Positions 1 to 45,355 of a stretch of DNA of 45,355 nt are shown in pieces. The notes beneath the pieces were generated by a model. It was not told where the DNA came from. It did no database searches and saw only the letters and a list, made by a program, of their open reading frames with translations. The stretch's first letter is position 1. Each line of letters opens with the position of its first letter. This DNA comes from an uncultured Pelagibacteraceae bacterium (GTDB lineage Bacteria; Pseudomonadota; Alphaproteobacteria; Pelagibacterales; Pelagibacteraceae): contig CABYLY010000002.1 in assembly GCA_902519945.1 (NCBI GenBank), positions 1 through 45,355 on the forward strand, in the 5' to 3' direction. A program made the translations under genes and the position numbers.

Positions 1-227
1 AGAAAATACTTGAAGAGTATATAAAAATTAAAAAACAGAATAAGTCAAAAAATGTTGTGATTGGGTTCGGTATAACAGAGAAAACTATAAATTCCTTAAA
101 AAAAGCAGATGGGCTTGTTGTGGGAAGCGCAATTTGTAAAGTAATCACTAGCTCAATAAAAAGAAGACAAAATGCTGTCACAAATGTTACTAATGTAGTA
201 AGGAGATTAAAAAATAAAATTAAATGA
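1..227 (+). CDS. trpA: Tryptophan synthase alpha subunit, C-terminal end (partial)
   Basis: The gene enters from the left edge; only its last 74 codons are present, read in the frame starting at base 3 and ending in TGA at 225-227. The tail contains VVIGFGI, then ADGLVVGSAICK, which matches the phosphate-binding glycine strands (beta-7/beta-8) of TrpA. TrpA cleaves indole-3-glycerol phosphate to indole and passes it to TrpB. The stop overlaps the accD start (ATGA, 224-227), so the two are probably translationally coupled. The order trpA-accD-folC is conserved in alphaproteobacteria and supports the call. The rest of the gene lies outside the window. Confidence 0.9.
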   Translation, partial: KILEEYIKIKKQNKSKNVVIGFGITEKTINSLKKADGLVVGSAICKVITSSIKRRQNAVTNVTNVVRRLKNKIK

Positions 228-1150
228 ATTGGATTACAAAAATAATTAAAGCAGGTGAAAAAATTAAAACTGCAATTCATAAAAGAGCTTCGAAAGAAGA
301 TATTGCAAACAGCGATTGGACTTCCTGCTGTAAAGGGCCGATCTTAAAAAAAGATTTAGAGGAAAATCTTTGGGTTTGTCCTGACTGCAATAAACATCAT
401 AGAATAAAACCAAAACAAAGATTTGATATTTTATTTGGAAAAGATAATTATGAAATATTTAAAACACCTATCCCAAAAGATGATCCATTAAATTGGACAG
501 ACTCAAAATCTTATAAAGACAGATTAAAATCTGCCAGAAAAAAAACTGGTATGGACTGTGGGATGATGGTTACGAGTGGTGTGATTAATGATGTTAAGAT
601 TACTGCAGTTGCCTCTGATTTTGATTTTTTGGGAGCATCAATGGCCGCTGCTGAGGGAGAAGCTTTTCTATATGGTATTCAGCATGCAATCGAAAATAAA
701 ACTCCATTTTTATGTATAAGCGCTGGGGGTGGAATGAGAATGATGGAAAGTTTAATTTCATTATCTCAGATGACAAGAACTACATTAGCAATCAATGAAC
801 TTAAAAAAAATAATCTTCCTTATCTTGTTTGTATTACAGATCCAACTGCTGGAGGTATTACAGCTTCATATGCAATGTTGGGTGATATTCACATAGCTGA
901 GCCAGGAGCATTAATTGCATTCGCTGGTGCAAGAGTTATACAAGGAACGGTTAAAGAAGAATTGCCAGAAGGTTTTCAAAAAAGTGAATATGTAGAAAAA
1001 ACTGGTTTTGTTGATTTAATTGTTGAAAGAAAAGATCTTACTAAAAAAATTGGAACTCTATTATCAATATTGTTGAAGAAAAATTCTGCTATAGGCACTG
1101 AACAAGATGAAACTACAGAAAATACTCAGTCGCTTTCTAAAATTGCATAA
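224..1150 (+). CDS. accD: Acetyl-CoA carboxylase, carboxyltransferase beta subunit
   Basis: AccD forms, with AccA, the carboxyltransferase that moves CO2 from carboxybiotin to acetyl-CoA to make malonyl-CoA for fatty-acid synthesis. The protein has 308 residues, normal for the family. An N-terminal zinc-ribbon region is followed by the crotonase-like carboxyltransferase fold, with SAGGGMRMMESL and the TDPTAGGITASYAMLGD oxyanion/CoA region clearly visible. The zinc cysteines are odd: C52-P-D-C55 is intact, but the first pair is adjacent (C35-C36) rather than CxxC. C36 keeps the canonical 15-residue spacing to C52. ATG overlaps the trpA stop by 4 bases, and the 3' end overlaps folC by 44 bases in another frame. 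Confidence 0.95.
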   Translation: MNWITKIIKAGEKIKTAIHKRASKEDIANSDWTSCCKGPILKKDLEENLWVCPDCNKHHRIKPKQRFDILFGKDNYEIFKTPIPKDDPLNWTDSKSYKDRLKSARKKTGMDCGMMVTSGVINDVKITAVASDFDFLGASMAAAEGEAFLYGIQHAIENKTPFLCISAGGGMRMMESLISLSQMTRTTLAINELKKNNLPYLVCITDPTAGGITASYAMLGDIHIAEPGALIAFAGARVIQGTVKEELPEGFQKSEYVEKTGFVDLIVERKDLTKKIGTLLSILLKKNSAIGTEQDETTENTQSLSKIA

Positions 1151-2372
1151 AAAAGAAATTGATCTAAGCTTAGATCGAATTATTCACCTTTGTGAAAAAC
1201 TGGGTAATCCTCAGGATAAAATCAAAGCCATCAGTATTGTTGGGACTAATGGTAAAAACTCCACAATTCAAGCTTGTTATTCGATTTTAAAGGAAGCAGG
1301 AATTAAGTGTAATGTTTATACCAGTCCTCATATTCAAAAAATAAATGAAAGATTTATTTTTAACAACCAACAACTTGAAGATAATGAACTGGCTTCTTTA
1401 TTTGAAGAGGTAGAGAGAGTAAATGATAATAAATCAATAACATTCTTTGAAATTTTGACTGCATGTTTTTTTCATAAAGCTGCACAATATCCTAATAATC
1501 TAAATTTAATTGAGGCGGGTTTATTTCATAGATTTGATGCAACAAATGTTTTAAAGGATAATCTTGCGAGTATTGTAACTTCTATATCAAAGGACCATTT
1601 AGACTGGCTTCCAGAAAATGAGAGAACAATTGATAAGATTATTTTTGAAAAAACATCAAATCTTTTAAATTCAAATGTTATTGTTGCAAAACAATATCCT
1701 ATTTCAACATTAGAAAAAATAAAAAAAACTATTCATCAAAATAAATCTAATAAGTATTATTTTAATGATGATTTTTCATTTTCAAATGGAGAAAATGAAT
1801 TCTTTTATTATGAAGATAAATTTGGTGGATTAAAACTACCAAAGCCAAATGTTTTAGGTCAATTTCAACAGGAAAATATTTCAACAGCTATTGCAACCTT
1901 AAGAATTTTAGATCTGGGTATTAAAGATCATCATATAAAAAAAGGTATTCAAAAAATTGACAATCTTGCACGACTTCAAAAAATTGAGTCAGGTAAATTA
2001 AAAGATTTAGTTAAAGACAATCTTTTTTTAATATCTGGAGACCATAATGAAGACGGAGCAAGAGTATTGAATGAATATTTAAAAAGCCTAAATTGTAAAA
2101 AACATGTCATTATTGGTATGATGGATAATAAAGAACATGAAAAATATATTAACCACTTTAAAGATATTGCCTCAATAACAACTGTGGATATTAAAAACCA
2201 ACCAAATGCAATTAGTGGACTTAAATTAAAACAAAAATTTAAAAATATCCCAAATGTAAATTACAAAGAAAGTATTGAAGATGCAATCAAGAGCATAAAT
2301 CTTAATCAGGGAGATCTTCTACTTATAACTGGATCATTATATCTTTGTTCTGAAGTTTTGAATTTAAATTAG
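1107..2372 (+). CDS. folC: Bifunctional folylpolyglutamate synthase / dihydrofolate synthase
   Basis: A Mur-ligase-type enzyme of 421 residues that adds glutamate to dihydropteroate and to reduced folates. The N-terminal EIDLSLDRI segment and the LGNP turn are typical of alphaproteobacterial FolC. The P-loop reads GTNGKNST (residues 46-53), where the usual form is GTNGKGST. The second metal/ATP loop, TSISKDHLDWL, is present, as is a C-terminal GSLYLCSEVL typical of the family. The ATG at 1107 lies inside the 3' end of accD, but the N-terminal homology starts immediately after it, so this start looks right. The stop overlaps the convergent trxA stop by 4 bases. Confidence 0.93.
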   Translation: MKLQKILSRFLKLHKKEIDLSLDRIIHLCEKLGNPQDKIKAISIVGTNGKNSTIQACYSILKEAGIKCNVYTSPHIQKINERFIFNNQQLEDNELASLFEEVERVNDNKSITFFEILTACFFHKAAQYPNNLNLIEAGLFHRFDATNVLKDNLASIVTSISKDHLDWLPENERTIDKIIFEKTSNLLNSNVIVAKQYPISTLEKIKKTIHQNKSNKYYFNDDFSFSNGENEFFYYEDKFGGLKLPKPNVLGQFQQENISTAIATLRILDLGIKDHHIKKGIQKIDNLARLQKIESGKLKDLVKDNLFLISGDHNEDGARVLNEYLKSLNCKKHVIIGMMDNKEHEKYINHFKDIASITTVDIKNQPNAISGLKLKQKFKNIPNVNYKESIEDAIKSINLNQGDLLLITGSLYLCSEVLNLN

Positions 2373-2686
2373 ATATTTTTTTCTAAAAATTCTTTCATGT
2401 GACTTTCGGGTACACCGCCAACTTTTCTATCCACTTCTACACCTTTTTTATAGATAATTACAGTTGGCACACCTCTTATTCCAGCAGCACTCCCTGTATT
2501 TATTCCACCTTCTTCAATATCAGCGTAATAAAATCCTGCTTTATCTTTATACTCAATAGCGAGTTTATCCATAATTGGTTTTAGGGCTTTACATGGTCCA
2601 CACCACGCAGCCGAAAATTGAATTACAGAAATGTCTTCATTTTTAATTTTGTTATCAAAATCTTCGTCTTTAAAATCCGTTAGCAT
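2369..2686 (-). CDS. trxA: Thioredoxin
   Basis: A single thioredoxin fold of 105 residues with the redox active site WCGPCK preceded by FSAAW, and the cis-proline region GVPTVIIYKKG. It reduces protein disulfides in the cytoplasm using thioredoxin reductase. The family usually runs 105-110 residues, so this is full length. It ends 4 bases inside folC (convergent) and is the first gene of a minus-strand block. No strong Shine-Dalgarno is evident. Whether it is the main thioredoxin or a paralogue cannot be decided from one window. The second half of the protein is somewhat divergent (GINTGSAAGIRGVP). Confidence 0.92.
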   Translation of the reverse strand: MLTDFKDEDFDNKIKNEDISVIQFSAAWCGPCKALKPIMDKLAIEYKDKAGFYYADIEEGGINTGSAAGIRGVPTVIIYKKGVEVDRKVGGVPESHMKEFLEKNI

Positions 2687-2720
2687 ACGATCTTTCTATA
2701 ATTTACCAATACAAAGTCAA

Positions 2721-4157
2721 CTATGCAATTTCATATTTTTTTTCAATTGACATTATAAATTTGTTTATTTCATCTAATTTTTTTAGTTCTTCTTCATCAT
2801 CTCTGTTGGAGGCTTGATCTCTTAAATAGTCAATTTCAGAATAAGCCATATTAACAGTTTGCCACTTTTCTTTATTTTTGCTCAAAATTCTTCTAGCAAT
2901 TTCACTTTTAATATTTTTATAAAGATCAGGTGGTAAAATTTGTGGTGCCTCTTGATAAATAATTTTTTGGCCAAACCAGCTACATCTTTTATCTGTAAAC
3001 TTATCTAATAGTCTCAATTTATCTTCCCAAGTTGAACTATGCCAAGTTTTGAATAATGCAGTATCTTTATTTGGAACAAATTTTTCATAAAGAGTTTCCT
3101 CCGGTAATAAATCTTCTTGAGTTTTTGTTTGTTCCTTTTCCTCTGCAGCTTCTCTATTAATAATTTGAATATTTTTACAAAAATTTTCATTATCCCTAAC
3201 AAGTTTAGCCCTTTTTTGAATTGTTGCTAAATCTAAATCTGAATAAGGTTTTTGTTTAAGAGCGAATTGTTTATCTAAAATTACTGGAGCTTTATTAGTT
3301 TTTAAAACTCTTGTAGCCTTAGGACTATATTTTTTTAATACATCTCGTAATTGATTTACTGATAAATTTAATAATGGTTCTGGATCTCGTCTTAAATCCC
3401 AAACATATCCCCACGATGCGTAGGATGGATGAAAACAATGATTTGGATGTAGTGTGCTAGTGAGATACATCATATTTCTACCCTTCACATTTTCAAAAAT
3501 AGAATATATGCCTTCATTTTTTAAAAACGTTTCTACGCTTGTTTTAGTTGATGTTTTTAAAAACGTTTCCCAATTTTCTTTATGTTTATCTTTAATAATT
3601 CGAAGTACTTTCAATGAATTTTGAGCATCAACGTAGGCAGTGTGGCTTGCTGAAGTGTCAAAACCCTGCATCCTTGATAAAGATTCTAATGCAAGGCTAG
3701 GGTTACCTGCTTCCGTCAATTCTGTTTTTAAAGTTTCAGAATTTAAGGTTTGAGCTGCCCTGGCTATGTGTAAACCATCATGTTCACTATTAGGCGATGA
3801 GTGAGTAGCGTAAGGATAGCGATTGCCCTTAAAAAAATTAAAGTGAAACATTCTCCGGTCAAAATTTAGATTTGACCAACCCATAAACATTGCTGGAGCA
3901 CATTTAGAGAAAAAGTTTTCAACAGCACCTAAAAAGTCATAATGTGAATAATTGCCTTTAGTTAATAAATCAATACTAGTCGAATTTACTAGCAACGCTT
4001 TTGCACTGGGTACTTCTCCCTCTGGCATTCGCCCTCTGATATTTAGTTTGCCAATTTCTTTTAAATTTTTATCAACTACAACAGCTCCAACTTCAATTAT
4101 GGATCCCCATATTGTTGAGTTTGTTGTCTCTGTATCGTAAATTACAATTTTATCCAT
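2721..4157 (-). CDS. sbcB: Exodeoxyribonuclease I (DEDDh 3'-5' ssDNA exonuclease)
   Basis: ExoI degrades single-stranded DNA 3' to 5' and acts in mismatch repair and recombination. The length, 478 residues, matches E. coli ExoI (475). The DEDDh catalytic set is visible: D8 and E10 in YDTET, D100 in NLNFDRRMF, and H172/D177 in SHTAYVDAQ. The PSAKALLVN segment and the helical C-terminal region around LPPDLYKNIKSEI also fit ExoI. It is followed closely on the same strand by a PD-(D/E)XK exonuclease and preceded by trxA. With rmuC, three DNA-end-processing genes lie in a row here. Confidence 0.88.
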   Translation of the reverse strand: MDKIVIYDTETTNSTIWGSIIEVGAVVVDKNLKEIGKLNIRGRMPEGEVPSAKALLVNSTSIDLLTKGNYSHYDFLGAVENFFSKCAPAMFMGWSNLNFDRRMFHFNFFKGNRYPYATHSSPNSEHDGLHIARAAQTLNSETLKTELTEAGNPSLALESLSRMQGFDTSASHTAYVDAQNSLKVLRIIKDKHKENWETFLKTSTKTSVETFLKNEGIYSIFENVKGRNMMYLTSTLHPNHCFHPSYASWGYVWDLRRDPEPLLNLSVNQLRDVLKKYSPKATRVLKTNKAPVILDKQFALKQKPYSDLDLATIQKRAKLVRDNENFCKNIQIINREAAEEKEQTKTQEDLLPEETLYEKFVPNKDTALFKTWHSSTWEDKLRLLDKFTDKRCSWFGQKIIYQEAPQILPPDLYKNIKSEIARRILSKNKEKWQTVNMAYSEIDYLRDQASNRDDEEELKKLDEINKFIMSIEKKYEIA

Positions 4158-4163
4158 TTTTTA

Positions 4164-4850
4164 TTAAACCAAATTATTCATCTCATTAAATTTTTTTAAT
4201 CTACCTAAAAACAAATTTTGATATGTTATCAGTTCCGGCCCTTGAATTTTAAATTCTTGAAATAAATTATCTACTGTACAAACTAAAATAATACATGCAT
4301 TGATATTTGAATTATAAACAACATTATGTGCTAAAGAGTAAGCCGCAGTTTGTAAAAACCAAGAATCTATGTACTCAATTTTTTTTGGTTTGTTGGACTG
4401 CTTAAAATCAATTATCGTTTCTTTTCCTTCATAAACACCAACGCAATCTGCCGTACCTGCATATCTCTCCGGGTAATGCATAGTGCACTCCACACCATAT
4501 ATTTCCTCTAATCTATTTGTTAAACCTTTATCAATTATTTCTTTTGCCATTTTTTTATATTGCTCATTATCTTCAAAAAAACTTAAATTTTCTCTTCCCA
4601 AAAGAAAAGACTCTAAATAGCTGTGCATCTGAGAACCTCTACTACTGGCTGCTTTTGTAATAGCCTCAGCTTCTTTATGGCCAGTTCTCTCTTTCCAGTT
4701 AGCTAAAGCTGCTTTATCTTCCTCGGACTTTGTTGCATCAAGTATTGATGTTACACTAGGTAATTTAGCTTCTCCTAATACGTATCTTCTTATTCCATCT
4801 TCTGTTGCTCTTGAACTTGTAGGATAGTCATATTTTTTGTTCCAACGCAT
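4164..4850 (-). CDS. PD-(D/E)XK exonuclease, MGME1 / phage-exonuclease-like
   Basis: A 228-residue nuclease. Visible motifs are H76 in RGSQMHSYLE, G132-T-A-D135, the D148-F-K150 of the PD-(D/E)XK core, and Q167-x-x-A-Y. These are the hallmarks of the family containing mitochondrial MGME1 and phage single-strand exonucleases. The N-terminal LPSVTSILDATKSEEDKAAL segment also matches phage-type members. An in-frame ATG 78 bases upstream (4928) would add 26 residues and overlap rmuC by 41 bases; I prefer the ATG at 4850 because family similarity begins there. It probably acts on single-stranded or flap DNA ends alongside its neighbours ExoI and RmuC. The substrate is inferred. Confidence 0.72.
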   Translation of the reverse strand: MRWNKKYDYPTSSRATEDGIRRYVLGEAKLPSVTSILDATKSEEDKAALANWKERTGHKEAEAITKAASSRGSQMHSYLESFLLGRENLSFFEDNEQYKKMAKEIIDKGLTNRLEEIYGVECTMHYPERYAGTADCVGVYEGKETIIDFKQSNKPKKIEYIDSWFLQTAAYSLAHNVVYNSNINACIILVCTVDNLFQEFKIQGPELITYQNLFLGRLKKFNEMNNLV

Positions 4851-4887
4851 GTGATTTCTTATAGTCGGTATTATCTGAAAAAAGAAA

Positions 4888-5985
4888 TTATTTTTTGACT
4901 TGTTTATTTCTTTCAACAAAACTCTCAACGTTCTCTGTTAGAACAGCTTTTTCAACTTGCTCGGGATCTTTTATATTTTCTAAAGTTCTAGTAATTGATC
5001 TTGCATCTTTTCCAAAACTATCAACAACTGTCATGGCCTCTTCAAGTTTTTTTCTTAATTTATAAATATTATCAAAATGACTAGAAAATCTTGTGCTTAT
5101 AGTTTTTAAATGATCATAGATCTCTGTTGCGTGTTTTGAAATTTTAAGAGACTGAAAGCCCATGTGTAAAGACTGTAAATAAGCTGAAAGAGTATTTGGG
5201 CCACAAATTACTATTTTATATTTTTTCATCAATTCTTGAGTTAATAGCTCTTTAGTGCTTGGATCTTGATACTCAGTTAATTCTTTATAAAGACTTTCTG
5301 TAGGAGCGTACACTATTGCAAAATTTGAGGTTTTAGGAGGAACAATATATTTCTCCATGACACTTTTTGCTTTAGCCTTAAATGCACTTGCTAATTTTGT
5401 TCTAGCATCAGCAACTGCCTTCTTATCATCTGCATCATATGCATCAGTGATTGCCTTAAATTTTTCTACTGGAAAATGAGAGTCTACCGGAACCAAAACA
5501 TCTCCTTGAAGCTTGATTGCAAATTCTACGTTTTCACTTGTATCTTCTTTCATTTTGACATTGGTCATAAATTGAGATGCCGGTAATAAATCCTTGATTA
5601 AAGCATCCAAAGAATATTCAGCTAAGGTTCCATACTTTTTAACCCCTGCTAAAATTTTAGTAATCCCCTCTTGACTTTGATTTAATAACTGCACTTGTTG
5701 ATTAAAATTCCCAACTTTCTCGTCAACTTTGGTAAGTGCCTCAGTCATATCCTTTGTAACTCCAGTTGATAAAGAATTAAATGAGGTAGACATCGAACTC
5801 AGAGATGTATTTATTGTAGAATTAAGGCTGTCTTTTAATCTTACTATTTCAGCATTTAAATTGGCTAATTCCTCAGCTTCTTTATTCTCACTTTCATCTT
5901 TAGGTTTTGACCTCAAATTTAAGTATAAAATACCTAAAGTTGCACTAAGCAATAAAACTAAGATAATTAAAAGAATCATGTCCAT
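4888..5985 (-). CDS. rmuC: DNA recombination protein RmuC
   Basis: 365 residues. An N-terminal membrane anchor (about residues 3-23) is followed by a charged coiled-coil (about 35-110) and the RmuC nuclease-like domain. That domain is marked by KKYGTLAEYSLDALIKDLLP, the VPVDSHFPVEKF segment and the VICGPNTLSAYL segment. RmuC limits inversions at short inverted repeats and is thought to be a membrane-tethered endonuclease of the restriction-endonuclease fold. The gene reads away from the 6069 ATPase gene, sharing an 83-base intergenic region with an inverted repeat. Its 3' end is 37 bases from the chosen start of the next nuclease. Confidence 0.9.
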   Translation of the reverse strand: MDMILLIILVLLLSATLGILYLNLRSKPKDESENKEAEELANLNAEIVRLKDSLNSTINTSLSSMSTSFNSLSTGVTKDMTEALTKVDEKVGNFNQQVQLLNQSQEGITKILAGVKKYGTLAEYSLDALIKDLLPASQFMTNVKMKEDTSENVEFAIKLQGDVLVPVDSHFPVEKFKAITDAYDADDKKAVADARTKLASAFKAKAKSVMEKYIVPPKTSNFAIVYAPTESLYKELTEYQDPSTKELLTQELMKKYKIVICGPNTLSAYLQSLHMGFQSLKISKHATEIYDHLKTISTRFSSHFDNIYKLRKKLEEAMTVVDSFGKDARSITRTLENIKDPEQVEKAVLTENVESFVERNKQVKK

Positions 5986-5991
5986 AACATC

Positions 5992-6063
5992 AAAGATATA
6001 CGTGATTATTCAAATATCAAATATAATTCAAAATTGATTAATAGAATCTCAACGTATATCTTT
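5992..6063. promoter_or_regulatory. Inverted repeat between divergent rmuC and ATPase genes
   Basis: AAAGATATACGT at 5992-6003 is perfectly repeated in inverse orientation as ACGTATATCTTT at 6052-6063. The arms lie 48 bases apart inside the divergent intergenic region. Each arm sits just upstream of a start codon: rmuC at 5985 and the ATPase gene at 6069. The arrangement suggests either two mirror-image promoter/leader elements or an operator for one dimeric regulator controlling both genes. A hairpin is less likely given the long spacer. Function is inferred; only the dyad itself is seen. Confidence 0.45.
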
Positions 6064-6068
6064 AAGAT

Positions 6069-8096
6069 ATGAAAAAAAAGAAAACTATTAAAAGAACTAA
6101 AGATATTTTACCTAGAATTTTCATATCAAAAGCAAAAATTAGTAATTTAAAAGCTTTTAGAGGAGAAAATGATATCAAATTTGCTCCTATGATAAATCTT
6201 ATTTTCGGAAAAAATAGTTCTGGGAAAAGTACAATTAATCAGGCTCTTAGATTATTTAGACAAAGTTATGGTTTTGATAAATTAACTCCTTTTAATTATG
6301 AGTCACCCACTGATCTAAGAGGGAAAGGTGGTTTAGATATTGATGTTGGTTATGCAGGAATTGTAAATAATGGTGATCTTAATGCTAAAATATCTCTTGG
6401 AGTTGAAACTGGAATTTATCAAAATCATGTTGATAAAATTTTAGAAAGTAAAAGATCCTTAAATTACACATTTCAATTTAAGAAAAATTTTTATACTGGA
6501 AAAAATTTAGTTAAGGAAAGAACTATTTTAAGTAAAATTAATTACTCAAATAAAGATGGTGAAATTACTATAAATTTACCAAAATATAAATTTTTTGAAG
6601 ATAAAAGTGATTTAGGTAAAGCAATAAGACAAGGGCAGAGATTTCACTCGGGAGATTATTTTATTAGACAAAGATCACAAAAATTTTTAGATGACTCAAT
6701 TTATAAAAGTGTCTATCATCCATACTATTATACAACAGAATTTAAGACAGAAAACATAAAGATTAAAGCAATAGAGGAATTTTTTTTAGAAATAAAAAAA
6801 GCAAATTTAAATAAAATTTTTTACGAATTTTATCAAGAATTTTTAAAATATTTATATAAAAAAAAAAAATCACTTAAAGCTGAATTAAAAAAGAAAAATA
6901 AGAAAAATAAGAAGGATGAACTTTTTATATATGAAGGTTTTATGTCTCATAGAAAATCTATGGAACCTTTAGGGAGGGAAGTACAGAAAATTAGAAAAGA
7001 ATGTAAAGGAAATTTATCTAAACAGTTATCTGCTTTCAAAAAAATACAAGATACATTGTTTAAGGTTTATGATGATCAATTTATTGATTTTGACGAAGAT
7101 TTAAATGATCTAATAGCACTAACAAAAGAATTAGAAAATGACATTAAAAAATTGATTAATTTTTTTAAAAAGAAAACATTTTCTAAAAAAGAGTTTATTA
7201 ATTTTTTTACTAAAGATATATGCGCCAAATCAAAAGAAACTATTTTTTTTAATGGTTATTTCATGACTTTACCCAATATTAAAAATAAAAAACGTAATCA
7301 ATTTAGAGAGCAAAAAGGTGAGAATCTTTTAATAAATATCTTAAGCTTTTTGATATCATCACATCCTGAGGAATTTCGAGAAGTAAATATATTTAATGGA
7401 TACCATAATAGATTTGGTGGAGGAAGATCTGCAGTAATGGCAAATGTTAAAAAGGCAATGGATAAATTTTTAGTTGCTCCTGGACTTAGACAAATACCAA
7501 AAAGATACTTCGTTAAAGGTCTTCAGACAGATTACGTAGGGCCCTCAGCTGAAAATCTAGGAGAATTATTGGCCAATCCTGAAATTAACAAAGCAACTAA
7601 TAAATGGTTTGAAAAACTAGAAATTCCTTACAAAGTTGATATTCAAAAATCAGGAAATTATTATGAAATAATATTTCTTCCTAAAAATGCTAAGATTAAA
7701 ATTTCAAGTATGCACGTTGGTTTAGGTTACCCTTTAATTCTCCCTTTTATAGTTCAGTGTATAATAGCAAAAAATAAGATTATTTTAATTGAGGAACCGG
7801 AAGTACATCTCCACCCTAAAATTGAAGCAGATTTAGCTGATTTAATTGTAGAGTCCTCGACATTAAGAAATAATCAATTTATAATTGAAACTCATAGTGA
7901 AGATTTTTTATTAAGAATTCTAAGATCTATTAGAAAAGAAAATTTAAAACCAGAACATGTTTCGGTAAATTATATTACCCCTGACGATAAAAATGGTTCA
8001 AAAGTAAATAAAATTAATATTAATAAATTTGGTCAATATACAACTCCTTGGCATGATAATTTATTTGCAGAGAGAAGAAGAGAATTTGTTAATTAA
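6069..8096 (+). CDS. ABC/OLD-type AAA ATPase, putative defence sensor
   Basis: 675 residues. The Walker A motif FGKNSSGKST lies near residues 46-55, right after an SMC/RecF-like N-terminal strand (ISNLKAFRG...IKFAPMINLI). A long lysine-rich, probably helical insert covers about 235-400. Near the C-terminus are Walker B ILIEEPEVHLHP (about 572-583) and the ETHSEDF histidine-switch (about 608-614). This is the layout of stand-alone AAA ATPases used as sensors in two-gene phage-defence systems. No TOPRIM domain follows, so it is not a full OLD nuclease. The stop is one base before the ATG of the next gene, so the two form one transcription unit. The exact family cannot be fixed without profile searches. 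Confidence 0.7.
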   Translation: MKKKKTIKRTKDILPRIFISKAKISNLKAFRGENDIKFAPMINLIFGKNSSGKSTINQALRLFRQSYGFDKLTPFNYESPTDLRGKGGLDIDVGYAGIVNNGDLNAKISLGVETGIYQNHVDKILESKRSLNYTFQFKKNFYTGKNLVKERTILSKINYSNKDGEITINLPKYKFFEDKSDLGKAIRQGQRFHSGDYFIRQRSQKFLDDSIYKSVYHPYYYTTEFKTENIKIKAIEEFFLEIKKANLNKIFYEFYQEFLKYLYKKKKSLKAELKKKNKKNKKDELFIYEGFMSHRKSMEPLGREVQKIRKECKGNLSKQLSAFKKIQDTLFKVYDDQFIDFDEDLNDLIALTKELENDIKKLINFFKKKTFSKKEFINFFTKDICAKSKETIFFNGYFMTLPNIKNKKRNQFREQKGENLLINILSFLISSHPEEFREVNIFNGYHNRFGGGRSAVMANVKKAMDKFLVAPGLRQIPKRYFVKGLQTDYVGPSAENLGELLANPEINKATNKWFEKLEIPYKVDIQKSGNYYEIIFLPKNAKIKISSMHVGLGYPLILPFIVQCIIAKNKIILIEEPEVHLHPKIEADLADLIVESSTLRNNQFIIETHSEDFLLRILRSIRKENLKPEHVSVNYITPDDKNGSKVNKININKFGQYTTPWHDNLFAERRREFVN

Positions 8097-8097
8097 A

Positions 8098-9114
8098 ATG
8101 ATTTATACCTATTTATTTACAGATAAATTTTTCAATGATTGGCGCTCTAATATAAATACAGAACAATCACAAGTAATTTATGATTTTTTTAAAGAAAAAT
8201 TTCAGAACAAGGAAAATATTTTTTATTGTGGTAAAGAAGATATATTAAATAAAGTTCATGGTTTATCTGGTCCAAATTCTCATTTAATAGATTTCTTCCT
8301 AACAGAATTTATTAGTAGTGGATGTAAATCTATATTCTCTAATAAAGAAAAAATCGCAGATTTTATATTTTGCGGAAATAATGAGTACATTTCGGAAATC
8401 CCTTTCTCAATTACATGTCATGACATAATAAATAATAAAAATTTAAAAAAAACGATAAAAGAAAAAACTGAGGATTTATGGAGTAATAGAAAAGGTAAAG
8501 AAGATCTCATTTTTAAATTAGATAAAATGTTAAAACTTAGTAAATCAGTATTTTTTGTAGATAGGCATGTTCCAGGTGTTGTTGTAGATCAAAACAAAAA
8601 ACAAATTAATCAATGGAATAAAAGTTTAAAATTTTTCAATACTTTACTATCAAAATCAAAAACCAAAAGTTTTTTTATAAGCGCTATTAAAAATGAGTAT
8701 TTAACAAGATATAAGAATAAATCGAATATAATTGATTTTGAACCACATCAAAAATTAAAAGAGGATTTGCGTAATTTTTACAAAGTTTTAGAGACTGTTA
8801 AGACAATAGTTATGGTCAAAGACCAAGACGCATTTTACAGTGGGTTACATGATAGATTTATTTTTTTCTTCTTTGACAATAATCATGTTTTGGAAAAAGC
8901 TCTTAGAGACAGAACATTACTAATTGTAGAGGTGTCACAAGGATTAAATATTTTAGATGGCAAAGGAAAAACAACCCTTCCTAGAAGATTAACTAGACAG
9001 ACTACTGAAAGTTGTAAAGAAATTGTCGAAGAATGGGCAAAAAACGTTGAAAACAAACCTCTTTTTGACAAATTTATAGCCGGGGAAGATATAATAGAGA
9101 AAAAAGTATCTTAG
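8098..9114 (+). CDS. Putative PLD-like (MIT_C-type) effector partner of the ATPase
   Basis: 338 residues from the ATG at 8098; an earlier in-frame ATG at 8029 lies inside the ATPase gene and is unlikely. I do not recognise the full-length protein. Two motifs stand out: KSVFFVDRHVPG (149-160) and GLHDRFIFFFFD (249-260), followed by LIVEVSQGLNIL (275-286). The pattern of a hydrophobic strand with VDRH, then HDR, then a QGLN-type turn resembles the degenerate phospholipase-D-like domain at the C-terminus of MIT proteins (MIT_C). Similar domains occur with ATPases in bacterial conflict systems. No signal peptide or clear membrane segment is seen. Role as effector is inferred from gene pairing. 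Confidence 0.5.
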   Translation: MIYTYLFTDKFFNDWRSNINTEQSQVIYDFFKEKFQNKENIFYCGKEDILNKVHGLSGPNSHLIDFFLTEFISSGCKSIFSNKEKIADFIFCGNNEYISEIPFSITCHDIINNKNLKKTIKEKTEDLWSNRKGKEDLIFKLDKMLKLSKSVFFVDRHVPGVVVDQNKKQINQWNKSLKFFNTLLSKSKTKSFFISAIKNEYLTRYKNKSNIIDFEPHQKLKEDLRNFYKVLETVKTIVMVKDQDAFYSGLHDRFIFFFFDNNHVLEKALRDRTLLIVEVSQGLNILDGKGKTTLPRRLTRQTTESCKEIVEEWAKNVENKPLFDKFIAGEDIIEKKVS

Positions 9115-9224
9115 CACTTGCGATTTAAAAATTAACGCATATCTATATAAAATCGATAATTTATTTATTGATACCGAAGTTTTGCCACTTTTTTGTAGTA
9201 TAAGCTTCACTCGGCAGCACTAGT

Positions 9225-10148
9225 ATGAAAAATATTACATCAGGTGCGCTGCCCACCGCAGACATTACTGATAAAAATGTAGCTGCCAAAGCTAGGCTTA
9301 AACTATTCAATCACTACTTAAATCATAAAGTAAATTCTGATAGAACTGTTTTAGAAAATATCATTATTTCATTTAACAAAAAATACAGACCTGACAGGTA
9401 TTTGATTAAATCAAACGAAAATTCAAAAATAAATGATGACTCTTTACAAGACATAAGATCAACAGCTCATTTGATTGTCTGGGAAGCAACTGAAAAATAC
9501 TTGTGGGATACCAATAGTAAAACAAATTTCAAACATAAAGACAAATTTAACTTTTGCGTTTTTGCAAGTAATCAGCTTCAATTTAAACTTAAAACACACT
9601 TAAGACTTTTAAATACAAACAGGATTTGCGGTAAGCTTCCTGACTCTGATAGCACAAGACGTGTATATTCAAAAATACCTGAATTTAAATTTAATAAAAA
9701 ATTTCTTTCTGAAAATGACTATAAATCTATTTCTAAAGAAACTGATATTGAAATAAATGAAATAAAATTAATAGATAAATTTATCAATACAAAAACAGAA
9801 TCTGGTGATGAAGAAATCAATAATCAGGAAAATGATAAAGATAATGAAAATAAATGGGACTTAACTCCATCAAATGAAAATATTGAAGAAAAAGTAAATA
9901 AAAATTTTAATATAGAAAAATTTAATAAAATTAAAAACAATTTTTTAGAATCTCTTCCGCTTCGTGAAAAAGAAATTTTAAATTGCACTAAATTAAGTGA
10001 ATTAGGTACAAACGAAGAATTATCATTAACTAAATTAGGTAAAAAATTTAATATTTCATCAGAAAGAGTAAGACAAATATCTGAGAAAAGTTTTACTGAA
10101 TTGAAAAAAATTTTAATTAAAAATAAAAAAGACTTGGAATTGGAATAA
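9225..10148 (+). CDS. Divergent sigma-70 family factor (RpoH-like)
   Basis: 307 residues. Region-2-like sequence runs from about 75 to 135, with AHLIVWEATEKYLWD and the tryptophan-poor FASNQLQFKLKTHLRLL. A region 2.4-like stretch GKLPDSDSTRRVYSKI (136-151) follows. The C-terminus has the region 4 signature: LPLREKEIL (244-252), then a helix-turn-helix with LTKLGKKFNISSERVRQISEKSF (268-290). This matches RpoH-type sigma factors, but region 2 is weak and an acidic/asparagine-rich linker (about 190-230) separates the two halves. It could steer RNA polymerase to accessory promoters. It stands alone, with 110 bases upstream and about 350 bases to nurA. Confidence 0.68.
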   Translation: MKNITSGALPTADITDKNVAAKARLKLFNHYLNHKVNSDRTVLENIIISFNKKYRPDRYLIKSNENSKINDDSLQDIRSTAHLIVWEATEKYLWDTNSKTNFKHKDKFNFCVFASNQLQFKLKTHLRLLNTNRICGKLPDSDSTRRVYSKIPEFKFNKKFLSENDYKSISKETDIEINEIKLIDKFINTKTESGDEEINNQENDKDNENKWDLTPSNENIEEKVNKNFNIEKFNKIKNNFLESLPLREKEILNCTKLSELGTNEELSLTKLGKKFNISSERVRQISEKSFTELKKILIKNKKDLELE

Positions 10149-10496
10149 TCACGAATATCTCAATAATATGCAAATTAATAACAAACATAAACATAGGAGG
10201 TCTACTTCAAATAATGTAATTAGCTTTAGTAAAAGCAGCTGTCGAGTAGCGGCAACGCCTCGTACCCTTGGCTCCCTTCATTTTCCTTTCTTTCATAACC
10301 AAGGGTCCAACAGCTGCAATACTAAGACTAAAAACAAAATTACAAAAATTCATTTAAGAAGCTTTACTAACAGAAAGTCGTGCTGGGTATTTAAACAAAT
10401 CTTAAAAAGACGATTTAACAAATTTTCAAATAAAAAATTAACTATTCGAACAAATATTCGAGGAACCAAAATTCAATATTTTTGTGGAGGTAAAAT
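10149..10496 (+). other. 348-base stretch before nurA with no convincing gene
   Basis: This stretch lies between the sigma-like gene and the nurA start. It holds a strong AGGAGG at 10195-10200, whose nearest ATG (10214) is followed at once by TAA. It also holds a GC-rich foldable element at 10235-10317. A 110-codon open frame (10168-10500) is present, but its product would contain no Asp or Glu at all and many Arg/Lys/Cys. Its GC-rich part coincides with the fold, so I treat it as non-coding. The stretch may be a structured 5' leader of the nurA-herA transcript or carry a separate small RNA gene. Confidence 0.4.
10235..10317 (+). ncRNA. Candidate structured RNA with three-way junction
   Basis: Three perfect helices nest into a three-way junction. 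The outer stem GCAGCTGT (10235-10242) pairs with ACAGCTGC (10310-10317). Inside it, CGAG-TA-GCG / CGC-CTCG (10243-10262) closes on a GCAA loop, a GNRA tetraloop, with TA as a bulge. Next, ACCCTTGG (10264-10271) pairs with CCAAGGGT (10299-10306) around a pyrimidine-rich loop. The segment is far richer in GC than its surroundings. It matches no riboswitch, tmRNA, SRP or 6S RNA motif I know. It could be a cis-acting leader of nurA-herA, an independent small RNA, or an inserted palindromic element. The strand is assumed from the neighbouring genes. Confidence 0.5.
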
Positions 10497-11797
10497 TTGA
10501 AACAAATAATCAATAACAATTCATCTTTATTTTCTAATTTTATTAAAAATTCAATCAAAGCTCCTTCACCTAAGGTGCAACAGAATTTTATGAAAGTTAC
10601 CTCAGAACTAGTTGAGGTTATAAAAAAATTCTAGAAACCGAAAAATTAATTTTTGATGTCAGTTATGAAGGTAAAAAATATTGGGAAAATGCAAAAAAAC
10701 ATAAATTTGCATTTGTTGATGGTGGTGCTTACAGCAGCTTTTTATCTAGTTCAGCTCCTTTTGCAATTAGAGCGAACACCTATATAGTAAAACCTGATGA
10801 ATTACTTGAACGAAGAGAATTATTTAGAGAGACAGTAAAATTTGTTGGAAATCTATATGATCCAGAAAAAAACCTTTATGATTTAGATGAAGATCCTTAT
10901 GAGGATAATCAACTTCTTACCAAAAAAAAGGATGCTGCAAGAATTACATTTGAGACAGCTGCAGTTGCTAGACATGTTTATGAAAATGAAAAATTCGAAT
11001 ATTTATTATTGCACGGGCCATTACAAACTCCAATTATGCCATTTAGTGGACCAGAATTCCCGTTATTTAAAAAGGAAGTAATAAAATATATTTTGCCATT
11101 CTTCAAAAAAAAAGAGATTAATGACCAAGACAGACATTTTATCAACGTCTATTTAAATTCTATTAACTATATCAAAAAAGCTAAATTCAATATTTTTGGC
11201 ATTGTAGAAAAAACAGGCTCTACAATCTATTTAAGAAATCTTTTATATCGTGCCAAACAAAAAAAATTAATTGATGATGTCATTTTTGATAAAACAATTA
11301 GCTTAATCAAACGATATAAAATAAATGATGCAACTTTATTTGAATTAATTTTATCAGATTGTCAGGCCCTAAAACCTTTAGAAGTAGAAAAACAAATTCC
11401 ATCTAAAGCGTGGGGTGATTGGGAAGAACAAATGAATAATTTCCCAAAAGTATTTATTGGCTATTTAAGAACTAATAAAAATCAAAGCCCAATAAGAATC
11501 GAGTCTCTAAATAATCCAAAAAAACTTCATAAAGATTATGAGTACATTTTAGCTACAAGTAAATTACTACCAAATTATGGTTTTCCAGCAGGTCTTGATG
11601 TAATAGACAAAGCTGCAAGAATTCATTCTTGGCTTGGTAAAGCAGCTAAAGGATATTATCAAAAATATTATTTAAATCTTGCTCTAAACTCTAAAGATCC
11701 AACAACAATTATTTCAGCACTGAAATCTATTTCAGATGGTGGAAGAAAATTTAAAAACAGACCAAAAGCAGGGAGGCTTTCAATAAATGCTAGATAA
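10497..11797 (+). CDS. nurA: NurA-like 5'-3' nuclease, frame broken at an A7 run
   Basis: Translation probably starts at TTG 10497, six bases after GGAGG (10486-10490). This frame ends at TAG 10632, but the protein continues in the -1 frame from the A7 run at 10622-10628 to 11797. Joined there, it has about 433 residues. NurA-like marks are FAFVDGG (motif I, catalytic Asp), EYLLLHGPLQTPIMPFSGPEF, and a C-terminal YGFPAGLDVIDKAARI. In the second motif the usual aspartate before GPL/GSL appears as histidine. NurA resects DNA ends with the HerA translocase, whose gene follows with an 11-base overlap. The break may be programmed frameshifting, a real mutation or a homopolymer error; one added A restores the frame. 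Confidence 0.72.
10622..10634 (+). other. A_AAA_AAA slippery heptamer followed by in-frame TAG
   Basis: In the nurA start frame the codons run ATA AAA AAA TTC TAG. The seven adenines at 10622-10628 form the canonical -1 slippery pattern X_XXY_YYZ, and a stop follows two codons later (10632-10634). After a -1 slip the frame reads AAA AAA ATT CTA and stays open for 1.17 kb through the NurA domain. No obvious strong downstream hairpin is visible directly after the site. A lost A in a run of eight would give the same picture. Confidence 0.55.
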
Positions 11798-13514
11798 AAA
11801 AATAACAGAACCTTGGACATCAATTGGAACTATATTGGGTCAGCCAGTTATAGACAGTTACACATTTTACCTAAAAAAATACAAAGCAAAAAAAGGTGAT
11901 ATTGTTGCTGCTGAAGCAAAACTACCTACTGGAGAAGGTAAGGTTATTGATGTAATTGTTTGGGGAAGAATAACAGAAATTATTTCCTCAAACGATTTTT
12001 TACCTAATGAAGCAACCAAAGAGCTCACAGAGGAAAATATCAATATTCAAGATACTATCTTGCCACTCACAAAAAATGACTCTATTTGTATGGTAACAAA
12101 TCTTGGTTATACTAAAAACCAGGTTGGTGAAAAAATGCTTTTATTACCAATCAATTATCCGGTAGCTCCTGGAGGAACAATAAAATATCCTGCCAAAAAA
12201 GATTTGGCTTCTCTATTAAACTCAGAAATGAACTCCAAAAATCCAATTTTGATTGGTAAACTTGTTGCTCGAGAAGACATAGATGTATTTGTATCTGCAG
12301 ATAATATGGTAAGCCGACACGTTCTAGTGATTGGAATGACCGGTTCAGGAAAGAGTGTAGCTACAAGACGTCTGATGAGAGAATTGATGCACAAAGATTA
12401 TCCAATTCTTATTATTGATCCTCATGGAGATTATTTAGGCATTGTTAAACAAGCTAAAAAATTATTTCCTAAACATGCAATTAAATTATTTTATCCAAAA
12501 ATTTCCGCTCCATCTAATAACAAGGAAGTAATATTTGCACTTATAGAAAAGCTTGGAAAAAAACTGACTGATCCTCAATATGATTTCTTAAATTGGTTAT
12601 TGGACAACATTCCTTATGAGTCGGGACAAAATTTAATGGATTATATTAATGTATTGATTGATAGAGCTAATACAGCTGCAGCAAATAAGAGAAATAAGTC
12701 TTCCGCTGGAATGAATGGGATTGGGAACACTGGCGCTACTACTATGGGGGTTGTAGCAAGAAGTTTAAGAGTTGTTCAATCTAAACTTAAAAAAATGGAA
12801 AAAGACAACAAAGAAAATATGGAAAAATTCCCACACTTAAAATTTGAGGAATTACCAGATTCTTACTCACAACCAGAAAATATTATCTCAAAGTCACAAG
12901 TATCTATCCTCTATTTAAAAGGCTATGAAAGTCTTCCTTCAAGTACAATTGTTTCTATACTACTTGAAAACCTTTTTAATCACAGGTCTGCTGGTAACAA
13001 AACTATACCACCTTTTTTCACAATTGTAGAAGAAGCCCAAAATTTCATACCTTCTAGAGCTGAAGGACAAGATGGGTATCCGTCAGTTGAAACAATAAAA
13101 AAAATATCAACTGAAGGAAGAAAGTTTGGTGTGGGTTTAATGATTGTAACTCAAAGGCCATATAAATTGGATGAGACAGTATGCAGTCAGATGAACTCTT
13201 ACATTATCCTAAGATTAAAAAATGAAAGAGATCAAAGATTTGTAAAGAATACAATGGAAAATTGGGATGATGAAGTTGCAAGACAGCTACCTAATTTTGC
13301 TAATGGTCAGGGTATTGTATCCGGTCAAATTACCAATCTTCCATTAACAGTAAAAATAAAGTTTGATGCTGATTTAGTAAACTCAGACCTAGGTGATGAA
13401 AACTTTATTAATGACGTACAAAATTGGAAAGATACCGAAATAACAAAGAAGAAAAAAAGTTTTTACAAAAATTTTGATAAAATATTTAAATCTGATCAGA
13501 GGAGACCTAATTGA
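11787..13514 (+). CDS. herA: HerA-like DNA translocase / helicase ATPase
   Basis: 575 residues of the HerA/FtsK superfamily. An N-terminal beta-barrel (HAS-barrel-like, about 8-130) is followed by the RecA-like motor. Visible motifs are Walker A GMTGSGKS (183-190), the characteristic LIIDPHGDY (208-216), Walker B TIVEEAQNF (412-420), an arginine-finger-type EGRKFGVG (443-450) and sensor TQRP (455-458). HerA forms a hexamer that pumps DNA and feeds NurA during end resection; bacterial HerA proteins also serve in phage-defence complexes. The ATG overlaps the nurA end by 11 bases, so the two are coupled. TGA overlaps the next TTG start by 4 bases. Confidence 0.85.
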   Translation: MLDKKITEPWTSIGTILGQPVIDSYTFYLKKYKAKKGDIVAAEAKLPTGEGKVIDVIVWGRITEIISSNDFLPNEATKELTEENINIQDTILPLTKNDSICMVTNLGYTKNQVGEKMLLLPINYPVAPGGTIKYPAKKDLASLLNSEMNSKNPILIGKLVAREDIDVFVSADNMVSRHVLVIGMTGSGKSVATRRLMRELMHKDYPILIIDPHGDYLGIVKQAKKLFPKHAIKLFYPKISAPSNNKEVIFALIEKLGKKLTDPQYDFLNWLLDNIPYESGQNLMDYINVLIDRANTAAANKRNKSSAGMNGIGNTGATTMGVVARSLRVVQSKLKKMEKDNKENMEKFPHLKFEELPDSYSQPENIISKSQVSILYLKGYESLPSSTIVSILLENLFNHRSAGNKTIPPFFTIVEEAQNFIPSRAEGQDGYPSVETIKKISTEGRKFGVGLMIVTQRPYKLDETVCSQMNSYIILRLKNERDQRFVKNTMENWDDEVARQLPNFANGQGIVSGQITNLPLTVKIKFDADLVNSDLGDENFINDVQNWKDTEITKKKKSFYKNFDKIFKSDQRRPN

Positions 13515-13837
13515 TTGCAGATCCTTTACTGCTTAAAGCAATGTTATTTGCTGCAAAAGCTACATTAATTTTTCAAGCATGCTTAATATTTTACTTTTTT
13601 GGAAAAGATGAAAAGGTTCCTTATGCAGCTAGGAATATATTTTTTGTATTAGCTAATGCAGGATGTTTGTTTTTAGCAAGTGGTATAATTCAAGAAAACT
13701 CTTTCTTAATCAAGTGTGGTATTTTTATCTTAATAGCTCAAGGTATGATTGATGCTCATTTCATCTTAGCAAGATACGAAAGAATTAAGAAAATTGAAAA
13801 GGAAATAGAAAATGAAAAATCAGATGCAAAAAAATAA
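13511..13837 (+). CDS. Small three-helix membrane protein, unknown function
   Basis: 108 residues starting at a TTG that overlaps the herA stop (TTGA), which argues for translational coupling. Three hydrophobic segments are visible (about residues 11-29, 41-60 and 64-85). A lysine/glutamate-rich cytoplasmic tail (KIEKEIENEKSDAKK) follows. I recognise no family. It shares a transcript with nurA-herA and with five further small genes. A tie between the HerA-NurA machinery and the membrane is possible but rests on position alone. Confidence 0.7.
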   Translation: MIADPLLLKAMLFAAKATLIFQACLIFYFFGKDEKVPYAARNIFFVLANAGCLFLASGIIQENSFLIKCGIFILIAQGMIDAHFILARYERIKKIEKEIENEKSDAKK

Positions 13838-14009
13838 ACTTCTAATTCAATGTCCTGCTTGTGAAGGCTCCAAAAAGGTAAAAAATGTGAAAACAATAAT
13901 TCAAATTGGAAAGTTTTATCTTGGTAAAGAAGTAATGGAAGAATGTAAACTTTGTTCCGAAAAAACTTTAAAACAAGTATTTGAATTTGACGGAGATACA
14001 CTTCATTAA
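13812..14009 (+). CDS. Small zinc-ribbon protein
   Basis: 65 residues. Two CxxC knuckles, CPAC (residues 14-17) and CKLC (45-48), are spaced like a rubredoxin- or DnaJ-type zinc ribbon, with a short basic segment between them. The ATG lies inside the tail of the preceding membrane-protein gene (26-base overlap in another frame). The stop overlaps the next start by one base (TAATG). The product is likely a zinc-bound nucleic-acid- or protein-binding module. No specific function can be given. Confidence 0.68.
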   Translation: MKNQMQKNKLLIQCPACEGSKKVKNVKTIIQIGKFYLGKEVMEECKLCSEKTLKQVFEFDGDTLH

Positions 14010-14290
14010 TGACAAAAGTTATTTCTATAGATGATATGGAAATTGAATTTGAAAAACAAAATTCTGAAAGTTCATGTAAATGGTGTGTTTATATTCGTGT
14101 GAGAAAAAAAGATAAAGATCAGTTATTATTTATGTTCAAAACTAATCACAAACCTTTGACCAGATTTACATACAACTCAGGAAACGTTGTAACAAAATCA
14201 AAAAAAACACTGTCCGAAATTTTAAGTAATACTATGGAAGGCATAGAAGAACTAAAAACAATAGAAAAAAATATTAATGATGAAAAATAA
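14009..14290 (+). CDS. Unknown 93-residue protein
   Basis: A cytoplasmic, mixed alpha/beta-looking protein with a conserved-looking core SSCKWCVYIRVRKKDKDQLLFMF and a lysine-rich C-terminal helix. No signal peptide or membrane segment is visible, and I recognise no family. It overlaps the zinc-ribbon gene by one base and the following secreted-protein gene by 14 bases. Tight packing and typical AT-rich codon use support it as a real gene in the herA-nurA transcript. Confidence 0.65.
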   Translation: MTKVISIDDMEIEFEKQNSESSCKWCVYIRVRKKDKDQLLFMFKTNHKPLTRFTYNSGNVVTKSKKTLSEILSNTMEGIEELKTIEKNINDEK

Positions 14291-14861
14291 AATTAGTCAT
14301 TATATTTTTTTTTTATCAATAATTTTCATTTTCTCGCTACTTATAAATTATAAAAATTTATCTAAGGCTGATGAAAAATGGACTATAAAAAAGTTTGAAA
14401 AACTCACATATGCAAAAGTGTCAGGCGAAATTCAACACGGGGATGCTTTAAGTTTTTTTATTCTTGCAGAAGACAATTGTAATAAAATTTGGAATACATT
14501 TACATTTTTAACTTTTGAAAAACCAGGTGATATAAAACAACTTTTACATAAACATTTACCAATAAGATTAAATGGTCTAGATCTCACAGCCAAAGTTGAA
14601 GATATCAAATCTTTCTCCAGAGGTTATAAAGTAATGTTTAGTTTGGGTGTGTTTCCTATTAGGGATTATGTATATTTTTTAAATGAATTTTATATAGAGG
14701 AAAAAAAATATGAAATTGAAATTGTTGACGGGATTAATTTTAAGGCTGAAAAATATTTTGATATCCGTTTAAATAATTGGAAATTAGAAAATCTTGTTGT
14801 TTCAATTTCTAAAGCTAATAAACTGTGTAAAGAGATCATTACTAATACTGAAAAATTATAA
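14277..14861 (+). CDS. Exported or membrane-anchored protein, unknown function
   Basis: 194 residues. A basic start (MMKNK) and a strongly hydrophobic stretch (about residues 9-25) form a signal peptide or signal anchor. The remaining, probably periplasmic, part begins near ADEKWTIKKFEKLTYAKVSGEI and ends with NLVVSISKANKLCKEIITNTEKL. Two cysteines (in EDNCNK and KLCKE) could form a disulfide. The family is unknown. Either of the two adjacent ATGs (14277 or 14280) could start it. It sits in the string of small overlapping genes downstream of herA. Confidence 0.65.
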   Translation: MMKNKISHYIFFLSIIFIFSLLINYKNLSKADEKWTIKKFEKLTYAKVSGEIQHGDALSFFILAEDNCNKIWNTFTFLTFEKPGDIKQLLHKHLPIRLNGLDLTAKVEDIKSFSRGYKVMFSLGVFPIRDYVYFLNEFYIEEKKYEIEIVDGINFKAEKYFDIRLNNWKLENLVVSISKANKLCKEIITNTEKL

Positions 14862-14864
14862 TTT

Positions 14865-15041
14865 ATGAAAAAAAAAAGAATAAAGGAACCAAAACAAAAC
14901 GGCCTTACCATGAAGCAAATTCAAGGATATATCAAAAGTGCTAAAGGTAGTAAAAAACTCTATTGGAAGGGTAGAAGAGACTCTTTTAAAGGTTCAATGA
15001 GATATCAAGATTGGTTGTTGTCATTAAAAAATAAAAAATAA
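14865..15041 (+). CDS. Very small basic protein (58 residues)
   Basis: An ATG three bases after the preceding stop opens a 58-codon gene. The product is highly basic: MKKKRIKEP, then MKQIQGYIKSAKGSKKLYW and KGSMRYQDWLLSLKNKK. Three tryptophan/tyrosine-containing blocks give it a protein-like rather than random composition. It may bind nucleic acid, but no family is recognised. The next small gene begins three bases after its stop, continuing the same tight spacing. Confidence 0.55.
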   Translation: MKKKRIKEPKQNGLTMKQIQGYIKSAKGSKKLYWKGRRDSFKGSMRYQDWLLSLKNKK

Positions 15042-15043
15042 AT

Positions 15044-15175
15044 ATGGATATTATTTTTTTGTTTAAAGTACTTTTTTTTTTAGGTTCAATTATTGCTTTA
15101 TATGCTGTTGTAAGAAATCTAAATATAATCAAAATTATTCTTATTTATTTTAAAGATAAATTACTTGGAAAGTAG
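15044..15175 (+). CDS. Single-span membrane micropeptide (43 residues)
   Basis: An ATG three bases after the previous stop encodes a 43-residue peptide. It has one long hydrophobic segment (MDIIFLFKVLFFLGSIIALY) and a basic C-terminal tail (IYFKDKLLGK), consistent with an inner-membrane micropeptide oriented by its positive end. Its last 15 bases overlap the end of the convergent hisG. Support comes from spacing and composition only. Confidence 0.42.
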   Translation: MDIIFLFKVLFFLGSIIALYAVVRNLNIIKIILIYFKDKLLGK

Positions 15176-15847
15176 TCTAATCAAGTTTTTTAATCCCTTC
15201 CTTTTACTGTTTTTCTTTGAAATGAAAATACAAGCTTGAGATTTTAAGATTTCTCCATCTTTCAATATACGTAAGTTATTTGCCTTAAGAGTTTCACCTG
15301 TAGATGTTATGTCTGTAATTAATTCAGCTGAACCAGTAAAAGGGTACGCCTCGGTTGCCCCCAAACTTTCGATCAATTTAAATTGGGTAACACCTTTTGA
15401 AAATAAAAAATCCCTAGTTAAATTTGGATACTTAGTTGCAACCCTTAATCTTTTTTTCTTTTTATCTCTAAATTCAAATGCAATTTCTTCTAGGTCAGCA
15501 ATTGTTTGAACATCAATCCAGGGATCTGGTATAGCTACAACTAAATTAGCTTTTCCAAAATTAAGTTTTTTGACAACATTTATCTTGTTTCGAGTATTTA
15601 TCTCACTCTCTTTTAATAAATCAAAACCGGAAAAACCAATATCTAAAGAGCCATCTCCCAATCTTTCAATAATTTCTCTAGCGTGCAAATATAAAATTTT
15701 TATATTTGATTTATTTTTTATTGAACCTATCAAATCTCTTTCCCCTCGCTCAGAAATAAGCTTTAACTTTTTTTTTTGAAAAATATCTAAAATTCCAATT
15801 TTCAAACGTCCTTTACTAGGAATCCCAATGTTTATTAAATCTTTCAT
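15161..15847 (-). CDS. hisG: ATP phosphoribosyltransferase, short form
   Basis: First enzyme of histidine synthesis: joins ATP and PRPP to give phosphoribosyl-ATP. At 228 residues it is the short (HisGS) form that needs the HisZ regulatory subunit, whose gene lies directly upstream with a 4-base overlap. Visible features are IGIPSKGRL at the N-terminus, DIGFSGFDLL, and the PRPP-binding segment YPFTGSAELITDITSTGET. Lacking the C-terminal regulatory domain, it is expected to be feedback-controlled by histidine through HisZ. It is the last gene of the tRNA-His-hisS-hisZ-hisG block. Confidence 0.94.
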   Translation of the reverse strand: MKDLINIGIPSKGRLKIGILDIFQKKKLKLISERGERDLIGSIKNKSNIKILYLHAREIIERLGDGSLDIGFSGFDLLKESEINTRNKINVVKKLNFGKANLVVAIPDPWIDVQTIADLEEIAFEFRDKKKKRLRVATKYPNLTRDFLFSKGVTQFKLIESLGATEAYPFTGSAELITDITSTGETLKANNLRILKDGEILKSQACIFISKKNSKRKGLKNLIRLLSK

Positions 15848-16902
15848 TGCTTATAATTAAAATTAAAAGCTGCTCCGACAGCTGGTACCTGCTTTTTTGA
15901 GCCAAGATCGGAAATTAATTTGTCATAACGACCACCATTACAACAATTAATAATTTTCGACTTTGATTTGATGTCTATTTTAAAAACTATGCCAGTGTAA
16001 TATTCTAATTGTCTACCAAAGGCACTTGAGAAAACTACATTTAATTTAGATATTTTGTTTTTTGAGATAGGAAAATATTTCTGATCAACAAAAAGATTTA
16101 TTTTATGTTTTTTAAAAAATTTATTTAACTCCTTTGCAGCTTTATTTATTGGACATTTAATTTTCAAAAACTCTTTGATAATTTTTGATGTATTGCTTCC
16201 TTTACTTGCTCTTCTTGGGTCCTTAATCTTATTATCAAACCTTTCTAAAATTTCTTTTAATGTTCTACCTGCAACAATAGATGATTGATCATCCTTTAAC
16301 ATTCTTAAATATCGTCTTTTATCAACTTCAACAATAGTTGGATCTACATCAGAATTTGTCTCTAATCTTTTTAGTAAATCACCGAAATAATCTTCTCGCC
16401 AAAAATGTCTTGTAAGTCTTAATTTCCATCTTTTCGGTATATCTAATTTAGATATTAGAAGATTGAAAATTTCCACATTACCAATGGTGAGTGTGCCAGT
16501 TGAGTATTTTAAATTTTTTAGCGATTTAATTGATGTGCTTATTATTTCTTTGTCATCATTTTTTTCATCTTTTGATCCTATAATCTCAAAACCAACCTGA
16601 TTTCGGATTATAGAGTCCTTTTTATTTTGAGATTTTCTATAAGCCTGTCCGCTATAAAATATTTTTTCTTTGCCTTTTAAATTGTTTTCTAAATATCGAA
16701 GACAGGACACAATGGTAAGGTCAGGTCTCAAACATAATTCATTACCTGTCTGATCTGTAAATGAAAAAATAAATTTTCTAAAACTTTCACCGGACCTTTG
16801 AACTATGTGATTAGTCTCAATAACTGACGGTAATTCAATATATTTAAATCCTTTAGACTGAACTGATCTAAGGATTTTGTTAGATAAATTTTTTGATTTC
16901 AT
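15844..16902 (-). CDS. hisZ: ATP phosphoribosyltransferase regulatory subunit
   Basis: 352 residues resembling the catalytic core of histidyl-tRNA synthetase without its anticodon-binding domain. LRPDLTIVSCLRYLE matches class II motif 2 surroundings, and GRQLEYYTGIVFKI resembles the HisRS histidine A region. A conserved-looking GGRYDKLISDLG lies near the C-terminus. HisZ binds histidine and activates the short-form HisG in a hetero-octamer. It lies between hisS (23-base overlap) and hisG (4-base overlap). The adjacent hisS is the true synthetase, which separates the two paralogues cleanly. Confidence 0.9.
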   Translation of the reverse strand: MKSKNLSNKILRSVQSKGFKYIELPSVIETNHIVQRSGESFRKFIFSFTDQTGNELCLRPDLTIVSCLRYLENNLKGKEKIFYSGQAYRKSQNKKDSIIRNQVGFEIIGSKDEKNDDKEIISTSIKSLKNLKYSTGTLTIGNVEIFNLLISKLDIPKRWKLRLTRHFWREDYFGDLLKRLETNSDVDPTIVEVDKRRYLRMLKDDQSSIVAGRTLKEILERFDNKIKDPRRASKGSNTSKIIKEFLKIKCPINKAAKELNKFFKKHKINLFVDQKYFPISKNKISKLNVVFSSAFGRQLEYYTGIVFKIDIKSKSKIINCCNGGRYDKLISDLGSKKQVPAVGAAFNFNYKQ

Positions 16903-18277
16903 TTATTAAATTTTCTTTTGGAAATGTAATTTGGTTATTCTCCCCTTTAGCCCCAAGTAGATTTTTTAATGTTATTTTATTATCTTTAAATTCATTTTCA
17001 CCACAGATAACTGCAACTGGACATTCTCTTTTGTTAGCATAAGTAAGTTGCTTACCTAGATTTTTTTTACTATCCAAAAATATTTCAGAATTGATATTAT
17101 TTTTTCTTAAATTATCTAAAATTTCGTAATAATTTTTTAAATATTTTTCATCCATTACACAAACAATAACTGGATTTTGTGTATCAACTTCTACTTGATT
17201 TAGTTGCATCATAGCAAATAGCAATCTATCAACACCAATACTTACACCTGTCCCAGGAATATCTACACCCTTAAATCTTGAAATTAATTTATTATACTGT
17301 CCACCAGAGCAGATACTTCCAATATCAATTTCCTTACCTTTAATATTTTTTGCTTTAAAATTTAGATTGGTTTCAACACAAAACCCATCGTAATAATCTA
17401 GACCTCTAACTATCGTAAAATTAGTTTTTACTTGATCAAAGTAATTTCCAAATTTTAAAACTTCAAATAATTCCTCTAATTCTTTAGTGCCCTCTTGGGT
17501 AATAGGATTTTTAAAATTTTCTTTAAGTTCCTTTAAATCTTTAATCTTTAAAAAATTTAAGATTTTTGAAGCTTGCTCATCATTTAAGTTTGCTCCTTTT
17601 GTTATAGCTCCACTTTTATCTTTTCTTTCTTTTTTTAATAATTCTTCAACACCCTTTAAACCAAACCCAGGTTTGTCGAGTTTGTCTATAGCTCTCATTA
17701 CTTTGATTTGTTTATCTTTTTCAATTTTCAAATCTTCAATCAAACCTTGAACGATTTTTCTGTTACTGACATTGATAGTAAATTGATCTTTTTTTAAACC
17801 ACAGTCTAAAAGTGTACTTGAAATTAAATTACAAAGCTCCGCATTAGCTTGTGCTGGATTAACATTTCCAACTATATCACAATCTGCTTGAGTAAATTCC
17901 CTGTACCTAGCATTTCCAGATTTTTCATTTCTAAATACGTTTTGGATTGCATATCTTTTATATATTGAGGGAAGTTCTTGATTATTCTGTGCAACAAATC
18001 TAGCAAGTGGACTTGATAAATCATATCTTAAAGTAATATTTTTTCCACCATCATCAAATGTAAACACATCAGACATAGGATTGTTCTCATCCTCTGCAAG
18101 GAAGGAGCCTATATTTTCACTAATTTCAAATGATGGAGTTTCTAATGGATCAAATCCATATTTAACAAAATTATTCTCAATGACTTTTAGTAGTCTTTTT
18201 TTGAGAATTAATGTTTTATTCCATCTATCTTCAAAACCTGAGGGTAATCCAGGAATTAATTTGTTTTCTTTATTCAT
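16880..18277 (-). CDS. hisS: Histidyl-tRNA synthetase
   Basis: Class II aminoacyl-tRNA synthetase of 465 residues. I start it at ATG 18277 (MNKENKLIPGLPSGFEDRW), because an earlier in-frame ATG at 18343 would translate through the tRNA-His gene. Motif 1 region ETPSFE, motif 2 with YRREF-like NARYREFTQADCDIVG, the histidine loop VRGLDYYDGFCVE and motif 3 GTGVSIGVDRL are visible. A C-terminal anticodon-binding domain follows. It is longer than E. coli HisRS (424), as in the alphaproteobacterial type that recognises tRNA-His lacking G(-1) with A73. Exactly such a tRNA lies 5 bases upstream, making enzyme and substrate genes adjacent. Confidence 0.93.
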   Translation of the reverse strand: MNKENKLIPGLPSGFEDRWNKTLILKKRLLKVIENNFVKYGFDPLETPSFEISENIGSFLAEDENNPMSDVFTFDDGGKNITLRYDLSSPLARFVAQNNQELPSIYKRYAIQNVFRNEKSGNARYREFTQADCDIVGNVNPAQANAELCNLISSTLLDCGLKKDQFTINVSNRKIVQGLIEDLKIEKDKQIKVMRAIDKLDKPGFGLKGVEELLKKERKDKSGAITKGANLNDEQASKILNFLKIKDLKELKENFKNPITQEGTKELEELFEVLKFGNYFDQVKTNFTIVRGLDYYDGFCVETNLNFKAKNIKGKEIDIGSICSGGQYNKLISRFKGVDIPGTGVSIGVDRLLFAMMQLNQVEVDTQNPVIVCVMDEKYLKNYYEILDNLRKNNINSEIFLDSKKNLGKQLTYANKRECPVAVICGENEFKDNKITLKNLLGAKGENNQITFPKENLINEIKKFI

Positions 18278-18282
18278 CTTTT

Positions 18283-18357
18283 TGGTACTCCCGAGTAGAA
18301 TTGAACTACTACCTATTCTTCCACAGAGAATCGTGACTACCATTACACCACGGGAGC
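18283..18357 (-). tRNA. tRNA-His (GTG)
   Basis: 75 bases including encoded CCA. The acceptor stem GCTCCCG/CGGGAGT has a closing G1-U72 wobble pair. The anticodon stem ATTCT/AGAAT carries the loop CTGTGGA with anticodon GTG. The T arm AGTAG-TTCAATT-CTACT is intact. Unlike normal bacterial tRNA-His, there is no G at -1 (it is C) and the discriminator is A73. This is the derived alphaproteobacterial form. It lies directly upstream of hisS on the same strand. Confidence 0.95.
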
Positions 18358-18425
18358 GTATCCTTTTTGTTTTATCTTATTTTGTTGTTATTTAAAAATA
18401 TAATATAAGTGATTATTCGCTAGCT

Positions 18426-18527
18426 TTAGCCAGCATGGAAGTGAGTGTGCGCAACTCTACTAATTCCTTTAAGAGCTTTTCTTAAAGTACTTTTGATTGC
18501 TAATTTGCTTAACTCAGTTTTTTTCAT
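18426..18527 (-). CDS. Possible 33-residue basic peptide
   Basis: Between the cold-shock gene terminator and tRNA-His, an ATG at 18527 opens 33 codons ending at TAA 18426. The product is basic at first (MKKTELSKLAIKSTLRKALK) and ends with a histidine-rich AHTHFHAG. Codon use is typical for the genome. There is no clear Shine-Dalgarno. A GCTGGC/GCTAGC inverted repeat around the stop could form a small hairpin. It may be a genuine small protein or chance; no homologue is known to me. Confidence 0.35.
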   Translation of the reverse strand: MKKTELSKLAIKSTLRKALKGISRVAHTHFHAG

Positions 18528-18567
18528 TAAGAGCTTTTTAGACAAAAAAAATGATAATGCAACCCCT

Positions 18568-18607
18568 AAAAGAAAAGGACGTATATCAACTAGTAGATAT
18601 ATCGCCC
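18568..18607 (-). terminator. Rho-independent terminator of the cold-shock gene
   Basis: About 20 bases past the cold-shock stop, on the minus strand, GGGCGATATATC pairs with GATATACGTCC around an 8-base loop, with one bulge and one G-U pair. The stem (18577-18607) is followed by TTTTCTTTT (18568-18576). Stem plus T-run is the standard intrinsic terminator form. Confidence 0.6.
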
Positions 18608-18626
18608 TTTTTATAATTTTAGAAAA

Positions 18627-18842
18627 TTAGTCTAATTTTTTTAAATTTACTGCTGAGGGGCCTTTCGGACCATCCTCCAAAGTAAACTCTAATTTGTCTC
18701 CTTCAGAAAGGTATCTCATACCTCCAGCTTTTACAGCGCTTGCATGTACAAACGCATCCTTTTCTTTATCTTCTCTTTCAATGAATCCGAATCCCTTCTT
18801 AGAATTGAACCATTTTACAGTGCCTTTTAATGTTGTACTCAT
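18627..18842 (-). CDS. cspA: Cold-shock domain protein (CspA family)
   Basis: A single cold-shock domain of 71 residues. RNP1 reads KGFGFIE and RNP2 DAFVHASAV, and the GTVKWFNSKKG start is classic. Such proteins bind single-stranded RNA/DNA and act as RNA chaperones; SAR11-type genomes carry several. It has its own terminator at 18568-18607, so it is probably monocistronic. An AGGAC at 15-20 bases before the ATG may contribute to ribosome binding. Its assignment to cspA rather than another csp paralogue is by family only. Confidence 0.93.
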   Translation of the reverse strand: MSTTLKGTVKWFNSKKGFGFIEREDKEKDAFVHASAVKAGGMRYLSEGDKLEFTLEDGPKGPSAVNLKKLD

Positions 18843-18920
18843 CTTATTTACTCGTCCTTTTGTTATTTATTATCTCAAGAGATTAATTTCTTTTGCAGTT
18901 ATTTCAAGGCGAAACTTTTG

Positions 18921-18996
18921 TGGTGGGCCCTCCAAGAATCGAACTTGGTCTTTTAGATTTTCAGTCTAACGTACGCACCAGCTATACCAAAGGCCC
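18921..18996 (-). tRNA. tRNA-Phe (GAA)
   Basis: 76 bases with encoded CCA. Acceptor GGGCCTT/AGGGCCC has one G-U pair. Anticodon stem TTAGA/TCTAA holds loop CTGAAAA with anticodon GAA. T arm is CCAAG-TTCGATT-CTTGG, and the discriminator is A. It lies 12 bases downstream of the infA stop on the same strand, so it may be cotranscribed with infA. Confidence 0.95.
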
Positions 18997-19008
18997 TTAT
19001 TTTTCTAA

Positions 19009-19271
19009 CTATCCCCTAAAAATTATTCTTCCCTTAGTCAGATCGTATGGGGTCATTTCTACCGTCACATTGTCACCCTGTAACACCCTAATTCTATTTT
19101 TTCAGTCTATAAGACTAGTCCCCAACTAGTTAAAGTTGGGGACTAGCCCCGTAACTTTCCTGCAGTATGGGCGGTTACTGTATGACCATTTTCTAATTGC
19201 ACTCTAAACATAGCATTAGGTAATAAATCAATAACTTTGCCCTTAAATTCTAATAAGTCTTGTTTTGACAA
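19009..19271 (-). pseudogene. infA: Translation initiation factor IF-1, split by a 47-base insert
   Basis: The two halves together encode a complete IF-1. From TTG 19271, preceded by GGAG at good spacing and one base after hisD, the first 41 codons run to HTAGKLR (CGG, 19149). From AAA 19101 the sequence resumes in another frame as [11 protein letters not shown] and ends with KGRIIFRG at TAG 19009. Joined, this is 71 residues with no residue lost or gained, and family members have about 72. Between them lie 47 bases (19102-19148) with an in-frame TAG two codons after R41. infA is essential and its place after murA-DUF2948-hisD is conserved, so this is the true orthologue. Unknown: removal at RNA level, ribosomal bypass, a second copy elsewhere, or assembly error. 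Confidence 0.82.
19102..19148 (-). repeat. 47-base hairpin insert inside infA
   Basis: On the coding strand the insert begins GGCTAG, giving an in-frame stop. It contains a perfect 12-bp inverted repeat, CTAGTCCCCAAC / GTTGGGGACTAG, around an 8-base loop. Next comes a second short stem AGTCT-TAT-AGACT. The length is not a multiple of three, and further in-frame stops occur. No target-site duplication is clear. An alternative boundary one base earlier (CG|...|A) would also restore CGA AAA. It resembles a minimal palindromic element or the folded coding gap of a ribosome-bypass site, but matches neither fully. Confidence 0.65.
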
Positions 19272-19272
19272 T

Positions 19273-20562
19273 TTATTTTCTCCTTATTCTTTTTTTTACA
19301 GATTGAGCATGTCCTGCTAACCCTTCGTAATTTGCAAGAGTTATAACTGATGGACCAAGACTTTCAATACCCTTTTTTGATAAGTTTATGTAAGAAATTC
19401 TTTTATAAAATTCATTAACACTTATGCCGCTAGAATATTTTGCAGAGCCATTGGTTGGCAATATATGATTTGATCCAATGTTATAATCTGTCATTGCCAT
19501 AACAGCATATTTTCCCAAGCATATTGAACCAGAATTTTTAATTTTTGGTATAAAAGATTTGTAGTTTTTTACGTTTAATTCCAAGTGCTCAGGTGCAATT
19601 TTATTTACGATATTAATTATTTTACTATCATTTGCTACATACATTAAAATTCCATTTCTCATTAAACTTTTTTTTGCCACAGATTTTCTTGGAATACTTT
19701 TTAATTGTTTTGAAATTTCCATTTGAACTTTACTAATTAGTTTTTTGTCTTTTGAAATTAATATACATTGTGCTTGAGGATCATGTTCTGCTTGACCAAT
19801 TAAATCACTTGCAGTCCATTCAGGATTTGAGAATTTATCACAAACGATAGTTATTTCAGAAGGACCTGCAGTCATGCCTTCGATACCAACATCCCCAAAA
19901 ACTTCTTTTTTTGCAGCAGCTACATATGAATTTCCAGGTCCAACTATTTTATCAACTCTTTTAATTTTTTTAGTTCCATAAGAAACTGCTGCTATGGCGG
20001 ATGGACCACCAATTGAGTAAATTTCTTTGATTTTACATTTTCTTGCTGCGTATAAAACAGCTGGATTTTGATTTCCCTTAAAACCCGGGTTTATCATTAC
20101 AATTCTTTTAACTCCCGCAACAACTGCTGGTATAGCATTCATAAGCACACTTGATGGATAGGATACAAGTGAACCAGGAACATAAATTGCCACAGATTCT
20201 AATGGCAAATATTTATACTCAAGTTTATTTTTGAATTTATCTGTATACGAAATATTCTTAAATTTTTGTAAAGAATGAAATTTGTAAATTCGATTATAGG
20301 CTGTGTCGATCGCTTTTTTAACATTAGGATTTAATGACTTTATTAATTTAGTAATTTTTGTGGCACTGGGAATAATTTTAGTATTTCGATTAAATTTCTT
20401 TTCATATTTAATTAATGCTTTATCACCATTCTTTTTAACATCATTAATAATGTTAGTTACAGAGACTCTGTCAGATTTAATACTTTTTCTCCTTTTAAAA
20501 AGTAAATAATCCAAATTTTTATCAAAATTCCTAGATTTACTATTTAATATTTTCATAATCAT
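19273..20562 (-). CDS. hisD: Histidinol dehydrogenase
   Basis: Last two steps of histidine synthesis: NAD-dependent oxidation of histidinol to histidine. 429 residues, as usual. Visible are [32 protein letters not shown]-like sequence ([16 protein letters not shown]), [11 protein letters not shown], zinc-binding QAEHDPQAQ, and the C-terminal EHLEL and NYEGLAGHA segments. The 5' end overlaps DUF2948 by 4 bases, and infA starts one base after its stop. This order (murA-DUF2948-hisD-infA) is typical for alphaproteobacteria and separate from the hisG cluster. M1 or M3 could be the start. Confidence 0.94.
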
Positions 20563-20951
20563 TTTATTTCGTTTTGATCCTCTAGCCGAGCTTCGATCGT
20601 TTCTGTTGTTAAAGCTATGTAGGCATTATTATTAAAAATAAGATTTATTTCATAATCATCATTATTTTTCAAATAATCAATTCCAATTAATTCTAAAACT
20701 AAATCTTTATTCGATTGATTGATATTTTTTGATCTTACTTTATCAACAAAATCAAACCGACAGATACTATTGATTTTCTTACCTTCTTGATCAGTTTCAA
20801 TTTTAGTTCTTTCAATTGATAACAAAAAAACCTTATTAGATGCCAGATACTTTATGTCTGTCACTTTAACTTTTGCGCCGGAACTACAAGCAGAAATCAT
20901 CTGTAGCCCATCCTGGTCATTTGCAATTATTTTTGCGAAATATTTACTCAT
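20559..20951 (-). CDS. DUF2948 family protein
   Basis: 130 residues. The position between murA and hisD, overlapping each by 1-4 bases, is the standard place of the DUF2948 family in alphaproteobacteria. Features such as ANDQDGLQMISACSSGAKV and the middle NSICRFDFVDKV agree with that family. Its biochemical role is not known. It looks cytoplasmic and lacks signal or membrane segments. The call rests more on conserved order than on a diagnostic motif. Confidence 0.75.
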   Translation of the reverse strand: MSKYFAKIIANDQDGLQMISACSSGAKVKVTDIKYLASNKVFLLSIERTKIETDQEGKKINSICRFDFVDKVRSKNINQSNKDLVLELIGIDYLKNNDDYEINLIFNNNAYIALTTETIEARLEDQNEIK

Positions 20952-22210
20952 TATTTCAATCTTTTAATTTTAACACCAATTTTTTGTAATTTATTTTCAA
21001 TATTTTCATATCCTCTTTCTAAGTGATAGACTCTTCCAACAATACTTTTGCCATTCGCCACCATTGCGGCTAATACTAAAGCAACGCTGGCTCTTAGATC
21101 ACTAGACATTAATTCGGCACCAACAAATTTTGTATTACCCTCAATCAATGCTTTATTATTTTGAATATTTATTTTCGCACCTAATCTTTGCAACTCAGCA
21201 ACATGCATAAATCTATTCTCAAAAATACTTTCGGTTATAGAACTTTTCCCGACACTCTTGCACATTAATACCATTAATTGAGCTTGAAGATCTGTTGGAA
21301 TGCCTGGAAACTCTTTAGTTTTTATATTTTTAATTGGTTTAATTTTGTCAGGTCCTTTTATAAAAATTTTGTTATTCGAAATCTTAATCTTCGCCCCGAC
21401 TTTTTTTAATAGTTCTATTTCAGTAGAAATTATTTTTGGGTCTAAATTTTTAATTTGTAGAATACCTTTAGCGAGCGTTGCCGCTACACAAAAAGTTCCC
21501 GCTTCTATTCTATCAGCCATAACTGTATGAATAGTTTGATTGAGAGAATTAACTCCTATGATGGTGCAGGTTCTGCCAGACCATTTTATATTGGCTCCAG
21601 CTTTATTCAAAAATTGTGTTAAATCTTTAATTTCAGGTTCCACGGCACAATTTTTCAAAATTGTTTTGCCTCTAGCTAAACATGCAGCTATTATAGAATT
21701 TTCTGTAGCACCTACACTAATATTAGGAAACTTTATTTTTTTACCTTTAAGTCTTCCGTTTGATTTAGCTAAAATATATCCATCTCTTATTTTATATTCC
21801 ATTCCTAATTGCTTTAATGCACTAAGATGATAATTTACAGGTCTCGCACCTATAAGACATCCACCGGGTAAAGATATTTTAGATTTATAAAATTTAGAAA
21901 TTAATGGACCCAATACCAATATTGAACCTCTCATTGTTTTTACAAGTGCATAACTTGCAAAAGTTTTCATATTCTTTTTATTAATAATTTTTGCAGTTTT
22001 TCTGTCATTAGATAAAATTATTTTTGATCCAAGAGATTTTAATAAATTAAGCATGGTATCTATATCTCTTACTCTAGGTAAATTTTTTATAATTACTGGT
22101 TTGTCAAATAGTAGGGTTGCTGCAAGAATTGGTAGAGATGCATTCTTACTGCCTGAAATTGAGACTTTACCCTTGATTTTACAAGGACCATTGATCAGAA
22201 ATTTATCCAT
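20951..22210 (-). CDS. murA: UDP-N-acetylglucosamine 1-carboxyvinyltransferase
   Basis: First committed step of peptidoglycan synthesis: transfers enolpyruvate from PEP to UDP-GlcNAc. 419 residues, normal. The N-terminal GKVSISGSKNASLPILAATLL holds the K-N pair binding substrate. The loop reads PGGCLIGARPVNYHL, with the catalytic cysteine of the fosfomycin-sensitive type in place (GGCxIG). DRIEAGTFCVAA and TDLQAQLM are also conserved. It is followed by DUF2948 with a one-base overlap and preceded by dcd. Confidence 0.95.
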   Translation of the reverse strand: MDKFLINGPCKIKGKVSISGSKNASLPILAATLLFDKPVIIKNLPRVRDIDTMLNLLKSLGSKIILSNDRKTAKIINKKNMKTFASYALVKTMRGSILVLGPLISKFYKSKISLPGGCLIGARPVNYHLSALKQLGMEYKIRDGYILAKSNGRLKGKKIKFPNISVGATENSIIAACLARGKTILKNCAVEPEIKDLTQFLNKAGANIKWSGRTCTIIGVNSLNQTIHTVMADRIEAGTFCVAATLAKGILQIKNLDPKIISTEIELLKKVGAKIKISNNKIFIKGPDKIKPIKNIKTKEFPGIPTDLQAQLMVLMCKSVGKSSITESIFENRFMHVAELQRLGAKINIQNNKALIEGNTKFVGAELMSSDLRASVALVLAAMVANGKSIVGRVYHLERGYENIENKLQKIGVKIKRLK

Positions 22211-22213
22211 AAA

Positions 22214-22774
22214 TTACTTTTTTATTTTAGCAACCTGTATGGTGGTTTGTCCCTGATATTTGCCGTTTTTTGATTTATATGTTGTTTCTGGTTGGGTATC
22301 TGATTTAAAAAACAAAAATTGAGCAATACCCTCGTTTGAATAAATCTTTGCGGGATTAGGAGTTGTGTTGCTGAGCTCGATTACGATGTTTCCTTCAAAC
22401 TCGTTTTCAATGGGGGTAACATTGCAGATTATTCCAGTTCGAGCATACGTGCTTTTTCCAACACATATACAAAGAACATCTTTCGGAATTCTAAAATATT
22501 CAATGGTCTTAGCCAAAACAAATGAATTTGGTGGAATAATACAATATGGTCCCTTTCGCTCAATAAAGTTTTCATCAGAAAAGTTTTTTGGATCTACTAA
22601 CGAACTGTTGACATTTGTAAATATTCTATATTCATCAGAAATTCTGACATCGTAACCCATACTACTTAGCCCATATGATATTTTTCCCTCAGAAACCTGA
22701 TGATCCAAAAAAGGTTCGATCATGTTATGCTCTTTACACATTTTTTTAATCCAAGTGTCAGGTTTAATAGACAT
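22214..22774 (-). CDS. dcd: dCTP deaminase
   Basis: Converts dCTP to dUTP, the main source of dUMP for thymidylate synthesis. 186 residues of the trimeric dUTPase-like fold. The motif [21 protein letters not shown] contains the conserved Ser-x-x-Ala-Arg and catalytic glutamate region (TPIENEFEG). The N-terminal [12 protein letters not shown] matches, as does the C-terminal [13 protein letters not shown] with the QGQ motif. The first bases overlap the end of the 41-residue upstream gene, and murA starts 4 bases after its stop. Confidence 0.94.
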
Positions 22775-22889
22775 TGCTTTTATTTCTTTTTATTTTTTTT
22801 TGAAAAATTTTTCTTCTTTTTAAATTGTCACGTAGTGCTACAGCCTCTCTATTTTTCCTATCTTTTATTTTATCAATTTTTTCTTTCAC
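22764..22889 (-). CDS. 41-residue basic protein coupled to dcd
   Basis: A GTG at 22889 overlaps the TGA of the preceding gene as GTGA, and the stop falls 11 bases into dcd. The peptide is dominated by charge: [17 protein letters not shown], then [10 protein letters not shown] and a lysine-rich end. The LRDNLKRRK block recalls short basic proteins found next to dcd/murA in alphaproteobacteria. Overlapping both neighbours argues strongly for coupled translation. Function is unknown. Confidence 0.55.
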
Positions 22890-23086
22890 TCTTTGTTAGG
22901 ATTTGTAAGGAAATCTAAAGTTATTGGTTTAGATGCATCTAGAGCTTTATCCTTATTATCATCTTTTTTAGGGCTTTCTTTTGCTAATCTTTTTGCTTTT
23001 TTTTCAGCAAGTTTTCTTTCTCTTTTCGCTTGCTTTTCCATGAGCTTAGCACTTTTGGTTGATTTATAATCGTAATGAATACCCAT
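22886..23086 (-). CDS. Small highly charged protein (66 residues)
   Basis: MGIHYDYKSTKSAKLMEKQAK is followed by a lysine/arginine/alanine helix (KRERKLAEKKAKRLAKES) and an acidic tail ending [14 protein letters not shown] single long basic amphipathic helix is likely. No domain is recognised. It begins the transcript that continues with the 41-residue gene, dcd and murA. It looks like a conserved small protein rather than chance because of length, codon use and coupling. Confidence 0.62.
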   Translation of the reverse strand: MGIHYDYKSTKSAKLMEKQAKRERKLAEKKAKRLAKESPKKDDNKDKALDASKPITLDFLTNPNKE

Positions 23087-23187
23087 AAAATTTCCCTGGT
23101 TAGATATAAATCATATTAATCAAAAAATTAAGGCAATAATTTGGAAAAAATGCTTTATTATCAATAAAAAATAGAATTGATCCAAAT

Positions 23188-23261
23188 GCTCCTATAGTTA
23201 AATGGCATAACGTGTCCATGGTAAGGATAAATTCCAAGTTCGATTCTTGGTGGGAGCACCA
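23188..23261 (+). tRNA. tRNA-Thr (GGT)
   Basis: 74 bases with encoded CCA. Acceptor GCTCCTA/TGGGAGC has one G-U pair. Anticodon stem TGTCC/GGATA with loop ATGGTAA gives anticodon GGT, reading ACC/ACU. T arm is CCAAG-TTCGATT-CTTGG, and the discriminator is A. It ends one base before the stop of the convergent VTT gene, a very tight junction. Confidence 0.92.
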
Positions 23262-23984
23262 CTAATTTTTATAAAAAGACTTTCTAAGAAAAATTGTGAT
23301 CAAAACTAAACTAAAAAAGGCTAAAATTGGAATATATATTTCAGGCGAAAAAACTATATCTGTAATTTTAGGAACTTGTGAATTTTGCTCTATTACTTTT
23401 TCCAAACCACTACCTAAGGAAACAGCTAAAAAAATTTGAGGTATAATTCCTATTAATGATGCGAAAAAAAAATTTTTTACTCGAACATCAAAAATTGTAG
23501 GCAAAATACAACTTAGTTGCCAAGGTATTCCTCCAATGAATCTATATATTAAAAGATAATAAAATTCAGACTTTTTAAATTTTCTCTCTAGATTTTGATA
23601 TTTATTTAAAAATTTATCTCTAATTAAATTTTTTAGAAAATAGTTTCCAAAAATATAAAGAAATGTTGCACCAACACTCATGCCTATGACCACGATTATA
23701 GTGCCCAACCATTTGCCAAAAATAAATCCTCCTAGTAATGCAATTGGAGAACCAAAACCTAAAAATGGAAAAACCCATAATATTGTGAAAATTAAAAAAA
23801 TTATGGATATTAAAAACAAATTAGAATTTTTTAATTTTAAAAAATACAATCTGTTTTCTTTAATGAACTCATAAGAAGTTATTTCTTGGATACTAAATTT
23901 AGAAAAAAACAATAACACAAATATAGTAAGTAAAACTAAGTATGATAAACCTATTATTATTTTAGTTTTCTTAGCTTTTTCCAT
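23262..23984 (-). CDS. TVP38/TMEM64 family membrane protein (VTT domain)
   Basis: 240 residues with about five to six hydrophobic segments. The VTT (SNARE-associated/DedA-related) core is visible: FGSPIALLGGFIFGKWLGT, MSVGATFLYIFGNYF, and YRFIGGIPWQLSCILPTIFDVRVKNFF. It ends with a C-terminal helix ending in basic residues. Members of the wider DedA/TMEM64 superfamily handle lipids or membrane potential; the precise substrate is not known here. The gene reads away from rpmH and its stop touches the tRNA-Thr 3' end. Confidence 0.85.
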   Translation of the reverse strand: MEKAKKTKIIIGLSYLVLLTIFVLLFFSKFSIQEITSYEFIKENRLYFLKLKNSNLFLISIIFLIFTILWVFPFLGFGSPIALLGGFIFGKWLGTIIVVIGMSVGATFLYIFGNYFLKNLIRDKFLNKYQNLERKFKKSEFYYLLIYRFIGGIPWQLSCILPTIFDVRVKNFFFASLIGIIPQIFLAVSLGSGLEKVIEQNSQVPKITDIVFSPEIYIPILAFFSLVLITIFLRKSFYKN

Positions 23985-24014
23985 AATGGTTCATGTTATT
24001 TATAAATCTTCTAT

Positions 24015-24043
24015 TTGCTATTTATATATTTAATTATTATAAA
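24015..24043 (+). promoter_or_regulatory. Likely sigma-70 promoter of rpmH-rnpA-yidD-yidC
   Basis: TTGCTA (24015-24020) and TATAAA (24038-24043) are separated by 17 bases, upstream of the rpmH ATG at 24075 and in the gap between divergent genes. Both boxes are close to consensus for the housekeeping sigma factor, but the region is AT-rich, so chance matches are common. Confidence 0.42.
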
Positions 24044-24074
24044 GGGCGAAATTTTATATAAATTTAACCACTTT

Positions 24075-24236
24075 ATGAAAAGAACATATCAACCTTCTAG
24101 GAAGAAAAGAAGCCGAACCCATGGTTTTAGATCAAAAATGAAAACTAAGGGAGGTAGAAAACTTTTAAAAAGAAGAAGAGCTAGAGGAAGAAAAAATTTA
24201 ACAGTATCCTCCACTGTTAGAAGAAAAAGAAAATAA
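24075..24236 (+). CDS. rpmH: 50S ribosomal protein L34
   Basis: 53 residues beginning [19 protein letters not shown], the classic L34 start; the in-frame ATG at 24015 would add 20 non-homologous residues and is rejected. The rest is highly basic ([15 protein letters not shown]) and ends with an unusual short extension TVRRKRK. L34 binds 23S rRNA. It heads the conserved cluster rpmH-rnpA-yidD-yidC, with rnpA starting 10 bases later. Here the cluster is not beside dnaA. Confidence 0.96.
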
Positions 24237-24246
24237 AGCCAGCTCA

Positions 24247-24588
24247 ATGAAAAGCAAAATTGTTGCTCTTTCAAAGAATGAAGACTTTAAAACTTTGCTC
24301 AAAAAGAAAAAAGTATCAAACAGATATGTAACAATTTTTTTTGGTAATATTGATAAAAAAAATAATCAAAAACTTAATATTTCTTTTGTAACCAAGAAAA
24401 AGATAGGAAATGCTGTAAAGAGAAACAAAATAAAGAGGAGGCTTAGAAATATTATGAATGATGCTGTTAAAGAAATATCTCTAAAATATCACTATTCATA
24501 TCTTGTTATTGCTAAGTCAACTATGCTAAGTAGTGAATTTAAAATTATAAAAGAAACCTTATTTCAGGATTTTAAAAAAATTAAATAA
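24247..24588 (+). CDS. rnpA: Ribonuclease P protein component
   Basis: 113 residues. The RNR motif region [17 protein letters not shown] is clear and binds RNase P RNA. The beta-strand before it ([11 protein letters not shown]) and the C-terminal YLVIAKSTM are typical. It helps the catalytic RNA remove 5' leaders from pre-tRNA. The last base of its stop overlaps the yidD ATG (TAATG). The RNase P RNA gene is not in this window. Confidence 0.94.
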
Positions 24589-24827
24589 TGAATATTATTA
24601 CAATTATATTAATTAAATTTATTCAGGGTTACAAATACCTAATAAGTCCATTACTAGGTAACTCTTGTAGGTACTTTCCATCTTGTTCCGATTATAGTAT
24701 TGAGGCATTAAAAACTTATGGTTTTTTTAAGGGTGGGTATTTATGTTTAAAAAGAATTCTTTCATGCCACCCTTTTAAAGAAGGCGGAATTGATCCTGTA
24801 AAAAAAGAAATAAAAGTTAAAAAATAA
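24588..24827 (+). CDS. yidD: Membrane protein insertion efficiency factor YidD
   Basis: 79 residues. The signature is complete: [33 protein letters not shown], then [19 protein letters not shown]. An N-terminal amphipathic hydrophobic stretch would bind the inner membrane. YidD assists YidC and Sec in inserting membrane proteins. It overlaps both rnpA and yidC by one base, so the three are coupled. Confidence 0.95.
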
Positions 24828-26506
24828 TGGACTCCAAAAATACAATAGCAGCTATAGCTTTATCATCTGCTGTAATTGTTTTATGGGCATTATTCTTTGT
24901 TCCAGAAAAATCAACAGTGGATCAAAATATTGTTGAAAAAGAAAAAATTGAACAAAGCGGTGATGCGCCAAGTTTAGAACAAAAGGAAACACAAATTACA
25001 ATTTCACGAGATGATGCATTAAAACAAAGTGATAGAATTCAATTTGAAAATGATAATATTATAGGTTCGATATCATTAAAAGGTGCATCAATAGATGATT
25101 TAACTTTCAAAAATTATAAAGTAACCCTTGATAATGAACAAAGAGTAACTTTATTAGGACCTCGAAATATTAAGGAGGGATATCTAATAGATAGTGGTTT
25201 TGTTACTTCTGATAAAAATGTTGATGTTCCTAACTCAGATACAATTTGGTCAATAGAAGGTAATAACAAACTCACAGTCGGGTCTCCAATAAAACTATCA
25301 TGGTCCAACGAACAGGGCCTAAAATTTGAAAAAAAAATATCGTTAGATGAGAAATATCTTTTTACTGTTAAACAAAAGATTATTAATGAGAGTAATAATA
25401 AATATGATTTTTACTCATATGGACAAATAATAAGAAATGAAATTCCTGAAATAATTGATTTTTTAATTCTTCATGAAGGACTCATTGCAACTTTGGATGA
25501 TGAGTTAATAGAGGAGGATTATGATGACATTCAAGAAAAGAAATTTACCAAAATAGCAAATAAAGGGTGGTTAGGGATAAGTGATAAATATTGGATTACT
25601 TCCTTAATACCACCAAAAAACAAAGAGTTTAAAACAACATTTGACTATAAAAATAAATTTAGAGCAAATTTTATTTCTACGGATCCTTTGGCATTAAATG
25701 AAAAAAGTTCAATTGAAGAAGAATTACAAATTATCGTTGCTGCAAAAAGAGTGGATGTAATAGACGGATATGCTGAAAAACTTAACATAGATAAATTTGA
25801 TTTAGTTATCGATTGGGGATTTTTATACTTCATAACTAAGCCTCTATTTTATGGGATTGATTATTTCTTTAAACTGCTTGGAAACTATGGTTTGGCAATT
25901 ATAGCAATCACTATTTGTATTCGTTTAGTTTTTTTCCCATTAGCTAACTTTTCATTTAAAAGCATGGCAAAAATGAAAGTTCTTCAACCAGAAATGGTTC
26001 GTCTAAAAGAGTTACATAAAAATGATAAAATGAAACTTCAACAAGAAATGATGGCTCTTTACAAAAAGGAAAAGGTGAACCCAATGTCAGGTTGTTTGCC
26101 AATTCTTGTACAAATACCTGTATTTTTTGCATTATATAAAGTTTTGTTTGTCACTATTGAAATGAGACAAATGCCATTCTATGGATGGATTCATGATTTA
26201 AGTGAGAGAGATCCTACAAGTATATTTAACATTTTTGGTTTATTGCCATACGATGTTCCAAGTTTCTTGGTTATTGGAGCTTGGCCAGTAGCAATGGGAG
26301 TTTCGATGTGGGTGCAACAAAAATTAAATCCCGCACCTACTGATGCAATGCAGGCTAAAATTTTCGCTTTCTTCCCGCTTTTCTTAACTGTAATACTTGC
26401 GCCATTCCCAAGTGGGTTAGTTATTTACTGGACCGTTAATAATATTTTAACAATGGCTCAGCAAGTATTTATTATGAGAAGGACAACAGTCAAAACGATA
26501 ACCTAA
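24827..26506 (+). CDS. yidC: Membrane protein insertase YidC
   Basis: 559 residues with an N-terminal signal anchor (about 6-26), a periplasmic beta-sandwich domain (about 60-330), and the C-terminal Oxa1-type core. The core has the hydrophilic-groove arginine helix around ITICIRLVFFPL, the coiled cytoplasmic segment MKVLQPEMVRLKELHKNDK, and VNPMSGCLPILVQIPVFFALYKV. It inserts and folds inner-membrane proteins alone or with SecYEG. The next gene is argB after 21 bases. The GTPase gene engB, often found between yidC and argB in alphaproteobacteria, is not here. Confidence 0.96.
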   Translation: MDSKNTIAAIALSSAVIVLWALFFVPEKSTVDQNIVEKEKIEQSGDAPSLEQKETQITISRDDALKQSDRIQFENDNIIGSISLKGASIDDLTFKNYKVTLDNEQRVTLLGPRNIKEGYLIDSGFVTSDKNVDVPNSDTIWSIEGNNKLTVGSPIKLSWSNEQGLKFEKKISLDEKYLFTVKQKIINESNNKYDFYSYGQIIRNEIPEIIDFLILHEGLIATLDDELIEEDYDDIQEKKFTKIANKGWLGISDKYWITSLIPPKNKEFKTTFDYKNKFRANFISTDPLALNEKSSIEEELQIIVAAKRVDVIDGYAEKLNIDKFDLVIDWGFLYFITKPLFYGIDYFFKLLGNYGLAIIAITICIRLVFFPLANFSFKSMAKMKVLQPEMVRLKELHKNDKMKLQQEMMALYKKEKVNPMSGCLPILVQIPVFFALYKVLFVTIEMRQMPFYGWIHDLSERDPTSIFNIFGLLPYDVPSFLVIGAWPVAMGVSMWVQQKLNPAPTDAMQAKIFAFFPLFLTVILAPFPSGLVIYWTVNNILTMAQQVFIMRRTTVKTIT

Positions 26507-26527
26507 ATTTTAATTTAAAATAAATTA

Positions 26528-27376
26528 ATGGACTTAAAAAAAATTCTTCCTGAAAAAGGACCCCCAATAAACGAGGTTAATAAATATATAGAAAAATATA
26601 AAAATGACTTGATAGTCATTAAATATGGAGGAAATGTTTTAATTGATAGAAATATCTTTGATAATTTTATCACTGATTTAAGTATTTTAAATAAATTAGG
26701 TCTTTCAGTTATTGTAGTTCATGGTGGGGGTCCAAGAATAAAGAGAGAATTAGATAAATCTAATATTCAATCAAAATTTATAAGAGGATTAAGAGTCACT
26801 GATGAAAAAATTATTAACATTGTTGAGTCAGTCTTAATAGATTTTAACAATGATATTGTAAGATCTTTGAACAAAAAAAATACAGAAGCAGTCTCCATCC
26901 ACACTAAAAAAGATAATATTATTGAGGTAGTACCAGAGGCAAAAGAACTGGGTTTTGTTGGTCTACCAAATAAGATTAATAACGATATTTTATTAGATAT
27001 AATTCAACTAAATAAAATACCGATTGTTTCTCCATTAGGTTTGGATAAGAATAATCAAACACATAATATTAATGGTGATACTGCGGCGATGGCTGTAGCT
27101 AAATCTCTTAAATCGAGAAGATTACTATTGATGACAAATGTTGATGGTGTTTTAAATAAAGAAAAAAAACTGATAGCAGAAATTTCCTCTTCTGAGATTT
27201 TAGAGATGATAAAAGATGAAACAATTAATTCAGGAATGATACCAAAGGTAAATGCATGCCTAACAGCTGTAAATAATGGAGTTACTGCTGCTGGTATAAT
27301 TAACGGTACAAAACAACATTCATGTTTATGGGAAATTTTCTCAGATAAGGGCTCAGGTACATTAATCAGAAAATGA
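26528..27376 (+). CDS. argB: Acetylglutamate kinase
   Basis: Phosphorylates N-acetylglutamate in arginine synthesis. 282 residues of the amino-acid-kinase fold: VIKYGGNVLID with the ATP lysine, VVHGGGPRI, GDTAAMAVAKSLKSRRLLLMTNVDGVL, and the C-terminal GMIPKVNACLTAVNNGV. Near the N-terminus KYIEKYKND is extended as in the arginine-sensitive hexameric type, so feedback inhibition is possible. The stop overlaps the next gene by 4 bases (ATGA). Confidence 0.95.
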   Translation: MDLKKILPEKGPPINEVNKYIEKYKNDLIVIKYGGNVLIDRNIFDNFITDLSILNKLGLSVIVVHGGGPRIKRELDKSNIQSKFIRGLRVTDEKIINIVESVLIDFNNDIVRSLNKKNTEAVSIHTKKDNIIEVVPEAKELGFVGLPNKINNDILLDIIQLNKIPIVSPLGLDKNNQTHNINGDTAAMAVAKSLKSRRLLLMTNVDGVLNKEKKLIAEISSSEILEMIKDETINSGMIPKVNACLTAVNNGVTAAGIINGTKQHSCLWEIFSDKGSGTLIRK

Positions 27377-28062
27377 ACTTAAAAGAAAAAAAATATCTGC
27401 TACTTGATCTTGATGGTGTTTGTTATGGTAAGCACAATAACTATTCTTTAGAGCGTGTATTTGGTCAAGTTTCAAAGAGGATGACTCAATTTATATCTGA
27501 AAAACTTAAAATTGATAAAGATAAAGCTAAAGAATTACAAACAAATTATTTTTATAAATATAATACATCATTAAGAGGATTAATGGTCCATAATGGAATA
27601 TCACCAGATGAATTTTTATCTTACGTCCATGAAATCGATTTATCATTTATGAAAGAAGATAAAATTATGAGAAATGAGCTTAAACAATTAGATATGGAAA
27701 AATTTATCTTTACCAATGGTAGCGCTGAACACGCTGCTAATATTTTAACTCACTTGGGTGTGTATGATTTATTTGGAAGAGATAAGGTTTTTGATATTAA
27801 AGATGCTGGTTATGTACCTAAGCCAGAAGCAGAAACCTTCGACTTAATGGTAAAAAAATTTGGTATAAATCCAAAAGAGACTATTTACATTGAAGATATA
27901 GCTAAAAATTTAAGTATAGGTCACGAACGAGGTTGTACAACCGTTTGGTTAATTAATGATGAACATTTTGGAAAAATGGATGCAGACAAAGATTTTATTT
28001 CACACAAAATTGAAAATCTGTCTTTATTTCTAAAAGAAATAAGGCTATTAAAAAGTAATTAA
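27373..28062 (+). CDS. HAD-superfamily hydrolase, pyrimidine 5'-nucleotidase-like
   Basis: 229 residues. HAD motif I is LLLDLDGVCY (catalytic Asp pair), motif II IFTNGS, and motif III/IV KPEAETF with YIEDIAKN. The DxDxxxY form and the small helical cap match the SDT1/PHM8 group of pyrimidine 5'-nucleotidases. Members often sit between argB and dapD in alphaproteobacteria, exactly as here. The natural substrate is not certain; UMP/CMP dephosphorylation is the family-based guess. It overlaps argB by 4 bases. Confidence 0.82.
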   Translation: MNLKEKKYLLLDLDGVCYGKHNNYSLERVFGQVSKRMTQFISEKLKIDKDKAKELQTNYFYKYNTSLRGLMVHNGISPDEFLSYVHEIDLSFMKEDKIMRNELKQLDMEKFIFTNGSAEHAANILTHLGVYDLFGRDKVFDIKDAGYVPKPEAETFDLMVKKFGINPKETIYIEDIAKNLSIGHERGCTTVWLINDEHFGKMDADKDFISHKIENLSLFLKEIRLLKSN

Positions 28063-28064
28063 TT

Positions 28065-28892
28065 ATGTCTTTAGAAAAAATAATCAATGATGCTTGGGAA
28101 AATAAAGATCAAGTGAGTCCTAATTCGGACCAGTCTTTAAAGGACGCAATAAATCAAGTCATCTCTGATTTAGATAGTGGTAAATCGAGAGTTGCCGAAA
28201 AAATAAATGGAGATTGGGTAACTCATCAGCACCTAAAGAAAGCTATAATGTTAAGTTTTAGAATTTACCCAATGGAAAATTTAAATGGTCCTTATAGTAG
28301 CTGGTATGATAAATCACATTTATTAAAAGGAAAAACAGCTGGCTGGACAAAAGAAGATCATGAAAAAGCAGGTTTTAGGATGGTTCCAAACTCACCTGTT
28401 AGGAAAGGATCATTCATAGGAAAAGATGCTGTTCTTATGCCATGTTACGTAAATATCGGTTCCTACATTGGGGCTAAAACGATGATGGATACATTTAGTC
28501 GTGCTGGCAGTTGTTGCCAGATTGGTGAGAATTGTCATATATCTGCAGGATCTGGAGTTGGAGGCGTACTAGAACCAGCTCAAGCATTACCTACAATAAT
28601 CGAAGATAATGTATTTTTAGGAGCAATGTCTGAGGTGGTTGAAGGCGTGATTGTTGGAGAAGGTTCTGTGTTAAGTATGGGAATGCTAATTACACAATCT
28701 ACAAAAATTGTAAATAGATCAACCGGTGAGATTACGTATGGAAAAATTCCTCCATACTCAGTTGTAGTTCCAGGTTCTCTTCCTGATAAAAAAAATCCAT
28801 CCGCTCCTTCACTAAGTTGTGCGGTAATAATCAAGCAAGTAGATGAAAAAACTAGATCAAAAACATCAATTAATGATCTTTTAAGAGATTAA
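28065..28892 (+). CDS. dapD: 2,3,4,5-tetrahydropyridine-2,6-dicarboxylate N-succinyltransferase
   Basis: Lysine/diaminopimelate synthesis, succinylase branch: adds succinyl from succinyl-CoA. 275 residues. An N-terminal helical domain (SLEKIINDAWENKDQVS) is followed by a left-handed beta-helix with hexapeptide repeats. Residues PNSPVRKGSFIGKDAVLMPCYVNIGSYIG, DTFSRAGSCCQIG and LEPAQALPTIIEDNVFLGAMSEVVEGV are typical. The next gene, dapE, is 2 bases away and removes the succinyl group later in the pathway. Confidence 0.95.
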   Translation: MSLEKIINDAWENKDQVSPNSDQSLKDAINQVISDLDSGKSRVAEKINGDWVTHQHLKKAIMLSFRIYPMENLNGPYSSWYDKSHLLKGKTAGWTKEDHEKAGFRMVPNSPVRKGSFIGKDAVLMPCYVNIGSYIGAKTMMDTFSRAGSCCQIGENCHISAGSGVGGVLEPAQALPTIIEDNVFLGAMSEVVEGVIVGEGSVLSMGMLITQSTKIVNRSTGEITYGKIPPYSVVVPGSLPDKKNPSAPSLSCAVIIKQVDEKTRSKTSINDLLRD

Positions 28893-28894
28893 AC

Positions 28895-30052
28895 ATGCAA
28901 AAAATTAATGAATTACAATTAGCTAAAGAGCTAATTAGGTTTCCAACTGTCACTCCAGTAGACGCTGGGGTGATGAAATTTTTAGAAAAAAAATTAAAAA
29001 AACTTGGTTTTAAAACAAAAATACTAGAGTTTAAAGAAAGAGGTTTCAAACCAGTTAAGAATTTATATGCAAGATTGGGATCAAAAGAACCTAATTTTTG
29101 TTATGCAGGACACCTAGATGTTGTGCCTCCAGGAAAAATAGAAGATTGGACAATAAATCCATTTAGACCATCAATAAGAAAAGGCCATTTAATTGGAAGA
29201 GGTGCGAATGATATGAAAAGTTCCGTTGCAGCTTTTGTTTCTGCTGTAAGCACTTTTTTATCACTAAATAAAAAGTTTAGTGGATCGATTAGTTTATTGA
29301 TAACAGGCGATGAAGAAGGCGATGCAATAAATGGAACAAGAAAAGTAGTGGAGTATTTAAAAAAAAAAAGAGAGAAAATTAGTTTTTGTTTAGTGGGTGA
29401 ACCAACAAATCCAAACAAATTAGGTGAAATGATCAAAATTGGTCGTAGAGGCAGTTTAACTGGTAAATTAACTATATTCGGTCTACAAGGTCACGTTGCG
29501 TATCCTCATAGAGCAAATAATCCCTCAACTATAATTGTAGAAATTTTAAAAGAATTAAAAGATATCAAATTTGATAAAGGTACGAAAAATTTTCAGCCTA
29601 CAAACTTAGAAGTTACAAAAATAAATATAAATAATACTGCTGATAATGTTATTCCCGCTACAGCTGAAGCAACTTTTAACATCAGGTTTAATAACAAACA
29701 TTCATCAACTTCCATCAAAAAAAAGTTAAATAAAATCTTTATTAAAATAAATAAAAAATATAAATCAAAGTTTAAGATTAATTATAGAGTTTCTGGTGAA
29801 GCTTTTTTAACTAAACCAAATAAAACTACATATATGATACAAAACACCATTAAAAAGATCACAAAGATAAAACCAAAATTATCGACAACGGGTGGAACCT
29901 CGGATCTACGGTTTATAAAAGCCATATCACCTGGTTTAGAATTTGGTTTAGTTGGACGAACTATGCATCGTGTGGACGAGGTAGTATCTTTAAAAGATTT
30001 AAAAAATCTTAAAAAAATTTATGAAAATATTTTAATAAATTATTTTAAATGA
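28895..30052 (+). CDS. dapE: Succinyl-diaminopimelate desuccinylase
   Basis: M20 metallopeptidase of 385 residues that releases LL-diaminopimelate from its succinyl form. Zinc-site motifs are visible: CYAGHLDVVPPG (first His/Asp), GRGANDMKSS (bridging Asp), TGDEEGDAINGT (catalytic Glu) and LVGEPTNPNKLGEMIKIGRRGSL. The dimerisation domain contains GLQGHVAYPHRANNP, and TTGGTSDLRF lies near the end. With dapD this completes two steps of the succinylase route. It overlaps the next gene by 4 bases. Confidence 0.95.
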   Translation: MQKINELQLAKELIRFPTVTPVDAGVMKFLEKKLKKLGFKTKILEFKERGFKPVKNLYARLGSKEPNFCYAGHLDVVPPGKIEDWTINPFRPSIRKGHLIGRGANDMKSSVAAFVSAVSTFLSLNKKFSGSISLLITGDEEGDAINGTRKVVEYLKKKREKISFCLVGEPTNPNKLGEMIKIGRRGSLTGKLTIFGLQGHVAYPHRANNPSTIIVEILKELKDIKFDKGTKNFQPTNLEVTKININNTADNVIPATAEATFNIRFNNKHSSTSIKKKLNKIFIKINKKYKSKFKINYRVSGEAFLTKPNKTTYMIQNTIKKITKIKPKLSTTGGTSDLRFIKAISPGLEFGLVGRTMHRVDEVVSLKDLKNLKKIYENILINYFK

Positions 30053-30972
30053 AAACAGCAATCATAAATTCTGATTCTTATGAGAAACATAATACTGGCG
30101 ATGGTCATCCCGAACAGCCTAAAAGAGTAATTGCAATAAAAGAAAAATTAAAAAAAAGAAAAGATCTTATCTGGGATAAACCAGATAATGTTCCCGATGA
30201 CATATTGTCTATGACACATTCAAAAAGCTATATAAATAAATTAAAAAATTCATTTCCCCAAAAAGGCCTCAATTTTTTAGATGGAGATACAGTTGTATCA
30301 CCAGAGAGTAAAAAGGCAGTTTTTGACGCTGCAGGTTCAACAATAAGAGCGATAGATGGAATAGAAAATAAAGAGTTTAAAAATGCGTTTTGTCTGGCAA
30401 GACCTCCTGGACATCATGCAGAGAAAGATAAGGCAATGGGATTTTGTTGTATATCAAACGCAGGGGTAGCAACGAACTATTTAGTGACAAAATATAAATA
30501 CAAAAGAATTGCCTGTGTAGATTTTGATGTACACTGGGGTAACGGAAATTACGATGTTATGCGTAATAATAAAAATTCATTATATATTTCTACGCACCAA
30601 TATCCTTTTTATCCTGGGGGAGGGACAGATAAAGATAAAGGAGACTTTAACAATTCATTGAATATCCCTTTACCCGCTGGTACAAACTCGGAACAATACT
30701 TTAATGCATTTGATAGAGTGTTAGAAAGATTAGCTCAATATAAACCAGATTTTCTTATATTTTCAGCCGGATTTGATGCCCACAAAGATGATCCTTTAGC
30801 TCAATTTCAACTAAGTTCAAAAGATTTTTATGAGATTACTAAAAGAACATTAATAGCTACCAATAAATTTACTACTGGTAAAGTTGTTTCTATACTTGAA
30901 GGTGGTTATGATTTAAATGCATTATCTGAAAGCGCTAACGAGCATGTCAATGCACTTGTAGAATTCAATTGA
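30049..30972 (+). CDS. Histone-deacetylase-family amidohydrolase
   Basis: 307 residues of the arginase/HDAC fold. Active-site elements: RPPGHHAE with the H122-H123 pair, the zinc ligands D160 and H162 in VDFDVHWGNG, and D243 in SAGFDAHKDDPL. The residue after H162 is Trp where most members have His (DVHWGNG against DVHHGNG). GGGTDKDKGD loops and the final LEGGYDLNAL are standard. Bacterial members deacetylate polyamines, acetoin-related substrates or protein lysines; the substrate here is unknown. It is coupled to dapE by a 4-base overlap and followed by a SET methyltransferase. Confidence 0.88.
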   Translation: MKTAIINSDSYEKHNTGDGHPEQPKRVIAIKEKLKKRKDLIWDKPDNVPDDILSMTHSKSYINKLKNSFPQKGLNFLDGDTVVSPESKKAVFDAAGSTIRAIDGIENKEFKNAFCLARPPGHHAEKDKAMGFCCISNAGVATNYLVTKYKYKRIACVDFDVHWGNGNYDVMRNNKNSLYISTHQYPFYPGGGTDKDKGDFNNSLNIPLPAGTNSEQYFNAFDRVLERLAQYKPDFLIFSAGFDAHKDDPLAQFQLSSKDFYEITKRTLIATNKFTTGKVVSILEGGYDLNALSESANEHVNALVEFN

Positions 30973-31002
30973 TTTAAACCTGTAAAAAAATAATTCATTT
31001 AC

Positions 31003-31494
31003 ATGAAGCTTTATAAAATTAAGAAATCTAAAATTGATAAAAAAGGCCGAGGTCTTTACGCAACACGTGATATCAAAGAGGGTACAAAAATAATAAATTA
31101 TATCGGTAAAATTATTACAAATAAAGAAGTAGACGCATCAGTTAAATTTGATAACAAAAAACCTATTTACTTATTCACATTAAATAAAAGATACACTTTA
31201 GATGGTGATTTTTCTTGGAATATTGCCGGTCTTGTAAATCATAGTTGTAATAACAATTGTGATTACAATGGAAAAGGTCTTAAAGTATGGATTACAGCTA
31301 TTCGTGATATTAAAAAAGGTGAGGAGTTTACTTGTGATTATGGATTTGGCTATGATGAGGACTATAAACAATTTCCTTGTAAATGTGGTTCAAAAAATTG
31401 CTGTGGCTATATAGTCAGAGAAGAATCTAGATGGAGAATAAATAAAAAGTTTGCAATGAGTAATAAAAGAAAATTAATAAATAACTCTGGCTAA
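31003..31494 (+). CDS. SET-domain lysine methyltransferase
   Basis: 163 residues. A SET domain with GRGLYATRDIKEGTKI at the start, the knot motif GLVNHSCNNNC (N79-H80-S81-C82), and EFTCDYGFGY with the catalytic tyrosine. A post-SET-like cysteine cluster CKCGSKNCCG (126-135) follows and could bind zinc with C82. SET proteins use S-adenosylmethionine to methylate lysine, and most are eukaryotic. Its target here is unknown; ribosomal or nucleoid proteins are candidates. The gene stands 30 bases after the HDAC-like gene and overlaps truA (convergent) by 21 bases. Confidence 0.88.
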   Translation: MKLYKIKKSKIDKKGRGLYATRDIKEGTKIINYIGKIITNKEVDASVKFDNKKPIYLFTLNKRYTLDGDFSWNIAGLVNHSCNNNCDYNGKGLKVWITAIRDIKKGEEFTCDYGFGYDEDYKQFPCKCGSKNCCGYIVREESRWRINKKFAMSNKRKLINNSG

Positions 31495-32214
31495 GTATAA
31501 TCCCTCTGGCGGTGCAGGTGGTGCACATAAAATTCTTTTTCTTTTATTCATTACAATCATAAATTTTTTTAAACTCCATTTTTTTTCACCAACATATTTT
31601 AAACAACCAACCATTGATCTTACTTGTTGTTGTAAAAAAGATTGAGATTTAAATTCTATCTCAATTTTATTTTTTTTTGATTTGATCTTCACAGATCTCA
31701 ATGTTTTAATTGGACTTTTAGCTCTGCAGCTGGAAGCTCTGAATGTAGAAAAATCTTTTGTGCCAATTAATTTTTTTGCAGCCTTTTCCATAGTTTTTAC
31801 GTCAAGTGGTTTGATAATATGCCAACATCTTTTTTGTTCTATAACAGGTCCACCTAGTTGATTAATAATAATATATTTATAAATTCTCATCTTTGCAGAA
31901 AATCTTGAATGGAAACTCTTATTTCGTCTTCGAATCTTTAGAACAGTTACCAAATCTCTGTTCAAAAAGTAATTTGTAGATTTTAAAAACTTGTCAAAAT
32001 TTTTTATTTGGTTTTTACACTCAAAATGAGCAGATTGCTCAATTGCATGAACTCCTGTATCAGTTCTACCTGAGCCTATTAAAAGAATTTTTTCATTTAA
32101 TATTTTAGAGATCTTTTTTTGGATTAAACCTTGAATTGTTTTACCTTTTTTTTGAACTTGCCATCCTTTAAAATTAGTCCCAACGTATTCAACTAATATT
32201 TGATATTTAAACAT
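31474..32214 (-). CDS. truA: tRNA pseudouridine38-40 synthase
   Basis: 246 residues. The catalytic aspartate lies in SGRTDTGVHAIEQSAHFE. N-terminal YQILVEYVGTNFKGWQVQ and the RFSAKMRIYKYIII strand are typical, as is SFLQQQVRSMVGCL. It makes pseudouridine in the anticodon arm of many tRNAs. It overlaps fmt by 8 bases and forms the def-fmt-truA operon read leftward. The 3' end overlaps the SET gene. Confidence 0.95.
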   Translation of the reverse strand: MFKYQILVEYVGTNFKGWQVQKKGKTIQGLIQKKISKILNEKILLIGSGRTDTGVHAIEQSAHFECKNQIKNFDKFLKSTNYFLNRDLVTVLKIRRRNKSFHSRFSAKMRIYKYIIINQLGGPVIEQKRCWHIIKPLDVKTMEKAAKKLIGTKDFSTFRASSCRAKSPIKTLRSVKIKSKKNKIEIEFKSQSFLQQQVRSMVGCLKYVGEKKWSLKKFMIVMNKRKRILCAPPAPPEGLYLARVIY

Positions 32215-33139
32215 TCAAAATTATCGAACCTTTTTTAATAATTGATCCAAGCATAAATTCCTCAACTTTTTGAATTTTTTTTCCCTCTCTTTGAATTTCA
32301 AGAATTTTAATAGATTTATTTTTAGCACATGCTATTTCAAGACTGTCTGAGATAACTTCGCCACTTTTTCCAATACCATTTCCAATTTTAGCTTTCAAAA
32401 TTTTATATCTTTGCCCTCCAAATTTAAAAAAGGCTCCTGGTGATGGAAATAAGCCGTTTATTTTAGCAATGATTTGTGGAGCGTCATCATTCCAATTAAT
32501 TTGCCCCTCACTCTTAATAATTTTCTTCGCATAAGTTGCTTTTGAATGATCTTGATCAATAAACTTTGATTTTCCCTCAAAAATATTATCTACAACATCT
32601 AATATCTTGTCCGCAGCTAATAAAGAGAGCTTTTCTGAAACCTCTTGAGCATTAATGTTTTGATCAAGCTTCATTTTGTAAATATTGCTTATTGGTCCAC
32701 TGTCTAATTCCTCATTTATTTTCATAATACTGATACCGGTTTCTGTATCTAAATTCATTATTGATCTTTGTATGGGGGCCGCCCCTCTCCATTTTGGAAG
32801 AATAGAAGCGTGGATATTTATAAATCCCTTTTTTGTTAAATTAAGAAATTCTTTTGGTATTATTTTCCCATAGGCTACCACAATAGCAAGATCCGCATCG
32901 ATTGACTTAAAAAATTCATGTTCTTTCGGATTATCTTTTAAATATTCTGGGCATCTAAAATTTATATTTAAAGTTTCTGATATTCCCTGAATTGGTGATT
33001 TATTAATTTTTTGACCTCTATGAGATTTTTGAGGTGGTTGGGTATACACTAATTCAATTGGAAATCCATTTTGATACAAAGATTTTAAAATTGGCACAGA
33101 AAACATAGGCGTACCCATAAAAATAATCTTTTTAACCAT
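32207..33139 (-). CDS. fmt: Methionyl-tRNA formyltransferase
   Basis: 310 residues. Transfers formyl from 10-formyl-THF to initiator Met-tRNA. MGTPMFSVPILKSLY at the N-terminus, the catalytic HASILPKWRGAAPIQRSI, and ETGISIMKINEELDSGPI are diagnostic, with the C-terminal tRNA-binding domain following. It begins immediately after the def stop and overlaps truA by 8 bases. This links it with deformylase, which later removes the same formyl group. Confidence 0.96.
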   Translation of the reverse strand: MVKKIIFMGTPMFSVPILKSLYQNGFPIELVYTQPPQKSHRGQKINKSPIQGISETLNINFRCPEYLKDNPKEHEFFKSIDADLAIVVAYGKIIPKEFLNLTKKGFINIHASILPKWRGAAPIQRSIMNLDTETGISIMKINEELDSGPISNIYKMKLDQNINAQEVSEKLSLLAADKILDVVDNIFEGKSKFIDQDHSKATYAKKIIKSEGQINWNDDAPQIIAKINGLFPSPGAFFKFGGQRYKILKAKIGNGIGKSGEVISDSLEIACAKNKSIKILEIQREGKKIQKVEEFMLGSIIKKGSIILNV

Positions 33140-33664
33140 TTAAACTATTACTCTATCAGGATTTCTTTTTGTTTTTGAAATTTTTTTTATAATGATATCT
33201 CTTTTTAATTTTGATAAATGATCAATTATTAATTTACCATCCAAATGATTTATCTCATGTTGCAAACATGTCGATAGAAGACCGTCGCATTTAATCGTTT
33301 TTTTTTTTCCATCTAAATCTATATATTCAACCTCACAAATTTTAGGTCTTTCAATTTCTATAAATGTTTCAGGTATAGATAAACAGCCCTCCTCATAAAC
33401 AGAAGTTTCATCACTTAAGTTTTTAATCACAGGATTAATGAAACTCATAGGGGTTTTTTTTTCATCTTTACTAGAAACATCAATAACCAAAACTCTTTTT
33501 AGAATGCCCACTTGAACAGCTGCCAACCCAATTCCCTTAGAATTATACATTGTCTCAAATAGGTCATTTATTAACTTTTTTTCATTAACACCAACATTGA
33601 CAATGGGTTCAGAAATTTTTTTTAGAATTTCATTGGGCACAGTTATTATATCTTTAACGCTCAT
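33140..33664 (-). CDS. def: Peptide deformylase
   Basis: 174 residues. All three metal-site motifs are present: GIGLAAVQVG, EEGCLSIPE (metal cysteine) and QHEINHLDGKL (two metal histidines and catalytic glutamate). It removes the N-formyl group from nascent proteins. It is first in the def-fmt-truA operon. The upstream 592-residue exported-protein gene ends 23 bases before it on the same strand and may share the transcript. Confidence 0.96.
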   Translation of the reverse strand: MSVKDIITVPNEILKKISEPIVNVGVNEKKLINDLFETMYNSKGIGLAAVQVGILKRVLVIDVSSKDEKKTPMSFINPVIKNLSDETSVYEEGCLSIPETFIEIERPKICEVEYIDLDGKKKTIKCDGLLSTCLQHEINHLDGKLIIDHLSKLKRDIIIKKISKTKRNPDRVIV

Positions 33665-33687
33665 CGGATAAATAAATAAACTATTTT

Positions 33688-35466
33688 TTAAACTTTTAAA
33701 GGAAGAACTTTCATTAAAATTTTATTTCTTAATAACTCTATATTCAACTGATTCAAGGCACTTATGATAAAATAAATTGTGTCTTCATCAATCCTTTCCA
33801 ATTTGTCTTGACCAATAACCTCAGCTATTCTTAATAGAGTTGCCCCTTTTTCATTATTATTAATCATGACTTGGATGTCAGTTGGAATTTCAGATTCATT
33901 TATCTCATAAAGATCATCATATTTCTTAGATATTTCGATACCGTCAGATCGTAAAGACTCTAAGAAGATCTGGTCTTTTTTAGAAAGAAAATATTTTTTA
34001 TTCTTTTTAATCTTTTTTAAGAAATTATTAACATCTTTTTCAATTTTTGATTTTGAGTAGTCACCATTAAAGTAATTTAGGAGTTTAGATTGGTGCAAAA
34101 TATCATTATTAAATTTTATATTTTTATTTAAAGCTTCAGCATCATTTATCTGAATATTTGTATAGTAAAAACTTGTAAGATTGTCTGGTATTTCTTTAGG
34201 GTCAATTCCTTGCAAAAATTTTTTTAATTCAACATCAAAAGCTTCATTTAAATTATCTTCTTTAAAAAGTTTTTTTAAAATTTTTAAAAATTTTAATTTA
34301 GAGACTGGATCAGACTCTAATAATATTTTTTGATAAACTAATGCTCTAGCTTCAATTCTTTCAAGAGATTTATGCGAATTCTCTGCATTAAGAAGTTGAT
34401 TTATGTTAAATTGAAAATTTTTATAGATTGCGAACAAATCTTTTTCAGGGTAATTTTTATTATTTACCGCTTTTTCTATTGTTGAAATCCTTTTAATTTC
34501 TGAAATATCTATTTCTTGAAATGACTCTAATAAATTTGAGCTATTTAAATATTTCCATATTATCTTTTTAGTTCCATTATTTGGTTCAAAAACAAACTCA
34601 GAATTAACCTTATGAGCTAAATGAAAAGAAAGAATTGTTTTTTCAGAAATTGTGTTATCAATTTTTGAGTTATAGCCTAATAATTGACTAATCTTATTTT
34701 CAAAATATGAGTCCTTAAAACCTAATTCTTTTTTCAAATCATAAATAAGTTGAGCATCTTCACTTTTATCATTTATGATCAAACAATAAATATTGAATTT
34801 AAAAAGATACTCATCACTTAAAGGTTTTAAATTTTTTGATAAAATTTCACACGACTTATCAATATTAGATGAAGATAAATGTTCATCTAATAAAAATCTG
34901 GTCAACTCGACGTGTTTATCAAAAACTTGATTTTTCACAAGATATTCCTCAATCAAATCTAAATCTGAGTTTTTAATTAACCAATCATTTTTAAATTTAT
35001 GAAATTCTTTTTCTGAAATATTTTTTTTGGGAGGATAAGAATTGGTTAACAGTGAAATTTCCATAATATCTTTTGCATCATTTGATAAATCTATTTTTCT
35101 TATTTTTGAAAAAATACTTTTAAGTTGATCACCATCAGAATTTGACCACATATCAATATCTAGACTATTATCTTCAGGATCATATAACCCCAATATCTCA
35201 ACCTCCTTACTGTAGATATCCTCAACAAGTTTTATTTGATCATCTTTTTTTAAATTTTGCATTTTAAAAATATCTTGCTCAGTTTTAATTTCTGTCTGAT
35301 TAGTTTCCTCATTAATTGAATTCGAATTAGTATTATCTATTTGGTTTTCATCGTTTTCAACATTCCAAATATCTACGGGTTTTTCCTCAGCAATAGAATT
35401 TAAACACAAGAAAAATACTAAGATGATTTGAAAAAAATTTTTATTTAACGATTTTAAAATTTTCAT
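33688..35466 (-). CDS. Large exported protein of unknown function
   Basis: 592 residues. The start MKILKSLNKNFFQIILVFFLCLNSIAEE, cut here as a Sec signal with likely cleavage after the alanine-containing segment, indicates export. An asparagine/aspartate/glutamate-rich low-complexity region follows (about 30-75). The rest looks all-helical, with repeated short helices such as LSSSNIDKSCEILSKNL and SHKSLERIEARALVYQKIL, suggesting a TPR- or HEAT-like array. I recognise no family. Its ATG lies within the end of a small membrane-protein gene (26-base overlap). It could be an envelope scaffold, but this is a guess. Confidence 0.72.
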   Translation of the reverse strand: MKILKSLNKNFFQIILVFFLCLNSIAEEKPVDIWNVENDENQIDNTNSNSINEETNQTEIKTEQDIFKMQNLKKDDQIKLVEDIYSKEVEILGLYDPEDNSLDIDMWSNSDGDQLKSIFSKIRKIDLSNDAKDIMEISLLTNSYPPKKNISEKEFHKFKNDWLIKNSDLDLIEEYLVKNQVFDKHVELTRFLLDEHLSSSNIDKSCEILSKNLKPLSDEYLFKFNIYCLIINDKSEDAQLIYDLKKELGFKDSYFENKISQLLGYNSKIDNTISEKTILSFHLAHKVNSEFVFEPNNGTKKIIWKYLNSSNLLESFQEIDISEIKRISTIEKAVNNKNYPEKDLFAIYKNFQFNINQLLNAENSHKSLERIEARALVYQKILLESDPVSKLKFLKILKKLFKEDNLNEAFDVELKKFLQGIDPKEIPDNLTSFYYTNIQINDAEALNKNIKFNNDILHQSKLLNYFNGDYSKSKIEKDVNNFLKKIKKNKKYFLSKKDQIFLESLRSDGIEISKKYDDLYEINESEIPTDIQVMINNNEKGATLLRIAEVIGQDKLERIDEDTIYFIISALNQLNIELLRNKILMKVLPLKV

Positions 35467-35620
35467 TTGGAATTATTTTTTCAATATCTTTTTTTGGTGC
35501 CGGAAAATCAATCTTATTTAGAAAAAAAACAATTCCTAAAACTATAATTGAGGCAATAATTAATTTTATGATTAGTCCTACAAAATTTCTTGTTGAACTT
35601 GTTTTTTTAATAAATTGCAT
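35441..35620 (-). CDS. Small single-span membrane protein (59 residues)
   Basis: ATG 35620 opens 59 codons ending at TAA 35441. A basic N-terminus (MQFIKKTSSTRNF) leads into one hydrophobic helix (VGLIIKLIIASIIVLGIVFF), followed by NKIDFPAPKKDIEKIIPN. This is a typical N-in membrane anchor with a short periplasmic tail. The 3' end overlaps the start of the large exported-protein gene by 26 bases, which suggests coupled synthesis and perhaps a shared complex in the envelope. No family is recognised. Confidence 0.6.
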   Translation of the reverse strand: MQFIKKTSSTRNFVGLIIKLIIASIIVLGIVFFLNKIDFPAPKKDIEKIIPNENFKIVK

Positions 35621-35677
35621 ATAGTTTTAGTTAGTTTCAAATTAAGACATATTTGTGTTTTTTCAATAAAGAAACTT

Positions 35678-36196
35678 ATGGAATCAAAAGGAAATATTGT
35701 TTTTTTAGGTATGATGGGGTCGGGCAAGACAACTATTGGTAAATTATTTTCCAAAAAACAAAATCTAAATTTTTTTGACACAGATGAGCAAATAGAAAAA
35801 AGCACAGGTATGAAAATATCAAAAATTTTTGAAAAAAAAGGAGAGAAATACTTTAGAGAATTAGAGGAAAAAACTACCTTAAATCTATTGAAAAAAAAAG
35901 GAATAACATTGGCACTTGGCGGTGGTGCATTTATGAATAAGAGTATCAGAAAAGAGGTTTTAGAAAATCACATCTCTTTTTGGTTAAACTTAAATGATAA
36001 AATCATAATTGAGAGAATCAAAGGTAGTGTTAAAAGACCGATGGCAATAAATTCGACAAAAGAGGAATTGTTAGACTTACTTAAAAAACGATCTAATATT
36101 TATTCGAAAGCATTATATAAAATAGATTGTGATAATTTAACGAAAAGTGAGATAGTTAACAAAATTATAAAAATATATGAAGGCAATAAATCTTAA
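35678..36196 (+). CDS. aroK: Shikimate kinase
   Basis: 172 residues from ATG 35678 (MESKGNIVFLGMMGSGKTT); an upstream in-frame start at 35615 would add 21 residues without homology. The P-loop is GMMGSGKT. FFDTDEQIEKSTGMKISKIFEKKGEKYFRELE contains the shikimate-binding Asp and Arg, and ALGGGAF is the second substrate loop. It phosphorylates shikimate in aromatic amino-acid synthesis. aroB overlaps its end by 20 bases, giving the standard aroK-aroB operon. Confidence 0.94.
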   Translation: MESKGNIVFLGMMGSGKTTIGKLFSKKQNLNFFDTDEQIEKSTGMKISKIFEKKGEKYFRELEEKTTLNLLKKKGITLALGGGAFMNKSIRKEVLENHISFWLNLNDKIIIERIKGSVKRPMAINSTKEELLDLLKKRSNIYSKALYKIDCDNLTKSEIVNKIIKIYEGNKS

Positions 36197-37283
36197 AATA
36201 AACACAGGTCAAAATAAGTATTCCATATTAATCGGCCAAAATTTAATTTCTAAAATAGACACAATATTAAAAGTGAACTCAATCAATTTCAAAAAATGTT
36301 TATTTGTGATTGATAAAAATGTTCCGAAAAAACAAATTTCTATATTAAGAAAAGTCTTAAAAAAAAAAGGTAAATTCTTTTTATTTATAAATGCAAATGA
36401 AAGAAACAAGAGTCAAAAAACAGTTGATTATATTTTAGAAATTTTATTAAAAAATAATTTTACACGACAAGATTGTTTGATCGCTGTTGGAGGGGGTATC
36501 ACGGGTGATATAGTTGGATTTGTAGCGAGCCTTTTTAAACGTGGAATGAAATTCATCAACATACCTACCACACTATTATCACAAGTAGACTCTTCCATTG
36601 GAGGTAAAACAGGAATAAACACTCATTACGGAAAAAATTTAATTGGAAGTTTTTATCAGCCTGAATTAGTTATAAGTGAAAAAAATTTTTTGAAATCGTT
36701 ACCTAAAAGAGAAATTATATGCGGCTATGCAGAAATATTAAAACATTCACTAATTTCGAATAAAATTTTTTATAATTTTTTAACAAAAAACCTATCAAAG
36801 ATTTTAAGATTACAATCACCCTATATTGAGAAGGCAATATTTGAAAGTTGTAAAATAAAAAAAAAAGTAGTTGAGAAGGATGAAAAAGAAAAAAATTTAA
36901 GGAAAGTTCTGAATTTTGGACATACTTTCGCCCATGCATATGAAGCAACAATGGGCTACTCAAATAAATTAAATCATGGTGAAGCAGTCCTTCTAGGAAT
37001 GAATACTGCTCTAAAATTTAGTAAAAAAAATAATTATGTAAATAATAATGACTATTCATCAATATTAAATCATATGATTAATTCAAAACTTCCAAATAAT
37101 TTAAAAAAATACTTTTCAATTGAACATGTAGATAAAATTATATCATTCATGCTTAAAGATAAAAAAAACAGTTCTGAAAAAATTAATTTGATTTTATTAA
37201 AAAGAATTGGTCTGCCAATTATAGATAAAAAATTTAAAAAAGATAAACTTAAAAGTTTTCTCAAAGAAGAGCTAATCAATTAG
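36177..37283 (+). CDS. aroB: 3-dehydroquinate synthase
   Basis: Second step of the shikimate pathway: converts DAHP to 3-dehydroquinate with bound NAD and a divalent metal. 368 residues. Visible are AVGGGITGDIVGFVASLFKRG, PTTLLSQVDSSIGGKTGIN, the metal-site regions YAEILKHSLI and RKVLNFGHTFAHAYE, and NHGEAVLLGM. The start lies in the end of aroK. The 3' end overlaps the convergent bolA by 12 bases. Confidence 0.95.
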   Translation: MKAINLKINTGQNKYSILIGQNLISKIDTILKVNSINFKKCLFVIDKNVPKKQISILRKVLKKKGKFFLFINANERNKSQKTVDYILEILLKNNFTRQDCLIAVGGGITGDIVGFVASLFKRGMKFINIPTTLLSQVDSSIGGKTGINTHYGKNLIGSFYQPELVISEKNFLKSLPKREIICGYAEILKHSLISNKIFYNFLTKNLSKILRLQSPYIEKAIFESCKIKKKVVEKDEKEKNLRKVLNFGHTFAHAYEATMGYSNKLNHGEAVLLGMNTALKFSKKNNYVNNNDYSSILNHMINSKLPNNLKKYFSIEHVDKIISFMLKDKKNSSEKINLILLKRIGLPIIDKKFKKDKLKSFLKEELIN

Positions 37284-37532
37284 TAATTGTAAGGAATGAA
37301 TATAATTTTTAATTTCATAATCTAACGTTTTATAAATTTTTTTGTTACTATCAATTTTGCTCATTTTTTTTAATTCTTTAGATTGAATATGTATTTTTAA
37401 ATGAAATTTACCAATCTCGTTTCCTCTATGATTTTTATGTATAAAAGACTTATCTTCAATGTTAATCTTTTCTATGATAATTTTCTCACAAAGTTTTTTT
37501 TTAACAATTGCAATTAGTTCATTAATATTCAT
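37272..37532 (-). CDS. bolA: BolA family protein
   Basis: 86 residues with the BolA fold: a loop containing DKSFIHKNHRGNEIGKFHLKIHIQ, then KELKKMSKIDSNKKIYKTL and a C-terminal helix. The conserved histidine in the C-terminal half of the usual motif is not obvious, but the FHLKI strand is. BolA proteins partner with monothiol glutaredoxins in iron-sulfur handling. It is divergent from the J-domain gene, 21 bases away. bolA next to dnaJ-like-cobS-cobT is a recurring alphaproteobacterial arrangement. Confidence 0.8.
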   Translation of the reverse strand: MNINELIAIVKKKLCEKIIIEKINIEDKSFIHKNHRGNEIGKFHLKIHIQSKELKKMSKIDSNKKIYKTLDYEIKNYIHSLQLLID

Positions 37533-37553
37533 ATATAAAGACTATATTATATC

Positions 37554-38081
37554 ATGAAAAATATATGTGACTGGAACAATTGTGCAGAAATTGGTGAATA
37601 TAAAGCACCTGTAGAGAAAGATAATAGTAAAAAATATAGAATGTTATGTTTAAAGCATGTGAAAGAATTCAATAAAAATTGGAATTATTTTTCTGGTATG
37701 AATGATGAGCAAGTTATGAATTTTTTAAAGTCAGACATGACTTGGCATAAACCAACTCAAAGTTTTAGCTCCTCAGATAACTTTTTTAAAGTTTTATGGA
37801 ACAACACTTTAAAAGATGAATTTGATAATGATAAATTTAAAAGTGAATTTAATCATATGCGTCAATTTAAATTTGACAATAATGATATTAAAGCTTTTAG
37901 TATTTTGGGTATTACAGTTGGTTTAAAATGGCAAAAAATTCAAGAAAAATTCAAAGTACTTGTCAAAAAATTTCACCCTGATATGAATTCTGGAAACAAA
38001 AAATATGAAGAAAAATTAAAATTAATTACTTTGGCTTACACCCAACTTAAAAACACTTATAGGAAAAAAATTGACGCCTAA
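37554..38081 (+). CDS. J-domain (DnaJ-like) co-chaperone
   Basis: 175 residues. The J domain is C-terminal (about 110-175): [22 protein letters not shown] and the HPD triad in [21 protein letters not shown]. The N-terminal part begins with [15 protein letters not shown] and CLKHVKEFN, a possible zinc-binding or unique module ahead of the J domain. The position before cobS with an 11-base overlap is conserved in alphaproteobacteria. It probably recruits DnaK to a specific client, perhaps the CobS-CobT complex; that link is inferred. Confidence 0.87.
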
Positions 38082-39045
38082 TTTAAATATTCAACCAGAT
38101 ATAAGAGTATCACTCAAAAATACTTTTGGGATCGACTCTAATATGGAAGTAGATGCTTTTTCAAAAAAAAGTGAGTATGTTCCTGAAATTGACAAAAATT
38201 ATAAATTTGACAAAGACACAACTATTGCAATTATTTCCGGTTTTGCTTTTAATAAAAGAGTTTTGGTTCAAGGATATCATGGCACAGGAAAGTCAACCCA
38301 TATTGAACAAATAGCTGCAAGATTAAATTGGCCTTGTATACGGGTAAATTTAGACAGTCACATTAGTAGAATAGATTTAATTGGAAAAGATGCGATCGTA
38401 TTAAAGGATGGAAAACAAGTTACTCAATTTAATGAAGGTATTTTACCGTGGTCTATTCAAAATCCTGTCGCATTAGTTTTTGATGAATATGATGCTGGAA
38501 GACCAGATGTGATGTTTGTAATTCAGAGAGTTCTTGAAGCAGAGGGAAATTTTACACTCTTAGATAAAAATAAAGTAATTAATCAAAATAAATATTTTAG
38601 GTTGTTTGCTACATCAAATACTATAGGGCTTGGTGATACTTCTGGTTTGTACCATGGAACTCAACAAATTAATCAAGGTCAAATGGATAGATGGAATATT
38701 GTCACAACTCTCAATTATCTTAGTTTAGAAAAAGAAATGGATATTGTGCTAGCTAAAAATAAAAATTTAAATAATCAAAAAGGAAAAGAAAAAATTTCAA
38801 ATATGATTAAAGTAGCTACATTAACAAGAAAAGGTTTTATAGCAGGTGATATATCCACAGTAATGAGCCCCAGAACTGTTTTGCATTGGGCTGAAAATGC
38901 AGAAATATTTAAAGATACAGGTTATGCATTTAGAGTAACATTTTTGAATAAATGTGATGATATTGAAAAAAATATAATTGCTGAATATTATCAAAGATGT
39001 TTTGGAGAAGAATTGCCTGAGTCTCTTGCAAATATTCAAATCTAA
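38071..39045 (+). CDS. cobS: Cobaltochelatase subunit CobS-like AAA+ ATPase
   Basis: 324 residues starting at TTG 38071; similarity to CobS ([26 protein letters not shown]) begins right after, so the next ATG would truncate it. Walker A is GYHGTGKST (68-76), Walker [11 protein letters not shown] (134-143), and the sensor region [20 protein letters not shown]. CobS and CobT form the ATPase module that drives cobalt insertion by CobN in aerobic B12 synthesis. SAR11-type bacteria are not known to make B12, so the pair may work on another chelatase or client. It overlaps the J-domain gene and abuts cobT. Confidence 0.9.
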
Positions 39046-40848
39046 ATGAATAACAAGGAAACCAATCTCAAAGAAAAACTTAAACAAGCTTTATCCTCAA
39101 CAATTAAAGTGATTTCTGATGACATTAAAATCAATGATCATAAAGATAATAACAAAAAAGAAAAAAGTTCTCAATCTTTTGAAATTAATGATTTAAATTC
39201 TAAAAATGATTTTATCAAGGCTAGAGCAGAGTCAGATGCGTCAGCATTAAAAAAAAAGTTTTCTGATGAAAAAGTTTTTAATCAAAACTTACCCTTAAAA
39301 ATATCCTGTAGGTCACTTTACTCTATTGCAGAAAAAATTAGATATGAGTTATTGGGAAGAAAAATGCTTAAAGGAATAGCAAAAAATATGGATGAAAATT
39401 ACTATCAAATGATAAATTCAAAACGAAAAGACCAAATTAAAAGTAAAGATGATGTTCCCATAACAGAGGCATTTGAATTATACATGCTTAAAAAATTTCA
39501 TAATATAAAACTAAATTCATTAACAGCTAATATGCTTAATTTTTGGGAAAAAGATTTTGATCAAGCAATTGATGAACATTTTGATTTTTTAAAGGAGAAT
39601 TTAGAATATCAACAAAAATATTCATCTAAATTTTCAGAAATACTTCAAGAAATGGATATATTTCAAACAGATGAGGCTGATGAAAATAAAGAAGAGAATA
39701 GTAAACAAGGCCAAGATAATCCATCAAATGACGATCAAAATAGCGAAAACGATGACGATAAAAATCAGCATTTACAGGATCAAACTGAAGCTACGATGGA
39801 ATCGGACTATGATATAGATGAATATAAACTTGATGAACAACTCATTGATGCTGATTCTGAAAACCAAACAAATGATCAAATAATTCAAAAACAAAATTTA
39901 GAAAGTTTAGATTTGGAGTATAAAATTTTTACAAATCAATTTGATGAGATTACTAAAGCTGAAAATTTAGAAAATTCTGATGAAGCTTCAAAATTAAGAA
40001 AAACATTGGATCAACAATTAGTTGGTTTTCAAGATGTTATCACAAAACTAGCGAATAAACTTCAAAGACAATTATTAGCAAAGCAAAACAGGGCATGGGA
40101 ATTTGATTTGGAAGAAGGTTTATTAGATAGTTCAAAATTACCAAGAATTATAATGGACCCTTATAACTCTTTGTCTTTTAAAAGAGAAAAGGATTTAGAA
40201 TTTAAAGATACAATTGTAACTCTATTAATTGACAACTCAGGTTCTATGAGAGGTAGACCAATCACGATTGCAGCAATTTGTGCTGATATTTTATCTAGAA
40301 CTCTTGAGAGATGCTCAGTTAAAGTTGAAATATTAGGTTTTACTACAAAAAATTGGAAGGGTGGTCAAAGTAGAGAATTTTGGAGCAAAAAAAGTAAGCC
40401 TAAAAATCCAGGTAGACTAAATGATTTAAGACATATTATTTACAAGAGTGCTGATACTCATTGGAGACAAGCAAAAAATAATTTGGGTTTAATGCTCAAA
40501 GAAGGATTATTAAAAGAAAATATTGATGGAGAAGCCATATCCTGGGCATTCAGTAGACTTAAAAGAAGGAAAGAGGAACGAAAAATTCTTATGGTAATTT
40601 CTGATGGTGCGCCAGTTGATGACTCAACATTATCTGTAAATTCCGGAGATTTTTTGGAAAAACACCTTAAAAGGACAGTTAAATTTATTGAGGATAAGAC
40701 AGAAACTGAAATTTTAGCTATTGGTATTGGTCATGATGTTTCCAGATACTATAATCGAGCTATTAAAATTACTGATGTTAATGATTTAGGTGATGTTATG
40801 ATTTCTCAATTAAGTAATCTTTTTAAGAATAAAAAAAATTTACATTAA
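39046..40848 (+). CDS. cobT: Cobaltochelatase subunit CobT-like VWA protein
   Basis: 600 residues. The N-terminal half is helical. An acidic, low-complexity linker (about 215-265) follows, and the C-terminal von Willebrand A domain carries the MIDAS motif DNSGS (396-400), VISDGAPVD and a conserved GIGHDV near the end. It starts immediately after the cobS stop. CobT anchors the CobS hexamer through the metal-ion site. As with cobS, its usual catalytic partner cobN is not in this window. The 3' end overlaps the convergent kinase gene by 4 bases. Confidence 0.9.
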
Positions 40849-42113
40849 AGATTAAACAAATCCTTATTTTTCCATCTTATAGTCACCTCGGCACCGCTTC
40901 TTGTTTGAGAATTCCAACAATTAACTGTAGCAAAATTTTTTTCTAGTAAAGTCTTTCCTATAAATAATCCCAAACCTAATCCACTTTTTTTATCGGATGA
41001 TTTTAAGTAAGGCTCTCCAATTTTTGATAAAATATCACTTGGATAACCATTACCATCATCTTCAATAGTAATTTCTGTAATTTCATTGTCACTTTTTAAA
41101 TTAATAAATATATTTTTTGAGCAATATTTATTTGCATTTCCAATAAAATTTCTTAATCCATAAACTATCTCTATCGATTTGGTAATTTTTTTTGGATTTG
41201 AATCTTGATCAAAATTTAAAACAAAGTTTTTTTTACTTGTTTCCTTAAAATTAGACACAATTTCTTTAAGATAATTCTTCATCGTCAAATCTTCATCTAT
41301 GAAATCGTCTTCTTCATTTGGGTTTAACGACAATCTTTTTAGAATTTGATTACATCTTTCGACTTGGCTAGATAATAATTCAATATCCTGAATAACCTCT
41401 TTTTGATCCTTCAGTTGATATTTGAGTTCTTGAGATATGATTTTTATAGTTGAAAGAGGTGTACCCAATGAATGAGCTGCCGCTGCCGCTTGACCACCTA
41501 GTGAAAGCATCTCATGTTCTTTTGCCATTACTTCCTCCATTTTGTTAAGGGCTTCTTTTCTTAATCGAGATTCTGAACCAAAAATAATTGCAAAATAATT
41601 TAGAAAGATCAGCGCAATAATTAGGGCCACTGGTATTGAATAATAATAATATTGATCAACATGAAAATGATCACTCAAAGGTTTTGGTAGCTCTTTAGAA
41701 AAAAAAGTTAAAAATATAATCATGATCGTTGTTGTAGAAACTAGTAATAAATTTGTTCTTAACCCCAAATTTGACGATGCAAAAACACTTGGTATTATCA
41801 AAAAAATCACAAAAGGATTAACAATTCCGCCTGTCAAATAAATCAAGGATCCTAATTGAAAAATATCAATTAATAAAAAAAGCAATGCAGATCTATCGGA
41901 GAGCTGAGTTTTTTGATAAATAAAAATTAAATATAAATTACTTATAATCCCAATACAAACAATTAAAATAGAATAAATAAAATCAAAATCAAAACCAAAA
42001 TAAAAATAAACGAGATTAATAGAAACTAATTGGCCAATTATACCAATCCATCGAAGAGTTATATAAGTAGATTTTTTAAGAGTATAATATTTGGAAGTCT
42101 CAAAAAACTTCAT
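40845..42113 (-). CDS. regB: Redox-sensing histidine kinase of the RegB/PrrB type
   Basis: 422 residues. Six membrane segments occupy about residues 20-180. The quinone-binding motif GGIVNPF (95-101) is intact. The H-box reads [16 protein letters not shown] with phosphorylatable H214, followed by [10 protein letters not shown] with the redox cysteine C254. The catalytic domain has FIGNANKYC (N-box), IEDDGNGYP and [11 protein letters not shown]. RegB senses the redox state of the quinone pool and phosphorylates RegA, which is not in this window. It follows gyrB by 2 bases. Confidence 0.92.
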
Positions 42114-42115
42114 TA

Positions 42116-44176
<2,061 letters not shown>

Positions 44177-44287
44177 TTATTTATTGGAAAAATAAAATTA
44201 TAACATTTTTTAAAAAAATTGCTGATTTATCTTCCATTAAAAAAACTAAAAGACGAATATTATGCTTGGAAAATAAGGCTTATTTAA

Positions 44288-44377
44288 TGGCGGAGAGAAT
44301 GGGATTCGAACCCATGAAAGAGTTGCCCCTTTACACGCTTTCCAAGCGTGCGCCTTCAACCACTCGGCCACCTCTCC
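44288..44377 (-). tRNA. tRNA-Ser (GGA)
   Basis: 90 bases with encoded CCA and the long variable arm of class II tRNAs. Acceptor GGAGAGG pairs with TTCTCTCC-type 3' strand. Anticodon stem CACGC/GCGTG with loop TTGGAAA gives GGA. T arm is ATGGG-TTCGAAT-CCCAT, and the discriminator is G. It sits two bases after the lepA stop and is likely cotranscribed with lepA. Confidence 0.95.
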
Positions 44378-44379
44378 AG

Positions 44380-45355
44380 CTATTTTTCTTTTGAAATTTT
44401 AAGAACACCAATAAATGCTTCTTGGGGAATTTCTACCCTTCCAAATTGTTTAGATCTAGCTTTACCTTTTTTTTGTTTTTCTAAAAGTTTTCTTTTTCTG
44501 TCGGTAGCTCCACCACCGTGTATTTTTGTTAAAACATCTTTTTTAAAACCTTTTATCGTCTCTCTAGCGATAATTTTTCCACCTATAGCTGCTTGCACTG
44601 GTATCATAAAGTTATGTCTTGGTATTAAATCTTTCAATTTCTCACATACTTCTCTACCAGTACGTTGTGCAAAATCTTTATGGATCATCATAGCAAGGGC
44701 ATCAACTGGCTCCCCATTTACTAATATTCCAAGTTTGACTAAATCTCCCTCTCTGTATCCAATAATTTCATAATCAAAACTCGCATAACCACTTGTCATT
44801 GATTTTATACGATCATTAAAATCAAAAACTACCTCATTTAAAGGGAGTTCATAATTTAATACAGCCCTATTCCCTGAATAACTCAAATTTGTTTGAATAC
44901 CTCTTTTATCTTGGCATAATTTTATGATTGATCCCAAATATTGATCAGGTGTAATTACCGTAGCTTTTATCCATGGTTCCTCAATAAATTTAATGTAAGT
45001 TGGATCAGGAAGACTTGATGGGTTTTGTAGGTCAACAACACTATTATTATTCAAATTCACTTTATATACAACTCCAGGGGTCGTCGTAAGTAGATTGACA
45101 TCAAACTCTCTTTCAAGTCTCTCTGTAATTATTTCAAGATGAAGCAGCCCCAAAAAACCACATCTAAAACCTAAGCCTAAAGCTGATGAGGATTCAGCTT
45201 CAAATGAAAAACTTGCATCATTTAATTGTAATTTAGCTAAACCATCTTTAAGTTTTTGATACTCGGAACTATCAACTGGAAATAGTCCACAAAATACAAC
45301 TGGTTTGCTTGGTTTAAATCCAGGCAATGCCTCAATTATTGGTTTTGAAGCATCA
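44380..45355 (-). CDS. lepA: Elongation factor 4 (LepA), C-terminal part (partial)
   Basis: The gene runs off the right edge; about 325 codons of its 3' part are present. [22 protein letters not shown] and [33 protein letters not shown] are characteristic of EF4. The unique C-terminal domain follows, with [37 protein letters not shown] and [15 protein letters not shown]4 binds the ribosome and promotes back-translocation or late initiation steps. The N-terminal GTPase domain is outside the window. Confidence 0.94.

Follow-up and report, generated by a model that had tools for sequence, protein, structure and literature searches.

The interrupted infA gene

The DNA under study (45,355 nucleotides, G000:C2:1-45355, hereafter the window) belongs to a SAR11-like draft genome, G000, that is 78% complete. 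On its minus strand, 47 nt interrupt the infA gene past codon 41, and codon 42 onward lies in another frame. The location of the features relative to this break is given in Table 1, together with that of the trxA-like gene of the same genome. A preliminary description of the locus had placed the break between R41 and K42 and this was confirmed, the two halves rejoining to a full IF-1 protein (TIGR00008, 111.5 bits for a cut-off of 61.15), while the N-terminal half with one extra Gly scores 51.3. Its statements that a TAG stands in frame two codons past the break and that the frame changes across the insert also held, since R41 is followed directly by GGC TAG and the 47 nt amount to 2 mod 3. 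A TGA stands immediately 5' of K42 in the reading frame of the C-terminal half.

Table 1. Positions in the window of the interrupted infA gene, its inserted element and the trxA-like gene
Feature	Position	Strand	Evidence
infA codons 1-41, from TTG start to take-off codon	19149..19271	-	sequence
Proposed take-off codon CGG (Arg41)	19149..19151	-	codon count
47-nt inserted element (proposed skipped segment, landing triplet included)	19102..19148	-	alignment
In-frame TAG, second codon past take-off	19143..19145	-	sequence
17-bp stem with 6-nt loop (19128-19133), beginning with the final two bases of the take-off codon	19111..19150	-	fold and family covariation
Unpaired tail, from stem to landing triplet	19105..19110	-	fold
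Proposed landing triplet TGA, not decoded	19102..19104	-	alignment
infA codons 42-71, frame differing from that of codons 1-41	19012..19101	-	sequence
infA stop TAG	19009-19011	-	sequence
trxA-like thioredoxin gene of G000, intact	2369..2686	-	protein search

The perfect inverted repeat of 12 bp reported in the preliminary description does exist but is longer, with 13 perfect bp (CTAGTCCCCAACT/AGTTGGGGACTAG) and 17 bp when G-U pairs are counted, the latter extending the stem into the R41 codon as far as its second base. Folding of this hairpin gave -29.7 kcal/mol (z = -6.9), which none of 200 shuffles equalled, and the second small stem that had been described was not recovered as a separate stable structure.

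A second infA elsewhere in the genome had been considered as well, and the assembly of G000 (78% complete) contains no other IF-1 gene at E <= 0.001. Nor does this assembly carry a further close copy of the hairpin; its weaker covariance-model matches correspond to terminators, and those at C22 and C1 were dropped as terminator-like. When compared to Rfam 15, the insert has no match above the gathering score (two sub-threshold matches, E 0.2 and 0.25) and the window as a whole matched only tRNAs. An 11-nt match to the anticodon arm of the adjoining tRNA-Phe gene (18921-18996) lies at the end of the insert (TAGACTGAAAA, 19099-19109); this likeness is present only in G000 and in one other carrier, G129, and was dropped as probably due to chance.

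Recurrence in infA and trxA of SAR11 genomes

Altogether, 15 elements occur at six sites of infA and trxA in 13 SAR11 genomes. The R41 hairpin is found in six of these, with nearly identical copies in G000, G077, G129, G182 and AG-894-B07 and a diverged one in G338. A related hairpin is located after G50 of infA in three genomes (G182, G247 and G298), G182 carrying both sites with the second hairpin nine codons past the first. Searching 101 genus genomes with the exact hairpin pattern revealed the second carrier, G077, interrupted at the same infA codon; a shorter pattern over 399 genus genomes added G129 and G182, and a scan of genome contigs AG-894-B07. A covariance model of the hairpin then detected G247 and G298, which have the second site alone, and G338, followed by the trxA elements of G093 and G312. 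Among its matches at E 1e-7 to 5e-6, three are real elements (L088, L089 and L095) and 13 other loci (L090-L094, L096-L103) were discarded as terminator-like by their sequence. A terminator-like palindrome (AAATAGGCRCCAATT and variants; see for instance L082, about 808-843), which the model can mistake for an element, is present in G000 and in 13 further genus genomes.

An infA match occurs in 318 of the 399 genus genomes, and the gene is interrupted in seven of these (G000, G077, G129, G182, G247, G298 and G338). In a set of 25 genomes that was searched again, with uninterrupted ones chosen mainly for low scores, uninterrupted infA fitted the profile without a stop and those of G346 and G342 were cut by contig ends. 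By match counts taken for each of the 318 genomes, an infA match that is neither the gene itself nor another piece of an interrupted gene was found in a single genome, G329, in which an intact infA is accompanied by a second piece that, after KLRK, runs into a dapD-like sequence near a contig end (L197 / L239, G329:C5:1-1500), probably an amplification chimera.

These counts bear on whether the interrupted genes could be pseudogenes, an intact copy or a substitute being located in the unsequenced part of each carrier genome. The carriers are indeed drafts, yet no intact second infA was detected in any of the seven carriers searched, AG-894-B07 being outside this set; with a completeness of 52-88%, the chance of missing such a copy in all seven, if each had one, is near 1e-4 (product of the missing fractions). 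With pN/pS moreover about 0.1 in every piece of infA (see below), this explanation is very unlikely; the second-copy argument is weaker for trxA, since thioredoxin has paralogues.

Amplification or assembly artefacts were also considered, because single-cell amplification produces inverted chimeras, as G329 does show in infA, and because four carriers have AG- or AH- isolate names, which we take to designate single-cell genomes (the titles of two say MAG). Nevertheless, the insertion falls at the same codon in genomes that are independent of each other, whose flanking sequences have diverged, whose stems show compensatory changes and whose tails differ, and HisD of the other seven infA carriers is 3% to 54% different from that of G000. 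These independent recurrences rule out single-cell chimeras as a general explanation, and artefacts of either kind are extremely improbable. They also answer the concern, raised in the preliminary description, that the insert might be misassembled or an isolated palindrome of recent origin, 12 other genomes holding 14 more such elements.

In trxA, interruptions occur at four codons in five genomes, namely G093 (two elements), G312, G119, G125 and G142. The insertions are located after W28 and after G71 in G093, after A29 in G119, and between C32 and G33 in G125 and G142 (residues numbered as in E. coli), where they split the active-site WCGPC of thioredoxin. When the rejoined G312 thioredoxin was searched in 206 genus genomes and partial matches were inspected as sequence, trxA was found to be interrupted in at least 4 of the 206, in addition to G312, which lies outside that sample; the figure is a minimum because it covers matches down to about 1e-15. 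The join in G312 is exact to the residue because intact trxA products of G161, G061 and G167 match the rejoined protein over its full length with 97-98% identity; in the other trxA carriers it rests on the conserved protein. Where the G093 element reads GGC TAG, that of G312 (L238) reads GGC TTG and lacks the early stop; a paired change preserves its stem. In G000, G093, G312, G119 and G142, trxA and infA are about 8-27 kb apart.

Inserts in other genes were surveyed in ca. 2 Mb (445 kb of G000, 780 kb of G012 and 400 kb each of G093 and G142) and in 20 regions. Clear inserts were found only in infA (G000, G247 and G338) and in trxA (G093, G71 site), along with four other alignments that were weak or antisense to infA. 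The survey recovered two of the four known elements of the pooled stretches and missed those of G093 (trxA-W28) and G142 (trxA-C32), so that further inserts may have escaped it where a gene is short or the insert lies close to a gene end, and the restriction to two genes is tentative. In the 20 regions, which come from further genomes and do not all contain trxA, no new interrupted trxA was detected. One-base frame breaks were noted in a few alignments of G000 to ORFs of G012 (C4:24735-24978, C1:26372-26655 and C3:49077-50250) and may be errors, start differences or real frameshifts. Two infA/trxA-G71-type patterns found nothing in viral contigs, and a trxA-C32-type pattern had three matches, all in GC-rich contigs with no interrupted gene visible by eye; two matches in phage records, at E = 4, are at chance level.

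Anatomy, selection and spread of the elements

The elements share a common organization. In all 15, the gap (28-53 nt) has a length of 1 or 2 mod 3, alignment to relatives indicates that the pieces rejoin to the conserved protein with no residue gained or lost, and the folded stem begins either at the proposed take-off codon or immediately past it. Stem length is between 7 and 20 bp, the short ones belonging to two trxA elements (W28 and A29). Despite the range in gap length, the codon at which the conserved protein continues lies 8-13 nt beyond the 3' end of the stem in the 13 distinct elements. A stop is the second codon in 11 elements and the first in one, and comes later in the remaining three (G312, G338 and G119).

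A hairpin following a stop codon resembles some readthrough signals, but readthrough at this position would stay in the wrong frame and meet a further stop, while the TGA directly before K42 closes the frame of the C-terminal half. Together with the insert lengths, which are never a multiple of three, this makes the probability of readthrough or of ordinary frameshifting at the hairpin virtually nil. The same TGA stands against a split protein whose pieces would be translated separately and then reassembled. Small folds may in principle be splittable, but no usual start codon is found ahead of the conserved residues of the C-terminal piece, the 71-residue protein of G182 would have to be made in three pieces, and the split in G125 and G142 would fall between WC and GPC of the thioredoxin active site. 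A split protein is accordingly highly improbable, and it was rejected, like readthrough and frameshifting, on stops, frames and starts.

The take-off codons are CGG (4), AGG (2), GGG (5), TGG (1), TGT (2) and GCC (1), thus NGG in 12 of the 15 elements. In the long ORFs of the examined part of G000, CGG accounts for 31 of 111,533 codons (0.28 per thousand), with AGG at 3.4, GGG at 4.8, and TGG and TGT at 7.8 per thousand. The proposed landing triplet shares its middle base with the take-off codon in every element and its first two bases in eight, and is often synonymous or near-cognate (AGG/AGA, GGG/GGA, GGG/GGT); in the pairs CGG/AGA and UGU/AGA, the middle base is the sole match. The two are identical in none, and the preliminary description was literally right to find no identical codons in G000 (CGG and TGA). 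At R41, the landing triplet is TGA in G000 and G129 and AGA in G077, G182, AG-894-B07 and G338. Random landing within the tails and the next nine bases equalled the summed pairing score in 8 of 200,000 draws, and in 715 of 200,000 when each site was represented by its worst element. G129 and G298 were omitted from these statistics as having the same inserts as G000 and G247, and a better-pairing triplet occurs elsewhere in the same interval in five of the 13 distinct elements. The codon at R41 is AGA in 25 of 31 uninterrupted infA sequences caught by a sequence pattern, and the landing match may partly reflect a native codon left by the insertion. In G000 and G129 the triplet cannot itself be read as the arginine, being TGA. 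A tRNA-Arg(UCG) is present in the examined part of G000 and could form two Watson-Crick pairs and one G-U pair with UGA.

Every piece of infA is under purifying selection in the rejoined frame, on both sides of the insert. With counts added up across every pairwise comparison among the eight infA carriers, these comparisons not being independent of one another, pN/pS in this frame is 0.12 for codons 1-41, 0.10 for codons 42-50 and 0.10 for codons 51-71, when compared to 1.7 and 5.0 for codons 42-71 in the other two frames; these values were computed for infA only. The five similar R41 hairpins differ at 0-1 of 36 nt, while their infA genes differ at 7-34 of 71 third positions (up to 48%) and their tails at 0-5 of 8 nt. 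The pieces past the insert thus continue to evolve as parts of IF-1, and the likeness of the hairpins reflects either constraint or recent sharing.

The stem also covaries. In seven elements from both genes, a stem of 14 bp is paired in 98 of 98 cells and 8 of the 14 pairs display double changes, a number reached by 6 of 500 shuffles, with a covariation score of 0.69 versus 0.22 after shuffling (reached by 0 of 500); the arms were laid out by hand from the folds, which favours pairing but cannot alone yield double changes.

In a HisD tree without G329 (45 residues) and G125, carriers fall in several places, with a degree of clustering that label shuffling also produces (189 of 500 shuffles as low). 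Support for the infA tree is weak, and its filter lost 23 of 46 intact loci. As judged from these trees, and this is the one use made of them, the distribution of carriers is patchy. AG-894-B07 is close to G000 in HisD (96% identity) and far from it in infA (32 of 71 third positions differ), which suggests that infA moves by recombination. Its downstream infA stretch (L105, infA to tRNA-Phe) resembles that of the distant G077, a pattern likely due to local recombination. The hairpins may be either mobile themselves or old and often lost.

A proposed translational bypass and its relation to known systems

In the favoured reading, which we infer with a probability of about 0.62, ribosomes would hop over the 47-nt insert, making it a translational bypass element that belongs to a family present in SAR11 infA and trxA. 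Under this proposal the ribosome would decode up to the take-off codon, usually NGG, and would stall there in the context of a stem-loop starting at that codon and, usually, of a stop one codon further. The peptidyl-tRNA would then release the mRNA and the stem, often including the last bases of the take-off codon, would close. The tRNA would re-pair just beyond the stem, with a tail triplet that is cognate or near-cognate to it, the predicted pairs being AGG to AGA, GGG to GGA or GGU, CGG to UGA or AGA, UGG to UGC, UGU to AGU or AGA, and GCC to ACU, and decoding would restart at the next codon, at the 8-13 nt distance noted above. The amino acid would be supplied by the take-off codon, and as the landing triplet would not be decoded, it may be UGA as in G000. 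Minimal pairing can reportedly suffice for resumption, a point that Herr is said to have made in 2004. Bypass is favoured because of the gap size, the stem at the take-off codon, the stop near the A site, the partially pairing landing triplet and the placement of junctions at codon boundaries.

The main rival is that the hairpin is cut from the mRNA and the ends are joined before translation, as in a tiny intron without known machinery. Such excision would account for the precision with which the pieces rejoin, for the covariation of the stem and for the fact that stops are tolerated. It is nevertheless unlikely, as the cut sites would have no simple geometry in common, given stem lengths from 7 to 20 bp and a further 8-13 nt of tail beyond the stem, and as landing triplets match the take-off codons above chance. 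Furthermore, by inspection, every junction is compatible with a codon boundary, and those of G125 and trxA-W28 allow no other placement, which splicing would not require. To our knowledge, no bacterial pathway religates mRNA by cutting and joining such a hairpin.

The T4-like ribosomal skipping put forward in the preliminary description therefore stands as the best-supported reading, with RNA excision as its main competitor, and that description is partly supported overall; neither the family in two genes nor the near-cognate landing was visible from the window alone. As in T4 gene 60 (50-nt gap), the SAR11 elements combine a gap of similar size, a stem-loop positioned at the take-off codon, a stop in the A site or close to it, a product encoded in two frames, and resumption after a triplet that partly pairs with the take-off tRNA. 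They differ in occurring in cellular housekeeping genes and at six sites, with mostly longer stems, and in that a stop directly adjoins the take-off codon in a single element. No KKYK is found in IF-1 residues 1-41 of the eight carriers, where another peptide signal is possible. Since take-off and landing codons are never identical, the elements may work like T4 gene 60 but are not classed as the same element.

Other palindromic inserts are known inside protein genes of Alphaproteobacteria, namely the Rickettsia palindromic elements, which are longer. These are in frame and translated, whereas the SAR11 elements are out of frame and contain stops. Sliding in T4 is described as processive up to 56 nt, which the SAR11 gaps of 28-53 nt fit, and the same source describes the T4 gap as largely unfolded, in contrast to the SAR11 gaps, which mostly consist of one hairpin (PMC11194080). 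In the parts available of two reviews, well-supported bypassing comprises one phage gene, T4 gene 60, and the mitochondria of the fungus Magnusiomyces, along with a few unproven bacterial or phage candidates in Prevotella and Streptomyces phages (PMC5009743, PMC8211752). According to the first of these, as far as its accessible text goes, the mitochondria of Magnusiomyces capitatus resemble SAR11 in having short inserts at several places in essential genes and take-off and landing sites that are not always matched, but differ by 81 inserts in one mitochondrial genome with relaxed decoding, where one or two are known per SAR11 genome; the 29-nt hop of the Prevotella loescheii adhesin gene is likewise a candidate in a bacterial gene, but is presented there as a lone report without follow-up (PMC5009743). 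In the literature on bypassing and frameshifting that was searched, which left out most subscription journals, no report was found for SAR11 or Pelagibacter, infA or trxA.

The broader proposal is that of a hop-element family in which hairpins at six or more codons of two universal SAR11 genes, in several infA backgrounds, would be made harmless by the ribosome, the stem closing over the take-off codon and the tRNA re-pairing past it with a near-cognate triplet that is on occasion a stop codon. We consider the odds of this full picture to be even. Gene callers would score such genes as broken or missing, so that similar elements may be overlooked elsewhere. If RNA excision were true instead, it would represent a new kind of bacterial mRNA processing. 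If bypass is true, these elements would constitute a natural series in housekeeping genes, varying in stems, stops, and take-off and landing codons, and thus an evolutionary experiment on what a hop needs, which raises the question of why SAR11 tolerates hops in infA and trxA.
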